This document shows positions 1-64,000 of a stretch of DNA of 64,000 nt, one piece after another. The translations under genes were made by a program, and so were the position numbers. The notes under the pieces are model-generated. The model was not told the origin of the DNA. It saw nothing but the letters and a program-made list of their open reading frames with translations, and ran no database searches. Source of the stretch: Aporhodopirellula rubra (GTDB lineage Bacteria > Planctomycetota > Planctomycetia > Pirellulales > Pirellulaceae); the NCBI RefSeq assembly GCF_014192335.1, contig NZ_JACHXU010000007.1, forward strand, positions 1 through 64,000, given 5' to 3'. Positions within the stretch are counted from its first letter, which is position 1. Each line of letters starts with the position of its first letter.

Positions 1-1
1 G

Positions 2-70
2 ACCATCTGGCGAGGACTGCGGCGAATGGAAGCCTACCGCGAAGCCTACACCGTCTTCGGAACTAGCTAA
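2..70 (+). CDS. C-terminal fragment of a probable transposase (partial)
   Basis: The window opens inside a reading frame that ends with TAA at 68-70. The 22 visible residues include IWRGLRRMEAYREAYTVFG. This resembles the 'WRGLqRl' tail of IS4-type DDE transposases, but the piece is too short to be sure. The rest of the gene lies upstream of the window. A hairpin-rich tandem repeat begins about 20 bases after the stop. The product could equally be an unrelated protein. Confidence 0.35.
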   Translation, partial: TIWRGLRRMEAYREAYTVFGTS

Positions 71-91
71 TAAGATGTGGGCTATAAAGAG

Positions 92-545
92 GGTTGGCAC
101 CACCGGCATTGGTTGTGTCGGCCTTTCAGGCCTGGAGTGTTTGCGGGAGGTTGCGGGGACAAATTGGCGGAGCAATTTGGCGACTATGGTGGCGGGAGAC
201 TTGTGTCGGCCCTTCAGGCCTTGGGACTCTTTTTGGGAGACGCCACCGGTGGTTGCCACCACCGGCATTGGGTGTATCGGCCTTTCAGGCCTGGAGTGTT
301 TGCGGGAGGTTGCGGGGACAAATTGGCGGAGCAATTTGGCGACTATGGTTGCGGGAGACTTGTGTCGGCCCTTCAGGCCTTGGGACTCTTTTTGAAGAGA
401 CGCCACCGGTGGTTGGCACCACCGGCATTGGGTGTGTCGGCCTTTCAGGCCTGGAGTGTTTGCGGGAGGTTGCGGGGACAAATTGACGGAGCAATTTGGC
501 GACTATGGTGGCGGGGATTTGTGTCGGCCCTTCAGGCCTGAGGTG
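92..545. repeat. Three-copy tandem repeat, ~159-160 bp unit, rich in short hairpins
   Basis: Three near-identical units begin at about 92, 251 and 411; the last is truncated near 545. Each unit carries several inverted repeats: GGCCTttcAGGCC, a related 'ggcccttcaggcc' copy, CAAATTGgcggagCAATTTG, and CCACCGGTGG at the unit junction. Reading frames run through it and give repetitive peptides with no protein-like character. The structure resembles REP/BIME-type DNA more than a gene. Confidence 0.85.
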
Positions 546-702
546 TTCGTGGGAGGCTGGGTGACTCTGGTGGAGCGGAATGCTGGCTCAGTTTTGATTG
601 CGGTGAAGCTCCCGAATCTTGAAGGGTGGCTCCGCCTGACTGAGATTGATCCACCGTCTGGTCACGGTGGCTGCCGAAAAAGGCAAATACTCCCAAACGA
701 AA

Positions 703-735
703 AAAGCCCCGCTTTCGCTAGGAAAACGGGGCTTT
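703..735 (-). terminator. Rho-independent terminator downstream of tRNA-Val
   Basis: A perfect 9-bp stem, AAAGCCCCG (703-711) with CGGGGCTTT (727-735), is followed on the minus strand by a T run (the complement of aaaaaa before 706). It lies 37 bases beyond the tRNA 3' end and probably ends the rpsU/tRNA-Val transcript. Confidence 0.85.
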
Positions 736-771
736 CGATAGATTAAGATAGTGTGGGGAACGACTATCTAA

Positions 772-845
772 TGGGCGTTGAGGGACTCGAACCCCCGACC
801 CTCTCGGTGTAAACGAGATGCTCTAGCCAACTGAGCTAAACGCCC
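772..845 (-). tRNA. tRNA-Val (anticodon UAC)
   Basis: The minus strand folds as a complete 74-nt tRNA. The acceptor stem is GGGCGTT/AACGCCC with discriminator A. The D-arm is GCTC...GAGC. The anticodon stem TCTCG/CGAGA encloses loop TTTACAC with anticodon TAC. The T-loop is TTCGAGT. CCA is not encoded. It lies about 105 bases downstream of rpsU on the same strand and upstream of a strong terminator. Confidence 0.96.
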
Positions 846-950
846 TGGAGAAGCTGTTCGCGGGATCGCGGTTAGCTTCTTGTGTTTGGGAAGTCGGTTT
901 TCTGGCTGCTTGCGAATTTGGCTTTTTGGCTGGCAGCGGGAATTTGACTT

Positions 951-1145
951 CTAGCGGGCCAGCAGTTGGGTGCGTTTGTTGCGGCGTTCAGCTCGCAGAC
1001 GGGCGCGACGGTTGGTTTCACTCGGCTTTTCGTAGAATTCGCGGCGACGCATTTCTTTCTTGATACCGCTACGTTCCACTAACTTTCGGAATCGTCGTAC
1101 TGCCTCTTGAATCGTTTCCCGATCTCGCACCAATAACTTTACCAT
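951..1145 (-). CDS. rpsU: Small ribosomal subunit protein bS21
   Basis: This 64-residue, strongly basic protein begins [19 protein letters not shown] and contains [20 protein letters not shown], the signature of bS21. bS21 is a component of the 30S platform near the anti-Shine-Dalgarno region. Length fits the family. The frame stays open for over 150 codons upstream, but homology starts at this ATG, which has no good Shine-Dalgarno of its own. A 14-codon leader ORF with a strong Shine-Dalgarno ends across this start (ATGGTAA), suggesting translational coupling. tRNA-Val and a terminator lie downstream. Confidence 0.93.
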
Positions 1146-1183
1146 ATCCGCTTCGTAAACCCTTCGTTTTGAATTCGTTGCAT
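1139..1183 (-). CDS. 14-aa leader ORF overlapping the rpsU start
   Basis: The frame reads ATG then [14 protein letters not shown] and a TAA at 1141-1139. It is preceded by AGAGGAG eight bases from the ATG, the best Shine-Dalgarno in the neighbourhood. Its TAA lies inside the ATGGTAA that starts rpsU. The seen facts are the strong ribosome site and the overlap. That ribosomes finishing the leader reinitiate on rpsU is inference. The peptide has no recognisable function. Confidence 0.5.
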
Positions 1184-1489
1184 TTGAAAATCTCCTCTGT
1201 TTGAGGACTATTTGATTGGGAGTCTTGGCGTACACGGGCGTGTGTTCAACGCACCTCGGGCCGAAATCCCCCTCGTGGGAAGCGGAATCATAGCGTCCGA
1301 AGTGGAATGTCGACAACCGAGGAAGCGACGAAAACCTGGAATTTTCGATTCTCATCTTGAATTTTCGACGCCTTGTTGCTCTCGAGGGCCGTCGTGGCGA
1401 CTCGAGAAGGCGGAGCGATGAGTTTGAGAGTATGTTTCGCGAGTTCGGAGTCTCGCGAGATCGGCTCGTTCGCGGGTGTGGTGTTGCGG
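1184..1489. other. Intergenic region upstream of rpsU
   Basis: I see no supported gene here. The minus-strand frame continuous with rpsU crosses much of it, but its residues are low-complexity Arg/Pro/Ser-rich and not bS21-like. The region should hold the rpsU promoter. Confidence 0.4.
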
Positions 1490-1726
1490 TTAGCGGAGTT
1501 GGTCCCAGCGGACGGTTTCGCGGCGAACCCCGTCGCTGCCGTAGAAGACCATCGAGCGGGTTTTGAAGTCTGCGATGGCGGTGAGCTTCACGCTCCGAGG
1601 CCCGTGGAGGCAAAAGTAGATGGCACAGGTTTTACCTCGACGGACGACTTCTCGCTGGGTTAATGGGAACTCGCGGGGTTCGAGCGATCCGAGTTCACAG
1701 AGTTTGGATTCGACTTGAAGCCTCAT
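1490..1726 (-). CDS. Small protein of unknown function (78 aa)
   Basis: The protein has a compact, protein-like core with [18 protein letters not shown] and [19 protein letters not shown] near the C-terminus. I do not recognise a named domain. The pattern of short beta-strand-like segments suggests a small globular cytosolic protein. The start is uncertain: I chose the ATG at 1726 (MRLQVESKL). In-frame ATGs also occur upstream, up to 1837, and none has a clear Shine-Dalgarno. It stands alone between rpsU and a lipoprotein pair. Confidence 0.6.
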
Positions 1727-2071
1727 CGTGGGCAAATCAAGCGATTGGAGGGAAAATCCGATCATCGACAACTTTCGGGAAAGAACCAACGGCAAGAGGA
1801 GGTTGCCGTTTTGAAGATGCTGCCCCACTGGCCTCATGCCGGTGCGGGGTCGGTTAGCGATTTCGACTCGGCGACAGATCCGCTCGATGGGAATCGATTG
1901 GCATCACCGGTCGAAGTCGAGTGCCCGACAGCGTTGGGTATCGGCGCGAACGAAGAGCTGCGCTGAGTCTGCGGTGCACTCCGGTCAGACTTAGCCCCGA
2001 CAGTCGACCGGTCGCGATGACTTCATGCGAAGAGCGCTGTCGTACCGTTTGTACCGGGGGGGCCGATCCAT
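1727..2071. other. Intergenic region
   Basis: No convincing gene, hairpin or repeat was seen. Its left part would be coding if the neighbouring small ORF starts at an upstream ATG (up to 1837). Confidence 0.35.
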
Positions 2072-3562
2072 TCATTTCGTATTTTGCGTGGAATGACTGA
2101 AGTCGCCCGGCAATGACGCCCCATGGCGACGCGGCTGCACCACGTGGACGTGATGCGTGGGCGCAACGACGACCAGATAAGTGTTGCGGCCATTGTCGAT
2201 ACGTACGGAGGTCTGTGAATCGGCACCGATGGAGAAGCCGTCAGGCCCGACAGGAGCGAGACGGATCGCGTGATCACCGACGGGCAGTTCGGCACGGAGC
2301 ACTTGAATCTCGCGTGGCAGCAGTCCCCAACACCGTGTGTCGGCGGTCTCTGATGCCGTCCAGGCGGACGAGGCGGCGAATTGGAAGACGGTCCCGAGCC
2401 CACCGGTTAGACCGAGTCCCTCGCGGACTTTGCCGACCGCCATTTCTTTGCCCGCCTGCCGCAGAAAACTGCGAGCGATCGTCCAGGGTCGCTCCGCGTC
2501 GGCTTGGGTCTGCACCAACGCTCCGATATCAGTAAGTGACTGAGTCGCACCGAGAAGTTGAAACGCATACGTTGGCGATGTTTCGGCGACCGGGGCCCCC
2601 GCCACCGTGATCGCGGCGATCGGCGAAGGAGGAATGACCACGGTCGGAATCTTCACGCTGGTGATTTTGGGAAGACGCGTGATGTCGTCGTCCTCTTCGT
2701 CATCGTGTAGCAACAGAGCGGATGCAATTGAAACAGCCGCCGACGTCACGGGAGCGTCCGTCGGGACGAGCACCGGCCCACGTCCGACCATCGCAAACAC
2801 ATACAGAGCGCCATGGCCCGGACGGCTGTGGTTGCCGATGGTTGCGCGTTCGAGGTCATCGAACGCGGGGCGAAAGTCGGGGCGGATCGAGCTGACGAGA
2901 CGATAGTTTCGTTGAGCGTCGTCGAAGTCGCGATGGGTGGCTTCGCGGAGCACACCGCGTAGATAAGGAGCGAGGGCCAATTCCTGATGCGGCGTGGTAT
3001 CAACGAATTCCGGGAGAATCGACTTGCGACGCTCCTCCGCGACCGTTCGCAATTTCGCTTGGTGCATCGCGGCCTGATTGATATAGCTCTCCGCGTCGGC
3101 GCCGTCGTCCGCGAGCGAACACATCGCCAACATGGTGCGGATCATGACTTCTTCATAACCGGCGGGTTTGAAAACGCGGGCGGTGTCATCGGACACCATC
3201 GAAAGGGCATCGCCGCCGGCTGATTTCACACCGGTTAGCAATCCACCGCCTGCACCACCGATTGCGCTGGCTTCACTGGTTTCGTCGAACCGGTCGCGAA
3301 GAACGCGAAGACGTGAGGACGCGGCACCGACATTGCCGGCGGCGAGCTGAACGACGGCCAAATCGAGTTGTGCCGGGCCCGAAAAACGTCCCCGCGACTC
3401 GGCCACTTCCGTGAGCATCGACTCCGCCGTGGAAAGGTCGCCGGTAACAAACGCGTCGCGGGCGGTGTCGATCGAAGCGAGCTTGGTCGCGCAGCCGCCC
3501 ATCGCCACGATGAGCAACGCGGCGGCGACAACCGGCGGGAGATGCGATTTCAGGTCTCGCAA
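2072..3562 (-). CDS. COG3014-like lipoprotein, TPR-like
   Basis: This 496-aa product begins with a signal peptide whose hydrophobic core ends in AMGGC, a lipobox with Cys24, so an envelope lipoprotein is expected. The N-terminal half is helical and repeat-like (residues ~30-230), with an accumulation pattern resembling tetratricopeptide proteins. The centre contains GHGALYVFAMVGRGPVLVPT, matching the 'G-ell-V' block of the uncharacterised COG3014 family. The C-terminal third is beta-rich. It lies 171 bases downstream of an LpoB-like lipoprotein gene on the same strand. COG3014 and LpoB-type genes are known to neighbour each other in other bacteria. An acidic loop DDEEDDDD occurs near residue 285. 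Function is unknown. Confidence 0.7.
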   Translation of the reverse strand: MRDLKSHLPPVVAAALLIVAMGGCATKLASIDTARDAFVTGDLSTAESMLTEVAESRGRFSGPAQLDLAVVQLAAGNVGAASSRLRVLRDRFDETSEASAIGGAGGGLLTGVKSAGGDALSMVSDDTARVFKPAGYEEVMIRTMLAMCSLADDGADAESYINQAAMHQAKLRTVAEERRKSILPEFVDTTPHQELALAPYLRGVLREATHRDFDDAQRNYRLVSSIRPDFRPAFDDLERATIGNHSRPGHGALYVFAMVGRGPVLVPTDAPVTSAAVSIASALLLHDDEEDDDITRLPKITSVKIPTVVIPPSPIAAITVAGAPVAETSPTYAFQLLGATQSLTDIGALVQTQADAERPWTIARSFLRQAGKEMAVGKVREGLGLTGGLGTVFQFAASSAWTASETADTRCWGLLPREIQVLRAELPVGDHAIRLAPVGPDGFSIGADSQTSVRIDNGRNTYLVVVAPTHHVHVVQPRRHGASLPGDFSHSTQNTK

Positions 3563-3733
3563 AACGACATGACTTCCAATTGTCGGGTTCCAAGTTGCCG
3601 GGGACCAAATTTGTTTGAGCGGGCGGCTGGTTACCGCGACTATTCACAGTCGCTGATTCAATTTTTCGAGGCGTCGGTAGCTTGCTCGCTCCATCGAAAC
3701 TCAGCCAGCGTTGCCATCTCGCAACCCAGCGTC

Positions 3734-4552
3734 TCAACCGTCGGCTTGATCAAACACCCCAAAGTTCCACCACTTGCCGCCGCGAGTTTTGTGATAGCCC
3801 TTGCGGATTTTTGCTGACTCTTTGATGTAATCGCCTGAGTGCAGGTTGACCATTTCGAGCGTCAACACATAGTCGCGTTGGGTGGACTTGTTTCGATCGG
3901 TTGTTCCCGAGGTGATCGTTGCGTAGAGCAGGTAGTCGACTGGTGTTCCCTGGCGACCGAGTGCGGCGGCAAACGCGGCTCGGTTGGCGGGCAGGAACAA
4001 CGAATCGGGACGGAGCCGGGTTTCGATCAGCGCGGCATCGACCATCCGGCGGCTGATGCTGCGGAACGCCTCGCCAGCGTTGACCTGGGAATCGATACGT
4101 TCGTAGAGCTGATCCTTGAAATCGACCAATTCCTCGGCGCTTTTGTTTTCGATTCCGATGAAACAAACGCGAGCGGGCCCGGTGGCGAGCTGCGGAGGAC
4201 AACTCGGGTCGATCGCTCCGGTTGTCCCAGGGGCACCGGGCATCACCACCGAGGGATCGTTCAATTGCATTTCGCCGGGCAATTGGTTCCCGGCCAATTG
4301 ATGGCTGGCCATCATTGCGGGCGTTCCGACGTCAGCGCCGAATTGCCCTCCAAAGGGCAAGGGCTGAGGCGGCGGGCAGCGGCCCAACAATTGGGCGACC
4401 GAAGAATCGACCAACGGATTCCACGTCGCGGCTCCGGCTTCGTGGCTACCGACGAGATCTTTATCGTCATTAGCCACGATATGCCCGTATCGGTGGGCAC
4501 ATCCGCCCAAAACCGCGACCGACAAACCGAAAACGGCAAGAAATCGCGTCAT
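3734..4552 (-). CDS. LpoB-like penicillin-binding-protein activator lipoprotein
   Basis: The chosen start gives MTRFLAVFGLSVAVLGGC, a short signal peptide with lipobox LGGC (Cys18). The frame extends upstream to 4846, but that part lacks a signal-like N-terminus. The C-terminal ~140 residues match the LpoB fold: VCFIGIENKS, then FRSISRRMVDAAL, then DYLLYATITSG and LTLEMVNLHSGDYIKES. In E. coli, LpoB is an outer-membrane lipoprotein that reaches through peptidoglycan to stimulate PBP1b. The region of roughly 100 residues after the lipobox is Pro/Gly/Gln-rich and may be a flexible tether. It is followed by the COG3014-like gene. A role in peptidoglycan synthesis is inferred from fold only. Confidence 0.72.
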   Translation of the reverse strand: MTRFLAVFGLSVAVLGGCAHRYGHIVANDDKDLVGSHEAGAATWNPLVDSSVAQLLGRCPPPQPLPFGGQFGADVGTPAMMASHQLAGNQLPGEMQLNDPSVVMPGAPGTTGAIDPSCPPQLATGPARVCFIGIENKSAEELVDFKDQLYERIDSQVNAGEAFRSISRRMVDAALIETRLRPDSLFLPANRAAFAAALGRQGTPVDYLLYATITSGTTDRNKSTQRDYVLTLEMVNLHSGDYIKESAKIRKGYHKTRGGKWWNFGVFDQADG

Positions 4553-4948
4553 GGCGACAAAGCCGCAGGCGATTCCCCCGTTGGGGTGCGTCGAAGCGGC
4601 GGTGTTGCGGGTCGAAAACTCACCATCCATGGCAATGCGATCTCTCAAATGATGAAAATGCCAGAATTCCGGCGCGGGGCGGCTTGTGATGATTGCATCA
4701 GTTAGCAAAATGATCGGCACAACGTCGAGATGAGGCACTGAAAAGCCGCGCCAGGCAAAAAAGGCTCGGCAGACGGCCATCTTTCGCTGAACGCCCCATT
4801 TTGCCAGATCGCGGGATCTGTTCGAAATTCCCGTGATCTGTTCCATTATCGATCTGCCCGTAGCGATCCGAATTCCGCCGACTACGGTGGCACGTCTCTG
4901 CTTTTCTCTTCTCGCTCCACCTTCTGCCCCTGTGCTGATTGACCGTAC
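4553..4948. other. Intergenic region between divergent genes
   Basis: The stretch lies between the minus-strand LpoB-like gene and the plus-strand Asp-rich gene. The LpoB-like frame remains open through much of it without a signal-like start. No repeat or terminator was seen. It should contain both promoters. Confidence 0.35.
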
Positions 4949-5383
4949 ATGACTGTCACGTTCCCACCGACTGCTTTTGAATCCGAATCCAACTCGTCCG
5001 TCGCGACCCTGGAGCCGACCGAATCGAAGTCACCACTGACGATTCCCGCTCCGACGATGGCCGACGACGACGATGATGATGATGACGTCGACGACAGCGA
5101 TGATGATGATGCGTCTACATCGGACGACGATGACGATGCGTCGCCTGGTTTCGGCGATGATCTGGACGACACAGAAGATGACATCGATGAGTTCGACGAC
5201 ATCGACGAAGACGATTTCGATGACGACTTTGACGATGACTTTGAAGAGGAACTCGACGACGACTACGAAATCGAAATCGATGACGAAATCAGCGCTGAGT
5301 TCGGACTCAACACCGCAGGTGATGATCTCGACGAAGAAGACGACGACCTGGATGACTTCGACGACTTCGACAACATCGACTGA
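4949..5383 (+). CDS. Asp/Glu-rich acidic protein of unknown function
   Basis: The 144-aa product has an ordinary ~35-residue N-terminus, then an extreme acidic tract with runs of up to eight aspartates alternating with DDFDDDFDDDFEEELDDD-type segments. It has almost no basic residues after residue 30. Such proteins are intrinsically disordered and may bind divalent cations or basic partners. An in-frame ATG before the first Asp run (MADDDDDDDD) is an alternative start. Codons are mixed GAC/GAT, so this is not a simple microsatellite. I cannot assign a function. Confidence 0.65.
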   Translation: MTVTFPPTAFESESNSSVATLEPTESKSPLTIPAPTMADDDDDDDDVDDSDDDDASTSDDDDDASPGFGDDLDDTEDDIDEFDDIDEDDFDDDFDDDFEEELDDDYEIEIDDEISAEFGLNTAGDDLDEEDDDLDDFDDFDNID

Positions 5384-5609
5384 TCTGAAAAGGCCCCGCT
5401 AGAGCATTTCAATTTGGGCGTGCGTTTCGAAAGTCGCGGGATTCACCGAAATGGCGTCCCACGATGCTTGAGCGAGTTTGGATACATCTTTTTAAGAGAA
5501 TGCTTTTTAGATAACGCTCGCGAGCACCTTGGCAAGCGAGGTGGGCGTTGATCGCTAGTGATGTTCGGTGGGAACAGGCGACTGGCTTTGCGAATCTTTC
5601 CGCAATCGC

Positions 5610-6662
5610 TCAATCGATTTTCAGTTTCCCACGCATGCCGGGTCGCGCCTGATTGCGGGAATTTTCGACTGTCGCCCAAACCCGGACCTGCGACGTCACC
5701 GGATTGAGTTCGGGCGAGATGAACGTGACGACGCCGTAGAGCACAATGGCTTCGTCGACGCCTTGCTCGAAGTCATCTTCGGGTTCGTCATCGGACGCGT
5801 CAGCCGCAACGCCACTGGGAATCGAATTTCGCTCGCGAATGGTGCCCGAACTGTTCGCCTTTGTTGCGGACGGCTGATCGGGTCGATCGATTTCGAACCG
5901 CACGCGTCGGCCCACGAGCGAGCTGTCGTGGTGTCGGCCGTCGACGAAACCACTGACGCGGATCGGGTCGAGAGAAATCAGCCTGGCGATCGGTTCACCG
6001 GCTTCGACCCACTGCCCGTTCTGCACGAAGACCTCCGCGGCGCGTCCGGGGATGGTTGAGGCGATGGCGTGCTCTTGGATCCGCAGTCGAGCCAACTCGC
6101 AGGCGGCTTCTTTCTCAGCCACGGCCGCTTCGGCGACGGCGCGTTCTTGCTCGGATTGCTCGACGGACAATTCCGCTTGATCGATCACCAAACGCAGCCG
6201 ATCGATCTCGGTCGCCGTGACCGATCCGGCGTAGCGTTGATTGGCTTCGTCGCTTTGCTGAAGTTCACGCTCACGAACCTCGAGCGTTCGCTCGGCATAT
6301 CGAGTGTTGACACTGTTTTCGGCCTGAATCATCGCGGCTCGCAGCGACGCCTGAGCGGCCTCGTATTCCGCACGCGCACGGCGATCATCCAACCTGACGA
6401 TGACTTGGTCCACTTGCACGCGGTCACCTTCGGAAATCTCGACCGCACGAATTCGTCCGGGGATGGACGTCGCGAGCGTCGTGTTTTGGATCAAAAGCAC
6501 CTGAGCTTGATCGATCACGACCGGTTCTTCAGCCGAACTGTTCTTCGGGAAAATCGCCCAGGCGATCATGACGAGCAGAGCGAGGACGGCGATTCGATCG
6601 AGCCGACGGTTCGCGAAACCGGATGTTCGCGAAGACGCTTCTGGGGAGTGCGATGGGCACAT
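5610..6662 (-). CDS. HlyD/RND-type periplasmic adaptor (membrane fusion protein)
   Basis: The 350-aa protein has one N-terminal membrane anchor (residues ~22-40, IAVLALLVMIAWAIF). A half biotinyl-lipoyl motif follows (IPGRIRAVEISEGDRVQVDQVIVRLDDRRA), then an alpha-helical hairpin (~95-185) rich in Glu/Ala/Gln, and a second lipoyl half (IPGRAAEVFVQNGQWVEAGEPI). The C-terminal beta-barrel contains an acidic insert (DASDDEPEDDFEQG) and ends in a PGMRGKLKID block. Such adaptors link an inner-membrane exporter to an outer-membrane channel. No exporter gene is adjacent; the RND gene at 8.7-12.7 kb is on the same strand but separated. Confidence 0.85.
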   Translation of the reverse strand: MCPSHSPEASSRTSGFANRRLDRIAVLALLVMIAWAIFPKNSSAEEPVVIDQAQVLLIQNTTLATSIPGRIRAVEISEGDRVQVDQVIVRLDDRRARAEYEAAQASLRAAMIQAENSVNTRYAERTLEVRERELQQSDEANQRYAGSVTATEIDRLRLVIDQAELSVEQSEQERAVAEAAVAEKEAACELARLRIQEHAIASTIPGRAAEVFVQNGQWVEAGEPIARLISLDPIRVSGFVDGRHHDSSLVGRRVRFEIDRPDQPSATKANSSGTIRERNSIPSGVAADASDDEPEDDFEQGVDEAIVLYGVVTFISPELNPVTSQVRVWATVENSRNQARPGMRGKLKID

Positions 6663-6773
6663 CGTTTCGACTATCTTAGGAAGGGGACACGAGGACCGAC
6701 CCCTTCAGGCTAGTCGCGTGCCCCGAAAGAGCAAACTTATCCCCGTTTTCCCCGTTCAAGGCGGTTCCCGCGC

Positions 6774-6989
6774 GTGCAACAAGTCAAACTTTTTAAAGGC
6801 GTCGACAACGATTTGCCCGAGCTCGAACGACAAATCAATCGTTGGATTCGTAAAACTGGCGTGAAGGTGCTGTCGATTTCGGGCAATCTCTCCAGCCAAC
6901 CTGGTGCCGCGTCGGGACCGATGAGCAGTTTCGCCGCCGGCGATGTGCTGGTGATCGTGCAAGTGGAAACCGAGAAACCGCTGGGTTAG
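6774..6989 (+). CDS. Small protein of unknown function (71 aa)
   Basis: The protein begins MQQVKLFKGVDNDLPELER and continues with INRWIRKTGVKVLSISGN, followed by a Ser/Gly linker and a final strand DVLVIVQVETEK. The alternation of an amphipathic helix and strands looks like a small alpha/beta cytosolic protein. The pattern is reminiscent of short conserved planctomycete proteins of unknown role. It diverges from the adaptor gene. No Shine-Dalgarno is evident. Confidence 0.6.
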   Translation: MQQVKLFKGVDNDLPELERQINRWIRKTGVKVLSISGNLSSQPGAASGPMSSFAAGDVLVIVQVETEKPLG

Positions 6990-7344
6990 ATCAACGGATC
7001 ACTCGGCATCGCACGCCACTGGGCCGCGAACGCGTTTGCTCGATGGCAAATGGCTTGATCGCAATTGGCTTGACGAAAACTGGCCCGATGAAAACGCCAG
7101 GATTAAAAACCGCGTTGAATGAGCCACGGCGGATGCGTCACGAGCGTTTCACCGGAGCGTTCGACTTTAACGATTAGGCAATTAAGCCGCCTGTACTTTT
7201 TGTTCTTAATATTCTGAAAGTTCATTTGCCGATCATCACCGGTAGAGGGGATATCGATCGGGTCATTTGGATTGAATCGATCGAAGGGGTCCCAATCTGA
7301 ATTAATCACTCTCCGAATATCGATTGAACTCAAGGGCGGTCATC
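6990..7344. other. Intergenic region with a degenerate 15-nt tandem repeat
   Basis: Three adjacent 15-mers occupy 7052-7096: ggcttgatcgcaatt, ggcttgacgaaaact and ggcccgatgaaaacg. The rest shows no gene that I can support. It should contain the promoter of the downstream porin gene. Confidence 0.4.
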
Positions 7345-8571
7345 ATGTCCACAAAATGGACTCATCGTTTTCTACGGCGTTTAATCGCCGGTGGTCTCGT
7401 AATCTGTGGCGGTGTTGCTCCAGTCACGTTCTCTCGTGCGGCCGACACCGACGGCGTACCGCTCGAATTGGTGACGGGTCTCTACGAAGAGGCCGAAGCG
7501 GTCCACGGAGTCGAAACGATTCCGACGATGGACGAAGTTGCGGCCAGTGATTCGTTGCAACTGTGTGCGTCAGAGAGCGGTTGCCTTTCGATGATGGGCT
7601 CCGGGGGAATCCTCGAAGGAGCGTTGCTCGCCAACCGAGGCAAAACGGCCAAGTGCCCTCAACCATGGTGGGCTCACCGCAGCGGCGTGTATGGCGAGTA
7701 CCTGTTTCTCACCGCAGGCAGCAGCGACCTGATCTACGCGGTCGAAGGAACCGATCCGGATCCGGCCGCGGGCACGCCAACCGGCCCGATCGGGATTGCC
7801 CAAATGGAAGGCTCTTCAGGTTTCCGTACCGGGTTTGCACTCGCATCGAGCCCATGCAGTAGCCTGAACGTGGGATACAGTTTCTGGCAGGGCAGTACAT
7901 TTGACGTGATCAACGCCGATGACGGTGCCGGTTACGTACTGAACTCGCAGTTGCTGCACCCTTCGCTCGACAACACCGGCGTCAGCAGCTTGCAGTCCAA
8001 CGCGGACCACGAAATCTCATTCCAAACTGTGGATGTGAACTACCGCCACCTTTGGAAGCAGGCCGGTGCACTGGCCGTCAACTGGACCGCTGGTCTTCGC
8101 TACAGCAACCTCGAGCAAACGATGCGAAGTCAGCAAACGTACCAAGTCGCCAACGGCTTGACGGACGTGACCACCGACATCGACTTCAACGGTTTCGGAC
8201 TGACCGGCGGTTTGGATCTGAAGCGATACAGTTGCGAGACCGGCCTGTACATCTACGGCCAAGGCATGGCGAGTCTTCTCGCCGGTGACTGGAAAGCCGA
8301 CTACCGCCAAGCCAACCAATTTGACGGTGGCGAAGCCCGCAATTCGTACGAAGACTTCCACGCGACACCAATCCTCGAAGGCGAAATCGGACTGGGTTGG
8401 CAAAGCCCGACTGGATGCGTGAAGCTGCAGAGCGGCTACACGATGGCCGGTTGGTACTCCGCCGTCACGACGCGTGGCTACATCGACGCGGTTCGCAACA
8501 GCGACCTGATCGACATCGGCGAAACGATCACGTTCAGTGGTCTGACCTCACGCTTGACCGTGCAATTCTAA
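7345..8571 (+). CDS. Lpg1974-type outer-membrane beta-barrel protein
   Basis: The 408-aa product begins at ATG 7345 with AGGG ten bases upstream. It has a signal peptide (MSTKWTHRFLRRLIAGGL..., likely cleaved after SRA). After a ~70-residue Cys-containing linker, WWAHRSGVYGEYLFL starts a series of alternating amphipathic strands. Examples are GFRTGFALASS, LNVGYSFWQG, VDVNYRHLWK, TAGLRYSNLEQ and EIGLGWQS. The last strand ends in LTSRLTVQF with a terminal Phe, as in BAM substrates. This pattern matches the Lpg1974/Legionella_OMP family common in planctomycetes. Pore function is inferred. Confidence 0.8.
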   Translation: MSTKWTHRFLRRLIAGGLVICGGVAPVTFSRAADTDGVPLELVTGLYEEAEAVHGVETIPTMDEVAASDSLQLCASESGCLSMMGSGGILEGALLANRGKTAKCPQPWWAHRSGVYGEYLFLTAGSSDLIYAVEGTDPDPAAGTPTGPIGIAQMEGSSGFRTGFALASSPCSSLNVGYSFWQGSTFDVINADDGAGYVLNSQLLHPSLDNTGVSSLQSNADHEISFQTVDVNYRHLWKQAGALAVNWTAGLRYSNLEQTMRSQQTYQVANGLTDVTTDIDFNGFGLTGGLDLKRYSCETGLYIYGQGMASLLAGDWKADYRQANQFDGGEARNSYEDFHATPILEGEIGLGWQSPTGCVKLQSGYTMAGWYSAVTTRGYIDAVRNSDLIDIGETITFSGLTSRLTVQF

Positions 8572-8707
8572 AACGCCGCGACTTTAAATTGTCGGGCATC
8601 CACGCCCGCCAGAGACAACAACGCGCCTCGTGAATCCTCGTTACCGGACATGCTCACCGGTAAACGGATTCCGGCCGTTGATCACCGCCCCCGACAACCC
8701 GAACGCA

Positions 8708-11700
8708 TTATTTGCGTTTGGGTTGATTCGTGTTTGAACGTGACGGCGGCGTGTGAACCTTCAGCACCGGGATGTCTTCCGATGCGACTAAGGAACCGGT
8801 GCCCGTCGCGGTGACCTCCGACATGCCTGTTTCGGCGACGTCGGTTTGCCATGCGGTGACGGGTTCGGATTCAACATTCTGGCCGTCGCGTGAACCGTCG
8901 GGCTGGATCAGAAACCCCAAGCGTGGCTTGAAACATTTGCCCAACGGACTGATCAGCAAAGCGGGAAGCAGAACCAAGTCGCCTATCAACGCGGCGGCGA
9001 GCATGACGAGCATGAGCGTGCCGAATCGCTGCGTTGGCGTGAACGTAGAAAGTGCGAAGACGAACAGTCCGAGCCCTCCCACGATGGTCGTCTGAGTCAT
9101 GGCTGGGCCGACCTTACGATACGTCTCGATCACGGCGTCGTATCGCGACTTGCCGGCCTCCAGGAATTGCCGGTACCACGACAAGAAGTGAATCGTGTCG
9201 TCGACCGCGACCCCCATGGCAACCGACGCGGTCATCATGGTGCCGATATCGACCGCGATTCCCGCGAGCCCCATCAATCCAAACACCAATAACACGGGGA
9301 AGAGGTTCGGAATCATCGACACGGCACCGGCCGCGCACCCATCGAGCAGGTTCCGAGGTGCCAACCACTGCGACGGGAAACTGCCGGGATTGAGCAGCAC
9401 GACCATCACCAGACCGATCAACACGAACGCCATCATGATGGATTCGAGCAGACTGCCCAGCAACGTCCGCTGCGCTTTGTAGACGACCGGAACGACACCG
9501 GTGAAGACGACCTGCGGTGAGACGGCTTGGGCAACGTCGAAAACGGGGACGCGCCGATCACCTTTGCTAATCCGGATCGCGTTCGGGTTGTTCAAATGAA
9601 CGCTCGACGCGGGGATCGTGACAATTTCTTTACCAATCGGGTGAGCGGCGATCTCGTCGGCATGAATGACGATCTTTGCCGATGCCAACCATTCCGATGC
9701 CTGCGAAGCGGGGCCGAGATGCAGATGCTCCGATCCCACACGTTGATTGACGAGCGACTCTTCAATCCCGTCGACCCAGATCACGGCATCGACGGCTGCG
9801 ATGAGTTGTTCCCATTTCGGATCGCCCGGTTTGACTTTGCTGTCCGGGTCGTTCGGATCGATCCAGATCGGACGTCGGATCCGCTCATTGCCCAGCAGCT
9901 CATGCAGCGTGCTGAGGTAAACGGCCGAAACGTCGGCGGAACCGTCATCTTTGACCAGGGTCGCGTTGGCAAGGTCTTGCACGCGGTCGCTGCCGACGAT
10001 CAAGACGCGTTGCTTTCCGGTCATTCCGCCTTCGGCTTGACTGAGCGATTGCAACAGAGCAGCCCGCGTGCGGTAGGCTTCCAGGACGGGCGACACGACA
10101 TCACGGAGGTCATTGATAAACAAACCGTAATCGTTGTCCGACAACGCGCTGACACGCAAACTCAATCGCCACATTTCGCTTCCGGCGAGCGGTCCGTTCT
10201 GTTCAATCTTGACGAAGTCACTCTCGAGCAACTCATCCTTCACCGCCCCGATTCGTCGATTCATTTGGCTTCGCACGACATCGTAACCGTTGCTCACGCC
10301 AGGCAATGCTGGCAGGAACGTGTCCATGCTCGATGCCTGACCGACTTCGCCGGTGCCCTCTTCACCGAGGGTCCGCGTGACGGCGATTCGAATCCGCGAG
10401 ACCGCTTCGATCCGCTCAAGAAGCGTGAGCGAAACTGGGTCATCGGACGCGCCATCGTCGACAGCATCCGAACCACGGTTCACGACGTTCGTTGATGCCA
10501 CGACGGTATCATCGGGAGTGATGTAATCGCGTTGCATTTCTCGCGGCATGCGTACCACGATTTCCATCGGGACGAGCTTGCCAAAGTTCTCTTCGAGCCA
10601 TGCGTAGTCTCGAAGGATTCGAGCATTGGAATCAAACAGCTTGAGAAGCTGGACCGACGTCGTGATCCGGAACAGTCCCGTCGACGCGATCGCGAGCCCG
10701 ATCAAACAGGTGATCGCAACGACTCGATGGTTACCCGTGATGAAACGTCCAAACGCAGCCCACCATGCGGACAACTCCATGTCCATCGCGACCGGGAAAG
10801 CCGCCGAGGGATCGGGTTGACCGCCATCTTTGTGTTGCCGGTCCGCCTTCGTTTTCTTGGCCTTCTTCTTGTCCACGAACTTCGGTGCGAAGACTTCGAG
10901 AGCGGCGGGCAAGTACGAGAACAAAATAGCCAGCGTCGCGATCACACCGATTGCGGAATACAGACCGAAGTTACTGATCGGTTTGAGGTTACTCGTGTAG
11001 AGCGAGCCGAGACCGATGGCGGTGGTGACGGCGGCGAGCGTGCACGGCAACAATGCGTGACGAAGAGCCCGTCCTGCGGCGCCTCGTTGGCCTCCCATAC
11101 GGACTTCATCGCGGTAGTAATTGATCACGTGAATCGCACCCGAGAGACCGAGCACGTAGACCAGCGATGGCATGCTCAACAGAATCGCGTCGACGCGTCC
11201 GCCGGTCCATCCGACCATCGCCATCGATAACATCGCGGCGGCACCACCGACGACGAATAGCATCAGCGTGGTCTTCAAACTGCGAAAGCAGACGTACGAC
11301 AATCCGACACCGATCAGGATGCAGTAACCGATCAAACGGACCAACGTCACCGTGCCTTCTTCATCGATCGCGATGTTGTCGATCGGTGGGCCCCCCATAC
11401 GCAGCGGAGGCATTCCGCCCACGGTTTCGGGTGGCTCACGATTGAACGGTGGCGGGGCGGTGGACGGTGGCGACGGTGGATGCACGCCACTTTGTTCGGC
11501 GAGGGCGAGCAGGCGACCTTGCGGGCTACCCAACGTTCCACGGCCGATCGCGTAGGCCAAATTGTCTTTCGCCAAATCAGTCAGCGTGACCAACAGACAC
11601 GTCAAGCGCGCGGGGGCTTCGACTTCCAACGCGTCAAAAACCTCATACCACGCTTCGGTTTGGACGGACGTGATCGCGGTCGGGATCGCGTCAACGTCTC

Positions 11701-12688
11701 CGTCAAATCGTTGGTCAGCAAAGTGCTGCAATGTGGACGTGACTCGAAACTCATAATCGCTCGGCAATTGCTCGCGACGTTCGGGCGACAGCACGTCCGC
11801 AAAATTTTCGGCCGTCCACTCAAACCCCGGTGGAACGGCGGGCGCGAACAGACTGCCAGTGAGTCGTTCCATCGCGCGACGGCGGGCCACGATCGGACGC
11901 AGTTCCGGTGCGGTGGTATCAACCGGCCACAGGGCGCCGCCTTCGGACGCCAATTCGTTGACGATGGTAGAACCCGTTTGGACCGTCTGGAACAAAGGGG
12001 CACACAATAATGTCGGGTCGTTGTAGAACTCGTTGATCTTTTCCTGCGTCGACGGTTCGCCGAGGGCGGTAACGAGTTTGCCCTTGAGTTCGTAACTCCC
12101 GGTCGCTTTCTTGATCGAGCGCAATAAACCCGCGGGACCGTTGCTGGCTTCTTCCCAACGATAGAACCGCCCGTCGGGAGTGATGAAGTACCACGTCCCG
12201 TCGGCCGAGGCGACCCACTTCTCATCGAGTCCGCCCCAATTATCGAGATCTTGCCCCGGAGGCAATAACTTCAGCTCCTCGCCCAGGGCTCGTGCGCGTA
12301 CACGTGTTCGACGTTCGGCGAGCGACAACCCGCTCGCCACATCGGCTTCTTCGGCGAGCAATTGTTTGCGGAAGTCGGCAGACTCATGCAGCAGTTTGTT
12401 TTCGAGCAGGTGCAAACGCTGATCGCCGACCGTGCAACCGGGCCACGTCGCCAGCACAAAGCTTTCACCCGCAAAATGCTCCGCGAACCAGTCCAGCTCG
12501 GCGGTTTCGGGAAAATCACTCGGCAGCCAATCCTTGATGTCATTTTCTTTGTTCTGCAACCCCATGCGGGCCCCGCGAAATGCGGACGGCAGAATGAAGA
12601 AGAAGCCCATCAAAACCAGCAATGCCATGCTGGTCCCTAACGGGCCGGGCCGCTCTAGAAACGAACGCGAGGTGGAAGACGAGCTCAT
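8708..12688 (-). CDS. RND/MMPL-superfamily exporter, 1326 aa
   Basis: One N-terminal membrane helix (residues ~20-37) is followed by a ~410-residue extracytoplasmic domain. A block of about five helices follows (~450-620), then a further helix (~655), a second large soluble domain (~680-1070), and a final block of helices (~1073-1260). The last block carries MGVAVDDTIHFLSWYRQF, the characteristic acidic signature of RND/SSD permeases. The twofold layout is that of MMPL/HpnN-like exporters, which move lipids or hydrophobic compounds across the inner membrane. A Pro-rich loop lies at ~410-435 and a Lys-rich cytosolic linker at ~625. No adaptor or outer-membrane gene is directly adjacent. Confidence 0.85.
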   Translation of the reverse strand: MSSSSTSRSFLERPGPLGTSMALLVLMGFFFILPSAFRGARMGLQNKENDIKDWLPSDFPETAELDWFAEHFAGESFVLATWPGCTVGDQRLHLLENKLLHESADFRKQLLAEEADVASGLSLAERRTRVRARALGEELKLLPPGQDLDNWGGLDEKWVASADGTWYFITPDGRFYRWEEASNGPAGLLRSIKKATGSYELKGKLVTALGEPSTQEKINEFYNDPTLLCAPLFQTVQTGSTIVNELASEGGALWPVDTTAPELRPIVARRRAMERLTGSLFAPAVPPGFEWTAENFADVLSPERREQLPSDYEFRVTSTLQHFADQRFDGDVDAIPTAITSVQTEAWYEVFDALEVEAPARLTCLLVTLTDLAKDNLAYAIGRGTLGSPQGRLLALAEQSGVHPPSPPSTAPPPFNREPPETVGGMPPLRMGGPPIDNIAIDEEGTVTLVRLIGYCILIGVGLSYVCFRSLKTTLMLFVVGGAAAMLSMAMVGWTGGRVDAILLSMPSLVYVLGLSGAIHVINYYRDEVRMGGQRGAAGRALRHALLPCTLAAVTTAIGLGSLYTSNLKPISNFGLYSAIGVIATLAILFSYLPAALEVFAPKFVDKKKAKKTKADRQHKDGGQPDPSAAFPVAMDMELSAWWAAFGRFITGNHRVVAITCLIGLAIASTGLFRITTSVQLLKLFDSNARILRDYAWLEENFGKLVPMEIVVRMPREMQRDYITPDDTVVASTNVVNRGSDAVDDGASDDPVSLTLLERIEAVSRIRIAVTRTLGEEGTGEVGQASSMDTFLPALPGVSNGYDVVRSQMNRRIGAVKDELLESDFVKIEQNGPLAGSEMWRLSLRVSALSDNDYGLFINDLRDVVSPVLEAYRTRAALLQSLSQAEGGMTGKQRVLIVGSDRVQDLANATLVKDDGSADVSAVYLSTLHELLGNERIRRPIWIDPNDPDSKVKPGDPKWEQLIAAVDAVIWVDGIEESLVNQRVGSEHLHLGPASQASEWLASAKIVIHADEIAAHPIGKEIVTIPASSVHLNNPNAIRISKGDRRVPVFDVAQAVSPQVVFTGVVPVVYKAQRTLLGSLLESIMMAFVLIGLVMVVLLNPGSFPSQWLAPRNLLDGCAAGAVSMIPNLFPVLLVFGLMGLAGIAVDIGTMMTASVAMGVAVDDTIHFLSWYRQFLEAGKSRYDAVIETYRKVGPAMTQTTIVGGLGLFVFALSTFTPTQRFGTLMLVMLAAALIGDLVLLPALLISPLGKCFKPRLGFLIQPDGSRDGQNVESEPVTAWQTDVAETGMSEVTATGTGSLVASEDIPVLKVHTPPSRSNTNQPKRK

Positions 12689-13143
12689 ACGCGGAATGCG
12701 ATGGGTGGAGAGGCGTGGGGATGCGAATTGCTGTGAAAAGAGACTTAACCACGCAAGCCGCCAGATTTTCGGATCGATACGGCTGGTTTGTCAAACCACA
12801 CAGGCTAACGAGAACACGTCCGCAAAACCATTGCTATCTGAACCATCCCACCCGATTTATGGGCCGATACCGACGGGTGGGGAGGGTGAGCGAAGCTGGT
12901 CGGTCTGCAAAAGGATGGAGGACTGAGTCGAGGCGACCGTTCAGGCCAATTCCCGGCGAACCACGAAGACATCCCGCGACCGATTAACGGCATGGTTCCG
13001 CAAACCCTTTTGCCGACCAAAAGCCGCCTGTGATCCCATTCCGGGGGTCGTTGGAGACGCTGGTAATGCCTAGAGAGCGACCGGCTAGGGCAGTTGCGGA
13101 CCGCCCGTTGCGAAATGGTTCGCTCGGCGATTAACATAATGTC
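12689..13143. other. Divergent intergenic region
   Basis: This gap lies between the start of the RND exporter and the start of the ABC permease. I see no gene, terminator or repeat. It should carry promoters for both directions. Confidence 0.4.
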
Positions 13144-14994
13144 ATGCTAGGACCTGTATTTAACCGAGAAGCGTCTGTCGCCCCCAAGCGTTCGTCAACC
13201 TATTTGGCTCGCGGAATTTATCTGTTGACGCTGTTCCTGCTGCTGTGCACCGGGTATCTGGTGCTCGATGGCTCGAGGTCGCTGTTCGCGAACTCAGATG
13301 CCGCCAAATTCGGCGGCTGGATGTTTCGCTTGCTGGCCCCATTGGAACTTGTGATCCTCTCAGCACTCGCAGCAATTGGTGCTGCCAGTAACGTGGCCCA
13401 GGAAAAAGACCGCCGCACCTTGTTGCTGCTCTTGATGACTCGATTGTCGGGTTTCGAGATTGTCGCCGGCAAAACAGCCTCGGCGTTGCTCACTCCCCTG
13501 AGTCTGCTGATCGTTTCGTTGCCGCTGTTCCTCACCTTGCCTCTACTCGGAGGCGTCGCACCGAGTCAGGTATTCGCGGTGTTCCTTGTGATCGCTGTCA
13601 GCGTCGTCGTCTCCGCCGCCGTCGGTACGGTTGTCGCATTGTGGCGAGAAAAGACGTTCCAATCGATCGCGTTGACGTTCCTCGTGTTGCTGCTGTTGGT
13701 CGCCGCCGGAGAAATCCTGGCCAGCACATCGCTGACCGATGCGGCTTGGGCGACATCGATCAGTCCACCGCGTGCACTGATCGCCGCCACGAACACAACC
13801 TCGAACGTGTTGACGATGTTGCGGTCGGGTGAGGGATGGTTCGTCATCTTCGGCAGCCTTGTGTCCGTCATTGTGCTGGCAATCGGGATTGCCAAAGTCC
13901 GGGTGTGGAACCCTTCACGCGAAGTCCGACTGAAGGCTCCCGAACCGGAAACCAGCGAGGAGTATCTTCGGGACATTTCGGCCGCCGAGAGACCTGCGGA
14001 ATTGGCGGGCGAAAACACCATGGCAGCGAACCTTGCGAGCAAGCCCGCCGAAGGGCCCATGTCCTGGAAAGTTCGCCAACCACGTCACGTTTGGGACAAC
14101 CCGATTTTGTGGCGTGAGGTGAGGACCTGGGCGTACGGAAGAAAAATCATCTTGATTCGCGCAGTCTTCGTTTTGATTTTTGCAATCATCACGGGTGCGA
14201 TCGCGTACCAAATCCAAAGTGGCGTGGCGATGGAACCGTCGGGCCGAATCGGGCGAGCCTTTCCTGCGGTGACGATTCCAATGGCAGCGTTGGGCGTGAT
14301 CAGCCTCGTGTTGGTCAACGCATTGGCGGTCACGTCGATCACCGGGGAACGTGACGGTTTGGCGCTGGACCTGTTGTTGGTCACGGACCTGCGACCGCGC
14401 GAGTTCATCTTTGGCAAATTGTTAGGTGTGATGTACGCGGCCAAAGAGTTGATCCTGTTGCCGATGGCTCTGATTGTGTACCTCGGTATCGCCGGCGTGA
14501 TGACGTTCGAGAACATGCAGTACGCAATTTTGGCCGCGATCGGGCTTTATGTCTTCGTCACAATGTTGGGCATCCACTCGGGACTCAATTATGTGTCCGG
14601 ACGGACGGCGACGCTCGCGAGTCTCGGAACGGTCTTCTTTCTATGTGTCGGGATTGCGATTTGCATGACGATCATGGTCAGTTTCCGTGGTGCGTTCCAA
14701 TTACAACTGGCCCCTTTCCTGGTCATGATCCTCGGCGGTGGTGCGGCATTGTTCGCGGCGTTGGGTTGGCGTAACCCATCATCGGCGATCTTCACAGCCG
14801 CGTTCGCGCTGCCGCTGATCACGTTCTATGCGATCACCCAGTTCCTGTTACAAACCGACCACCTTTACGTGGCAGCGGCGCTGATCTTTGGGTACGGGTT
14901 CACAACGGCCGCAATGATGATTCCGGCATTGAGCGAATTTGACGTTCCGCTCGAAGTCGAACCGTCCGAAACACCTGCGGAGCCATCCGCTTGA
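13144..14994 (+). CDS. ABC-2 type transporter permease, duplicated
   Basis: The 616-aa product has two similar membrane halves. Residues ~20-260 contain about six helices and the EKDRRTLLLLLMTRLSGFEIVAGK loop. After a charged linker (~270-325), residues ~340-600 contain six more, with the matching loop GERDGLALDLLLVTDLRPREFIFGK. This E-(K/R)-(D)-R-x-x-L-x-L-L-L signature is typical of ABC-2/NosY-like permeases. The ATP-binding subunit is not in the window. The gene overlaps the next one by four bases (TTGA), implying coupled translation. Confidence 0.8.
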   Translation: MLGPVFNREASVAPKRSSTYLARGIYLLTLFLLLCTGYLVLDGSRSLFANSDAAKFGGWMFRLLAPLELVILSALAAIGAASNVAQEKDRRTLLLLLMTRLSGFEIVAGKTASALLTPLSLLIVSLPLFLTLPLLGGVAPSQVFAVFLVIAVSVVVSAAVGTVVALWREKTFQSIALTFLVLLLLVAAGEILASTSLTDAAWATSISPPRALIAATNTTSNVLTMLRSGEGWFVIFGSLVSVIVLAIGIAKVRVWNPSREVRLKAPEPETSEEYLRDISAAERPAELAGENTMAANLASKPAEGPMSWKVRQPRHVWDNPILWREVRTWAYGRKIILIRAVFVLIFAIITGAIAYQIQSGVAMEPSGRIGRAFPAVTIPMAALGVISLVLVNALAVTSITGERDGLALDLLLVTDLRPREFIFGKLLGVMYAAKELILLPMALIVYLGIAGVMTFENMQYAILAAIGLYVFVTMLGIHSGLNYVSGRTATLASLGTVFFLCVGIAICMTIMVSFRGAFQLQLAPFLVMILGGGAALFAALGWRNPSSAIFTAAFALPLITFYAITQFLLQTDHLYVAAALIFGYGFTTAAMMIPALSEFDVPLEVEPSETPAEPSA

Positions 14995-16238
14995 GCGAAT
15001 TGGCGGCGCAGTGGCCTTTTCTCTTGGCAATGTTCGTGTTGATCGGTGCCAGCGGTCTGTTCAGCGGTAGCGAGGCGGCTTTGTTCTCGATCCGAGACCG
15101 TGAACGCAAGAAACTCCAGCGGAGTGGTGCGGCGGGTCGCGTCGTCAACCACTTGCTCGACATGCCCGATCAACTGCTCGCGGCGATCCTGTTCTGGAAC
15201 CTGTTGATCAACATGATCTACTTCGCGCTCGTCGCGATGGTATCAGCCGACATGTCTCGCCCGGGCGTGTTCACGTTCGCCGCTCTAGTCACAATCATCT
15301 TTTTCAGCGAAATGCTGCCCAAGAGCGTCGCCGTGATGACGCCGGTGCAAATCGCATTGGTTGTCGGCGTTCCGATCAAAGCAGCCGTCACCATGGTCGG
15401 GCCGGTACTGCCCGTGGTTCAGTGGGCAAACGAAGCGGCCGCGAGATTGCTGTGGCCATCATTCCAAAGCGAACCGGCAATCGACTTGGCCGACATCGAA
15501 CGAGCGATCGATCTCGGAACCGACGACGCGTTGCTGATCCGACGTGAACGTGCCGCCTTGCAGGCTCTCGTTTCGATGGCGGAAACGCGAGCAGACGAAA
15601 TGATGCGTCCGCGAAGCCGTTTGCTGGTTGCGACACCTCCCCTCGACCAATCGCTGCTGCACGCCGGTTCGCCTCCAGGTGGCTACATGATGGTGGCCGA
15701 CCCGCGCGACGAAACCGGCGAAACGTGGGTCGGATCGGTCGCGGTCAGGTTGCTGCGACCTCAACAATTTAGTGACCTCGCCGCAGCTGTTGATCCCGTG
15801 CTGTTTGTGCCATGGACCGCTCGTGTGTCACGTGTTTATGACGAATTGGAACGGCAAGACCTCAGCGTTGCGGTCGTGGTCAATGAGTTCGGTGAAGTCA
15901 TCGGCGCCCTCTCGATCGACGACATTCTTCGCGGTGTGTTAGCGAACAAGGGACAACGCGACGCCGCCGAAGATCAGATCAAACGTGTCGGTGGCGACCA
16001 CTATCGCATGGCGGGCATGACGAGTTTGCGGGCACTCGCTCGCACCCTTTCGATCGACGTCCCCGAAGAGCGTGCCGCGACGGTTTCCGGTTATGTCCAG
16101 CGGCACAACGAACGCGTGCCACGGGTCGGTGATGTCGCATCGCTACCTCCGTATGAATTGGTCGTCACGGACGAGGACGAAGACGACATCTGGATCGAGG
16201 CGTGGCGTGGTCCCGAAACGTCAGGAGAATCGACATGA
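14991..16238 (+). CDS. CNNM/CorC-type membrane protein with CBS domains
   Basis: It starts with TTG overlapping the stop of the permease gene. The N-terminal DUF21/CNNM region (residues ~1-150) has three to four helices and the hallmark LFSGSEAALFS. A CBS-pair region follows, containing MRPRSRLLVA and VAVVVNEFGEVIGALSIDDIL. A C-terminal CorC_HlyC-type segment has YRMAGMTSLRALARTLS and DVASLPPYELVV. Family members are implicated in Mg/Co efflux or resistance. The next gene is a paralogue beginning in an ATGA overlap. Confidence 0.85.
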   Translation: MSELAAQWPFLLAMFVLIGASGLFSGSEAALFSIRDRERKKLQRSGAAGRVVNHLLDMPDQLLAAILFWNLLINMIYFALVAMVSADMSRPGVFTFAALVTIIFFSEMLPKSVAVMTPVQIALVVGVPIKAAVTMVGPVLPVVQWANEAAARLLWPSFQSEPAIDLADIERAIDLGTDDALLIRRERAALQALVSMAETRADEMMRPRSRLLVATPPLDQSLLHAGSPPGGYMMVADPRDETGETWVGSVAVRLLRPQQFSDLAAAVDPVLFVPWTARVSRVYDELERQDLSVAVVVNEFGEVIGALSIDDILRGVLANKGQRDAAEDQIKRVGGDHYRMAGMTSLRALARTLSIDVPEERAATVSGYVQRHNERVPRVGDVASLPPYELVVTDEDEDDIWIEAWRGPETSGEST

Positions 16239-17173
16239 TCCTAGCGATACTTCTCTTTGCCATCGGCCTGACCTTAAGTGCGTTCTTCAGCGGAACCGAA
16301 ACGGGCTTGTATCGTGTCTCTCGGACGCGGCTCGTGCTCGACGGCCTAAGCGGTTCGTGGGCGGGACGTGGATTGGTGTGGTTGCTGAATCATCCCGCGA
16401 TCTTCGTCGCCACAACCCTGGTCGGCAACAACCTCGCAAACTACATGACCAGCTTCGCGATCGTGATGTTTGTGGGCGTTGCGTTTTCCGGTGGAGCGGG
16501 CGTGGAGTTGGGCCTGACGGTGATGATGACTCCGGTGGTGTTCGTGTTCGGTGAATTGCTACCGAAGCACTTGTTCTTCCAAGCCCCCTATCGACTGCTG
16601 ACGTCAACGCGATGGGTCTTGCTGACGGCAACGATTTTGTTCTCCCCGGCGTCGAGCCTGCTCGCGCTGCTCGGCAACGCGTTGCAAGCGATGACGGGAC
16701 AGACGCCGTTTCGCCTGAGCCTATCGATGGCGCGCGGAGACCTAAACCGGGTTCTCCAAGACGGACACGAAGCGGGCATTTTGACCACGAGCCAACGATC
16801 CCTGGCGCAGAACATCTTTGAAATCGGCAATCAAACCGCAGTTCAATTCGGGGTCCGCCCGGATCGATTGGCGGTTGTGAACTCGCCCGTTGATTTGGCG
16901 ACCGCCCGCCATCAAGCTCGCCGGTGCAACCATCCGATTATCCTGGTCCGTCGTCGCGGGCGGATCATCGGTTTTTACCGATTCTCTGACCTGATCGGCA
17001 AAGAAACCGTCCCCGAACCGCTGCCGATCGTTCGCGGTTCGCTGACCGACCGGCACCTCGGCGTCTTGCTCCGTCTCTACGATGCGAACAGCGACGTCGC
17101 CGTGCTCTACGACGCGACCGGCAACCTAGCCGGCGTGGTCACGCGCCGGCAACTGCTGCAGCCATTGATGTAG
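16235..17173 (+). CDS. Second CNNM/DUF21 membrane protein
   Basis: The ATG at 16235 overlaps the upstream stop (ATGA) and is preceded by AGGAG. The 312-aa product has the DUF21 hallmark FFSGTETGLYRVSRTRL, about four membrane helices, and FGELLPKHLFFQAPYRLL. CBS-like segments follow: HPIILVRRRGRIIGFYRFSDL and VAVLYDATGNLAGVVTRRQLL. No CorC_HlyC domain is present, so it is shorter than its partner. The overlapping start suggests the two may form a heteromeric transporter; this is inference. Confidence 0.83.
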   Translation: MILAILLFAIGLTLSAFFSGTETGLYRVSRTRLVLDGLSGSWAGRGLVWLLNHPAIFVATTLVGNNLANYMTSFAIVMFVGVAFSGGAGVELGLTVMMTPVVFVFGELLPKHLFFQAPYRLLTSTRWVLLTATILFSPASSLLALLGNALQAMTGQTPFRLSLSMARGDLNRVLQDGHEAGILTTSQRSLAQNIFEIGNQTAVQFGVRPDRLAVVNSPVDLATARHQARRCNHPIILVRRRGRIIGFYRFSDLIGKETVPEPLPIVRGSLTDRHLGVLLRLYDANSDVAVLYDATGNLAGVVTRRQLLQPLM

Positions 17174-17223
17174 GCTCCGGCCGTCAACCGCAAGACAGCT
17201 CAACGACACCGAGACGTTCAACG

Positions 17224-18207
17224 ATGCGAATTTTTGTAACCGGAGGCTCCGGCCTCTTGGGTAACACGATCCTTCGACAATTAGCGGTAACCCCGCACTC
17301 GTCGGCGTACATGATACGACGTGGAACCGGTGACGAAGTCTTCGAGGGCATCGATGCGGACGCGTTTCATGGTGACCTGAGCGATTGCGACCTGATCGAT
17401 CAAGCGACGCAGTGGGCCGATGTCGTCATTCATTCGGCCGGCCTCATCCATCTCGGATGGAAACGGATGGAAGAGTCGATGCGCGTCAACGCCGAAGGCA
17501 CCCGAAACCTAGTCAACGCATGCTTGAAAAATGGTTGTCGATTGCTGCTGATCGGCACCGTCAATACGCTCGCGGTGGGCAGTCGCGATCAGGCAGCCGA
17601 TGAAACCACACCACTGAACCATGCCGGCGGCCAAGTCGAATGCAGTTACGTCGTCAGTAAACGCGCCGGCGTGGCCGAGGTTGAAGAGGGCATCAAACAG
17701 GGCCTCCAGGCCGTACTGCTGCACCCTGGATTCATGCTCGGGCCGTGGGATTGGAAACCGAGCAGCGGACGGATGATGCTGGAGGTCGGACGAAGCTGGA
17801 AACCGATCGCCCCGCGTGGCGGATGCAGTGTTTGCGATTCTCGCGATGTGGCGGACGCAATCATTTCTGCCATTGACGCAGAGATCCCCAACGGCAGGTC
17901 CTATGTGTTGGCCGGTCACAACGTGACCTACTACCAGTTGTGGACCGAGATGGGGCAACGGTTCGGACGCACGAAACCGATCATGCCCGCCGGCCCGCTG
18001 CAGCGAGTGCTGGGCGCGACAGCCGGCGACTTCATTTCGAGATTTTCACGAGGCGAACCCGACATCAACAGCGCCTCGGTCGCAATGAGCAGCCAATTCC
18101 ATTGGTACGACTCCACGCGAGCCCAAACGGAATTGGGCTATCGGAATCGACCGATGTCCGAAACGCTCGACGATGCCGCTGACTGGATTCGAAGCCGTTT
18201 CCATTGA
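17224..18207 (+). CDS. NAD(P)-dependent epimerase/dehydratase (extended SDR)
   Basis: The 327-aa protein opens with MRIFVTGGSGLLGNTILRQL, the GxxGxxG nucleotide-binding fold of extended short-chain dehydrogenases. The catalytic Tyr-x-x-x-Lys is visible as CSYVVSKRAG. GDLSDCD and VIHSAGLIHLGW occupy the usual cofactor-binding positions. The closest pattern is the dihydroflavonol-reductase-like or steroid-dehydrogenase-like branch. Substrate cannot be predicted. It is convergent with the amylosucrase gene. Confidence 0.85.
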   Translation: MRIFVTGGSGLLGNTILRQLAVTPHSSAYMIRRGTGDEVFEGIDADAFHGDLSDCDLIDQATQWADVVIHSAGLIHLGWKRMEESMRVNAEGTRNLVNACLKNGCRLLLIGTVNTLAVGSRDQAADETTPLNHAGGQVECSYVVSKRAGVAEVEEGIKQGLQAVLLHPGFMLGPWDWKPSSGRMMLEVGRSWKPIAPRGGCSVCDSRDVADAIISAIDAEIPNGRSYVLAGHNVTYYQLWTEMGQRFGRTKPIMPAGPLQRVLGATAGDFISRFSRGEPDINSASVAMSSQFHWYDSTRAQTELGYRNRPMSETLDDAADWIRSRFH

Positions 18208-18269
18208 CACGCGTTTCTTTCGCAATCCGCCGAAAAACACGCGAGAACAAGAAACGTAATAGCCGGCCG

Positions 18270-20264
18270 CTACACCCGGTGGAGCCACAGGAACTGATAC
18301 GGCTCTAACTGCACGTCCTTCGCCGTCGTGATCGTCTCGCCGGTATACAGGTCTTCAAAAAACCGCCCCATGCCGGCCGTCCGCAGACGGTTGCTGTCGA
18401 TCGTTTGCGGATACTCACTGAAGTTCGAAACGACGATCACACGATTGGCCGCTTGAGCTCGAACGTACGCGAGCAACTGACTCGATTCGGTCGCGATCAA
18501 TTCCATTTCGAGCCCCGCGAAGGCAGGCGTCTTTTTACGGATCGCGATCAGCTTCTGCAGCGACGTGAAGATGCGTGCGCGGATCGAACCGTCATCGCCG
18601 AGTTCGTCTAAGAACGTCCACTGCATTTTGGGACGGTGCACCCAACGCGTGTCTCCCGCTTTGGCCGGATCTTTGACGAAATCATAGTCATTCAACGCTC
18701 CCCACTCTTCGCCGAGATAGATCAGTGGAATGCCACCGACGCTGAGCATGGAGGCGTTGAGTAAGAGGATACGCCGGATCGCGAGTTCCTTAAGATCTTC
18801 CCGGTCTTGCTCAATCGCTTGTTCGAGCCCCGCGAGAGACGCGAGCGTGCCACTGATCCGCATGTCGCCGGTATCGACGTTGTGTTGAAACGGAACACCT
18901 CGCGCGAACGAACCTTCGAATTGACCGGTGTAAAACGCATTGAGAAAATGCCGGTGATGGTAGGCGTTGATTCCCACCGCCGCAGCGTCTTCATCATCAA
19001 ACGTCCAACCGATATCGTCATGGCAACGCAGGTAATTCACCCACGTGGTGCGCTGCGGCAGTTTGTGCCGACGGGCGAGCGATCGCTGCAGCAACTTCGT
19101 ATCTCGCGTCGCCAGAGATTCCCACAACAACGCCATCAGTGTCGGGTTGTACGACGTTTGACACTCGTCTTCACCGACGTATCGAACGACTTCGTCCGGA
19201 TGCACGATCGCCTCACTCTTGAAGACGAGCCCCGGCGCCGCAATTCGCGAACATGCGTTAAATGCCTGGATGATTTTGTGTGCTTCGGGCAAATTCTCGC
19301 ACATCGTCCCCATCTGTTTCCAAATGAACGCGACCGCATCGAGCCGCAGGATGTCAACGCCCGTGTTCGCGATGAACAGCATCTCCGCCAACATCGCCCG
19401 GAAGACTTCGGGATTTCGATAATTCAAATCCCACTGGAAACTGTTGAACGTTGTCCATATCCAACGTTGCATTCCGTCATGCCACGTGAAGCTGCCACGC
19501 CGCACCGTCGGAAAGATTTCGCGAAGCGTCCGTTCATACTGATCCGGCATCGTCCGGTCAGCAAAGATGAAGTAATAGTCCGCAAACTCCTCGCTGCCCG
19601 ATTGAGCCTGTTGAGCCCAGTAGTGATCATCCGCGGTATGGTTGAAGACGAAATCGAGCACCAAGAGGATGCCGGCTTCGCGAAGTGACTCAGCGAGTTG
19701 TTTGAGATCCTCGATCGTTCCCACCCGTGGATCGACGCTGCGATAGTTACTGATCGCATAACCGCCGTCATTGTTACCGGGCCGAACTGCGAACAGTGGC
19801 ATTAGGTGCAGGTAGGTCAGACCGAGCTTTTGAAAGTAAGGAATCTGATCACGTAGACGACCAAGGTTCTCGCTGAACAGGTCCACATAAAGCGCGCCAC
19901 CGACCAGTTTTTCGGACGTGTACCATCCGGGGTTGTTCATTCGATGTCGGTCGGTCTCACGGAGCGACTCGTCTCGCATCCGCCATCCGCGAACCATCGT
20001 CATGAGGATCTGTTCGAGGTGATAGAAAAAATCCCACTTGTCCCCATATAGCTCAACGAGCAGCCCGAAGAGACGGGGCCAATGCCGCTGCAAACGTTCC
20101 ATTACCTCATCGATCTCGGCCTGCTCTGCACCTTCGGACTCCCAGAACGCTTCGAGCGCAGGCAGCATCCGTTGCAATGCGACAAACGCGCGAGAGTCAC
20201 CCCCTCGTTTGGCAACATCTCCGGTCGTGGCGTTCTTGGTGGAATCGAGTTTCAGGGCAATCAT
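18270..20264 (-). CDS. Amylosucrase-type GH13 enzyme
   Basis: The 664-aa protein has the helical N-terminal domain of GH13_4 enzymes ([14 protein letters not shown], residues ~73-86) before a TIM barrel. Conserved blocks are [11 protein letters not shown] (~204), [12 protein letters not shown] with the nucleophile Asp309, LVFKSEAIV with acid/base Glu351, and [11 protein letters not shown] with Asp416. The [13 protein letters not shown] block and overall length (Neisseria amylosucrase has 636 aa) support this. Amylosucrase transfers glucosyl units from sucrose onto alpha-1,4-glucan and releases fructose. The gene follows fructokinase and sucrose-phosphate synthase on the same strand. Sucrose hydrolase activity is the main alternative. 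Confidence 0.87.
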
Positions 20265-20525
20265 GTCAAGTCAGGTGGATATCGCATGTTGGCGGGCTTC
20301 AATCATCTCGATCGACGCGTCCGGACGACCATTCATGGCCGCGAATCGAACGGATCGTGGTTTTGCGTGGGGAAGTTTTCCGTGACAGGATCTATCGAAC
20401 GGGGAACCGAACGACACAACAGGAAGTCTCTTTTGCCCAACGGGGCCCCAACCTCATGGGCGCAGTCAACCAAAAGGATATACGTCGTGGCTGACCACTT
20501 GTCACGCGTCTAGGACAGAATCGGG

Positions 20526-22787
20526 TCAACTCGCCGATTGTGCGGCAGCATCGTTCGCGATTTGCGGCTGATTCTGATCCGTCGGGTTGGTGTCCTCTTT
20601 CGAGGAATCGGCTTCGACGCGGTCGTTGGGGATCCGAATGTGATTGAGGAAATCGTAGTATTCGATCCCCTCGAGAACACCTCTAGCGTGGTGCCCCTCG
20701 GCAAAATAGATTCGAGGAAGCCGACGGAGCTTCTCCAACTCAGGACTGTAATTTCCAACCACAACCCCGAGGGTAGCGCCCTTGAGCATCCCCTCATCGT
20801 TGCCACAATCTCCCGCCACGAGCATGTGCTCCGGTTCAAACCCCCACCGGTAGGCGAGGTGCCGCAACGAAAGCTCGCTGCCGCCTCGAATCGGGATGAT
20901 GTCCAAGAACGATCCGAGTGACAAAATCGCGTTCACTCGCAGCCCCGCTTCACGCAGCGCCCGCCGGATCTGATCGACCGAGGGAATCACCTCGGGATCG
21001 ATTCGATAGCTGATTTTGAACTCCGTTTGGTCCTTGTCTTTCTGCAAGAAAAGGCCCGGCATGTCGTCGAGAACTTCATGAACCAGTTTACGGTTCCAAT
21101 GATGGGCGATCTGTTGATGCCACGATCGGTCCGGCGTGAGATCGCGACCGTAATACAACTCCGTTCCGACCGCTGCGGACAAAACATCCGGACGCGGCAA
21201 TCCGAGTTCGTTAATCAAACTCATTGCCTCGCTGAGAGACCGCCCGGTGTCGATTCCAAACCCGACGTCCTTCCCGGCATGCTTCATCAGATCAACGAAT
21301 TCGTTCAACGCTTCCTCGTCACCGGTTAGCGTGTTGTCCAAGTCCGTCATGATGATTCGGTCGAACTCCGGTAATCGCTTCGACGTTCGGCTGTCGGCCT
21401 GCGACAGCGCGGGCGGGGCCGACGTGTCCACGATTTCCGAAACATCACGCAGATATCGATCCACGTGATTTTTCCAACTGTAGTGTTCACGTGAACCATC
21501 GATACCTGCCTTGGACCAGGTTTCCCACTGTTCCGGTTCGGTCAAACAACGCATGATGGCGTGGTCGATCGAGTCGGGATCAAACGGATCGATCAACAAA
21601 CCGTTCTGGCAGTTGGCGATGATATCGCGAGGTCCGCCGTCATTCGTTGCCACGATCGGAACCCCCGACGCTGCCGCTTCGAGCAACGTCAAACCGAACG
21701 GTTCGGTCATCGCCGGATTGACGAACACACCCTTTTGACGCGCGACGAGCCGATACAAATCGGGAACATCTGTCGGTCGGTGCGATTTCGGATACGCGAC
21801 TTTGCCATACAAGTCGTACACGTCGATCAATTGCAGAACGTTCGTGATCACCTTCCGCTGCGACGGAGCGAGTTGACGCAAATCATCTCGCCCACCCATG
21901 ACGAGAACAAGGTTAGCCGCCTCCTGCATTTGAGCGTTCTCGCCATACACTCGAACCAGCATTTCAAGGTTCTTTCGCTCGTCCGGCCGAGCCATCGCTA
22001 ACACGATCGGCTTGTCAGGTTCCCGGAGGAACGGCACCAATTTGTCGTAGATAGGTGGCAACGGTTCCGACGGATCATCCGGGTAAAAATGAGTCAGATC
22101 GACTCCCGGTGGAATCACTTCCATCCGATCCGGTTGATAGTGATGGTAGATCGAGTACTGCTGTTCGACTTCTTGGCCGGTGCTCGTGATCACCAACGCC
22201 GCGGTTTCCAGAGCCGTTTCTTCCGCTTCCTCACGCCGCTTGAACTTGAACTTCTTCTCGAGATCCTCAGGGTTCTTCTTGGATTTCGACTTAGATGCCA
22301 AGAGCCGTTCGCGTTTAACACGACCGAGAGAGTGCCCGGTGAACGCGTAGGGGATATGCAACAAGCGAGCGAGTTGGGCGCCGGCGTAACCTGCGTCGGC
22401 GTAGTGCCCATGGATCAAATCAGGTAATCCCGTGCGACGATAGTGCCCGAGCATCTGATCGATGAACGTTTCCAAATACGGCCACAGCGCCTCTTTGCGC
22501 AGATAGCGACGCGGACCAAAAGGGACACGGATGATCTTCGCCTTGTCGCACAACACCTCTTCGACTTGGGCATAGTCCGGACCGACTCGGTCATCAAGAA
22601 GTTGACGGGTGACTAACTCGACCGACGCGACGTCGTCACGGGTAGCGAGTTCGCGAGCGAGTTCGAGTACGTATTTGATCTGGCCGCCGGTATCGGCGTC
22701 ACGCCCCAATTCGGGGTCGTGCCCGCGAACAAGACCATGAAGGCTGAGTAAAGTGATTCGGAGCCCGTCGTTGTCAGGCGATTGCAT
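20526..22787 (-). CDS. Sucrose-phosphate synthase with C-terminal HAD phosphatase domain
   Basis: Residues ~1-470 form a GT4 glycosyltransferase. [10 protein letters not shown] and [19 protein letters not shown] mark the SPS N-terminus, [14 protein letters not shown] the fructose-phosphate side, and [20 protein letters not shown] the nucleotide-sugar site. Residues ~490-720 form a HAD-IIB domain. It has DLDNT, GIDTGRS and [12 protein letters not shown], so the phosphatase motifs appear intact. The enzyme makes sucrose-6-phosphate from UDP/ADP-glucose and fructose-6-phosphate. It lies 48 bases after a fructokinase gene. A separate phosphatase occurs in the divergent fusion protein. Confidence 0.9.
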
Positions 22788-22835
22788 ATCTGATTTTAGG
22801 GGTTAACGAGTCAAAGGTTCGAAACGGTCAAAGAT

Positions 22836-23807
22836 TCAAGTAGTCGAGGATGGCAAACGATAGAAGTGCGGATCGTCACACGTCGCTCCCTTGAGGGAGC
22901 AAACTTTCGACGCAAACGCGACCGCATCATGCAGCGAATTGGTGAAGGGACGCCCGGTCAAAATGCCATGCATCACGACGGCGGCGAACGCGTCACCCGC
23001 ACCAACCGGATCTTCCATCTTCTCCGGTTCCGGTGATCGGACACACAACGGCTCGCCACAACCGGGCGTGTAACAAAGAGCGCCTTCGGCTCCGAGGGTT
23101 ACGAGCAACCCCGATAACGCGACCTGATCGTTGTCTTTTTCAAATGCACGGCCCGCGGCCATCGTTCGCTCGACCGGATCGCCGCTGCCCTCCCGTCCGA
23201 GTTCGCTCAATTCATCGAGATTCAGTTTGATAAACGAAGCCGACTTCCGGAGTTCGTCGAGGATTGTTGATTCGTAGTGCGGGGCTCGCAAATTAACGTC
23301 GAAAAACGCACTTGCACGAATGGGATCGTGCAAGATCGAGTCACGCATCTTTGTCAGGGTCGACCGGGAACGTTCGTCACGAAACGCGAGCGAACCGTGA
23401 TACAACAGCGCGGGTAAGTCCGCACGATGAGCCGCCGCCATGCGATCGCTAATCATTTCAGACAGTTTGTGGGAAGGCATCGGGATTTGGTCCCACGCCA
23501 CATCGCGAACAATATCGTAGCTGGGCTCACCGTCATTCATCGTCACTTGGACGGTCCCCGTTACGACACCCGGCAAGACCGCAACACCTCGGGTTTCCAT
23601 TCCGAAGCTCTTCATGCGAGCGATTATTTCGTGGCCGAGTTCGTCGTCGCCGACGGCACTGATGAACAACGGATCAACGCCGAAACCTGCAAGGTTCCAA
23701 GCGACATTCAATGGTGCCCCACCAAGAATCCGTCTACCGCCATCTTGCTCTGAAAAACAATCCCACAATACTTCCCCTACGATGATGGCGGCGGGCGAAT
23801 CAGACAT
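22836..23807 (-). CDS. PfkB-family sugar kinase, probable fructokinase
   Basis: The chosen ATG (23807) gives MSDSPAAIIVGEVLWDCF; the frame extends 23 codons further upstream. The family signatures are GGAPLNVAWNLAGFG near the N-terminus and DPVGAGDAFAAVVMHGI with the catalytic Asp near the C-terminus. The GEVLWDCF start and the order of blocks match bacterial fructokinases. The gene is first in an apparent operon with SPS and amylosucrase. Fructose released by amylosucrase would be the natural substrate. Confidence 0.85.
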   Translation of the reverse strand: MSDSPAAIIVGEVLWDCFSEQDGGRRILGGAPLNVAWNLAGFGVDPLFISAVGDDELGHEIIARMKSFGMETRGVAVLPGVVTGTVQVTMNDGEPSYDIVRDVAWDQIPMPSHKLSEMISDRMAAAHRADLPALLYHGSLAFRDERSRSTLTKMRDSILHDPIRASAFFDVNLRAPHYESTILDELRKSASFIKLNLDELSELGREGSGDPVERTMAAGRAFEKDNDQVALSGLLVTLGAEGALCYTPGCGEPLCVRSPEPEKMEDPVGAGDAFAAVVMHGILTGRPFTNSLHDAVAFASKVCSLKGATCDDPHFYRLPSSTT

Positions 23808-23982
23808 GGTCGTATGGGTATCCTTCGTTGTAGTAGCCGGATCAGACGACGCCGCGTGCGTGGAAACGCATCCCAACGTGAACGCCTCCGTCGCCCGCGA
23901 TGAACCACCATCATAACGCCCCGGAAGTGCTCAGCGAACCACTCGGATCCGAACCAAACAACCTGAACTAATTAGTAAAATT

Positions 23983-26784
23983 ATGATTTCAACCAAGCGG
24001 CCACGTGTTTTCGCAACCGATCTCGATGGCACTTTCATCCCGCTCGACGGCGACAACGAATCCAAAGTGGCTCTGGAGCAAATCCGAGGCCAATTGGCGA
24101 CCGGCGATGTTCCGTTCGCTTACGTTTCCGGTCGACACCTCGAATACATCTTTGAGGGAATCATCGAGTACGGCCTCCCAATTCCTGATTACATTTTGTG
24201 TGACGTCGGAACCAGCGTCTACGAAAACACCGCTAAGGATTTGAACCGCCGGGACGGTTTGAACAACGCCCCGACGCAGGAAACACTCGCAGCGAGTTTT
24301 CGCCGAAGCGACAATTTCGATGCCAGGTTGGACCGAATCATCGGCGACACCGACATCGAACGTGTGCGCCGCGAGATCGGTGATTTGCCGAAATTTCGGC
24401 TGCAAGAAAAATTCAAACAGGGCCGACATAAACTCAGTTACTACGTCCCCGCCGAATCGCTCGACGAATGCACGGCAAACGTTCGAACGTATCTCGACGA
24501 GCGGTCGCTGCCCTACGGCATCATCAGTAGCGTTGACCCTTTTAACGGAGACGGCCTCGTTGACGTCCTTCCTAAGGATGTCTCAAAAGCCTTTGCGTTG
24601 AATTGGTGGGGCGAATCACAAAACTACCAAAACGATGAAATCGTATTTTGTGGCGATTCAGGCAACGACTATGCCGCACTCGTCGCGGGATACCGGGCCG
24701 TCGTGGTCGGCAACGCGAGCCGCACTCTCGCCGCGAGCGTGCTTGACGCTCACGAAAAAGCGAACTGGAACGATCGACTCTATCTCGCCGACCGATCGAG
24801 TACCGCGGGTGTGCTCGATGGGCTCCGGTGGTTCGGATTGGTAGACGCCGACAACGACGACAACGCCGCTGGCGAAACCGAGCAATCACTCACACGGCAC
24901 TGGGGAGCCGTCCCTACCGGTTTCCAAAGCACTCGTTTTTCGGTGTTCGCGCCGGCTCATGAAAAACTTTCACTTGAACTCTTCGACAACAACTCTTCCC
25001 AATCTCGATCGCCGGATGCGGGTGCCTCACGTTGCATCGAGATGAATCGGGACAGCGATGGTTTCTTCACTGCAAATGTGACGCCCTGCCACGTCGGCAC
25101 ACAGTACCGCATTGCATTTGACTCCTCATCGACCGACCTGGCACCTGAGCCACCATCGATTCCCGATCCTGCGTCGCGATACCAACCCGAAGGCGTCAAC
25201 GGCGTGTCCGAAGTAGTCAGCAATCAATTCGCGTGGCGGCATGACGATCAGCGCCGCGCCGACCGCGTCGAGGAAATGATCATCTACGAACTGCACCTCG
25301 GTGCGTTCACCGCAGAGGGCACCTACTTGAGCGCCATCGACCGACTCGACGAGTTGGTGGACTTAGGTGTGACGGCAATTGAGCTGATGCCGATCGCGCA
25401 GTGCCCAGGACGATGGAATTGGGGATACGACGCAACGTACTGGTTTGCTCCGATGAGTTCCCTGGGCACACCGGATGATCTACGCCGCTTCGTCGATGCA
25501 GCGCACGCCCGCGGCTTGCACGTGTTCCTGGACGTTGTCTACAACCACCTCGGCCCCGAAGGAAACTACTGGTCAATGCTGGGCAACTATCTTTCGGATC
25601 GACACGGCACGCCTTGGGGCGCCGCTCCCAATTTCGACGATGGGCCCGAAGCCGCCGCGATCCGCCGGTTCGTCATCGACAACGCGATCTATTGGCTCGA
25701 CGAGTTTCATCTGGACGGACTTCGCGTGGACGCGATTCACTGCATGAAAGACGACAGTGAGGAGCACATCACGCGACAATTCGGACGCGAAGTTCGCCAG
25801 TGGTCTCATGCCAACAATCGACGGATCTGGCTCATCGCGGAAACTAACGTTTACGACGCGTCGATGACGGCGCCGCTTGAGGAAGACGGTTGCGGGTTCG
25901 ACGCGCAGTGGGGCGACGATTTTGCTCACGCGTTGTTGGCATGCGTTCGTGCCCACGACCAGTTAACGGTCCGCCGGTACCAACCCCACGTGGACCTGGC
26001 CCGCGCCCTGCACCGTGGATTTGTATTCCAAGGCGATGTCCGTGGCGACCGCGGGCGAGAGGAGATCTCGGTCGCCACCGCCAAACGCGTTGACACGTCG
26101 AGTGTCGTGTACTGCATCCAAAACCACGACTTCATTGGCAATCACCCCCTGGGGCAACGGTTTCACCAAATCACTGCACCGGAGACACAAGCCTCCGCCG
26201 CCGCGTTGCTGATCTTGTCGCCCGCAATCCCGATGCTGTTCATGGGTGAAGAGTTCGCGTGCGAGCACCCGTTTTCCTTCTTCGTGGATTTCGGCGACGA
26301 ATCGCTGCGTCAGGCCGTCGTCGAAGGCAGGCAACGAGAGTACCCGCAACATGACTGGTCAGGCGGAATGCTTCCCACCGAAGAAGTCGCGTTCGACTCC
26401 GCGAGGATCGGCCATGCCGAAGACGGCAACCGCGCTATGCGAAACTGGTACCGTGACATCATTCGCATTCGCAAACAACACGTCGACTCGGGCCTGCTCT
26501 GCGTCGATCACTGCACGACGGTGACGGACGGTGACCGCGGCGTCTACGCTCTAAAGTTCAGCCGTGACGACGAGCATCTGTTTGTCGTCAGCCGACTCGC
26601 CGAAGCCACCTCGGGGTCTCGTCCCCAGGACGATGCGATGCACGAACACGAGTTGGCCGAACTACTCGGCGTGACGGGTGGACTGCCGCCTCGCATCCTC
26701 GACAGCCGGAAGGCCGTTGACGAATCATCCGATGACGCGTTCCGATTGCATCCAAATCACGCCGTCGTTTTTGCCTCGACGTAA
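23983..26784 (+). CDS. Fusion: sucrose-phosphate phosphatase (HAD) + GH13 maltooligosyltrehalose-hydrolase-like enzyme
   Basis: Residues 1-285 are a HAD-IIB phosphatase. ATDLDGT carries Asp13/Asp15, YVSGRHLEYI follows, and FCGDSGNDYAAL (~222-232) is the metal-binding motif. The block from IEYGLPIPDYILCDVGTS resembles bacterial sucrose-6-phosphate phosphatase. Residues ~300-933 are a GH13 enzyme with an N-terminal beta domain (FSVFAPAHEKLSLELF). Its catalytic motifs are DVVYNHLGPEGNYW (~517), GLRVDAIH with nucleophile Asp583, LIAETN with Glu620, and CIQNHDFIGN with Asp716. The GH13 part is closest to TreZ. It diverges from fructokinase-SPS-amylosucrase. No TreY gene is present, so the true GH13 substrate is uncertain. 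Confidence 0.85.
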   Translation: MISTKRPRVFATDLDGTFIPLDGDNESKVALEQIRGQLATGDVPFAYVSGRHLEYIFEGIIEYGLPIPDYILCDVGTSVYENTAKDLNRRDGLNNAPTQETLAASFRRSDNFDARLDRIIGDTDIERVRREIGDLPKFRLQEKFKQGRHKLSYYVPAESLDECTANVRTYLDERSLPYGIISSVDPFNGDGLVDVLPKDVSKAFALNWWGESQNYQNDEIVFCGDSGNDYAALVAGYRAVVVGNASRTLAASVLDAHEKANWNDRLYLADRSSTAGVLDGLRWFGLVDADNDDNAAGETEQSLTRHWGAVPTGFQSTRFSVFAPAHEKLSLELFDNNSSQSRSPDAGASRCIEMNRDSDGFFTANVTPCHVGTQYRIAFDSSSTDLAPEPPSIPDPASRYQPEGVNGVSEVVSNQFAWRHDDQRRADRVEEMIIYELHLGAFTAEGTYLSAIDRLDELVDLGVTAIELMPIAQCPGRWNWGYDATYWFAPMSSLGTPDDLRRFVDAAHARGLHVFLDVVYNHLGPEGNYWSMLGNYLSDRHGTPWGAAPNFDDGPEAAAIRRFVIDNAIYWLDEFHLDGLRVDAIHCMKDDSEEHITRQFGREVRQWSHANNRRIWLIAETNVYDASMTAPLEEDGCGFDAQWGDDFAHALLACVRAHDQLTVRRYQPHVDLARALHRGFVFQGDVRGDRGREEISVATAKRVDTSSVVYCIQNHDFIGNHPLGQRFHQITAPETQASAAALLILSPAIPMLFMGEEFACEHPFSFFVDFGDESLRQAVVEGRQREYPQHDWSGGMLPTEEVAFDSARIGHAEDGNRAMRNWYRDIIRIRKQHVDSGLLCVDHCTTVTDGDRGVYALKFSRDDEHLFVVSRLAEATSGSRPQDDAMHEHELAELLGVTGGLPPRILDSRKAVDESSDDAFRLHPNHAVVFAST

Positions 26785-26965
26785 AGACTGAAACGCTTCG
26801 TCAGGCGTGCTGTTGCCTCATTAGTAATGGACGCGGATTGGCGAGTGCGGGAGCGGGCGAGCGGAGCATCGGAGCGGGCGGAACATCCGGCGGCCGGAGC
26901 ATTTGGTGATGCGGTGCGTGCGTTCGTTTCGTTGATGCTGGCTGGCAGCCTGCACTACGGGGAGG

Positions 26966-28096
26966 TTAGGGGAGCGTCGTAACGTCGACGTATCGATAGC
27001 CGCCGCCGTTGCGACGGACGAGCCGTTCGAGAAACGTCCCCGACGTTGGCGGACCGGTTCCGAACTGGATCGCGTGGATGGTCGTCCCTGCATTTTCGGC
27101 CCGGCGGGTAATGTCATCGAGTTGCCGTTCGGACATCGTCTGGATTTTGGCGTCGGTGAGAAAGAAGATCACGTCGGGCGCCATCCGCAATGCCATCCGC
27201 AGTGCCGCCTCGTGTTCAGTTCCGCCGATCGCCGTGGTCCGCCGCACGAAATCTTTCGCTCGCTCGATCGTGGCCTCCTCGCCAAGAACCAGCCCCACCC
27301 GATCGCCATGGCTGCGGAAGACCTCCGCGGAATCGTTGTAGAAAATAATCTGAAACTGCTGCCTCTCGGTTAACGTGTCGAGGCTCCGAATCAGCTCAGC
27401 CTTCGAGGCCCGTAGCGGAGCGGATCCGCCGGCCCGCATGCTTTCACTGCGGTCAAAGACATAGACAAACGTACTGCCTGTCCCGGAAACACCGAACACC
27501 TGAGTTGTCATTTTGCCGGCTCCTCGCCCCGACTTCGCCACGCCGGGAACGAGCTCGTGATCCCCGAGCTGATCGACCGAACGCCCATCAGCGAGACGAA
27601 TTCGGCCGTGAACGAGCGAACGAGGCCCACCTGCGGCGTCTCCGGATTCGGAACCGTTTTCCGTGCCGCTCGCATTCCCGACCCCCGTCATTTCCGCCAA
27701 AATCTTAGACAGATCGATCGGCGGTTTGATCCCCGTGGCTCTAGCCGATCGTGCCGATCCACCCGTCGATGTCGAGGATCGATCGCTCCGAACCGCGTCG
27801 GCATCGGCATCCGAATCGGATTGAGGTGCGGCCGGCGCGACTGCCGCGGCGGCGTCTTCGTTCGTCGCGAGCGTTTCGGTTTTTTCCTCGGATTCAGTGA
27901 CATAGCGGGTCCGATCCGGCATCCGATGGGCGATCGCCATCCCGACGCTGCGGACGTCCGGTTCGGGCGTGGTTCCCAATCGAGGGCGAGATGAAATGAG
28001 CCAAACCATTGCCAACAAGACCACCGCATGCACGCCCAACGATGCGAGCATCGCAGGCCAACGGGGGCGGGTGTCGTGAGGCAGATGTTTGGGCAT
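26966..28096 (-). CDS. Membrane-anchored von Willebrand factor A domain protein
   Basis: The 376-aa protein has one N-terminal membrane helix (residues ~15-36). A long low-complexity Ala/Ser/Asp-rich region (~75-185) follows, then a VWA domain from ~205. The MIDAS motif is DRSES in TFVYVFDRSESMRAGG. Later elements are IIFYNDSAEVF, TTAIGGTEHEAALRMAL and VIFFLTDAKI, all at the expected VWA positions. VWA domains bind metal and mediate protein interactions. The partner is unknown. It is divergent from metK. Confidence 0.82.
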   Translation of the reverse strand: MPKHLPHDTRPRWPAMLASLGVHAVVLLAMVWLISSRPRLGTTPEPDVRSVGMAIAHRMPDRTRYVTESEEKTETLATNEDAAAAVAPAAPQSDSDADADAVRSDRSSTSTGGSARSARATGIKPPIDLSKILAEMTGVGNASGTENGSESGDAAGGPRSLVHGRIRLADGRSVDQLGDHELVPGVAKSGRGAGKMTTQVFGVSGTGSTFVYVFDRSESMRAGGSAPLRASKAELIRSLDTLTERQQFQIIFYNDSAEVFRSHGDRVGLVLGEEATIERAKDFVRRTTAIGGTEHEAALRMALRMAPDVIFFLTDAKIQTMSERQLDDITRRAENAGTTIHAIQFGTGPPTSGTFLERLVRRNGGGYRYVDVTTLP

Positions 28097-28324
28097 CGGA
28101 AATCAACGCGTTGACGGGACCGGACAATCCCGAAAAACCGTCATTGACGTCGGTTTTCAGAACCTCCTCCGCCGATTATTGTACACGTTGCCAAGGTTTC
28201 CGGCGGCGCGACGATTTTTCCCGCATGTGCGGGTTCACGCGATTCGCGGCAACCTCCTTTTGACTTTTCTGGCCTCTCGCGTGACAAGAAATCGCTCGGG
28301 GCCAATACCGCGGAGTTTTCAGTA

Positions 28325-29512
28325 GTGAGTAATCAGTCAGGTCGATACCTCTTCACCAGCGAATCGGTCAGCATGGGGCACCCCGATAAGCTGGCCGATC
28401 GTATTTCCGACAGCATCCTGGACGCGTTGCTCGCGCAGGACCCGATGAGCCGTGTCGCATGCGAAACACTCGTCAACACAAACCTTGCCGTAATCGCGGG
28501 TGAAATCACCACCAAAGCCGACGTCGACTACGAAAAGATCGTCCGCGACACCATCCTCTCGGTCGGATACGACAATGCCGATACCGGCATCGACGGTGCA
28601 ACGTGCGAAGTCCAAGTGCGCCTCGACGCTCAAAGCCCAGACATCGCACAAGGCGTGAACTCGGACGAAGCACATAACAAAGAAATCGGCGCTGGTGACC
28701 AGGGACTGATGTTCGGCTACGCCTGCACCGACACCCCGGAACTCATGCCGTTGCCGATCGCATTGTCGCATCGCATCATCAACCGCATCACCGAAGCACG
28801 CTTCAACAAAGAAGCCAGCTGGTTGCGTCCGGACAACAAGAGCCAAGTTACCGTCGAGTATGAAGGCAACAAACCAGTTCGCATCGACACCGTCGTCGTC
28901 AGCGCCCAGCACGCTCCCGGTGTGACCAACGAAGAAATTCGTTCGTTCATCATTGAGAACGTGATCAAACCGTCGATCCCTGCTGAACTGGACAAGGGCG
29001 ACATTACCTATCACATCAACCCAACCGGCAAGTTCGAAATCGGTGGCCCGCACGGCGACTGTGGTTTGACCGGACGGAAAATCATCGTTGACACCTACGG
29101 CGGCTGGGGCCGTCACGGTGGCGGAGCATTCAGTGGCAAGGACTCGACCAAGGTCGACCGCAGTGCCGCCTACATGGCACGATACGTTGCCAAGAACATC
29201 GTTGCCTCCGGATTGGCAGAGCGTTGCGAAGTTCAATTGGCATACGCGATCGGCGTCACCGAACCGGTTAGCGTTCACGTTGACACCGAAGGCACTGGCA
29301 AGATCGACGACTCGAAATTGTGCGAACTCGTTCGCAAGCATTTCGACCTGAAACCAGGTCAAATCATAGAGCACCTGCAACTGCGTCGCCCGGTATTCAC
29401 CGCGACCACCGCAGGCGGTCACTTCGGTCGCGAAGGCGATGCCTTCACTTGGGAAAAGACCGACAAGGCAGAAGCACTCGCCGAAGCCGCAGGCTTGGTC
29501 GCCACCGCCTAA
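28325..29512 (+). CDS. metK: S-adenosylmethionine synthetase
   Basis: The enzyme makes S-adenosylmethionine from methionine and ATP in the cytosol. The 395-aa product starts with GTG. It contains [32 protein letters not shown] and [18 protein letters not shown], the three classic MetK signatures. Length and the [12 protein letters not shown] tail fit the bacterial family. I looked for a SAM riboswitch in the 228-base upstream gap and did not recognise one. Confidence 0.97.
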
Positions 29513-29984
29513 GCAGCCCGATGCATCGAGTTTTCGGACCGTCGTCGTTTGGTGGCGGTTCCGAAGACTCCAGCGACGGCTGCCATTTGCAAATCTACGT
29601 GACGAGCAATTCAGATACGTCATCCAAACACGGTCACTCACACGAAGCGGCCGTAATGCCGAAATCGCCGCAGAGAGAGAACCTATCTTTCGCGGCGAAT
29701 CTGGCGAGAGAGCAATGCATCAACGAACACCGACGCGGTTTCGGAGCATTGATTTGACCAGGGATCAAAATGCGTGATCGATCCCATCTCCCGAGCGACG
29801 ATTCGGCAGTCACGCTCGCCTTCTTCGCTCAATTCGAAAGAATGAAATCGCAGCGACTCCAATGGTGAGTCGTTCCCCCAGCCCGCGTCGCGATTGCGGA
29901 GCATTGCCGATCTCGGCAACCATTTTGGTTGCTGCCTCGCGGTGAACTCACCGAACTCCCCATTCACCCCAACAGTCTATCGCA
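29513..29984. other. Intergenic region
   Basis: No gene is clearly supported. A 94-codon minus-strand frame at 29683-29967 has some protein-like stretches (LEEGERD-type and REMGSITHFDPW), but I recognise no family and no ribosome-binding site, so it is not called. No repeats or terminators were seen. Confidence 0.3.
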
Positions 29985-30923
29985 TTGTTACGCCGCATCG
30001 AATCCGCTGAGCCAACCAAGACGGACGCCTCGACTGAGACCGGTACCACCGCAATAGAAAAACGTGGCGGCGATACGTCGCGTCCGAAACTCGCGTGGAT
30101 TACCGATCCGCATTTCGATCACGCAAAGCTAGAAACGTGGCGACTGTGGGCCGATGAATTGATCGCCTATTCTCCCGACGCGTTAGTCGTCACCGGTGAT
30201 CTCTCAGAAGGCGATGATGTCGCCTACCAACTCCGGTGCATGGCCGATACGTTCGATCGCCCAATCTACTTTGTTCTCGGCAACCATGATTTCTACGGCA
30301 AATCGATTAACGAGACGCGGCGACAAATCATCGATCTAACGCGCGAGGTCGAACACCTGCACTACCTCACCGACAGTGCACCAATCAGTATCGCAGACGA
30401 CGCGGTACTGCTCGGCGACGACGGATGGGGCGACGCCACCGTGGGCGACTACGCCAACACCACTGTTCGATTGCACGATTTTGAACTGATCAACGATTTC
30501 CGCGATAGCCCCTCGGAAACTTGGCAGGCAACACTGCAGCGTGAAGGGCGTGACAGCGGCGATCGTCTGAGCATTAAACTTCAATCGTTGCCGACGACAA
30601 TCAAACACGCGTTGATCGCCACGCACGTTCCGCCATTCCGCGAATCGTGCTGGTACGAAGGCAGAACCACCGACGAAAACTGGGCACCGTTTTTCGTCTG
30701 CGGCGGTGTCGGCGCGGCGTTACGCAAAGCAGCACAAGCCAACCCTCATCGCATGTACACCGTCCTGTGTGGACACACGCATCATGACGGTGACGCCGAA
30801 ATTCTACCCAATCTGATCGTCCATACCGGATACTCCCGATACGGGACACTGGATATCGAATCGATTATTGAACTCACGGACGACGGCTTCCATGTGCCGC
30901 GAACATTCGCGTCGTCGACTTAA
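29985..30923 (+). CDS. Calcineurin-like metallophosphoesterase
   Basis: The product of 312 aa starts at TTG. It contains all five metallophosphoesterase blocks: TDPHFDHAK, VTGDLSEGDD, VLGNHDFYGKS, ATHVPPF and CGHTHHDGD. These bind a di-metal centre. The substrate class (nucleotide, protein or lipid phosphoester) cannot be told. It is convergent with ispF, whose stop is 15 bases away. No Shine-Dalgarno is clear, so the start is moderately sure. Confidence 0.85.
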   Translation: MLRRIESAEPTKTDASTETGTTAIEKRGGDTSRPKLAWITDPHFDHAKLETWRLWADELIAYSPDALVVTGDLSEGDDVAYQLRCMADTFDRPIYFVLGNHDFYGKSINETRRQIIDLTREVEHLHYLTDSAPISIADDAVLLGDDGWGDATVGDYANTTVRLHDFELINDFRDSPSETWQATLQREGRDSGDRLSIKLQSLPTTIKHALIATHVPPFRESCWYEGRTTDENWAPFFVCGGVGAALRKAAQANPHRMYTVLCGHTHHDGDAEILPNLIVHTGYSRYGTLDIESIIELTDDGFHVPRTFASST

Positions 30924-30938
30924 TCCCGCGACCGCGCC

Positions 30939-31457
30939 TTAGCGTCGAATCAACATCACGATGACCCGCGCAGCGATCGCCTCGCTGCGACCGACGGCAT
31001 CGACACCTTCACCCGTTTTTGCTTTCAGCCCCACGGCGCTGAGCGGGCATGACAACATCGCCGCGATGGTGGTTCTCATGCTATCAATATGAGGCGCCAT
31101 CTTGGGACGCTGCGCAAGAATCACCGCATCCACGTTTCCGATCGTGTAGCCCACCTCACGCACCTTCTCAATCGCAGCGGCAACGAAATCTTTGCTATCG
31201 CGATCACGATTCACCTCGGCGTCATCGGGAAACAACCGACCGATGTCCTCCGCCGCGATTCCACCCAACAGTGCGTCAGTCAACGCGTGCAGTAGAACAT
31301 CCGCATCGCTGTGACCGATCGCATGCACACCATCGGCTGACTCGTCGATGTCGACACCACCAATCCGCAGCGGCCCGCCTGCGCCCAATCGATGAGAATC
31401 GTATCCCAGCCCCACACGAAACGGCGGTGCGGTGTCAGACGGTGTGGTGTCAGGCAT
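30939..31457 (-). CDS. ispF: 2-C-methyl-D-erythritol 2,4-cyclodiphosphate synthase
   Basis: This enzyme of the MEP isoprenoid pathway converts CDP-ME-2-phosphate to the cyclic diphosphate. The 172-aa protein contains FRVGLGYDSHRL with the Asp-x-His metal ligands. Other family blocks are IGHSDADVLLHALTDALLG, DSKDFVAAA, ILAQRPKMAPHI and GLKAKTGEGVDAVGR. The length is slightly above the usual ~160 because of a short Thr/Pro-rich N-terminus. It stands alone, without ispD. Confidence 0.96.
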   Translation of the reverse strand: MPDTTPSDTAPPFRVGLGYDSHRLGAGGPLRIGGVDIDESADGVHAIGHSDADVLLHALTDALLGGIAAEDIGRLFPDDAEVNRDRDSKDFVAAAIEKVREVGYTIGNVDAVILAQRPKMAPHIDSMRTTIAAMLSCPLSAVGLKAKTGEGVDAVGRSEAIAARVIVMLIRR

Positions 31458-31714
31458 AGATCAATGCGTCCGGATTGCGATCGATTCCATCTCAACGCTG
31501 CGCGGACGACGTTGGCAGCCCGGCGCAAGGTGGATCGGGTACGTTACGGGTGAGTGAGCGTATTGATACGTCACGAAACAAAAATTGAGCCGCGCTGAAA
31601 AAGACGGCACGCACTGGACCATGTTGCTCGGACGAAATCGCGACCTCGCCCACGAAAATCAATTCCAACACGTAACGGCCAGATCGAGCGTTGGCATTCT
31701 CGATACCGCTTCGT

Positions 31715-31999
31715 TCAACTCGGTGGTTTGAACTTGGGTGCAGAAGGTTCGGGCGTGTCTTCCGGTTCGTCCTCATAGAGCGACGCGTCTGACTTGCTTG
31801 ACACGCTGTCATCAATCGTCATCGCACGATCGACCTCACGTTGAGCTTCGCGAAATTGCTGCTGCACTTCCTGCAAGCTTCGCCGCAATTGACTGTACGT
31901 GCTGCCAAATTTACGCGCCACCTCGGGGAGGTTGCCGCCGAACAGCACCACCGCAATGATCCCGATCACGGACATTTCAAAGAAACTCAGTCCGAACAT
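31715..31999 (-). CDS. TatA/TatB-family twin-arginine translocase subunit
   Basis: The 94-aa protein begins MFGLSFFEMSVIGIIAVVLF, one membrane helix, followed by the FGGNLPEVARKFG hinge. An amphipathic helix then runs through QLRRSLQEVQQQFREAQREV, and the tail is acidic and Pro-rich. This is the layout of TatA/TatB, with a Glu at position 8 as often seen in TatA-like proteins. The ATG begins one base after the stop of the upstream tatA gene, so the two are surely co-translated. No tatC is in the window. The longer amphipathic helix fits a TatB-like role. Confidence 0.85.
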   Translation of the reverse strand: MFGLSFFEMSVIGIIAVVLFGGNLPEVARKFGSTYSQLRRSLQEVQQQFREAQREVDRAMTIDDSVSSKSDASLYEDEPEDTPEPSAPKFKPPS

Positions 32000-32000
32000 C

Positions 32001-32225
32001 TCAGAACTTTTCCTTGAGTTTTTCCGTCTCGTCGGTGTCGTCGGCAGTTTCAGCCATGCCGCGTTTGAACTCGTTGGCACTCTTGCCGAGGTTACGCATC
32101 AGGGTTGGCAATTTGGCACCACCGAACAGCAACAGTGCAAGAAAAAGAACGATCAACAGTTCGGGAGCGCCAGGCATCCCGATGAATCCGAGTGCCGCAC
32201 CGATGGATGTAGTCGTCACAATCAT
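32001..32225 (-). CDS. tatA: TatA-family twin-arginine translocase subunit
   Basis: The 74-aa protein has a single helix (ELLIVLFLALLLFG) followed by GGAKLPTLMRNLGKSANEFK, the conserved FGxxKLPxLxRxxGxxxxxFK signature of TatA. The tail is short and acidic. The N-terminus before the helix is longer than usual (about 20 residues). TatA oligomerises to form the pore for folded substrates. Two probable Tat substrates are encoded at 53.6-54.6 kb and 57.0-58.8 kb. Confidence 0.88.
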   Translation of the reverse strand: MIVTTTSIGAALGFIGMPGAPELLIVLFLALLLFGGAKLPTLMRNLGKSANEFKRGMAETADDTDETEKLKEKF

Positions 32226-32666
32226 GTCTAGATTCCCGCTAAAGGCGATTGGTTTAAAAAACGTGGGGGTGGGTGTTTTTACAGAATGACCGACCTCGGT
32301 AATTCTGGATGCAGTCCCTTTTGAATATGGACGCAGCCCGCCGTCGACCCGTTCGGTCAGGTATGAGCAAGCGATGACTGGAACCCCAGTCGCTGATATT
32401 CAATGGACAACCTCGGCGAAAGCGGGTAGATCGAGTGCGTTTTGAGAGAAATAAATTCCTCCCTCGTCGCAAACATCTCCGGGACCGAAGAAGCACAGGC
32501 GGGCGACGCCAAATATTAGCGGCGACGCTCGTCAGAAATTGATTATAGACCGAGACAGATCAACCGTCAAAGGGCAACGATCGCGAGCGAAACGGGCGAT
32601 ATCGCGTCAGAGCCGCGATCAGCGTGTTTTCGGCCCCACAGAGTTGCACCAGAACCGTAAGCGATC
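32226..32666. other. Intergenic region
   Basis: I see no supported gene, repeat or hairpin. It separates the tat pair from a TPR protein gene on the same strand and should hold the tat promoter. Confidence 0.35.
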
Positions 32667-33602
32667 TCAATACCGAGTCGAGCCGAATGCCGGCGACGCG
32701 ATCTGCGTGCCGCCTGCGTTGAGACGAGCGTCGTTGGCGGAATTGATTTGACGGCTCAGTGCCGCAACCCGTTCGGTCGCCAGCGCCGAACTGCCACCCA
32801 TCGCACCGCCACCGAGGGCGAGAACGCGTTGATAGTTCTGCAACGCCTGAACGGGATCGCCGCCGTTTTCTCGAAGGCGAGCGAGTGCCAGCCATGCTCG
32901 TGGATTGTTCGCGTCGGTCTGAACCGCGTCCTCGAGATACTTCAACGCGGTTTGTGGTTCGCCATGTTCTTCGTAAAGCCGCGCCAATTCGATTCGCGGT
33001 TCGGCCAACGCCGGATTCTGTGCGGCCCAGTTCTTGAGCAACGTGAACGCCCGGTCGGGACGTCCTGAATCAACCAGCAACACGGCTAGGCCACGGTGAC
33101 AATCGACGTGGTTCGGGTCGTGGTCAAGGCATTGGTTGTAGAGAGCTTCGCTTTGACGGATCAGGTTGGGATCCTGGCGTTGGTTGCCCAATCGATGCGT
33201 CGTCGCGGCGAGGTTGTAGTATCCGTCGGGATCTTTCGGGTTCGATGCGATCGCTTTTTGAAATTGCTCCATCGCGCCGGTGTACTGGCCCTGGTTGTAC
33301 ATTGCAGCGCCCTGGCTGTTCTGGCTCGCCGAAGCCCAATGACAACCTGCGAGCGTCGTCAGCGTGATCCCCAAGATCAGGGACGCAACCAAATAGGACC
33401 AGGTCATCCAAGGCCGCCGAACGCCAATCGCGTTTCGATCACCGAGCGGGACGATCTCGGCGGACGAGATGTCGGAATCAGGGGCGCTATCAGGACGCAC
33501 CAACCGCAACCGTGGAGTTTCCGGCCGTGGTTCGGTTGATGGTGACTGTGTGGCGGGCGAACCGGCTGCGGTGACCGGTTGGCGTAATGCTGGAATGGGC
33601 AT
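32667..33602 (-). CDS. TPR-repeat membrane or lipoprotein
   Basis: The full frame gives 311 aa: a Pro/Ala/Ser-rich ~60-residue N-terminus, a hydrophobic segment ending in TTLAGC, and then TPR repeats. Repeats visible are GAAMYNQGQYTGAMEQFQKA, DPDGYYNLAATTHRLGN, ALAEPRIELARLYEEHGEP and NPRAWLALARLRENGGDP. The in-frame ATG at 33407 (MTWSYLVASLILG) would place the segment as a perfect lipoprotein signal with Cys22. That start is attractive but neither start has a clear Shine-Dalgarno. The role is presumably scaffolding in the envelope. Confidence 0.75.
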   Translation of the reverse strand: MPIPALRQPVTAAGSPATQSPSTEPRPETPRLRLVRPDSAPDSDISSAEIVPLGDRNAIGVRRPWMTWSYLVASLILGITLTTLAGCHWASASQNSQGAAMYNQGQYTGAMEQFQKAIASNPKDPDGYYNLAATTHRLGNQRQDPNLIRQSEALYNQCLDHDPNHVDCHRGLAVLLVDSGRPDRAFTLLKNWAAQNPALAEPRIELARLYEEHGEPQTALKYLEDAVQTDANNPRAWLALARLRENGGDPVQALQNYQRVLALGGGAMGGSSALATERVAALSRQINSANDARLNAGGTQIASPAFGSTRY

Positions 33603-33685
33603 CGGCTTTTTTTCGGAAAAAGGAGGACGCGTCTAAAGTCTTGTTAACGTTTCTCCCGAACCGGCCGCAAGCCGAACTCCCAATA

Positions 33686-35242
33686 TCAATTCGCCTGCTT
33701 GTTCAGCGGCTCCTCGACGATCATCGCCGCGGGGAAATCCGACGCCTGATCACCGCCACGTTTTTCCCAACGTTTGTTGTTAATGCCGCCTGAGGGCTGG
33801 TTCATCGGGATGTCCATTCCTCCCTTCTCCGCCAACATCGCATAGAGCCGATCTTCCATTTCCTTCGCGATTCTCTTGTAGTCAGGGTCGTAGATCAGGT
33901 TTTTCGTTTCGGTCGGATCGACGGTCAGATCATACAATTCGTCAGTATCCCACAACCCGTAATACGTGATGTATTTAAACCGGTCACCACGCAATGCGAA
34001 CTGAGTCGGCGTCTGAGGGAAGTTCTTTTCCCAGTAGTAAACGTAGAGAAAGTAATCCCGCCACGGCATATCGCGATTCGTCGGCATCTCGAGAAAACTC
34101 TCGCCATCCATGTAATCCGGTTTCTCGAGCCCCGCGGCGTGCAGAATCGTCGGCGCGACATCAATGTTTCCGATCACGTTCTCGAGCGGTTTCCCACCGG
34201 AGAACAGCTCCGGACACTGCATCAACATGGGAACACGAATGGACTCTTCGTAGGAGACACGCTTGTCGATCAAACCGTGTTCGCCCCACATGAATCCGTT
34301 GTCTCCCATGTAGATCACTAACGTTTCATCATGGATCCCCATCTCCTTTAATTTCCCCATCACCCGACCGACACTGTCGTCGACCGCTAACACCGACTCA
34401 CAATAGCGGCGATAGAGATACTCGAGCCCGCGGTCACTGTGATACGAGAAATCAATGCCGTGCCAACTGTTCCGCTGATCACGAACCCAACGAGGCGTGT
34501 TGTTCTCAGCCTTGATGTCGTCGCCGCGAGGCAGAAAACTTAGATCCACGTCCGCGTATCGCCCTTCATGTCGCTCGGCGGGAGTGAAGTTTGAGTGTAC
34601 CGCCTTGTGCGAGAGATACAGAAAAAACGGCTCATCGGATGATTTCCGTTCGTCCAGCCAATCGATCGCGTAGTCCGTCAATTCGTCTGTGATGTAGCCC
34701 TTTTGTTTGACGCGTTCGCCGTTGACATTGAGCGTGTATCTCGGACCGGGCGGCAGATAATTGCCCTGCCCGCGAAAGCTCACCCAGTGGTCAAAACCGG
34801 GACGCGGGTCATCATGATGCCCGCCCATATGCCACTTGCCGATGAACGCCGTTTCATAACCGGCACGCTGGAGATACTCAGGGAAAAAACGCGTGCCCGC
34901 GGGAACAGGCCGGTTGTTATCGATGACGCCATGCTTGTGCGTGTACAGCCCTGTCAAAATCGAAGCGCGACTCGGCGAGCACAGGCTCGTCGTTACGAAC
35001 GCGTTCTTGACGTAAACACCGTTCTGCGCGATGGCATCAAGGTTTGGGGTTTCGAGGAACGGATGCCCAGCACATCCCATCGCATCATAGCGATGGTCGT
35101 CAGTCAAAATGAAAACGACGTTGCGAGGCGTCACCCCGTCACGATTCGCAGTCGCGGGCAAATCCTGAGCATCAGCAGCTGAGTAATTCGCGAGGGCGGC
35201 GCTGACGATCCAAAGCAAACAATAAACGGGCGTGAGTCTCAT
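33686..35242 (-). CDS. Secreted sulfatase (formylglycine-dependent)
   Basis: The 518-aa protein has a signal peptide (residues 1-25). NVVFILTDDHRYDAMG carries the metal-binding aspartates 48 and 49. The motif CSPSR at 88-92 is the C-x-P-S-R site where Cys is converted to formylglycine. GLYTHKHG, MGDNGFMWGEHGLIDKR and WHMGGHHD are other family blocks. Sulfatases hydrolyse sulfate esters, often of algal polysaccharides, and are very numerous in marine planctomycetes. No maturation enzyme is nearby. Substrate is unknown. Confidence 0.93.
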   Translation of the reverse strand: MRLTPVYCLLWIVSAALANYSAADAQDLPATANRDGVTPRNVVFILTDDHRYDAMGCAGHPFLETPNLDAIAQNGVYVKNAFVTTSLCSPSRASILTGLYTHKHGVIDNNRPVPAGTRFFPEYLQRAGYETAFIGKWHMGGHHDDPRPGFDHWVSFRGQGNYLPPGPRYTLNVNGERVKQKGYITDELTDYAIDWLDERKSSDEPFFLYLSHKAVHSNFTPAERHEGRYADVDLSFLPRGDDIKAENNTPRWVRDQRNSWHGIDFSYHSDRGLEYLYRRYCESVLAVDDSVGRVMGKLKEMGIHDETLVIYMGDNGFMWGEHGLIDKRVSYEESIRVPMLMQCPELFSGGKPLENVIGNIDVAPTILHAAGLEKPDYMDGESFLEMPTNRDMPWRDYFLYVYYWEKNFPQTPTQFALRGDRFKYITYYGLWDTDELYDLTVDPTETKNLIYDPDYKRIAKEMEDRLYAMLAEKGGMDIPMNQPSGGINNKRWEKRGGDQASDFPAAMIVEEPLNKQAN

Positions 35243-35480
35243 CTCGATTCAATACCAGTGTGGGGAAGGCAACCGTGACGCGAGCAAACACGGGGGAGCG
35301 AGCACGATGCATTATCCGATTGTAAACACAATCAAACCGCCCGTGGTTGGAGCCACTACCCGCAGAACACTCGGCAGCAGCAGCGATCTCGCAAAAGAGC
35401 CCCTCCTCCCATGACTTCACACGCACTGCCGTTTTCTACGGCCCCGCTTCCGAACGGAACTCGCCGCTGACGCGCAAACG

Positions 35481-35882
35481 TCAGCTCGACAGAACAGTGC
35501 ACGTCGACGAGGCGGTCGCAACGATTTTCCCACGTTGGTCGGTGATTCGGCAGTCGACAAAGCCGATCCTGAGGCCACGCTGAATCACGACCGCATTGGC
35601 CTTTAACGTGCCAACACGGATCGGTCGAATGAAACTGACTTTCATTTCGACCGTCGAGAAGTCTTCGCTTTCGAGCAAAGTTCGCCCGAATGCGATCCCC
35701 ATCGCGGCATCGGCGAGTGCCGAGATCAATCCACCGTGAACCCGTCCCATCGGATTGTGATGCTGAGGCCCACAATCGATTTCGACGACCGCTTCGCCAA
35801 GCTGATCGGCATCAGAATTTGCGGAATGCACGCGAAACCCCACTAAACGGGAAATCGGTGCTTCGGCAAAGCGTTCGCTCAC
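35481..35882 (-). CDS. PaaI-type hotdog thioesterase
   Basis: The 133-aa protein is a single hotdog fold. The PaaI pattern is HHNPMGRVHGGLISALADAA, with the HGG-to-Asp spacing of the active site, followed by VEMKVSFIRPIRVG and AVVIQRGLRIGFVDCRI. Family members hydrolyse acyl-CoA thioesters, often aromatic ones. It lies 29 bases downstream of a MaoC-type gene on the same strand, which also has a hotdog fold, suggesting a shared acyl-CoA pathway. Confidence 0.88.
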   Translation of the reverse strand: MSERFAEAPISRLVGFRVHSANSDADQLGEAVVEIDCGPQHHNPMGRVHGGLISALADAAMGIAFGRTLLESEDFSTVEMKVSFIRPIRVGTLKANAVVIQRGLRIGFVDCRITDQRGKIVATASSTCTVLSS

Positions 35883-35911
35883 TTCGTTGTAGCTCGAATG
35901 ATCAAAAGTTA

Positions 35912-36478
35912 TTAACGAGGCTGCCGGGGAGCCGCACTGGAATTTGCGAAACCGCTTCGCCGATTCGACGCAACCAAGGTCACAAATCGCCCCTGCTGCA
36001 ACAGCCGACCATCGCTCGAAATCAATTTACGCAACCATGTGATCCGGCCGGCACGACGACCGTGCGGTGCCACCGTTTCGACTTCGGTGACCACGTGCAC
36101 GATTTCGCCAAAAAAGATCGGATTCTCGAACTGCCAGTCGGTAATTCCGACCAACGCGAGAGTGGCTGCCCGAGGATACTCCGTCGACAACCCCGCTAGG
36201 ACGCTAAGCCCGAGCAAGCCGTGGGCGACGGGACGACCGAACGGCGAATTCGCTTCCGTTTCCATCGACTCGTCATCGCCATCAGCAGAATGCAGAGGAT
36301 CGAAGTCACCGGTCAGCGCCGAAAACGCCCGAACGTCTTCCAACGAGATCGGACGCGACGGGCTCGTCCAACTCTGTCCGACCTGGAGGTCTTCGTAGAA
36401 GAGTGTTGCAGTTCCCGATTCTGGGTTTGTGGTCGATGCGTTTTCGGGGGTTTCAGACGTGTAGGTCACGGTCGCCAT
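35912..36478 (-). CDS. MaoC-like hotdog dehydratase
   Basis: The 188-aa protein has the MaoC signature: FYEDLQVGQSW, ISLEDVRAFSALTGDFDPLH with the catalytic Asp/His region, and FGRPVAHGLLGLSVLAGL. These enzymes hydrate enoyl-CoA or enoyl-ACP. A ~22-residue Thr/Ser-rich N-terminus and a Pro-Arg tail are additions to the usual ~140-residue domain. It forms a probable operon with the thioesterase gene. Confidence 0.87.
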   Translation of the reverse strand: MATVTYTSETPENASTTNPESGTATLFYEDLQVGQSWTSPSRPISLEDVRAFSALTGDFDPLHSADGDDESMETEANSPFGRPVAHGLLGLSVLAGLSTEYPRAATLALVGITDWQFENPIFFGEIVHVVTEVETVAPHGRRAGRITWLRKLISSDGRLLQQGRFVTLVASNRRSGFANSSAAPRQPR

Positions 36479-36727
36479 GAAAAACGTACCTGCTAATTGG
36501 GGGAGGCGTCACTAACACTCATAATTCTGCACGAAAAATGGTGTCATGTTCGCATTTTCCCAGTAATGAACCGCTAAATGCCTTCAGAATGATTCAGTTT
36601 AGCTGGGCGAGGATGGATAGGTAGGGGATTCTGAGGGTTGTACTAAATTTCAGGTAACCGTTTGAAAACGATTCACCGTCGCGGCCGTTAAAACCGGAAT
36701 ACACCGCCTAATCCCATTCGGCCACAC

Positions 36728-37771
36728 TCAACCGCCAAGCGGAATCTCCGTCTGGGAAACGATCGAGGCGATCACCTGGCCGGTTTCATCCATCGCGTGA
36801 GAAGCGTGTCGTGAACTGACGCGGTGCCCGAGCGTCGCGGTCGCGAGATGCTGCACATCGTCGGGCAGGACGTAATCCCGACCGGACAGCCCCGCGTGAG
36901 CCTGTGCCGCCCGGAGCAACATTTTGCAGCCTCGTGGGCTGCACCCCACCCGCAACCGACCGTCGTGCCGTGTCGCGGTCGCGAGTGCAACGATGTAGGA
37001 GGCAACCTTCCGATCGACGCGAATCGATCGTGTCCAACGCTGCAAAATCTCCAATTCGTCCACATGCATGACCGCCTTCAGATCTCGCACGGGCTCGTGC
37101 TCGGACTGCTCGACCAGCAAATCGACCTCACTGACCGGATCCGGATAATCCATTTTCAAGCGAAACAAGAATCGGTCGAGCTGAGATTCAGGCAGGGGAA
37201 ATGTCCCCTCAAACCCCGCAGGGTTCTGCGTTGCGATGACGATGAACGGGTGCTTGAGGTCATAGCGTTGCCCCTCGATCGTGACCTGAGTCTCGGCCAT
37301 TGCCTCGAGCAAGGCACTCTGCGTTCGAGGCGACGCACGGTTAATTTCGTCAGCCACCAACAGATTGCAAAACACGGGGCCGGGCCGGAATTCAAACTCG
37401 CCCACCGCGGGTCGATAAATCGAGCCACCGAGGATATCACCCGGCAGCAAATCAGGCGTGCACTGGATCCGTTGATACTCCATGTCGATCAACAACGCGA
37501 CTGATTTTGCAAGCGTGGTTTTGCCGACTCCGGGAACGTCTTCGAGCAAAATCGACCCCTCGGCCAACAACGCCGTCAGCACCAATTCAACGACGTCGTC
37601 TTTGCCACGAATCACACTACGGAGCTCAGTGGCAACCTCCTGCAGTTTTTCCCATGCCGCGAGAACCTCGGCGGGCATCGTTTCCGACGCCCCTTTCGAT
37701 GCCCCGTCCACGGCGTTTTTAACCGTTGGAAACGGGCCGGCTCCTGATTCAATATCGGCGAGTCTATTCAC
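36728..37771 (-). CDS. MoxR-family AAA+ ATPase
   Basis: The 347-aa ATPase has Walker A EDVPGVGKTTLAKSVAL, Walker B LLVADEINRASPRTQSALLEAM and sensor-1 ATQNPAGFEGTFPLPESQLDRF. These are standard MoxR motifs. The C-terminal lid has RVGCSPRGCKMLLRAAQAHA. MoxR ATPases act as chaperones for VWA or metal-containing partners and are usually followed by DUF58 and VWA genes. Here none follows. Instead the start overlaps the stop of a histidine kinase by ATGA, which follows a STAS gene. Confidence 0.93.
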   Translation of the reverse strand: MNRLADIESGAGPFPTVKNAVDGASKGASETMPAEVLAAWEKLQEVATELRSVIRGKDDVVELVLTALLAEGSILLEDVPGVGKTTLAKSVALLIDMEYQRIQCTPDLLPGDILGGSIYRPAVGEFEFRPGPVFCNLLVADEINRASPRTQSALLEAMAETQVTIEGQRYDLKHPFIVIATQNPAGFEGTFPLPESQLDRFLFRLKMDYPDPVSEVDLLVEQSEHEPVRDLKAVMHVDELEILQRWTRSIRVDRKVASYIVALATATRHDGRLRVGCSPRGCKMLLRAAQAHAGLSGRDYVLPDDVQHLATATLGHRVSSRHASHAMDETGQVIASIVSQTEIPLGG

Positions 37772-38439
37772 AAATTAACCTTCATTGTCACGCGGGTTCC
37801 TTTGGAAATCGTGCTCTCGCGCTGTTTGCACGAATCGATCTCCAATTCAACTCCCCCCGATTCGGCGCGATGCCGGGCTAGAGTCAGCCCGTGAACCTGA
37901 TCGGAAGAAACGGCATCGAGATCGTACCCGGTCCCATCGTCTTGGACGCAAATCTGAACGCCCTGATTCCAATCTTTCACGGAAACTTCAATCAACCGAG
38001 CCTCCGCGTGCCGAACCGCATTACGCACAAACTCGATCGTCAGTCGATAGATCGCGATCGCCGCTTCGCGAGGGATAGATTGCGTCCCGCCGCTCGCGGG
38101 CTCGATCGACCAAACAACTCTAGGAGGATGGGGAGTGTTCGCGAGATCCAAGACGTCGTCAAGGAATTCCTTCGCCGCACCGACCGGATCCTCCAGCGCA
38201 GCGGGGGGATAAGTGATCCCGTTCATTAATTGGCGGGCGACGTTCCGGGATTCATCTATCCACCAGGCGACGTCCTCCAATCGAGACTCCAGTGGGCCAC
38301 CCATCACCTCTTTGGATCGGCGGATCGCTGACACCTTTGCCGCCGCTGCGAAAAGGTAGGGTAGTAGGCCGTCGTGAATTTCAGCCGCAATCGCCGCTCG
38401 CTCGGCCTCGATGATGGCCTGAATTTCCTGCGAACTCAG
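37768..38439 (-). CDS. NarX/LiaS-type histidine kinase with probable CTG start
   Basis: The frame contains a HisKA_3 H-box, AERAAIAAEIHDGLLPYLF (His22 in this numbering), and an HATPase_c domain. The N-box is FVRNAVRHAEARL (Asn140), and the G-box is QDDGTGYD. The only ATG/GTG start that leaves a long ORF, GTG 38334, lies after the H-box and would remove it. The frame is open upstream only to a TAA at 38457-38455 and has no ATG, GTG or TTG there. I chose CTG at 38439, overlapping the STAS stop (CTGA), with AAGAAGG about ten bases upstream. There is no sensor domain. A -1 frameshift from the STAS gene is the alternative. Start uncertain; domain content clear. Confidence 0.7.
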   Translation of the reverse strand: MSSQEIQAIIEAERAAIAAEIHDGLLPYLFAAAAKVSAIRRSKEVMGGPLESRLEDVAWWIDESRNVARQLMNGITYPPAALEDPVGAAKEFLDDVLDLANTPHPPRVVWSIEPASGGTQSIPREAAIAIYRLTIEFVRNAVRHAEARLIEVSVKDWNQGVQICVQDDGTGYDLDAVSSDQVHGLTLARHRAESGGVELEIDSCKQRESTISKGTRVTMKVNL

Positions 38440-38801
38440 CTGAACCAGCCCTTCTTATCAAAGCTGGCCAGAGCCCGCTCTTCACCGTCTTGGATGTCGA
38501 ACAATTTGTTCAATTTGGTGATTTTGAAAACCTCCATCACGTTCGGCGAAACTTCGCAAAACTTCAACGCAACGCCTTGCGCTTTGCAGCGTTTGTTGAG
38601 CATCACGAGCTTGGTAATCATCGCCGATGACATGAAAGAGACACCACGAAAATTCAGCAACAGTCGCTTGTGGATCGCCTCATCAACAGCATCCTGTAAC
38701 TCGCGGCCGACGGCTTCGATTTTCTGGCTATCGAGAATCTTGGTATCGGTAAATCCGAGCACCAAGATTTCTCCTTGCATTTGGTTAGTTATAGACGGCA
38801 T
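38436..38801 (-). CDS. STAS-domain anti-sigma-factor antagonist-like protein
   Basis: The 121-aa protein is a single STAS domain. Core elements are ILVLGFTDTKILDSQ, LLLNFRGVSFMSSAMITKLV with Ser58-Ser59 at the SpoIIAA phosphorylation position, and ALKFCEVSPNVMEVFKIT. Such proteins switch by Ser/Thr phosphorylation and bind kinases or sigma-factor regulators. It ends at TGA 38436, overlapping the presumed CTG start of a histidine kinase. The three-gene order STAS, histidine kinase, MoxR is unusual to me. Confidence 0.88.
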   Translation of the reverse strand: MPSITNQMQGEILVLGFTDTKILDSQKIEAVGRELQDAVDEAIHKRLLLNFRGVSFMSSAMITKLVMLNKRCKAQGVALKFCEVSPNVMEVFKITKLNKLFDIQDGEERALASFDKKGWFS

Positions 38802-39106
38802 GCGAGCGTTCCAAGGGAATCCGAGTTGGGGCCGTGGGTTGAACCGGTGCAGTCGACGAACTCGCCCGCCGGTTTAGTCTACCCCCTTAACAAGAGTCTA
38901 CCTAGTCCGTCCACCGGGACAACACACCCGAAATTTTTTGTCCGTCGGGACAGGCATTGGACTGGACAACCGTGAGGTGAAATTGATACAGCCCAGGATT
39001 GTTGCGGTATAGCCGCATGAATGCCCGAGAATCGGTTCGCCTTTTTCCATCCACGAAAACGGCGTGCCTCCTGGCCTCAGGATGAGGCCTGCTAGCGGAG
39101 TCTCTG
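38802..39106. other. Divergent intergenic region
   Basis: The gap separates the STAS gene from the coiled-coil gene, transcribed apart. It should hold both promoters. I saw no repeat or gene. Confidence 0.35.
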
Positions 39107-41332
39107 ATGAGCACTTGGATTGGAATCCCGTTTTTATCTGCCTTCCTGTTCGTAATGGGAGGGATCCTGGTAGGGCACCTGCTCTGGTATCGCGACCGCA
39201 GTCGGGACATGCAAGCGATCAAGGAAGCGGAATCGAAATACAATAAGGCCAAAGCTGCCGCACGTGACCGCAAACACCAATTCATCGAACTGTCGCGAAA
39301 CTCGCAATCATTCGAGCAACAGTGCGAAGACTATCGAAACGAAATCGATTCGCTCCGGCAAGCTCTCGCCAGCCAGAAGCAACATTCCGAATCGCTCGAA
39401 ACCGAAATGGGCAAACTGCAAGCCGAACACAGTCGGTTCGAACTCGCCTGCCGTGACGCTCAACAACAACGCGACGCCGCTCTCGATCAAGCCGAAGACA
39501 ACGCCACCGAACTCGATAAAGTTCGTGCCCTTCTCAAAGACACCGAAGCCAAATTCGAAGCCTCGGCAACCCAAATGGGCGAACTCGCCTCCACGGCCAC
39601 TGCTGCAGGAACGCAAATCAACGACTTGCAAACCCGCTGCGATCAACTCAGTCACAAGAACGAACAACTCGAACAAGAAATCCGCACGCTCAGCGGGCAA
39701 CTCGAAGCCTCGCAGCAACGACACACAACGTCGGAAGAAGAACGCGATCAGCTGGCTTCACAACGCGACGAAAAAGTTGCTGAACTCGAACAAGCCACGA
39801 TTCGCGGCGAACAACTCGACGAAGAAATCGCGTCACTCCGCGAGCAACTCGAGAACGCCCGAACTCAACGCGACAAACTAGAAGAAGAACGCGACCTCCT
39901 CGTCAGACAACGCGACCTCAGCGAAAAGGAGATCGGCCAGGTTTCCTCACGAGGCGAAGAACTCGAACAGGAACTCACCTCGCTGCGAGAACAACTCGAG
40001 GCCGCCGACGCGCAACGCGTGTCCCTCGAAGAAGCACGCGACGCCCTGACCGAGCAACGCGACTTGCTGATTCAACAACGCGATGACAACGCACGCGAAT
40101 ATGGTGCGATCACCAACCGCTGCGAAACACTCGCGGCCGAAATCGAAGAACTGCGTGAACGTTGTGACGACCTCACCATTCAGCGGGATGAAGCCGCCGA
40201 GCAACGAGATCACGCAATCATGCAACGCGATCAGTTCGCGACTGAACGGAACGAACTCGCCAACCAACACACCGAAACCACCACGTTGGCATCCGAAACG
40301 GACGAGAAGTACACCGAACTGCAAAAGGAATACGCAACACTGCGAGACCAGTACGAAGTTGCGATCCAGACCAATCAACAACGTCTCGAACAGGCCGACA
40401 GCCACGAAGCCAATGTCAAACGGCTTGAGAAGGAATTGCAATCCACCACGCTTCAGGTGCAAACGCTGCAGAGCGAACACGACGACCTGCTGGAACAACT
40501 CGACGAACGCACGGCAAGAATCCAAGCGGCAATCGACGGACGCGTGACGGCCGAAACCGCACTGAGCCAAATGGAAGCGCAAATCGAATCGTTGGAAGAG
40601 GAACTGACTCAATCGGGCCGTCTTCGCAGCGAACACGAACAGAAACTCCAAGAGATCCACGCGTCCACCGAAGAGATGCGTGTCCAGGCTCACGAACTCA
40701 GCGAGAAATTGTCAGGCAAAGACAAACGCATCGAAGAGTTGCAAGCACGAATCGGCGAACAAGAAGAAGCCATCAATCGGCACCGTGCCGAAATCCAACG
40801 GCTGCATTCGTTCCGCCCCGAGTTCGAAAAACTCAAAGAGAATGTCGCGCAGAAATCAGCCGCGTTGGCGAAAGCGGGAGCTGAATTGCAAACCCGCCGC
40901 AGCGTCGAGGCTCAACTGAAAAACGAACTCGAACAGCGAGACGAACGGATCACCGTTTTCACCGTCGAACAACAAACCGTTCGCCAGCAAATCGCCGAAC
41001 AAACCGAAGTCATCGGCAAACTCCGGCGTGAACTGCATGACGCGACCGCAAAGCTCGAAACCGCAAAGCAGTACCAACCACAGGCTGTCGCGTTGCAGAA
41101 AAAAGCCGAGACCTTACAAGTGGTCGAAAGCGATCTGCGGAAACAACTGCAAAACGTTTCCTCGGAACTCGATGCCAGCCTCGACGCGAATGCCTCGATG
41201 CAAGATCGCATCCGACAAATCGAATCGCAACTTCACGAAAACGCAGTCGCGATGCGAGACCTCCGGCGTAAACGTGCGAACGTTCCCGCTCTCGGTGCCG
41301 CGTCACAGAACGAGCAACGCAAAGCAGCCTAA
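39107..41332 (+). CDS. Membrane-anchored long coiled-coil protein
   Basis: The 741-aa protein has one N-terminal helix (residues ~7-27, PFLSAFLFVMGGILVGHLL). Almost all the rest, ~35 to 725, is a heptad-rich coiled coil full of Glu, Gln, Arg and Lys. Repetitive blocks such as EELEQELTSLREQLEAADAQ and EEERDLLVRQRDLSEKE suggest internal duplication. It ends in a short basic tail. The topology is like EzrA-type or tether proteins, but I recognise no family. Role could be structural. The codon and residue bias are those of coiled coil rather than foreign DNA. Confidence 0.82.
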   Translation: MSTWIGIPFLSAFLFVMGGILVGHLLWYRDRSRDMQAIKEAESKYNKAKAAARDRKHQFIELSRNSQSFEQQCEDYRNEIDSLRQALASQKQHSESLETEMGKLQAEHSRFELACRDAQQQRDAALDQAEDNATELDKVRALLKDTEAKFEASATQMGELASTATAAGTQINDLQTRCDQLSHKNEQLEQEIRTLSGQLEASQQRHTTSEEERDQLASQRDEKVAELEQATIRGEQLDEEIASLREQLENARTQRDKLEEERDLLVRQRDLSEKEIGQVSSRGEELEQELTSLREQLEAADAQRVSLEEARDALTEQRDLLIQQRDDNAREYGAITNRCETLAAEIEELRERCDDLTIQRDEAAEQRDHAIMQRDQFATERNELANQHTETTTLASETDEKYTELQKEYATLRDQYEVAIQTNQQRLEQADSHEANVKRLEKELQSTTLQVQTLQSEHDDLLEQLDERTARIQAAIDGRVTAETALSQMEAQIESLEEELTQSGRLRSEHEQKLQEIHASTEEMRVQAHELSEKLSGKDKRIEELQARIGEQEEAINRHRAEIQRLHSFRPEFEKLKENVAQKSAALAKAGAELQTRRSVEAQLKNELEQRDERITVFTVEQQTVRQQIAEQTEVIGKLRRELHDATAKLETAKQYQPQAVALQKKAETLQVVESDLRKQLQNVSSELDASLDANASMQDRIRQIESQLHENAVAMRDLRRKRANVPALGAASQNEQRKAA

Positions 41333-41748
41333 ACGGACCGACGGTTCGCTCCACACAGCTCTTAGCAGGCGTTCTTGCCCAACTCTCAAGCCACGCGATC
41401 ATTACGCGACCATCGGTCGGAAAAGAACCGGCAGAACGTGTCATCGGTTATTAACAACCGAGCACGCGACTCTGCCGAATCACCCCCATTCGGGCGTCGC
41501 GTGGCACGGAGCTCACGCCACCTCTGCGGCACTCGTCAATCCCCGCGTTGCTACCTGCTACCAACAGTGTTCCGGCGTCATGAGTCCGCCGCGCGAATGA
41601 GTGAACCGAAACTGCATTCGGCGACCAAACGCGATGTTAAATTTCGCGAATCGTTTACTTCGCAAATGCCGACGCCCCTCTCTTTCTGCATTCCGCACCG
41701 CCGCGGTCCCGATGCAGTCCCCGCACCCAAACCGAGCGAGCAACGAAG
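41333..41748. other. Intergenic region
   Basis: I could support no gene. A plus-strand frame from 41375 runs to the next gene but its residues are not protein-like. No hairpin stood out. Confidence 0.35.
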
Positions 41749-42129
41749 ATGATACGCGACATGGATTTAATTCGAGCCATTGTGCTCGCGATTCGCAATC
41801 ATGAAGCTCGCCCATCGGCGAGTGAAATCCAACAAGCCATCGGCGATGTCGACGATGGAGTTTTCCTCTACCACATCGAAATGGTGACCCAAGGAGCCTT
41901 GGTGTCGGGAATCGACACAGGCCCCCGCAAGGATCGCTACGGCAAAGCAAACTTGGCTCTGACCTGGGAGGGCCAAGAATTCGCCGACAACATCCTCAAC
42001 GACTCCGTCTGGGCGAGCGCAAAAAAGACGCTCGATGATGCCAATCTCGAATCAGCGTCGTTCGAAGTCTGGTCGCGAATCGCGATCGCCAAAATCACCG
42101 AACTCTGCACCCCCGCGACCGACCGCTGA
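41749..42129 (+). CDS. DUF2513-domain protein
   Basis: The 126-aa protein begins MIRDMDLIRAIVLAI and contains VFLYHIEMVTQGALVSG and LALTWEGQEFADNI. These are the recognised blocks of DUF2513: a winged-helix-like start followed by the 'LTWxGxEFxD' segment. The family occurs in phages, mobile elements and chromosomes, and its function is unknown. There are no phage genes around it. A DNA-binding role would fit the fold but is inference. Confidence 0.8.
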   Translation: MIRDMDLIRAIVLAIRNHEARPSASEIQQAIGDVDDGVFLYHIEMVTQGALVSGIDTGPRKDRYGKANLALTWEGQEFADNILNDSVWASAKKTLDDANLESASFEVWSRIAIAKITELCTPATDR

Positions 42130-42329
42130 CGCGGAAGATCGCGATGGGGCAGCGTTGAAACATCAGTGGAATCGGATCACTCGCGTGACTCCGCGAGTTT
42201 TCCCAGCGAAAGCATGCGAATTGTCGGAGTCGGCTCACCTAACAAAGCCCCCATCCGACAACGTGTTAGTTCTTGAGCGCCGTTTCGAACCGAGCCGCAG
42301 CCAAGACTGCAACCGGCAAACGCGGTCGA

Positions 42330-42698
42330 CTACTTTCGTTTTTTGCGACGCTTCTTCGTCCCGAGTTCCTTCCAAACTTGTTTGGCACAACTTCGGTCCA
42401 ACAGAACGAGTTGGCGTCGCCTGGTGTCGATCGTGACGACGTTTCCGAGTCGGTCTTTCGCATAAACAAACGGCAAACAGACGCGGAGGACTTTCAGTGG
42501 TTTCCCCGCGTCATGCGGCATGTAGCGAAACCGGATCGGTTCTTCGGGGGCAATTGAGATCGAAGAGCAGTCCCACAGGAACGAGGGCAACTCAACAACT
42601 TCGTTTAGACCAGTGACGTAGTCACCACGCCGGATGTCCTCGCCCGCGATGCGAGAGGCGACGGTGGTGCCCGACTGTTTATCGGATGCAACTTTCAT
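42330..42698 (-). CDS. Protein of unknown function, 122 aa, basic C-terminus
   Basis: The chosen ATG (42698) gives MKVASDKQSGTTVASRIAGE. The middle is a well-formed beta-rich block (DIRRGDYVTGLNEVVELPSF, EEPIRFRYMPHDAG, LRVCLPFVYAKDRLG) and the tail is very basic (KKRRKKRK). I do not recognise a family. The sequence reads as a genuine protein. It lies alone between a DUF2513 gene and a cation antiporter. The basic tail could bind nucleic acid. Confidence 0.62.
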   Translation of the reverse strand: MKVASDKQSGTTVASRIAGEDIRRGDYVTGLNEVVELPSFLWDCSSISIAPEEPIRFRYMPHDAGKPLKVLRVCLPFVYAKDRLGNVVTIDTRRRQLVLLDRSCAKQVWKELGTKKRRKKRK

Positions 42699-43012
42699 GA
42701 TGGATTCTTTGAACAAATGAGGATAATGCGGTGTGCCTTACGACGCGAAGATTGCGCAAGCGGAAACAACGTTCTCGGCTGCAAACTACGAATTGGCTTT
42801 GATTGACACACGCATTTTTGTTCAGAACACGAAAATTGAATCGGAAGTGGCGGAACCGTTCATCGAACGTGATCGTTCGCGTGCACCGCCAGATGCTGAA
42901 TTGAGAGATCGAAATCTGCTCTCAATGGAAGAGCCTTCCCACCCGCACGGGTTCGCAAAAAACTCTCTTTTTCCAAAGTCCGTTTCCGACGAAGTGAATC
43001 CGCGAACGGATG

Positions 43013-44812
43013 CTAGGACGCTTCTTCTGCTTCTTCTGAAACGACAACACCCTCGGACGACTCAACCGACTCCGTCGACGATACCACCGGTTCAGGCTGC
43101 GGCAGCAACGTCATGCCGACGTTTTCAATCGTTCCATCTTCCCCGAGTTCACGGACATGGAAAGCGATTTGTTCACGGCGAACGGTGGCGCCTGATTTAA
43201 CGTCGTCTTGCGATAGCTGATCGTGCATCCATTGGGACAGCGTCGCATGAGGGTCTCCGCCGAGTTCCAGATCATAACACTGTTCGAGATCACTCACGCG
43301 AATGGAACCCCGCAAAGGGAATTCCATCTGCTCGGGCAACGTTTTGATCGGCACGTCATCACAGGAAAACACCCGGTCGACCATCGCTCGCACCTGAGGA
43401 CGCAGCACCACGATCACGTGATCGTCGACCTGTAACCGGGTTCGGCCTTGCGGCAGAATGGTCTGCTCGTCTCGCACGAGCAAAGCAATCACCACACCTT
43501 CCGGGAGTGCAAGGTTTCGAATCAGACAACCGGCCGCGCGACAGGTTTTGTCGACGTAATAATCGACGATGTCTCCGTCGACGTTTCGCAGTGAACTGAT
43601 TTCGAGAGTAACCGGCGGAGGGCGTCGCGTTGGCACATCGACTTTCAAATACCGGGCCACCGCCGGTAACGTCCATCCCTGCAACAACGCGGAGACCAAT
43701 ACGACGAAGAATACCGTGTCAAACATGACCGCCGCGCCGGGCAAACCCGCTAACATCGGGAACGTTGCCAACGTGATCGGAACCGCCCCCTTGAGTCCCA
43801 CCCACGACAGGAACGTCAACTCACGTCTCGCAAATCGAAACGGTGCCGCACAGACGAACACGGCGAGCGGACGTGCGATAAGAATCAACACGAGTGAAAT
43901 CATCAACGCGGGCATCGCGACGGCGACGAGTCGACTCGGGAACGACAAAATCCCCAACGCCGTGAACATCAGAATCTGACAGATCCACGCGACCGCGTCG
44001 TGGAACAACAGAATGCCTCGATGGAACACAGGCCGACGATTCCCGATGACGATCCCCGTCAGGTAAACCGCCAAGAACCCGCTGCCGCCAAACGCCGCGG
44101 AAAATCCGAAAGAGAACAGCCCCAACGCCGTGGCCATGACCGGGTAAAGGCCCGCTGCTTCCAACCGAATGTGTTTGAGCGTCCATGAACCGACCCAACC
44201 AACCAGCAATCCGACGATGGTGCCGACGACGATTTGATTCAAGAAGAGCAGGATCAACCCCGCTCCCATGGGAACTTCACCGGTCAAAACTTGGATCAAA
44301 CCGATGGTCAGAAAAATGGCCATCGGATCGTTCGATCCACTCTCCACCTCCAGCGTGTTCGCCAATCGAGGGCGAATGTGAACCCCGCCGCCCCGGAGCA
44401 CCGAGAACACAACCGAGGCATCCGTCGATCCAACGATGCTGCCGAGCAGCAGCCCCTGCAAAACCGTGAGTCCTAAAATCCAGGACGCAGCCAAACCCGT
44501 CACGACTGCGGTGATGAACACGCCAATCGTGGCCAGAACACTAGCCGGTTTCCACGCCGATCGGATCGAGTTGTACGGCGTCCGCACTCCACCGTCGAAT
44601 AGGATCAAACAGAGCGCAACGGTCCCGATGCCATAAGCGATCGAGTAGTCTTCAAACTCGATCCCGCCAATGCCCTCGGATCCCGCCAGCATTCCGACGA
44701 CCAAGAAGACAAACAGGACGGGCACCCCCATCCGCGAAGAAAATTTATTCGACGCGATTCCGAGCAACAACAAAATGCCCGTAATCAGAATCAGTGTTTC
44801 GATACTTAGCAT
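43013..44812 (-). CDS. CPA1-type K+/H+ or Na+/H+ antiporter (NhaP2-like)
   Basis: The 599-aa protein has about 12-13 helices in residues 1-400. Family blocks are LILFDGGVRTP, GSIVGSTDASVVFSVLRG, LEVESGSNDPMAIF (the ion-binding Asn-Asp) and WVGLKGAVPITLATFPML. The C-terminal cytosolic part (~420-560) includes a TrkA-C-type domain (LPEGVVIALLVRDEQTILP ... VDDHVIVVL) and ends in a Glu/Val/Ser-rich tail. Such antiporters exchange protons for K+ or Na+ and help with pH and salt balance, in line with the sucrose genes elsewhere. Confidence 0.92.
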   Translation of the reverse strand: MLSIETLILITGILLLLGIASNKFSSRMGVPVLFVFLVVGMLAGSEGIGGIEFEDYSIAYGIGTVALCLILFDGGVRTPYNSIRSAWKPASVLATIGVFITAVVTGLAASWILGLTVLQGLLLGSIVGSTDASVVFSVLRGGGVHIRPRLANTLEVESGSNDPMAIFLTIGLIQVLTGEVPMGAGLILLFLNQIVVGTIVGLLVGWVGSWTLKHIRLEAAGLYPVMATALGLFSFGFSAAFGGSGFLAVYLTGIVIGNRRPVFHRGILLFHDAVAWICQILMFTALGILSFPSRLVAVAMPALMISLVLILIARPLAVFVCAAPFRFARRELTFLSWVGLKGAVPITLATFPMLAGLPGAAVMFDTVFFVVLVSALLQGWTLPAVARYLKVDVPTRRPPPVTLEISSLRNVDGDIVDYYVDKTCRAAGCLIRNLALPEGVVIALLVRDEQTILPQGRTRLQVDDHVIVVLRPQVRAMVDRVFSCDDVPIKTLPEQMEFPLRGSIRVSDLEQCYDLELGGDPHATLSQWMHDQLSQDDVKSGATVRREQIAFHVRELGEDGTIENVGMTLLPQPEPVVSSTESVESSEGVVVSEEAEEAS

Positions 44813-45273
44813 CGGATGGTCGTCTCGCTCATGAACACAAACAGTCCATCATCGGACAATCAAAACGTGTTACCGCCAGGCAATCGATTCGTCATCAGAA
44901 TAAAGAACTTTGGCACCGACGCAATTCAGCGCGACACCAATCGACATAATAGCCTTACGCAAAAGAGCGTACCGACGTGACAAGGGCGAATCGTGCTATC
45001 GCCATGAGAGCATTTTCAGAACCGTGGTGGACGATCCCGCTGGACTTCGCAGAACTTCATTCTGACGAATCCGGCTTGCGTGAACGGGCATGCCCTCATT
45101 TGAAAGGCGCGAATCGATGTGACCGCAACGACGTTGTCCACAAACGATAGACAACGGCGCAGCGACCACCGCCGGCTCATTTCATTTCGCAACACTTTAT
45201 CCGGCCCAGCACACTTCGTCGCCAATCAATCTGGCTGACTTCATTGAACCGATTTACCCTACCCCCGTGGCGT
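44813..45273. other. Intergenic region
   Basis: This gap has no gene I could support and no clear RNA structure. It separates the antiporter from the lptE operon; both are on the minus strand. Confidence 0.35.
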
Positions 45274-45834
45274 CTACCAGCGTGTTTCCATCTGGCTGAC
45301 GATGCGTCCGGCGAGATCTTCGATGGCTTTTTGCATCGCCATATCGACGCTCTGTCCGGCTTCGGGAACGAACCGCTCATCTTGGCTAAACAGGATGGTC
45401 AAATCATCTGTTGGAACGATTGAATTGTTGAGCAACAACCGTCCGGCGCGATCCGTCCATGACGCACGCACCTGAATCGCCGCATCGAGTGCCCGAGGGT
45501 AGTCCGAATCGGTCTCGGTCAGCACGCGTTTCGTTTCTCCGATCACTTCACACTTCAGCGTCGTGTCGGCAAACGGGTCAGCGGTGACTTTATACGGTGT
45601 CCGCAATTCGATTTCACGGATCAACGCTTCGGTCAACTGCAGTCCCAGATCATGCCGGAACGTCGCATCGCGAATGATGGGAACGTGAACGGTCTGGATT
45701 CCGGGAGGAAACAAAGCCGCGTTGCCGAATCGATAGGGAGCGCATCCCGTTGCGAGAACGAACGCGAGCAGCACCATCGGCACCACGCTCCCAATTCCGA
45801 TCCGCACGCGTATTGAATTCGCCATGCGGATCAC
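45274..45834 (-). CDS. LptE-family LPS-assembly lipoprotein
   Basis: The 186-aa product begins with GTG, overlapping the upstream stop (GTGA); an in-frame ATG three codons later is an alternative. A signal segment ends in LATGC, a lipobox. Next come CAPYRFGNAALFPPGIQTVHV and RHDLGLQLTEALIREIE with LKCEVIGETKRVLTE, matching the planctomycete LptE-type family. LptE plugs the LptD barrel for lipopolysaccharide insertion. It lies in an operon with a BamD-like gene and recO. Confidence 0.85.
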   Translation of the reverse strand: MIRMANSIRVRIGIGSVVPMVLLAFVLATGCAPYRFGNAALFPPGIQTVHVPIIRDATFRHDLGLQLTEALIREIELRTPYKVTADPFADTTLKCEVIGETKRVLTETDSDYPRALDAAIQVRASWTDRAGRLLLNNSIVPTDDLTILFSQDERFVPEAGQSVDMAMQKAIEDLAGRIVSQMETRW

Positions 45835-47129
45835 CGGAGCATCGTCTCGCTTTTATCACCCGACTGCGATTCGAATTTGGTCACCAATGGCGGTGATCTT
45901 TTCGAGTCGGGGAAGACGGCCTTGAGCCAACTCAATCGTTGACGAGGCACGGGTGGACGGGTGGACGTTTTCTCCAGACGCTCGCGTGCCTTGTCGGCAA
46001 TCGGCGTGCTCGGATAGTCGTCGAGAATCTTTTGGTAGTATTCCGACGCGGCGCGATTCTCGCCCTTTTTCTCGCGGTACTGGGCCCGTGCAAACAAATG
46101 CTCCGAACGGCGGTAGGCGACCTCAGCGGCGGCGCGGGCGATCATGTCCGCGGTCTCCTGATCTCGCATCTTGTCAGGAAAACGTTGGCGGGTTTGGTTG
46201 ACGAGCTTTTCCGCTTCTTCGAGCATCAATCCGCTGTACTCCGGTCCGGCGTACACCTCGAGTTTGGCTCGAATTCCTAACAAGTGAGCCAAGAAAAAGT
46301 GCTCGCTGTCGGGGAAGGTTTCGCGAAGGTCCGTGAGGAACTCGTCCGCCATCTCGTACTTACCTTGGCGAATGTACTCTGCCGCAGCGGCCATCGTCGC
46401 ATCGTCTGCCAGACGCCCGGTCGGGTCGTCATAGCGAATTTGGTCGAGCACGCGAACCGCATGGCCGTCCACGTCGAGACGAGGACGCGTGGGGTCGAAC
46501 AGATTGAGCGACCACCAACTTCGTGCGTTGGCTTTTTCGGTATCGATCCAGTACTGCGAAATTTCAAACAGGCGAGCGGCAACGCGGTCGTTATGCCGGT
46601 TCCGTGGATAGTCTTTTTGCAATTTCTGATAAACGTCGCTGGCCGCAGTTAGTTTGTCGGCGAAGAACAAACTCTCCGCTTGCATGAACATCGCGTCTTG
46701 CGAGAGTGCCGATCCCGGTTCCGCATCGGCTGCCCGGCCGAAGATCTTTGCGGCGCGAGCGAACTCGGATTTCTCGCGTCCCTCGGTCTCGCCGTCACGG
46801 GCAATCGTTCCGACTTCGGCCGCCGCTGATCGAAAAATGGTGTCGGCTTGCTGGTACAGCTCGCGAGCGCGCACCGCGTCGGCTTGTTCCCGACCGGTAA
46901 TGAATCGCGTGACGCTGTCGGCGGTTTTCTGAGTGGATTTCCAGAGCGATTCGTCTTCCTGGGCCGCTAACGAGGAGACCGAAACGAGAGAGATCAGACC
47001 GGTAAAAAATACGGCCAGGTGCCGTCCCCTGCTCGTCGAGCAGAACGGGTTCGCTGCATCGAAACGGTTCTCCGTTTGAAAAAGGGGAGACGTCGCAATC
47101 ATCGCAGGAGGGGTGTTCGGATCAGGCAT
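45831..47129 (-). CDS. BamD/YfiO-like TPR protein
   Basis: The 432-aa protein has an N-terminal hydrophobic segment (~38-56) and then TPR-like helices. Typical blocks are AQYREKKGENRAASEYYQKI, DDYPSTPIADKARERLEK and FADKLTAASDVYQKLQKDYP. These 'Y-x-x-I-x-x-x-x-P-x-s' repeats are characteristic of YfiO/BamD outer-membrane assembly proteins. No lipobox Cys is visible at the expected place, so anchoring may differ. The last four bases overlap the lptE start, so translation is coupled. A role in barrel assembly is inferred. Confidence 0.75.
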   Translation of the reverse strand: MPDPNTPPAMIATSPLFQTENRFDAANPFCSTSRGRHLAVFFTGLISLVSVSSLAAQEDESLWKSTQKTADSVTRFITGREQADAVRARELYQQADTIFRSAAAEVGTIARDGETEGREKSEFARAAKIFGRAADAEPGSALSQDAMFMQAESLFFADKLTAASDVYQKLQKDYPRNRHNDRVAARLFEISQYWIDTEKANARSWWSLNLFDPTRPRLDVDGHAVRVLDQIRYDDPTGRLADDATMAAAAEYIRQGKYEMADEFLTDLRETFPDSEHFFLAHLLGIRAKLEVYAGPEYSGLMLEEAEKLVNQTRQRFPDKMRDQETADMIARAAAEVAYRRSEHLFARAQYREKKGENRAASEYYQKILDDYPSTPIADKARERLEKTSTRPPVPRQRLSWLKAVFPDSKRSPPLVTKFESQSGDKSETMLR

Positions 47130-47171
47130 CGATGTTCCATCATCATTGTCGAGTCGTCAGCACGCGGTGAT

Positions 47172-48062
47172 TTACCTCCCCCGAATCGCTCCGGGAAGGA
47201 ACGCTTGCATCCGGAGAGATCGACCGAGCAAGGTTTGCATGTACCGACTGATTAAACCACGCAGTTCGGGATACGAAGTTTCGCTCACCCGTGGCAACAG
47301 TGAACGCAATGGAAAAACGCTTTCTCTTTCAATCGGTCCTTCCATAGACGCGATACGCGTATCTTCATCGGCATCATGTTCGGGTGCCTGCAACAAACCA
47401 TCGAGACATTCGAGCGTCGCGGCGGAAATCAACACGAGCGATGATTGCCGGGGCCGGCATGTTTCACAGACGATGCCGCCACCGTCGAGTGAAAACGCGA
47501 CCTTCGGTTTTCGTCGCGGTCGGCCGTTTTTGAAGGTTTCCGCTGGCGCATCCGGGGAATCGAGTTTCACGCCACATGCGGTGCAGCCGCGGGTCGCCGG
47601 GGCATGGCCGAGCAAACGCAAACACTGGCAATCGTACGCCAACAACGTTTCCGCCACCGGCCCTTCGCCATCGATCAAACCAAGCGTCGCCAGCGTCAGA
47701 TCGAACAATTCCTCGTGACGTTCGGCATCGTCAAGCCACCAACGCAACGTTTCGGCAACGTAATACCCCGCGTACGTCCGAGTGAGCGAGCGTTCCCCCC
47801 CTCGGAACCGACGACGAAGCTTCGATTCGGTCAACAGGTCGAGCGTGTCGCTGGATTTCGCAATCAAAGTGATGCGGCAAACCGAGAGCAGATCGAGCGA
47901 GCCTTCGAACGGCCCTTTCAATCGTCGAGCCCCCTTAGCGAGCGCCGAAATACGCCCGAGGTCGCGGGTCAACAACGTCACCACCAGGCTGGTTTCACTG
48001 AATTCGACTAACCGCAGGACAATGGCGGTCGTCGAATGATGTTGAGTGGCGATGTTTTTCAA
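47172..48062 (-). CDS. recO: DNA repair protein RecO
   Basis: RecO loads RecA in the RecFOR recombination pathway. The 296-aa protein has an N-terminal OB fold (TTAIVLRLVEFSETSLVVTLLT, GRISALAKGARRLKGPF), a helical bundle, and a zinc-binding pair CTACG ... CETCR. The start is TTG, overlapping the stop of the upstream TPR gene (TTGA). The protein is somewhat longer than the usual ~240 aa because of a charged insert near residues 175-245. Confidence 0.92.
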   Translation of the reverse strand: MKNIATQHHSTTAIVLRLVEFSETSLVVTLLTRDLGRISALAKGARRLKGPFEGSLDLLSVCRITLIAKSSDTLDLLTESKLRRRFRGGERSLTRTYAGYYVAETLRWWLDDAERHEELFDLTLATLGLIDGEGPVAETLLAYDCQCLRLLGHAPATRGCTACGVKLDSPDAPAETFKNGRPRRKPKVAFSLDGGGIVCETCRPRQSSLVLISAATLECLDGLLQAPEHDADEDTRIASMEGPIERESVFPLRSLLPRVSETSYPELRGLISRYMQTLLGRSLRMQAFLPGAIRGR

Positions 48063-48415
48063 AGATCGTCGTCTTCGTCCGATTCGTTATCCGAGCTTTC
48101 TCCCAAACTCCCGATCGAGGCGAGCAGTTCGCTCATTTCAGCGGCCGCGTGCGAATTGCCCTGTCGACGTGCCTCCTCGATTCCGTCTCGCAGCATGGTC
48201 CGCGCCTCATTGACACGTCCCAATTCCACGAGCTGTTGTCCCGCCATAAAAAACGCGGGCACGTACGGTTCCGAATCACGGGTCAACTCGCCGAGCTTCA
48301 CCAGACTCTGTTCCTGGTTTCCTTCGCTGCGAAATTCCATCGCGAGCGAATATCGCAAGAACGTGTCCGTGGGATCGTCCAATAGCATCGCTTCAATTTT
48401 TTCGCGTCGAGACAT
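48059..48415 (-). CDS. Small TPR-like protein
   Basis: The chosen ATG (48415) gives MSRREKIEAMLLDDPTDTFLR. Two TPR-type hairpins follow (FLRYSLAMEFRSEGNQEQSL and YVPAFFMAGQQLVELGRVNE), then a helix and an acidic tail. Upstream in-frame codons are not protein-like. The gene overlaps recO by four bases (TTGA), so it is the first gene of that operon. The 118-aa protein probably acts as an adaptor; no function is known. Confidence 0.8.
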   Translation of the reverse strand: MSRREKIEAMLLDDPTDTFLRYSLAMEFRSEGNQEQSLVKLGELTRDSEPYVPAFFMAGQQLVELGRVNEARTMLRDGIEEARRQGNSHAAAEMSELLASIGSLGESSDNESDEDDDL

Positions 48416-48654
48416 TTGCGTACAGGAAAGGCTGGTGGTTTTGGAACGCAGGAAGGCCGAATTGGCGAGTCGATTTCGTGGATAACGATGCCGCCTCGGA
48501 GCCGCACCAGTGAGGTTATGTACCACTTTTGGTGGCATCACAACCGGGTTTCTCGACCAAATCCGTACAGTCCGCAAGATTCATTCAAAATCGATGATCG
48601 ATTCGACCGATACCACGATGGAACTACCCTTTCGTGCCTCGAGGCGAGAATCCA

Positions 48655-51600
48655 ATGAACCGCAACGCCCTTTTATCTTTTCTGAGCCCGCCAAGGCGAT
48701 CGCGTGGTATGGCCGCGTTGCTCGCCGCCGCGGTCGTAACCAGTTCCGTTGGTTTAGGCAACGCGAGCACCGCGTCCGCACAAACGTTTGAGAACTCTCC
48801 TGAGATTAAGCAGGTCGTCGGCAAACAGCTGAGCCAATCTCGCCGCTCAGGCAGTTCCAATTATTCTCGCGCGGGCGGATTGCTCAGCAATCTGTTCGGC
48901 GGCAGCTCGTCCAGTAGCAGCAGCAGCAAGAGCAACGAGCCGTATCGCCACGCAACCCCGGTACCGAGCGACCGCGACGTCGACTGGAGCGGCATCCCGT
49001 ATCACAGCCCCACCGGCGAGCAAACCGCGACGAACCAGCCCGCTCCGATTCGCGACCCCGGTGCCAGCAGCCGACAACTCGCACAACCGAGTCGCACGCC
49101 ATCGTCGAGCGCCACTGCCACGCGCAGCACCCGTTCTTCGATCCCGACGCCGCCACCAATCGCACAAACAACGCCACGTCGGCTGAGCAGCCCGAGCGCC
49201 GAACCGTCCGCGACGACCAGCAATCGTCCGGCACCGTTGTCGGTATCACGCAGCAGCCGTCGTCCTGTCAGTCTGCAGCCGACCACGTCGCAGCCAACCC
49301 GCATCGATACCACGACGCCCGCGTTGGTCAAGAAAGCGACCCCGAGCGCCGTCACGCCCCCCAGCCAAAGCGACAGCATCGAATTGGTGCCTCGCGTGAG
49401 CCGCAGGATCGTGAAGAGCACCGCTCCTGCAGCGACTCCGGCGCCCGCTAAAGTCGAAGCCGAACCGGCAAAAGAATCCACTGCCAAGAGCGAGCCGACA
49501 TCGTCTCGTCGCCCTTCGGCTCCCGAATCAACGCCTAAGAAAATCGAAACGCCCAAAGCGGAAGCTCCCCGCGTTGCTAGCCAAGAAGTTGCTCGCCGCG
49601 AACCCGCACCGAGCGTTGCCACCGCGCCGGTCGTCACCAAGCCGACCGCTGAACCAGCGCAACCAGCACCTGCACCGGAACCGGCCGTCGCTACGAAACC
49701 CACCGTTGTGGAACCCAAAGTAGCCGCCGCACCCGCTCCCGCTCCCGCACCCGCTACCACTCCGACCAAGGTGTCATCGATGGCGTTGGGTGCAGCACGC
49801 CAAGCGGAAATCGCGTCGACCAACCCGCCAGCATCGCTCGGAACGCCGACCACGGCGAACAACAGCCCATCGGCAATGAGCCTGCCAGCGGATGCCGCGC
49901 CGGCACCGAGTCGCTTGCAAACGCCAACGGCCGCAGCAACCGCCGCGACCAGTGCTCCCAAATACAACCGAATGAACACGTTCGGAAACAACCAAGACGG
50001 CGGCCGCTCCGCCGGATCGTTGTCGGGAACCGGTGCCGCCGACGTGGCACTGCATCCGATCAGTGACCGTTTGCCAATCGAAGGTCAAAACGAATCACCC
50101 GAAGCCATGCAAGCTGAGCACGATTCGCAGTTCGCATCGCACAACGACGCCTTCGCACCGCGTTCGCGTCCTGTTGCCGGGCCAACCACTCCGAACTACC
50201 ACAACGCAGGCTTCGGCCAGAACTCTGGCTTTGGTCAGAGCACCGGTTACGGCCAAGGCAACGCCGCGTTCGCACCACAAACGACAATCGCCCAGCATCC
50301 TAACGCGATGCGTGATCAACACGGAGCTCCGGCCAGCAACGCAGTTGCCGCACCGCAAACTCCCGCGATCAACGTCACCCCGAACTCCAACATGACGTCG
50401 ACAGAGTTGCCCGTCATTCGCATCCTGACCGCCGGCCCACGCCGCGTCATGATTCGTCAGACGCACCCCTATGAGATCCGTGTTGAAAACCGTGGTTCCG
50501 TCGACGCCGAAGGTCTGGTTGTCCGTGCCCACATTCCTGATTGGGCCGACGTTGTTGGTCAACAGGTCACACGTGGTGACGTGCAAGCCGCCACGGAAGC
50601 ACAAATCCGCAACCTGAACTGGCGTATCGAGAAACTCGGTGCCGGCGAAAGCGAAACCATGTACGTTCGCTTGAAAGCCGCACGTTCGGGAACCCACGAC
50701 CTCGACGTCGACTGGACACTCGCGCCGCAGAAGAAGATCGTTCAGGTCATCGTCCAGGAGCCACAACTCGCGTTGACGATCGACGGTCCCGATGAGGTCA
50801 TCTATGGCCAATCGAAGACCTACCAAATCCGCGTGCTCAACCCCGGCGACGGGATCGCACCAGCAGTCGTCTTCACGCTCAGCCCCGAGTCCAGCTCGCC
50901 GCAAAGCCAACGCATCGGCGATATCCCTGCGGGCAAGGAAGCTCAATTCGAAGTCGAGCTGACCGCACAGGATCTTGGCGAACTGAAGATTCACGGTCTC
51001 GCCGTCGGAGACCTCGAACTCCGTGCCGAAGCCGGTAAGAACGTTCGCGTCCTCGCCGCTGACCTCGAAGCAATCTTGAGCGGACCGGAAGTGAAGTACC
51101 AAGGTTCCGACGCGACCTATCAATTGGAACTGACCAACCACGGCACCACCGCGAGTGAAGACGTGATCGCCAACCTGCAACTACCAATGGGCGTTGCCTA
51201 CCAAGGCGGCATGGAAGGTGCCACGATGATCGACAACCAACTGCGTTGGAAGATCGCATCGTTGACACCGGGTGCGGTTCGCAAATACCAATTCCAGTGC
51301 CGCATGGACTCCACCGGAACGCATCAATTCGCCTTCGACTGCAAAGGCAGCGCAGCCGGACAAACCAGCGTGAGCCTGGACACCAACGTCGAAGCGATCG
51401 CTGACCTCGTGCTGTCGATCGTCGATCCATCGGCGCCAGCTCCGATCGGTGAAGACGTCTCGTACGAAATCGTGATCCGCAACCGAGGCAGCAAACCAGC
51501 TCACGAAGTGAAAGCGGTTGCTCAGTTCAGCCACGGCATCGAGCCGAAACAGATCAGCGGCCACGTCGGCAAAGTCATCACCGGCCAGGTCTTGATCGAC

Positions 51601-51813
51601 CCGATCCCACGGATCGACGCCGGTGAAGAAGTTCGCATGACGATCGTCGCACGGGCGGAAACCGGTGGACACCATCGCTTCCGCACCGAAGTTCGCAGCG
51701 GCGACACTGTCCTGGTCGCGGAAGAGGCAACGCACTACCTGGCACCGAAGAACGACCGTATCACGCGTCGCAGCGGCCCAGGCGGCAACGAATTCTCGCT
51801 GCCACTGCGTTAA
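48655..51813 (+). CDS. Large secreted envelope protein with DUF11-type repeats
   Basis: The start (ATG 48655, GAGG upstream) gives a signal peptide through ~residue 43. Residues ~50-570 are low-complexity, rich in Pro, Ala, Ser, Thr and Gln, with a Ser run (SSSSSSSS). Residues ~590-1050 are repeated immunoglobulin-like DUF11/CARDB units. Recurring blocks are PYEIRVENRGSVDAEGLVV, KTYQIRVLNPGDGIAPAVV, ATYQLELTNHGTTASEDVI and SYEIVIRNRGSKPAHEVKA. The layout is a stalk with beta-sandwich head, as in surface-layer-like proteins. A strong terminator follows the gene. Length is 1052 aa. Confidence 0.88.
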   Translation: MNRNALLSFLSPPRRSRGMAALLAAAVVTSSVGLGNASTASAQTFENSPEIKQVVGKQLSQSRRSGSSNYSRAGGLLSNLFGGSSSSSSSSKSNEPYRHATPVPSDRDVDWSGIPYHSPTGEQTATNQPAPIRDPGASSRQLAQPSRTPSSSATATRSTRSSIPTPPPIAQTTPRRLSSPSAEPSATTSNRPAPLSVSRSSRRPVSLQPTTSQPTRIDTTTPALVKKATPSAVTPPSQSDSIELVPRVSRRIVKSTAPAATPAPAKVEAEPAKESTAKSEPTSSRRPSAPESTPKKIETPKAEAPRVASQEVARREPAPSVATAPVVTKPTAEPAQPAPAPEPAVATKPTVVEPKVAAAPAPAPAPATTPTKVSSMALGAARQAEIASTNPPASLGTPTTANNSPSAMSLPADAAPAPSRLQTPTAAATAATSAPKYNRMNTFGNNQDGGRSAGSLSGTGAADVALHPISDRLPIEGQNESPEAMQAEHDSQFASHNDAFAPRSRPVAGPTTPNYHNAGFGQNSGFGQSTGYGQGNAAFAPQTTIAQHPNAMRDQHGAPASNAVAAPQTPAINVTPNSNMTSTELPVIRILTAGPRRVMIRQTHPYEIRVENRGSVDAEGLVVRAHIPDWADVVGQQVTRGDVQAATEAQIRNLNWRIEKLGAGESETMYVRLKAARSGTHDLDVDWTLAPQKKIVQVIVQEPQLALTIDGPDEVIYGQSKTYQIRVLNPGDGIAPAVVFTLSPESSSPQSQRIGDIPAGKEAQFEVELTAQDLGELKIHGLAVGDLELRAEAGKNVRVLAADLEAILSGPEVKYQGSDATYQLELTNHGTTASEDVIANLQLPMGVAYQGGMEGATMIDNQLRWKIASLTPGAVRKYQFQCRMDSTGTHQFAFDCKGSAAGQTSVSLDTNVEAIADLVLSIVDPSAPAPIGEDVSYEIVIRNRGSKPAHEVKAVAQFSHGIEPKQISGHVGKVITGQVLIDPIPRIDAGEEVRMTIVARAETGGHHRFRTEVRSGDTVLVAEEATHYLAPKNDRITRRSGPGGNEFSLPLR

Positions 51814-51870
51814 TTTCCTCGCCGGCCGCGAACACCGGTCGGACGAAGAACTCGCTGAGAGAATGCATCA

Positions 51871-51926
51871 AGCGACTTGCCCCTCGCACTGGAAAAATCC
51901 GGTCGAGGCGGCAAGTCGCTTTTTTC
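51871..51926 (+). terminator. Rho-independent terminator
   Basis: A perfect 11-bp stem is formed by AGCGACTTGCC (51871-51881) and GGCAAGTCGCT (51910-51920). It is followed by a run of six T (51920-51925) on the plus strand. It ends the DUF11-protein transcript. Confidence 0.85.
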
Positions 51927-52044
51927 GTTGGTCGGATTTCTGATAGATTAGTGGGCCTTGAATCCACACCGGCATCGTCTTGCATGCTACGAAGCGTCAA
52001 GCGGACTTGCCCCCCCTCCCCGCCCCAAAAGTGATCCCCTCCCA

Positions 52045-53622
52045 ATGCGCCACACCCAGTTGCTCACACCATTGACTCATTTCCTTTTCGCAGGATTGAT
52101 ACTCATTGGAGGATTGGCTCCAAACGCTAATTCTCGCGTTGCCGCCGCCGAACCTGCCACACCACCATTGAAGGCCCTCCTCATTGATGGGCAAAACAAC
52201 CATCAATGGAAAGAGACCACACCCCTAATTGTTGAGATTCTCGAATCCGGCAATTTCGCCGACGTGACGATCGCGACCACCCCCGGAAAAGGCGGCGACC
52301 TCTCGACGTTTTCGCCGAATTTCTCCGACTACGATGTCGTCGTTTCAAACTACAACGGCGAACCCTGGAGTGCGGAAACCCAACAGGCGTTTGAAAAATA
52401 CATGACCGAGGGCGGCGGATTCGTCAGCGTCCACGCCGCCGATAATTCGTTCCCCGCGTGGGAAGCCTACAACCGCATGATCGGTGTCGGTGGATGGGGC
52501 GGGCGCAACGAAAAAGACGGCCCATACGTTCGATGGAAAGAAGACATACAAAAGTTCACTCGTGACATGTCCAAGGGTGGCGGCGGAACACACGGCAGCC
52601 GAGTCCCGTTCCAAATCGTCGTGCGTAACGCTGACCATCCGATCACCCAAGGGCTGCCCCGATCGTTCATGCAAGTCGTTGACGAATTGTACGGACGGCT
52701 CCGCGGCCCGGCCGAAAACATGGAAGTCCTCGCGACCGCGTACAGCGATCCCGCCACACGCGGAACCGGCGAACACGAACCGATTCTGATGACGATTCAA
52801 TTCGGTCAGGGACGCGTCTTTCATAGCACACTCGGACACGATGTCGCCGCGATGAACGGGCTCGCCTTTCAAACGACACTCCGCCGGGGCACCGCCTGGG
52901 CCGCAACGGGCGAAGTCAACCTTCCCGCCGTTGATGGCCAAGTGCTGACGTCGAACGAAGCTGCCTCGGGCGACCCCGCCGCGGCATCCGACGTCGAATC
53001 GAAACCCTCGGCGGTCGCCGCCTCAGCCGCTCTCGATGCCCCGCCAAAACTCGATGGCGACGGATGGAAATCGCTCTTCGACGGCAAATCACTAACAGGT
53101 TGGACACAGAAAAACGGCACCGCGTCCTACCGTGTTGAAGAAGGCGTGATTGTAGGAAAGACCGCCGTGGGCAGCCCGAACTCGTTCCTGTGCTCAGACG
53201 AAAACTACAAAGACTTCGAATTGACCTTTGAAGTGAACGTGGACGATGGGCTCAACAGCGGTGTCCAAATTCGCTCGCAAACACGTGACGAAGGTGGACG
53301 CGTTTACGGACCGCAAGTCGAAATCGAATCGGCACCGGGCGAGTCGGGTTACATCTACGGCGAAGCCACCGGACGCGGCTGGATCACGAAAGAACAGCCG
53401 ATCAAAGACGCCTATCAAAATGGCGAATTTAATCGTTACCGCGTGCGTGCGATCGGTGACCGCATTCAAACCTGGATCAACGACACAAAGATCGCCGACA
53501 TCGTCGATCCTGAATCATCCAGCGAAGGGTTCATCGGCCTGCAGGTCCACGGAATCGGAAAGAACCAAGGTCCGTTCGAAGTCCGATGGCGCGACATTCG
53601 CGTTCGTCCGATTCAGAATTAG
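52045..53622 (+). CDS. Secreted ThuA-like + DUF1080 (3-keto-disaccharide hydrolase-like) protein
   Basis: The ATG at 52045 gives a signal peptide (MRHTQLLTPLTHFLFAGLIL...) that the longer frame would bury. Residues ~45-310 form a ThuA domain (LKALLIDGQNNHQWKETT, VVSNYNGEPW, EGGGFVSVHAADNSFP). Residues ~345-525 form a DUF1080 domain (WKSLFDGKSLTGWTQK, SGVQIRSQ, FIGLQVHGIG). DUF1080 proteins are lectin-like and some cleave 3-keto-disaccharides. The fusion is common in planctomycetes. The stop overlaps the convergent transglutaminase stop. Confidence 0.88.
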   Translation: MRHTQLLTPLTHFLFAGLILIGGLAPNANSRVAAAEPATPPLKALLIDGQNNHQWKETTPLIVEILESGNFADVTIATTPGKGGDLSTFSPNFSDYDVVVSNYNGEPWSAETQQAFEKYMTEGGGFVSVHAADNSFPAWEAYNRMIGVGGWGGRNEKDGPYVRWKEDIQKFTRDMSKGGGGTHGSRVPFQIVVRNADHPITQGLPRSFMQVVDELYGRLRGPAENMEVLATAYSDPATRGTGEHEPILMTIQFGQGRVFHSTLGHDVAAMNGLAFQTTLRRGTAWAATGEVNLPAVDGQVLTSNEAASGDPAAASDVESKPSAVAASAALDAPPKLDGDGWKSLFDGKSLTGWTQKNGTASYRVEEGVIVGKTAVGSPNSFLCSDENYKDFELTFEVNVDDGLNSGVQIRSQTRDEGGRVYGPQVEIESAPGESGYIYGEATGRGWITKEQPIKDAYQNGEFNRYRVRAIGDRIQTWINDTKIADIVDPESSSEGFIGLQVHGIGKNQGPFEVRWRDIRVRPIQN

Positions 53623-54635
53623 GACTTTAGTTCACGCACGAAGTCAAACCTCGGCGATCCTTTGCCGAGGCGATCACAGCGGAAGAACTCGGCCACGTAA
53701 CGCACGATCTTCCGCTGTTCAGGGACCTTGAAACGATCGCCCTTCTGCAACACCGGACGGTCTTCCTGCATCTCACCGAATTGCTCCGTCCCTGCCGCTT
53801 GGCAGGGATACCAACACCCTGAATCGTTACCTCCGCCGTCGCGTTCGAGATAAAACTCGGGGTAACAGTGCCCGGGGATCCAAACCATTCTCGCGGGGAT
53901 CTTCGCGTTCCGACACAACGCGACGAACAGACTCGTCATGTCTTCGCAGTCGCCCTTGCCATCCTTCAACGCATCCGATGCGTTCCGGATCGGCCCCTCG
54001 GTGTACGTCACCTCTTCGCGAACACGATCGTAGATCCGGCGAACGGTGACCCACGCGGATTCGCCTTCCTGCGTTTCGGTAGCGAGCTGCCGAGAGAGAG
54101 CACGGATCTGTCCGTTCGTCGTATCGATCATCGGACTGCTGCCCATGTACGACCGCATCTCACGCCCGACACGAGGCGGGATGACGAGTGAATCCGTTTC
54201 CGCCGGCGCGATGATGTTCCGTTTATCAATGCGGTAGTTCAACAACACGTTGAGCGAACTGTTGGCCGTCATCCGGGCGATCCCCACGACGACCTGACGG
54301 GCGCCGCCAGGCAGATCACGGACCTGCATCTGCGAGATTTGACCCGACACATCTCGCGTGCCGATCGTGACCGTTTGCTCGGGCCAATCCATCGGGATCG
54401 GGAACGTGGCGAGCCCGTTAGTGAACGTGACCGGCGTGTCTAATTTGATTCCGAACTGCCAATCAAATGACTTCGACTCACTGTACGTCGGCTCGTGCGG
54501 TTTTTGGTCCGTTTCCGCCTCGGCGGCCGCCGAGCCGGTTTGTGCGAGCACTCCGTTTGGATTCAGCAAAGCAGCAACCATCGTGCCTCCGGATGCCGCG
54601 AGCCATTGGCGACGAGAAAACGATGCAGCAACCAT
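53619..54635 (-). CDS. Tat-exported transglutaminase-like protein
   Basis: The ATG at 54635 has a strong Shine-Dalgarno (GGGGAG, nine bases upstream). The 338-aa protein begins with a Tat signal (SFSRRQWLAASGG). The transglutaminase core is GDCEDMTSLFVALCR with nucleophile Cys230, then MVWIPGHCYPEFYL with His256. These proteins are cysteine-type peptidases or crosslinkers acting outside the cytoplasm. The central part before it is beta-rich. Its stop overlaps that of the convergent ThuA-DUF1080 gene (CTAA/TTAG). Confidence 0.87.
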   Translation of the reverse strand: MVAASFSRRQWLAASGGTMVAALLNPNGVLAQTGSAAAEAETDQKPHEPTYSESKSFDWQFGIKLDTPVTFTNGLATFPIPMDWPEQTVTIGTRDVSGQISQMQVRDLPGGARQVVVGIARMTANSSLNVLLNYRIDKRNIIAPAETDSLVIPPRVGREMRSYMGSSPMIDTTNGQIRALSRQLATETQEGESAWVTVRRIYDRVREEVTYTEGPIRNASDALKDGKGDCEDMTSLFVALCRNAKIPARMVWIPGHCYPEFYLERDGGGNDSGCWYPCQAAGTEQFGEMQEDRPVLQKGDRFKVPEQRKIVRYVAEFFRCDRLGKGSPRFDFVRELKS

Positions 54636-55312
54636 ACGAGCGAACTCCCCTGAAAGAACCACACCTTCGAAAAGGCGAAACTGGATTCGATAGTGCAAAC
54701 CAACATCGAGCTTAGTCAGCCGGTTTGCACCGGTCCAGAAAACGCGACACCAGCCCCCACGCGAACACGTCGCCCCTAACGATTGTAGGAGTCAGAACAC
54801 TCCTACTCCTCCAAACCCCCGATTCACAAGTCCCACCCAAAGAACGAGTCGGGAAAACGAGCCCCCATCGAACAAACGTCCGCACATCCCCATCCATCCG
54901 GCATCGACCGCGAAGCGGTCCAACAACAAAGCCCGGGGGCGCGCAGCGCACCCCGGAAAACGAACACGAATCACGCGTGAACCCCAACGGGGTTCAACAT
55001 CAGCGCGAATGATGCCGGCGGTCGATGTTCAACCCCGTTGGGCTTGGTTGACGATTACGACGAGAAACCCAGGGAGCGCTGCGCGACCCTGGGCTGTGTT
55101 GATACACGCCTTCGGCGTGCCTGTATCGTCGTCTTCCTTTTCACGTTGCCTGAAACGGCCTCTGCCCAACCGCTGGAGGGCGTCGCCGTGGACGGCAACG
55201 GAAATGAAATCGGAACGACCGCGAAACGGTCCAACAACAAAACCCGGGGGGTCGCGCAGCGCCCCCCGGGAAACGGTCACGAATCACGCGTGAACCCCAA
55301 CGGGGTTCAACA
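54636..55312. repeat. REP-like palindrome field upstream (left) of RAYT gene
   Basis: The palindrome GAACCCCAACGGGGTTC occurs at 54979-54995 and again at 55292-55308. An inverted variant, gttcaaccccgttgggctt, lies near 55026. GC-rich hairpins such as ccggggggtcgc/gcgccccccgg occur near 55245-55270. No gene is supported. The rightmost palindrome abuts the transposase stop. Confidence 0.75.
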
Positions 55313-55765
55313 TCAGTCCCAAACATACCGCTCGTCAATTTCAACACCATACTTCGCACACAAACGGCGAAACTCAATCTGAAAGGATTCCTTCCGATGA
55401 TGTTCGCCTTGGTTTTCAATGTACTTCGTCAATGCGGCGATATGCGAAGGACTCACCGAAAATGCTCCGTAACCAGTTTGCCAGTAAAAGTTTTTGATCG
55501 ACAAGTCCTTCTTAACCCATTCTGACGAATCGGACTTCAGATTGCGGGCCAGCTTCGCAATCTCAATCGTCTTTCCAAGTCGACAAAGCAGATGAACATG
55601 ATCCTCCACACCACCGATCACGATCGCCGGAGAGTTTTGATTCTTGCAAATCCCCGACAAGTACGCATGCAGACGTTCGCGTTGGACGTCTGATTTTAAA
55701 AACGGTTTTCGGCCTTTGGTCGAAAACACAATGTGAACGTATATCTGAACAAGAGATTGTCCCAT
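55313..55765 (-). CDS. REP-associated tyrosine transposase (RAYT), IS200/IS605 Y1 family
   Basis: The 150-aa protein has the Y1 fold. VQIYVHIVFSTKGRKPFL starts it, GGVEDHVHLLCRL contains the HUH metal site (His56, His58), and ALTKYIENQGEHH contains the catalytic Tyr115. All catalytic residues are present, so it could be active. The enzyme cuts and joins single-stranded palindromes. It is bracketed by palindromes of the same family in opposite orientation, and a tandem array follows. This is typical of RAYT genes, which mobilise REP sequences and often lie alone without IS ends. Confidence 0.85.
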   Translation of the reverse strand: MGQSLVQIYVHIVFSTKGRKPFLKSDVQRERLHAYLSGICKNQNSPAIVIGGVEDHVHLLCRLGKTIEIAKLARNLKSDSSEWVKKDLSIKNFYWQTGYGAFSVSPSHIAALTKYIENQGEHHRKESFQIEFRRLCAKYGVEIDERYVWD

Positions 55766-55789
55766 GAATGCATCCCCAGTGTGTTCCGG

Positions 55790-56710
55790 AAGGGTTCAAC
55801 CCCGCTGGGGTTGGCGTGTATTGTTACACCTTCTACCCAGGGTGCGCTACGCGACCCCTGGGCTTTGTTGTGAAACGCCTTCAGCGTCGGTTGTTCGACG
55901 ACCGCAACGCGGTTCAACATCAAAACCTGGGGTCGCACAGCGAACCCCAGAACACCTCGAAGACCGCAACGCGGTCTAACATCATAGCCTGGAGTCGCCA
56001 AGCGAACCCCAGGACACCGATCCCAATCACGCGCGAACCCCAACGGGGTTCAACAATCATGGTATCGATCGCGTCGGTTGCTCGACGACCGCAACGCGGT
56101 CCAACATCATAGCCTGGGGTCGCGAAGCGAACCCCAGGACACAAATCCCAACCACGTGCGAACCCCAACGGGGTTCAACAATCATGATATCGATCGCGTC
56201 AGTTGCTCGACGACCGCAACGCGGTCCAACATCACAGCCTGGGGTCGCAAAGCGAACCCCAGGACACCAATCCCAACCACGCGCGAACCCCAACCGGGTT
56301 CAACAATCATGATATCGATCTCGTCGGATGTTCGACGACCGCAACGCGGTCCAACATCATAGCCTGGGGTCGCGAAGCGAACCCCAGGACACCAATCCCA
56401 ACCACGCGCGAACCCCAACGGGGTTCAACAATCATGGTATCGATCGCGTCGGATGTTCGACGACCGCAACGCGGTCCAACATCAAAACCTGGGGTCGCAA
56501 AGCGAACCCCAGAACACCAATCCCAATCACGCGCGAACCCCAACGGGGTTCAACAATCATGATATCGATCGCGTCGGATGTTCGACGACCGCAACGCGGT
56601 CCAACATCACAGCCTGGGGTCGCAAAGCGAACCCCAGGACACCAATCCCAACCACGCGTGAACCCCAACGGGGTTCAACAAACATGATATCGATCGCATT
56701 GGATGTTCGC
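55790..56710. repeat. REP-like tandem array with 125-bp period
   Basis: The core CAACGGGGTT starts at 56041, 56166, 56291, 56416, 56541 and 56666, exactly 125 bases apart. Each unit has three imperfect palindromes. These are GAACCCCAACGGGGTTC, GACCGCAACGCGGTC, and a cctggggtcgc/gcgaaccccagg hairpin. Units are linked by an atcatgatatcgatcgcgtc spacer. The unit at 56291 has a C inserted variant (ccaaccgggtt). Degenerate copies extend left to about 55790, where an inverted palindrome faces the RAYT gene. Frames through the array give repeated nonsense peptides. Confidence 0.9.
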
Positions 56711-56922
56711 CCCCATTAAGGTCGGTGAATGACGACGGACCGATAACCGAAATGCGCTGCGTGTGTCGCCTCAACCGCGACATTCCCTCAACCACGTTGC
56801 AACGAAAAACCGCACCTCGTCGCTGGCAAACCTTCGGTTTCCCTCGTGTTCTTTGAGATCGAGCGTCTTATTCGGCGAGCAAATAAACATCGTTCGTGAC
56901 ACTCCGTACGTACCAATGCAAA

Positions 56923-56949
56923 ACGGCGTTCCTTGATCGGGAACGCCGT
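56923..56949 (-). terminator. Probable terminator of the Gfo/Idh gene
   Basis: ACGGCGTTCC (56923-56932) pairs with GGAACGCCGT (56940-56949). On the minus strand the stem is followed by TTTTGC, a short T run, 28 bases after the Gfo/Idh stop. The T tract is weak, so efficiency is uncertain. Confidence 0.65.
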
Positions 56950-56976
56950 GGATGCTTTGGCTGGAAACCGTGAGTC

Positions 56977-58833
56977 TTAGGCGACCGGTTTTTTCATGAA
57001 TTTCGTTTCGGCAGCGATGTCGCTGTCGTCCGGGGTTGCGTCGCTGTCGACGTCGAACCATTCCTCTTCGAACTTCATGAATCCACTCTCACCCCGGTTC
57101 GCTCGCTTAAGCGCGACGTTGGTTCCCAGTGCGATCACTGCATCGCCCATGGCGACGGCGGGGTAACAACGTGGTTTGTTCTCGCCATCCGGGTTACGGA
57201 TGCAGTAGGCCCAGTGCTCGATCTCTTCTTGGTACCCGCGACTGACAGGTCCCGACGATGCGGCCTGAGCAACCGGTGCGGAGAAGTCGCCCGATGCGGA
57301 CGTATCCAACGCGTAACCACCTGCCTTCTTGGCAACGCCTGCTTTACTGCTCGTGTCGCTGCCGCGGTAGAGATAAACGTCGGTTTCCTTGTCCATGACG
57401 AGGGTCCCCTTGGATCCCATCACGACTTCGCCCCAACCGCCAAACCCGTTGCCGTTGATCGACGAGTAGGTCACAACGACCTTCTTGTTCGGGTCGGTTT
57501 CGTAACCGGCGACCGGATCGATTTGCTCATAACCGCCTTTGACCTTCTTCGACTTCGGATAGTTCTCAACCCGGTCGTAGTAGCCGACGTCGAACGACGG
57601 TGCGTACTCAGGGCCAGGGAACTCATACATGCAGTAGACGTGATCGCCGACTTCGCGATCCACGGGCATGATGTGGCGTCCACCGACCGCATGCACGGTG
57701 AGTGGGTGTACCTTTTTGCCGTCATCCCGCAGCGAGCTGAGGAAAATACTGACAGCGTCGAGTTGGTGCGAACCGAGTTCCGCCATCAGCCCCGCTCCGG
57801 TGCGTTGGAACAGGCGCCAGCGGTGCAGTTCCTCTGCGGCGGTAAACAATTTGTCGCCGACGGAGAAGTCAGTGTATCCGAATTCTTTCGGATCGATGCT
57901 CTTGTCCGAGTCCCACGCTTGCCACAACGCAATCTCGTTCTTGAGGCGGGTTTGCTCAACGGGATCGCGAGTTTCCTTCAACGCTCTCTTGCGATACTCG
58001 ATGTCTTTGGCGATTCGGTCAAATCGCTCGGAACCGATCATCTCTCCGCCGGGAATCGGCATCGACCAACTGTCGCCACCGGGCAAGTTTCCGCGGTGCC
58101 ACTGAGCACGAATGTGGTGCAATTGGCCGAGCAGTCCCCAACGGATCAGGTTGACGGCGTTTTCATACTTCACGTTGTAGTGACGCTGGTGCCCCGTCGC
58201 CAAATGGATCGGGTTCCCGTTCTTGTCCTTCAGTTCACCTGCCATTCGCGCCATGACTTTGCACTGGGCCACGTTGTGGGCCATCAGTTTCTCAGTCAGC
58301 ACGTGCAGACCACGTTCCATCGCGAGCGCGGCAACCGGGGCGTGCAACCACAACGGCAACGCGATAATGACCGCTTCGATATCGGGATGATCGAGGCATT
58401 CCATGATGCCGCCGTTGCTGCCGTCGTAAACCTTGACGTTACGACGTGCTTCGGCTTCGTCTTTGTATCCGGCAACACTGATCAGACCGGGGCGACGCTT
58501 CAACGCCGATGAACTCGACCAATCGCCATGGAAGGCGCGGTGTTGGCTGTAGGGGCGGATGTCGCAGATTGCTTTGACGTCGACGTACTCGGGATTGCAA
58601 CCGCCGATCAACACGTTGCCCTCGTCACCGGTACCAATGACCGCCACGCGGACGGGATCATTGACTTTGCCGTACCCGAAGTAGGCGGCCCCGACGCCTG
58701 CACCACCGGCGGCTCCGGCAGCGACAACGCCACGCAGGAAGTCACGTCGATTGACATCGTAATAGCTGCCGACGGCGTTGTAGTAGTTTGATTCGCCAAC
58801 GTCACGTTGGTCTTTGGAGAGTTTATCAACCAT
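56977..58833 (-). CDS. Tat-signal Gfo/Idh/MocA-family oxidoreductase
   Basis: The 618-aa protein has a Tat-like motif NRRDFLRGVVAAGAAGGAG starting at residue ~28, followed by a Rossmann fold (VRVAVIGTGDEGNVLIGG). EAVIIALPLWLHAPVAALAMERGLHVLTEKLM, with the Glu-Lys pair of the family, and HIRAQWHRGNLPGGDSW follow. The enzyme class oxidises or isomerises sugars using NAD(P), and planctomycetes export many of them. At 618 aa it is longer than the usual ~400, with inserts in the C-terminal domain. It follows a DoxX gene in the same direction. Confidence 0.87.
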   Translation of the reverse strand: MVDKLSKDQRDVGESNYYNAVGSYYDVNRRDFLRGVVAAGAAGGAGVGAAYFGYGKVNDPVRVAVIGTGDEGNVLIGGCNPEYVDVKAICDIRPYSQHRAFHGDWSSSSALKRRPGLISVAGYKDEAEARRNVKVYDGSNGGIMECLDHPDIEAVIIALPLWLHAPVAALAMERGLHVLTEKLMAHNVAQCKVMARMAGELKDKNGNPIHLATGHQRHYNVKYENAVNLIRWGLLGQLHHIRAQWHRGNLPGGDSWSMPIPGGEMIGSERFDRIAKDIEYRKRALKETRDPVEQTRLKNEIALWQAWDSDKSIDPKEFGYTDFSVGDKLFTAAEELHRWRLFQRTGAGLMAELGSHQLDAVSIFLSSLRDDGKKVHPLTVHAVGGRHIMPVDREVGDHVYCMYEFPGPEYAPSFDVGYYDRVENYPKSKKVKGGYEQIDPVAGYETDPNKKVVVTYSSINGNGFGGWGEVVMGSKGTLVMDKETDVYLYRGSDTSSKAGVAKKAGGYALDTSASGDFSAPVAQAASSGPVSRGYQEEIEHWAYCIRNPDGENKPRCYPAVAMGDAVIALGTNVALKRANRGESGFMKFEEEWFDVDSDATPDDSDIAAETKFMKKPVA

Positions 58834-58942
58834 CGCAGTGAGATTCCCGTCGGGGGTGATGCTTAGAGGTGAGTGAGTTTTTTGAAGAAAGAGTCGAGCC
58901 GGAACAGTTGCCCAAAACTCAACCGGTGAGCCAGACGAACGC

Positions 58943-59893
58943 TTAACGCGTCACTTCGTCGGAACCGCAGACTTTTCGAACAATCAGATGGAGAAAGAAG
59001 TCCAGCCCCGCGAAACGTCCCGCGCCGGTCGCGGCCAGAACGAAGCAAGCCAAACTTTCAATCAACTGATAATTCGACGAACCAGGCCCGGTCGTTGGTG
59101 GGAACTGACTCAAAAATACCGAAAACAGGAACACGCCCAGGGCGAGCGATGCCACCGAAGTGAACAGCCCAAGGATCAAGCACCACCCCAAGGCGATATC
59201 GAAATAAGGGATGATCACATCGATCAGACTGGTGTCCATCATCGCAAGGCGAGGCCGCACCAGTCGGTACGGAGGATGACGGGCAATCTGTTCGTCCGTG
59301 GCGATCTGATTTTGAGCGGTCTCGTAATTTTCCCAAATCATGTCGATCTGGTCCAACGTCGGCGAGATCAGTTTTGTGAGTTCGCGGCGAACGGTTTCCC
59401 GCTGACCACCGAGGGAACTCACGCCGTCGCGGACGGGGTCGGAGTCGAGTTTCTCGACGCGGCCGACACCGAGTTGAAACTCTTCGATCTCGTTCGCGTT
59501 GAGTTCGGTGACGTATTCGTATTGCTCGACGGCCTCGGCGTAATTTCGCTGCGCCTCAGCGTTCTGCTCTTCACTGAAACCATAATGTTCGCCGATCGCG
59601 TCCCGGTACGTCGCCCAGACGACCTGCGTTTGTTTCATGTCCAAACGCATCGCACCGTCGTAGTCCCACACCATCTTGCGAAATTCACCCGCAAAAGGCC
59701 CGGTTGCGTTGGCGAAAAAGGGTTTCGCGGTCCAATCGCCTTGATGATATTTTTCAGTCCCTTCGCTGAGGAAGTGATAACCAATCGTGATCCGCAGGAT
59801 CACCAGCATGACGATTGCGATGTGCCCAAGAATTCTTGGCGACAGCCCGTAACCGACAGCCAAACGAAGCGGGAGAAGCAGAATTTTGGCCAC
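58943..59893 (-). CDS. DoxX-family membrane protein with large soluble insert
   Basis: The start is GTG with GGAG nine bases upstream. The 316-aa protein has an opening helix (HIAIVMLVILRITIGYHFLSEG), which matches the first DoxX helix. It then has an insert of about 165 residues, mostly helical and charged (~46-215). The remaining helices follow (VIIPYFDIALGWCLILGLFTSV, LALGVFLFSVFLSQF, IESLACFVLAATGAGR). DoxX proteins are ~140 aa and linked to thiol or quinone redox chemistry. The large insert sets this one apart. It leads an apparent two-gene operon with the Gfo/Idh gene. Confidence 0.75.
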   Translation of the reverse strand: MAKILLLPLRLAVGYGLSPRILGHIAIVMLVILRITIGYHFLSEGTEKYHQGDWTAKPFFANATGPFAGEFRKMVWDYDGAMRLDMKQTQVVWATYRDAIGEHYGFSEEQNAEAQRNYAEAVEQYEYVTELNANEIEEFQLGVGRVEKLDSDPVRDGVSSLGGQRETVRRELTKLISPTLDQIDMIWENYETAQNQIATDEQIARHPPYRLVRPRLAMMDTSLIDVIIPYFDIALGWCLILGLFTSVASLALGVFLFSVFLSQFPPTTGPGSSNYQLIESLACFVLAATGAGRFAGLDFFLHLIVRKVCGSDEVTR

Positions 59894-60500
59894 TAAGAAG
59901 GGCTCCAGAAGTGGTTGAGGCGGGATCAGTTGCTGCTGCAGTGACGCGGAATAGTATGGCAGGTGACTTTCCGTTCGCCAACCGTCGTCGAAGAAAAACC
60001 ATCGACCTGCGACAATTCACCAAATCGTCGCTCGCTGCACGACGCGAAACGTCAAAATTCGCGGCCCACGGAAACCGCGAAACGCATTTCGCAAATGATT
60101 AACATCTGACGCACGAACGGCCATCATAATTACCGTCCCCGGACCCGTGCGTTTAGGCGTCCGTTTCAGGATCAAATTCAAGACTCAGCCCGCGAGAAAA
60201 TTCGACACGCGATCCAACCCGGGAGCAACGCATCGCGAGATCGCCGAGTGAGAAGCAGGTGCCCCAGATGGCGAGGCAGCAGATTGACGCGATCGACGGT
60301 CGCGGGATGCGGGCCGATTCCTGCTGGCCAAATCCGCGTCAACCAGCGCGAACCGGACCGATGTGTTCCGTATAACTTGTCCACATGCGAGATACGCTAG
60401 AAAAGGCAGACACGAGAGTAGCCCCCTCATCTTGACAGCTATCAAACAGTATCGTGTGCCTATGTTGCCCGAATTGTCCCCCATGCCTGAGGTAATTCCT
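59894..60500. other. Intergenic region
   Basis: No gene is supported. The plus-strand frame of the next gene is open for ~45 codons upstream but not signal-like there. The strong Shine-Dalgarno at 60490 fixes the start. No repeats or RNA structure were evident. Confidence 0.35.
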
Positions 60501-61112
60501 ATGAAATTCGCTCCAATGCGACCACTTTCGATCCTACTCGCGTCGGCTTGCCTTTTCGCGGTGCCAACGATCGTGGTCGGTGACGAAACCGCCACGGCCG
60601 AGCCTGCCACCGATGCCAAGTCGGAGACGATCAACGTCTTCGATTCGGGAACGCTCGTCGTGCCAGCGGAATTTAAACGCGCCCCCAAAGCGAACAACAT
60701 CATCGAGCACGAATTCCAGGCGAGTGCCGGCGAAGGCGATGAAGCCGAAACCGCGCGGCTCACCATGATGCCCGCCAGCGGCGGCGTCAAAGCGAACATC
60801 GATCGCTGGATCGGCCAATTCAGTGGCTCGGACCGAAAAACCGTCGGTCCGAAAGAAACCCAGAGTGGCGGCTGGACCGTTCACGTCGTCGAGGTTTCAG
60901 GACAATACGCAACACGTATGGGTGGCGGCCCCTTTGCCGGTGGACGCATGGTTCGTAACGATGGGTACGCCATGCTGGGTGCGATCTTGGTCGAACCCGA
61001 AGGCGACTCACCTCGCCGCCGTCAATACTTCGTCAAGATGATCGGCCCGGAGTCGGTGATCAAAGCCAATGGCGAATCGTTTAAGAAAATGGTCACTTCC
61101 GTCGGTCAGTAA
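60501..61112 (+). CDS. Secreted protein of unknown function, 203 aa
   Basis: The ATG at 60501 is preceded by GAGGT eight bases upstream, a clear ribosome site. A signal peptide (MKFAPMRPLSILLASACLFAVP...) ends near residue 27. The rest is one beta-rich domain with SGTLVVPAEFKRAPK, IEHEFQASAGEGDEAETARL, NIDRWIGQF and GWTVHVVEVSGQYATRMG. I do not recognise a family. Its stop is 11 bases before the ATPase gene, so they are probably one operon. Confidence 0.85.
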   Translation: MKFAPMRPLSILLASACLFAVPTIVVGDETATAEPATDAKSETINVFDSGTLVVPAEFKRAPKANNIIEHEFQASAGEGDEAETARLTMMPASGGVKANIDRWIGQFSGSDRKTVGPKETQSGGWTVHVVEVSGQYATRMGGGPFAGGRMVRNDGYAMLGAILVEPEGDSPRRRQYFVKMIGPESVIKANGESFKKMVTSVGQ

Positions 61113-61123
61113 CGTCAGCTCGC

Positions 61124-62632
61124 GTGAATACTCAAACCTTTTTAGAACACCACGGCATCGTTCGGAATCCTTTCGCAGAGGAAGACGCACAGACCGACCC
61201 GGTGTTCAAACAACACTGCATCCGGAACGCCTACCATCCCGCGTGGGACAAGGTTTACGGTGACCCGACTGAACCGGCGACCGCAATCATCTTTGGGCCC
61301 AAGGGCTCAGGGAAAACCGCGATGCGCCTGCAAGTCGACCGGCACCTGATCCAGTTCAACGAACAGAATCCGGACAAACGCGTCTACATCCTGCGTTACG
61401 ACGACTTCAACCCGTTCCTCGATCACTTCTGTGAACGATTGGGCAAACGAGCGGCACGCAAGCCGGAGAAAGCACTCGACGCGTGGCGACTATGGGATCA
61501 CATGGATTCGATCATGTGCATCGGCGTGACCGAACTGGTTGATCAAGTCTTAGCCGACGACGTCGATTTCCGCCCACGCAACGACGACGGAAATCGCATT
61601 GATCCGGAGCGAATCTCCAAACTCGATCGAAACGACGCCCGCGACTTGCTGTTGCTCGCGGCGTGTTACGACCAATCCACGTCATCGACCTTCACCGGCC
61701 GTTTCGCGCAACTGCGACAACGGCTCAGCTACCACAATTGGACCGCGTCGCTCGACTTCTATTTTGCGATCGTTTGGGCAATCGTGGTGACCGGCGTGAT
61801 CGGATGGCTGTTTTTGAATTCGGCGGACGAAGACGGCGTGCGGACCTGGAATCTGTTGTGGCTGATTCCGATCCTCGTCTTTTTTGGCAAACTGCCGTAT
61901 CTGATCCGTTGGGTCAAAAATCAATTCGCCGCCGCCGGCATTCACCGGCACATGCGAGTCGGAAAACGAGAAACCGGCGCCGTTCGCAAGGTCCTCATGC
62001 AGTTCCCATCGAAGGAACTCGAGAGCCAGCCGATGCCACGATACGACCGAACCGACGACCGCTACGAGTTGTTGCGGAAGTTCCAGGGCGTGCTCTCACG
62101 ACTCGGCTTCGACGGGATGATCGTCCTAATGGACCGCGTTGACGAACCGCATATGACCGGGGGCAAACCGGAATTGATGCGCCGATTCGTTTGGCCGATG
62201 CTCGACAACAAATTGCTCAAACATCCCGGTCTGGGCTTCAAGATGATGTTGCCTGAGGAACTGTACCGCGACACCGAACGCGAAACGCGAGAATTCCACG
62301 AACGGGCTCGACTGGACAAACAGAACGTGATTCCCGCGTTTCAGTGGACAGGCGAATCGCTCTACGACCTCACTCGGGCTCGGATGCAGGCGTGTGCGGC
62401 GGACGGAAAATCGCCGGAACCGAAAGACCTGTTTGACGACTCGTTATCGTACGAAAAGATGCTCGTCAATTTTGAATCGCTGCGTGTTCCCCGGCATTTA
62501 TTCCGGTTTCTCTACCGCGTGGTGTCTGAACACTGCAACCATTTCACCGACTCCGCACCGCAATTCAAAATCGACAAATCGACTTTTGAGACATCCCTCG
62601 CGGTCTACGTCCGGGAAATGAGCAGGGAATGA
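61124..62632 (+). CDS. Membrane-inserted AAA/ExeA-like ATPase
   Basis: The 502-aa protein starts with GTG. The opening FLEHHGIVRNPFAEEDA resembles the 'FGLxxNPF' start of ExeA/GspA-type ATPases. Walker A is GPKGSGKT (58-65) and Walker B is MIVLMDRVDE (~331-340). Between them is a segment with two helices (~212-232 and ~243-262), so the protein spans the membrane twice within its ATPase. A helical C-terminal domain follows. Function is unknown. It pairs with an upstream secreted protein gene. Confidence 0.78.
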   Translation: MNTQTFLEHHGIVRNPFAEEDAQTDPVFKQHCIRNAYHPAWDKVYGDPTEPATAIIFGPKGSGKTAMRLQVDRHLIQFNEQNPDKRVYILRYDDFNPFLDHFCERLGKRAARKPEKALDAWRLWDHMDSIMCIGVTELVDQVLADDVDFRPRNDDGNRIDPERISKLDRNDARDLLLLAACYDQSTSSTFTGRFAQLRQRLSYHNWTASLDFYFAIVWAIVVTGVIGWLFLNSADEDGVRTWNLLWLIPILVFFGKLPYLIRWVKNQFAAAGIHRHMRVGKRETGAVRKVLMQFPSKELESQPMPRYDRTDDRYELLRKFQGVLSRLGFDGMIVLMDRVDEPHMTGGKPELMRRFVWPMLDNKLLKHPGLGFKMMLPEELYRDTERETREFHERARLDKQNVIPAFQWTGESLYDLTRARMQACAADGKSPEPKDLFDDSLSYEKMLVNFESLRVPRHLFRFLYRVVSEHCNHFTDSAPQFKIDKSTFETSLAVYVREMSRE

Positions 62633-62974
62633 ACAATAACCATTCCCGCAAATTATTAAAAAAGATACGATTAGGGTAATTTTGACGGTCACCAACGCTC
62701 GATAAAATCCCTCGAGTCCCTACAATCGCGCCCGATGGCGGTTTTGGGGCTTTGTAACCCCTGTGAAACGGGTTTCCGATGACTTCCGGTGACCGACGGA
62801 CCCCGAATCTCCCCATCCATTAACCGGCGGTGGGATTCCACGAAACGCCGTAGTGTCGCGCTCGAACCGATCTGACTGCGAAACTCGCCTCACGGGCGAA
62901 TCGCGTCCATCATCAACCCATTCGACGACCTCTGCACCTCCGCCGCTTACTCTACAGCCCTCTCCGCTCTTTCC
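62633..62974. other. Intergenic region
   Basis: The gap before the oxidoreductase has no gene I could support and no clear terminator. The downstream start lacks a Shine-Dalgarno. Confidence 0.35.
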
Positions 62975-64000
62975 ATGATTGATACCAGCACTCCTCCTGC
63001 CACTTCCAAGACTGTCGAAACCGTCGCTGGCATCACCGTGCGTTTGTGCGGCGACTCGGGCGACGGGATGCAATTGCTCGGCACTCAGTTGACGAACACT
63101 TCGGCACTCGCCGGAAATGACGTGGCGACTTTCCCCGACTTCCCTGCGGAAATTCGGGCACCACGCGGAACCCGGGCCGGCGTTTCAGGTTTCCAAGTTC
63201 AATTCGCGAGCACTGAGATCTTCACCCCCGGTGACACCCTCGACGCGCTCGTGGTCATGAACCCGGCGGCGATGGTGACGAACATCAGCGACCTTCGCAA
63301 AGGCGGCATCCTGATCGCCAACGAAGACGGCTTCAACGAGAAAGAATACAAGCTTGCGAAAGTGGAAAGCAATCCACTCGACGCGGACGTGATCGAGCAA
63401 TCCTACCGCGTCGTCCGAGTCAACATGACTCAAATGACACGTGACGCAGTGAGCGAATTCGGCTTGAGCACCAAGTTCGCCGATCGCTGCAAGAACTTCT
63501 TCGCGATGGGTCTCGTTTATTGGTTGTTTGGTCGCTCGCTCGATCCAACGTTGCGGTTCATCGAAGAGAAGTTCTCGAAGAAACCGGACATCATGAATGC
63601 CAATATCGCGGCACTCCGTTCGGGATGGGCATATGGCGAAACCACCGAAGTATTCGGTGAAAGCTACCAAGTCGAAGCGGCGAAATTAGAACCGGGAACC
63701 TACCGCAACATCATGGGCAACCAAGCCCTCGCGTGGGGCCTGATCGCCGCATCGCAGGTCAGCAACAAAGACCTGTTCTACGGCACTTACCCGATCACAC
63801 CTGCCTCGGACATTTTGCACGAACTGACCAAGTACAAACAGTTCGGTGTTCGCACGTTCCAAGCCGAAGACGAGATCGCCGCTGTCTGCGCCACAATCGG
63901 CGCCGCATTCGGTGGCACCATGGCGGTCACCGCGAGCAGCGGCCCCGGCATCGCACTCAAGGGCGAAGCGATGGGCCTCGGCGTGATGCTCGAACTGCCG
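62975..64000 (+). CDS. 2-oxoacid:ferredoxin oxidoreductase, fused gamma-alpha subunit (partial)
   Basis: The frame starts at ATG 62975 and runs off the window end after 342 codons. The N-terminal gamma domain has VRLCGDSGDGMQLLGTQL, ATFPDFPAEIRAPRGT and GVSGFQVQFAS. The alpha (pyrimidine-binding) domain begins near residue 245 with GNQALAWGLIAASQVSNKD and FYGTYPITPASDILHEL. This is the KorA-type arrangement. The enzyme oxidises 2-oxoglutarate or a similar acid to the acyl-CoA, reducing ferredoxin. The beta subunit is presumably beyond the window. Confidence 0.92.
   Translation, partial: MIDTSTPPATSKTVETVAGITVRLCGDSGDGMQLLGTQLTNTSALAGNDVATFPDFPAEIRAPRGTRAGVSGFQVQFASTEIFTPGDTLDALVVMNPAAMVTNISDLRKGGILIANEDGFNEKEYKLAKVESNPLDADVIEQSYRVVRVNMTQMTRDAVSEFGLSTKFADRCKNFFAMGLVYWLFGRSLDPTLRFIEEKFSKKPDIMNANIAALRSGWAYGETTEVFGESYQVEAAKLEPGTYRNIMGNQALAWGLIAASQVSNKDLFYGTYPITPASDILHELTKYKQFGVRTFQAEDEIAAVCATIGAAFGGTMAVTASSGPGIALKGEAMGLGVMLELP

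Follow-up and report, generated by a model that had tools for sequence, protein, structure and literature searches.

A sucrose-phosphate phosphatase fused to a TreZ-type GH13 module in planctomycetes and its predicted place in sucrose and alpha-glucan metabolism

In Aporhodopirellula rubra, a single protein of 933 amino acids joins a sucrose-6F-phosphate phosphatase (SPP) of the HAD type to a GH13 module of the TreZ type. We regard it, with a probability of roughly 0.6, as a bifunctional enzyme in which the SPP half is combined with a TreZ-derived GH13 half that acts on alpha-1,4-glucan with a leaving group other than trehalose, as part of a sucrose/glucan cycle; the SPP activity, the glucan hydrolysis, the nature of the leaving group and the role in the cycle are all predicted. 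We found no published description of an SPP-GH13 fusion in literature titles and abstract openings, a search with subscription journals mostly outside it.

The gene lies on the forward strand of the window, the 64 000-nucleotide stretch analysed here (positions 1-64000 of its contig, from a genome of 8.55 Mb), as one open frame running from an ATG at 23983 to a stop at 26784, with no in-frame start codon farther upstream. Residues 7-286 (24001-24840) make up the HAD domain and match the Pfam S6PP profile PF05116 with 185.2 bits, against a gathering score of 20.3. The domain contains motif I, DLDGT (residues 13-17; 24019-24033), the lysine K150 within KLSYY (24430-24432), which aligns with the lysine of KISYH in the structure 1s2o, and the GDSGND motif (residues 224-229; 24652-24669). 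It thus resembles SPP (PF05116; PDB 1s2o) in its motifs and in its whole fold, and differs from 1s2o in being weakly similar in sequence (46 bits), in falling below the curated cut-off of the NCBIfam plant and cyanobacterial SPP model TIGR01485 (79 versus 183.65 bits) and in carrying a GH13 tail. The GH13 module (residues 308-933; 24904-26781) opens with a weak CBM48 match (308-383; 20.4 bits, below the gathering score of 22.4), and residues 341-875 match the TreZ model TIGR02402 with 533.7 bits, slightly below its curated cut-off of 538.8. The nucleophile D583 (25729-25731), the acid/base E620 (25840-25842) and the third carboxylate D716 (26128-26130) align with D252, E283 and D377 of Sulfolobus (Sso) TreZ. 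A first-pass annotation of this DNA had described an intact HAD phosphatase and a GH13 enzyme with nucleophile Asp583 and Glu620 in one chain; the motifs and profile matches agree with this description, and the alignment shows its residue numbering to be right.

An AlphaFold model of the fusion was built from a 12-row alignment (pLDDT 71.7, pTM 0.56, the HAD half being the better modelled); its confidence is moderate, and we therefore did not take pocket geometry from it. Using VIA-align, model residues 5-288 were matched to Synechocystis SPP 1s2o with a Z score of 26.8 (244 of 244 residues, 3.0 Å), and residues 308-931 to TreZ 3vgd with a Z score of 25.6 (521 residues, 5.1 Å). The domain search and the structural model, both suggested by the first-pass annotation, thus yielded the same two assignments by profile (S6PP and TreZ) and by fold. 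Across six pairs of sequences, dN/dS ranged from 0.047 to 0.129 in the HAD half and from 0.057 to 0.119 in the GH13 half, with dS near or past saturation in two of the pairs (G003/G004 and G000/G012). These low values indicate purifying selection on both halves.

In a set of 60 related genomes, the window's genome and every one of the 12 genus mates sampled have the fusion, as do three further genomes (G018, G023 and G042). In another genome, G020, what precedes the GH13 module in the frame is a HAD remnant with neither the DxDxT nor the GDxxND motif; this genome also has a separate SPP. Close GH13 relatives lacking the SPP half occur in G025, G031 and G047. A search of 392 genomes from the phylum at E 1e-105 found the fusion in seven genomes of g54, a genus sharing only its class with the window's genome, and the GH13 part alone in four genomes of g49. 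A search of titled records for close relatives returned 11 loci, five with the fusion and six, from MAGs, with the GH13 part alone; the named records with the fusion include Rhodopirellula europaea 6C, R. sallentina SM41 and R. solitaria CA85. The first-pass annotation had raised the possibility of an assembly error should relatives lack the fusion. Its recurrence in genus mates, in g54 and in other named planctomycetes rules out an assembly artefact, and the fusion of SPP and a TreZ-type GH13 is real.

The three genes that accompany the fusion lie divergently from it, on the reverse strand. The nearest encodes a PfkB-family kinase (22836-23807 from the first ATG, the listed open reading frame extending to 23876; PF00294, 109.6 bits), probably a fructokinase judging from the PfkB match. 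It is followed by a sucrose-phosphate synthase (SPS; 20526-22787) with an SPP-like C-terminus of its own (DLDNT, GDCGND), scoring above the cut-off with both TIGR02472 (712.6 bits) and TIGR02471 (362.4 bits), and by an amylosucrase (18270-20264) that matches the Neisseria enzyme (1g5a/3ueq) with 719.8 bits over residues 52-662. The latter score rules out TreS or TreY as the identity of this neighbouring GH13 enzyme, and the neighbourhood of sucrose and amylosucrase genes that had been noted from the sequence was borne out by profile and sequence matches. SPS, SPP, the kinase and amylosucrase are therefore encoded side by side at 18270-26784. The same layout is repeated in Rhodopirellula-group loci (L118, L119, L120, L122 and L126) and in L050-L052. 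In all seven examined loci of g54 (L107-L112 and L117), SPS, amylosucrase and the fusion follow one another in tandem on one strand; the frame of SPS abuts that of amylosucrase, and between amylosucrase and the fusion the listed frames leave a gap of 3 to 19 bases in six loci and overlap in the seventh (L111), the overlap depending on the chosen start. All four g49 genomes have a separate SPP divergent from kinase-SPS-amylosucrase, which is the window's layout without the GH13 part, and in G018, G020 and G025 a separate SPP comes after amylosucrase.

This arrangement resembles the sucrose operon spsA-sppA-frkA-amsA described for Synechococcus PCC 7002, whose amylosucrase was proposed to buffer sucrose into glycogen (PMC11046441). 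As in that operon, SPS, SPP, a fructokinase and an amylosucrase (here predicted) are encoded together; unlike in the operon as described there, the SPP here continues into a GH13 hydrolase, and the fusion gene is divergent from the other three in the window and third in a tandem in g54. Since the four predicted activities are the same as those of the cyanobacterial operon, with a GH13 enzyme added, we read the fusion as the SPP plus a glucan hydrolase of the cycle. The N-terminal HAD half would act as a sucrose-6-phosphate phosphatase that finishes sucrose synthesis after SPS, the two together yielding sucrose. Amylosucrase would transfer the glucosyl unit to glucan and free fructose, which the putative fructokinase would recycle. 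The C-terminal half, a GH13 hydrolase presumably descended from TreZ and retaining its catalytic residues, would use its minus side to bind alpha-1,4-glucan; its rebuilt plus-side pocket would accept a leaving group other than trehalose, so that it may trim or re-mobilise alpha-1,4 chains. The SPS has an intact-looking SPP domain of its own, which means that a second SPP may be redundant.

The proposal of a new leaving group comes from an active-site alignment of 63 rows: 31 of the clade of the window's protein, 30 canonical TreZ (29 planctomycete rows and Sulfolobus) and two GlgB-like rows. Membership in the clade set was decided by the motif GNHP (residues 719-722), which fixes the counts at these four positions by construction; a tree of the 63 rows built without this rule (quick method) unites the identical 31 rows in a single clade with support 100, its stem being long (0.74 changes per column), and a careful tree of the same 31 rows with six of the 30 canonical rows supports it with 100/100. 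The GH13 part, whose phylogenetic placement had been called for from the outset, is thus set apart from canonical TreZ. Left out of the 63 rows were the clade members G009, G356, G295 and G384 and the MAG loci L123 and L127 (all showing GNHP), the near-identical loci L118-L120, L122 and L126, ten of the 18 canonical-type phylum loci L089-L106 (L093, L095-L101, L103 and L106) and the extra copies L063 and L066.

For the TreZ of Sulfolobus KM1, D252, E283 and D377 are reported as catalytic and W215, A256, Y325, F352 and R353 as selectivity residues, with Y325 as the named +2 residue; mutations at A259, Y328, F355 and R356 (in the numbering of another strain) shifted product formation towards glucose relative to trehalose (PMC3716775). 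The counterparts of A256, Y325 and F352 are thus, according to that report, among the sites where mutation favours glucose over trehalose. All 31 clade rows keep D252, E283, D377, Y152, D153, H192, W215 and D308. In contrast, H311, Y325 and Q378, which every one of the 30 canonical rows has, occur in none of the 31 clade rows; the window's protein has A648, T662 and F717 in their places. As neighbours of H312 and D377, H311 and Q378 would lie on the plus side. Two stretches of the window's protein carry these changes: A648-R664 (25924-25974), where canonical H311, Y325 and Y326 are changed and an invariant R664 is gained, and F717 with H721-P722 (26131-26148), where canonical NHDQxGN has become NHDFIGNHP. 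At the A256 position, 22 of the 30 canonical rows have alanine, whereas the clade has cysteine in 28 and phenylalanine in 3 of 31; the D309 position is cysteine in 8 of 31; the F352 position is variable even in canonical TreZ (phenylalanine in 14 of 30). Outside the picking motif, newly conserved residues are R664 (31/31) and W478, P788 and H790 (30/31 each). Taken together, the kept minus-side and changed plus-side residues suggest that the glucan-binding side has been retained and the leaving-group side rebuilt and in part newly conserved, from which we propose that the leaving group is not trehalose. The GH13 half of the fusion accordingly shares with TreZ (TIGR02402; PDB 1eh9 and 2bhu) the fold, the catalytic triad and the minus-side residues, and departs from it in having no H311, Y325 or Q378, in the lack of a TreY in the genome and in being joined to an SPP.

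Several of these observations speak against the main reading. TreZ model scores lie near or above the cut-off across the clade; eight of the 20 clade members in the set of relatives pass it and the window's protein stays below. H312 is kept in the window's protein and in 26 of 31 clade rows (tyrosine in the other 5), and R353 is partly kept, as arginine in 22 of 31. H312 would map to H332 of Deinococcus, to which recognition of the alpha-1,1 bond is ascribed, and the frequent retention of H312 suggests that the trehalose site has not been lost entirely.

Co-occurrence with SPS was counted across these genomes, which are related by descent, so that the counts below do not represent independent observations. 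SPS scored above the cut-off in 17 of the 60 relatives, all of which also have a member of the GH13 clade, as do three of the remaining 43 (G031, G042 and G047), the SPS of G042 scoring 557 bits against a cut-off of 576. In g54, SPS was found in 7/7 genomes with the fusion and in 0/2 listed genomes without it; it was present in 4/4 g49 genomes and found in 0/6 of the MAG genomes, whose completeness is unstated. All 24 fused proteins come from genomes with SPS (13 genus genomes, G018, G020, G023, G042 and seven of g54), a count that includes the decayed HAD half of G020 and the under-cut-off SPS of G042. Of the 13 unfused carriers, eight have no detected SPS (G031, G047 and the six MAGs) and five have one (G025 and the four g49 genomes), each of the five holding a separate SPP. 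That loss of the SPP half simply tracks loss of SPS is therefore only partly true: the eight SPS-less carriers are all unfused, yet so are five carriers with SPS. An amylosucrase of the window's type (at least 69% identity) occurs in 17 of the 60 relatives, the same genomes as the 17 with SPS, and was not found at E 1e-100 in G031, G042 and G047.

The eight genomes that carry the GH13 clade with no SPS found, and the five SPS genomes in which the halves are separate genes, also count against the main reading. Because of the former, the GH13 activity does not appear to be tied to sucrose, and glucose or maltose is the simplest leaving group; sucrose as the leaving group would best explain the fusion. 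The first-pass annotation had proposed a new substrate for the GH13 part, such as glucan or a glucosylated sucrose. The plus-side loss throughout the 31-row clade and the co-occurrence with SPS and amylosucrase make a new substrate plausible and leave it unproven, and glucosylated sucrose becomes one option only, given the eight genomes with no SPS found. A more specific proposal, which we consider rather doubtful, is that the clade has acquired a new specificity, cutting alpha-1,4-glucan beside a cap that is neither glucose nor trehalose (most likely sucrose, possibly glucosylglycerate), and that the tether to SPP would allow one protein to free sucrose from both sucrose-6-phosphate and glucan. 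It is unlikely, in our view, that the GH13 half frees sucrose specifically from maltooligosyl-sucrose, that is, from erlose-like chains putatively built by amylosucrase, so that both halves yield sucrose. The fusion to SPP and the SPS/amylosucrase neighbourhood in two lineages would fit such an activity, and a plus side that is rebuilt yet conserved suggests a specific new leaving group; the eight clade genomes in which SPS was not found and the three in which amylosucrase was not found at E 1e-100 speak against it.

Fused and unfused rows interleave in the GH13 tree with three changes of state, and the starred branches force three. In the HAD tree, fused and separate SPPs form one family, apart from the C-terminal domains of SPS; the order at its base, with long branches that include the fused HAD of G018, is not resolved, and the HAD remnant of G020 lies outside this tree. 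At least three changes of fusion state, together with the decayed HAD half of G020 in a genome with a separate SPP, would fit a GH13 half that is a generic alpha-glucosidase or amylase with a relaxed plus side, the fusion being a neutral join of neighbouring genes. Against this, several of the new residues hardly vary, unlike positions under relaxed constraint, and the low dN/dS points to purifying selection in the HAD and GH13 halves alike; we consider this explanation quite unlikely.

With respect to trehalose, the first-pass annotation had pointed to the lack of a TreY nearby and proposed a search of the whole genome. No TreY above the cut-off was found in the window's assembly, where the best match (54.6 bits versus 498.65) is the neighbouring amylosucrase, and the absence noted locally thus extends to the genome. 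TreY scored above the cut-off in 16 of the 60 relatives and in 0 of 13 genomes of a further set. Canonical-signature TreZ occurs in 17 of the 60, and 16 of these 17 (the exception being G030) have TreY, compared with 1 of the 20 clade carriers. Over all 31 tested genomes with the GH13 clade, the six MAG genomes being outside this count, TreY was likewise found in one, G025, where it adjoins a canonical TreZ of that genome's own on contig C10. Other trehalose routes were rare in the 60 relatives and not found in the genus: OtsA (PF00982, E 1e-30) in one, TreS above the cut-off in 13 and TreT (PF21269, E 1e-10) in three. Two further TreZ-like matches in the window's own genome, G000 (C7 at 326 kb, and C21), scored best with GlgB models, all below cut-off, and the two scanned below-cut-off TreS-like matches from G003 and G006 scored higher with other GH13 models, also below cut-off. 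G006 contains a further TreS-like frame with 606 bits, below the 678-bit cut-off.

On a medium of glucose, ammonium and vitamins, R. baltica is reported to accumulate trehalose in 50% sea water and sucrose when the salinity is high (PMC3694870); a term search of the text of that paper found no mention of TreY, TreZ, TreS or OtsA. A treS of R. baltica, RB519, is named as induced at high salinity (PMC2754498). RB519 was not placed; in the 235-310 kb region of G003, the sole frame with GH13 motifs coincides with a weak GlgB-like TreZ match. Given the trehalose of R. baltica and the lack of detected OtsA, TreY, TreT and over-cut-off TreS in the 13 genus genomes, a trehalose role for the fusion is possible. 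It is very unlikely, and the least probable of the readings, that Rhodopirellula makes trehalose from glucan through a GH13 half that has kept its trehalohydrolase activity, an enzyme not yet recognised standing in for TreY, and that the fusion links the reported switch between trehalose at low salt and sucrose at high salt: the close fit to the TreZ model (533.7 versus 538.8 bits) and the mostly kept H312 and R353 are in its favour, and against it stand the loss of H311, Y325 and Q378 in 31/31 clade rows, the distribution of TreY (its one occurrence among clade carriers being accompanied by a canonical TreZ), the second lineage with the gene in tandem with SPS and amylosucrase, and the treS named in R. 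baltica.

The reading of the protein as an SPP joined to a glucan hydrolase with a non-trehalose leaving group has consequences for annotation. Clade proteins at or above the TreZ cut-off may be named trehalohydrolases, against their residues and context, and trehalose pathways may as a result be wrongly assigned in planctomycetes. The trehalose route of R. baltica itself has no recognised gene among the OtsA, TreY, TreT and over-cut-off TreS searched for here. In marine bacteria that respond to high salt by accumulating sucrose, the fusion would be a concrete enzyme at which sucrose synthesis meets glucan turnover.

Two HAD domains of SPP type are present in the cluster, one in the SPS (20526-22787, minus strand), whose own SPP-like domain retains both the DLDNT and GDCGND motifs intact, and one in the fusion protein, and these two domains fall into separate families in the HAD tree. 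A fused protein and a separate SPP, the latter adjoining the SPS and amylosucrase genes, occur together in the relative G018. The HAD half of the G018 fused protein (locus L039:7032-9665) is very divergent, with a branch of 2.19 in the HAD tree and the motif GDGGND. In a further relative, G020, the GH13 frame (L040:8261-10783) begins with a decayed HAD remnant from which the catalytic motifs are absent, and a separate SPP with intact motifs is found 3' of amylosucrase, elsewhere in the genome.

The GH13 genes of the relatives G023 (L041:5010-7621) and G025 (L042:10563-13081) share the same pair of neighbours, and one gene of this pair is, judged by eye, a putative glycosyltransferase.

When the genome of the genus mate G003, probably Rhodopirellula baltica SH1, was searched for OtsA, TreY, TreT and an over-cut-off TreS, none was found. 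Trehalose accumulation is reported in R. baltica in PMC3694870, and the trehalose route of this species is one without a recognised gene among the OtsA, TreY, TreT and TreS searched.
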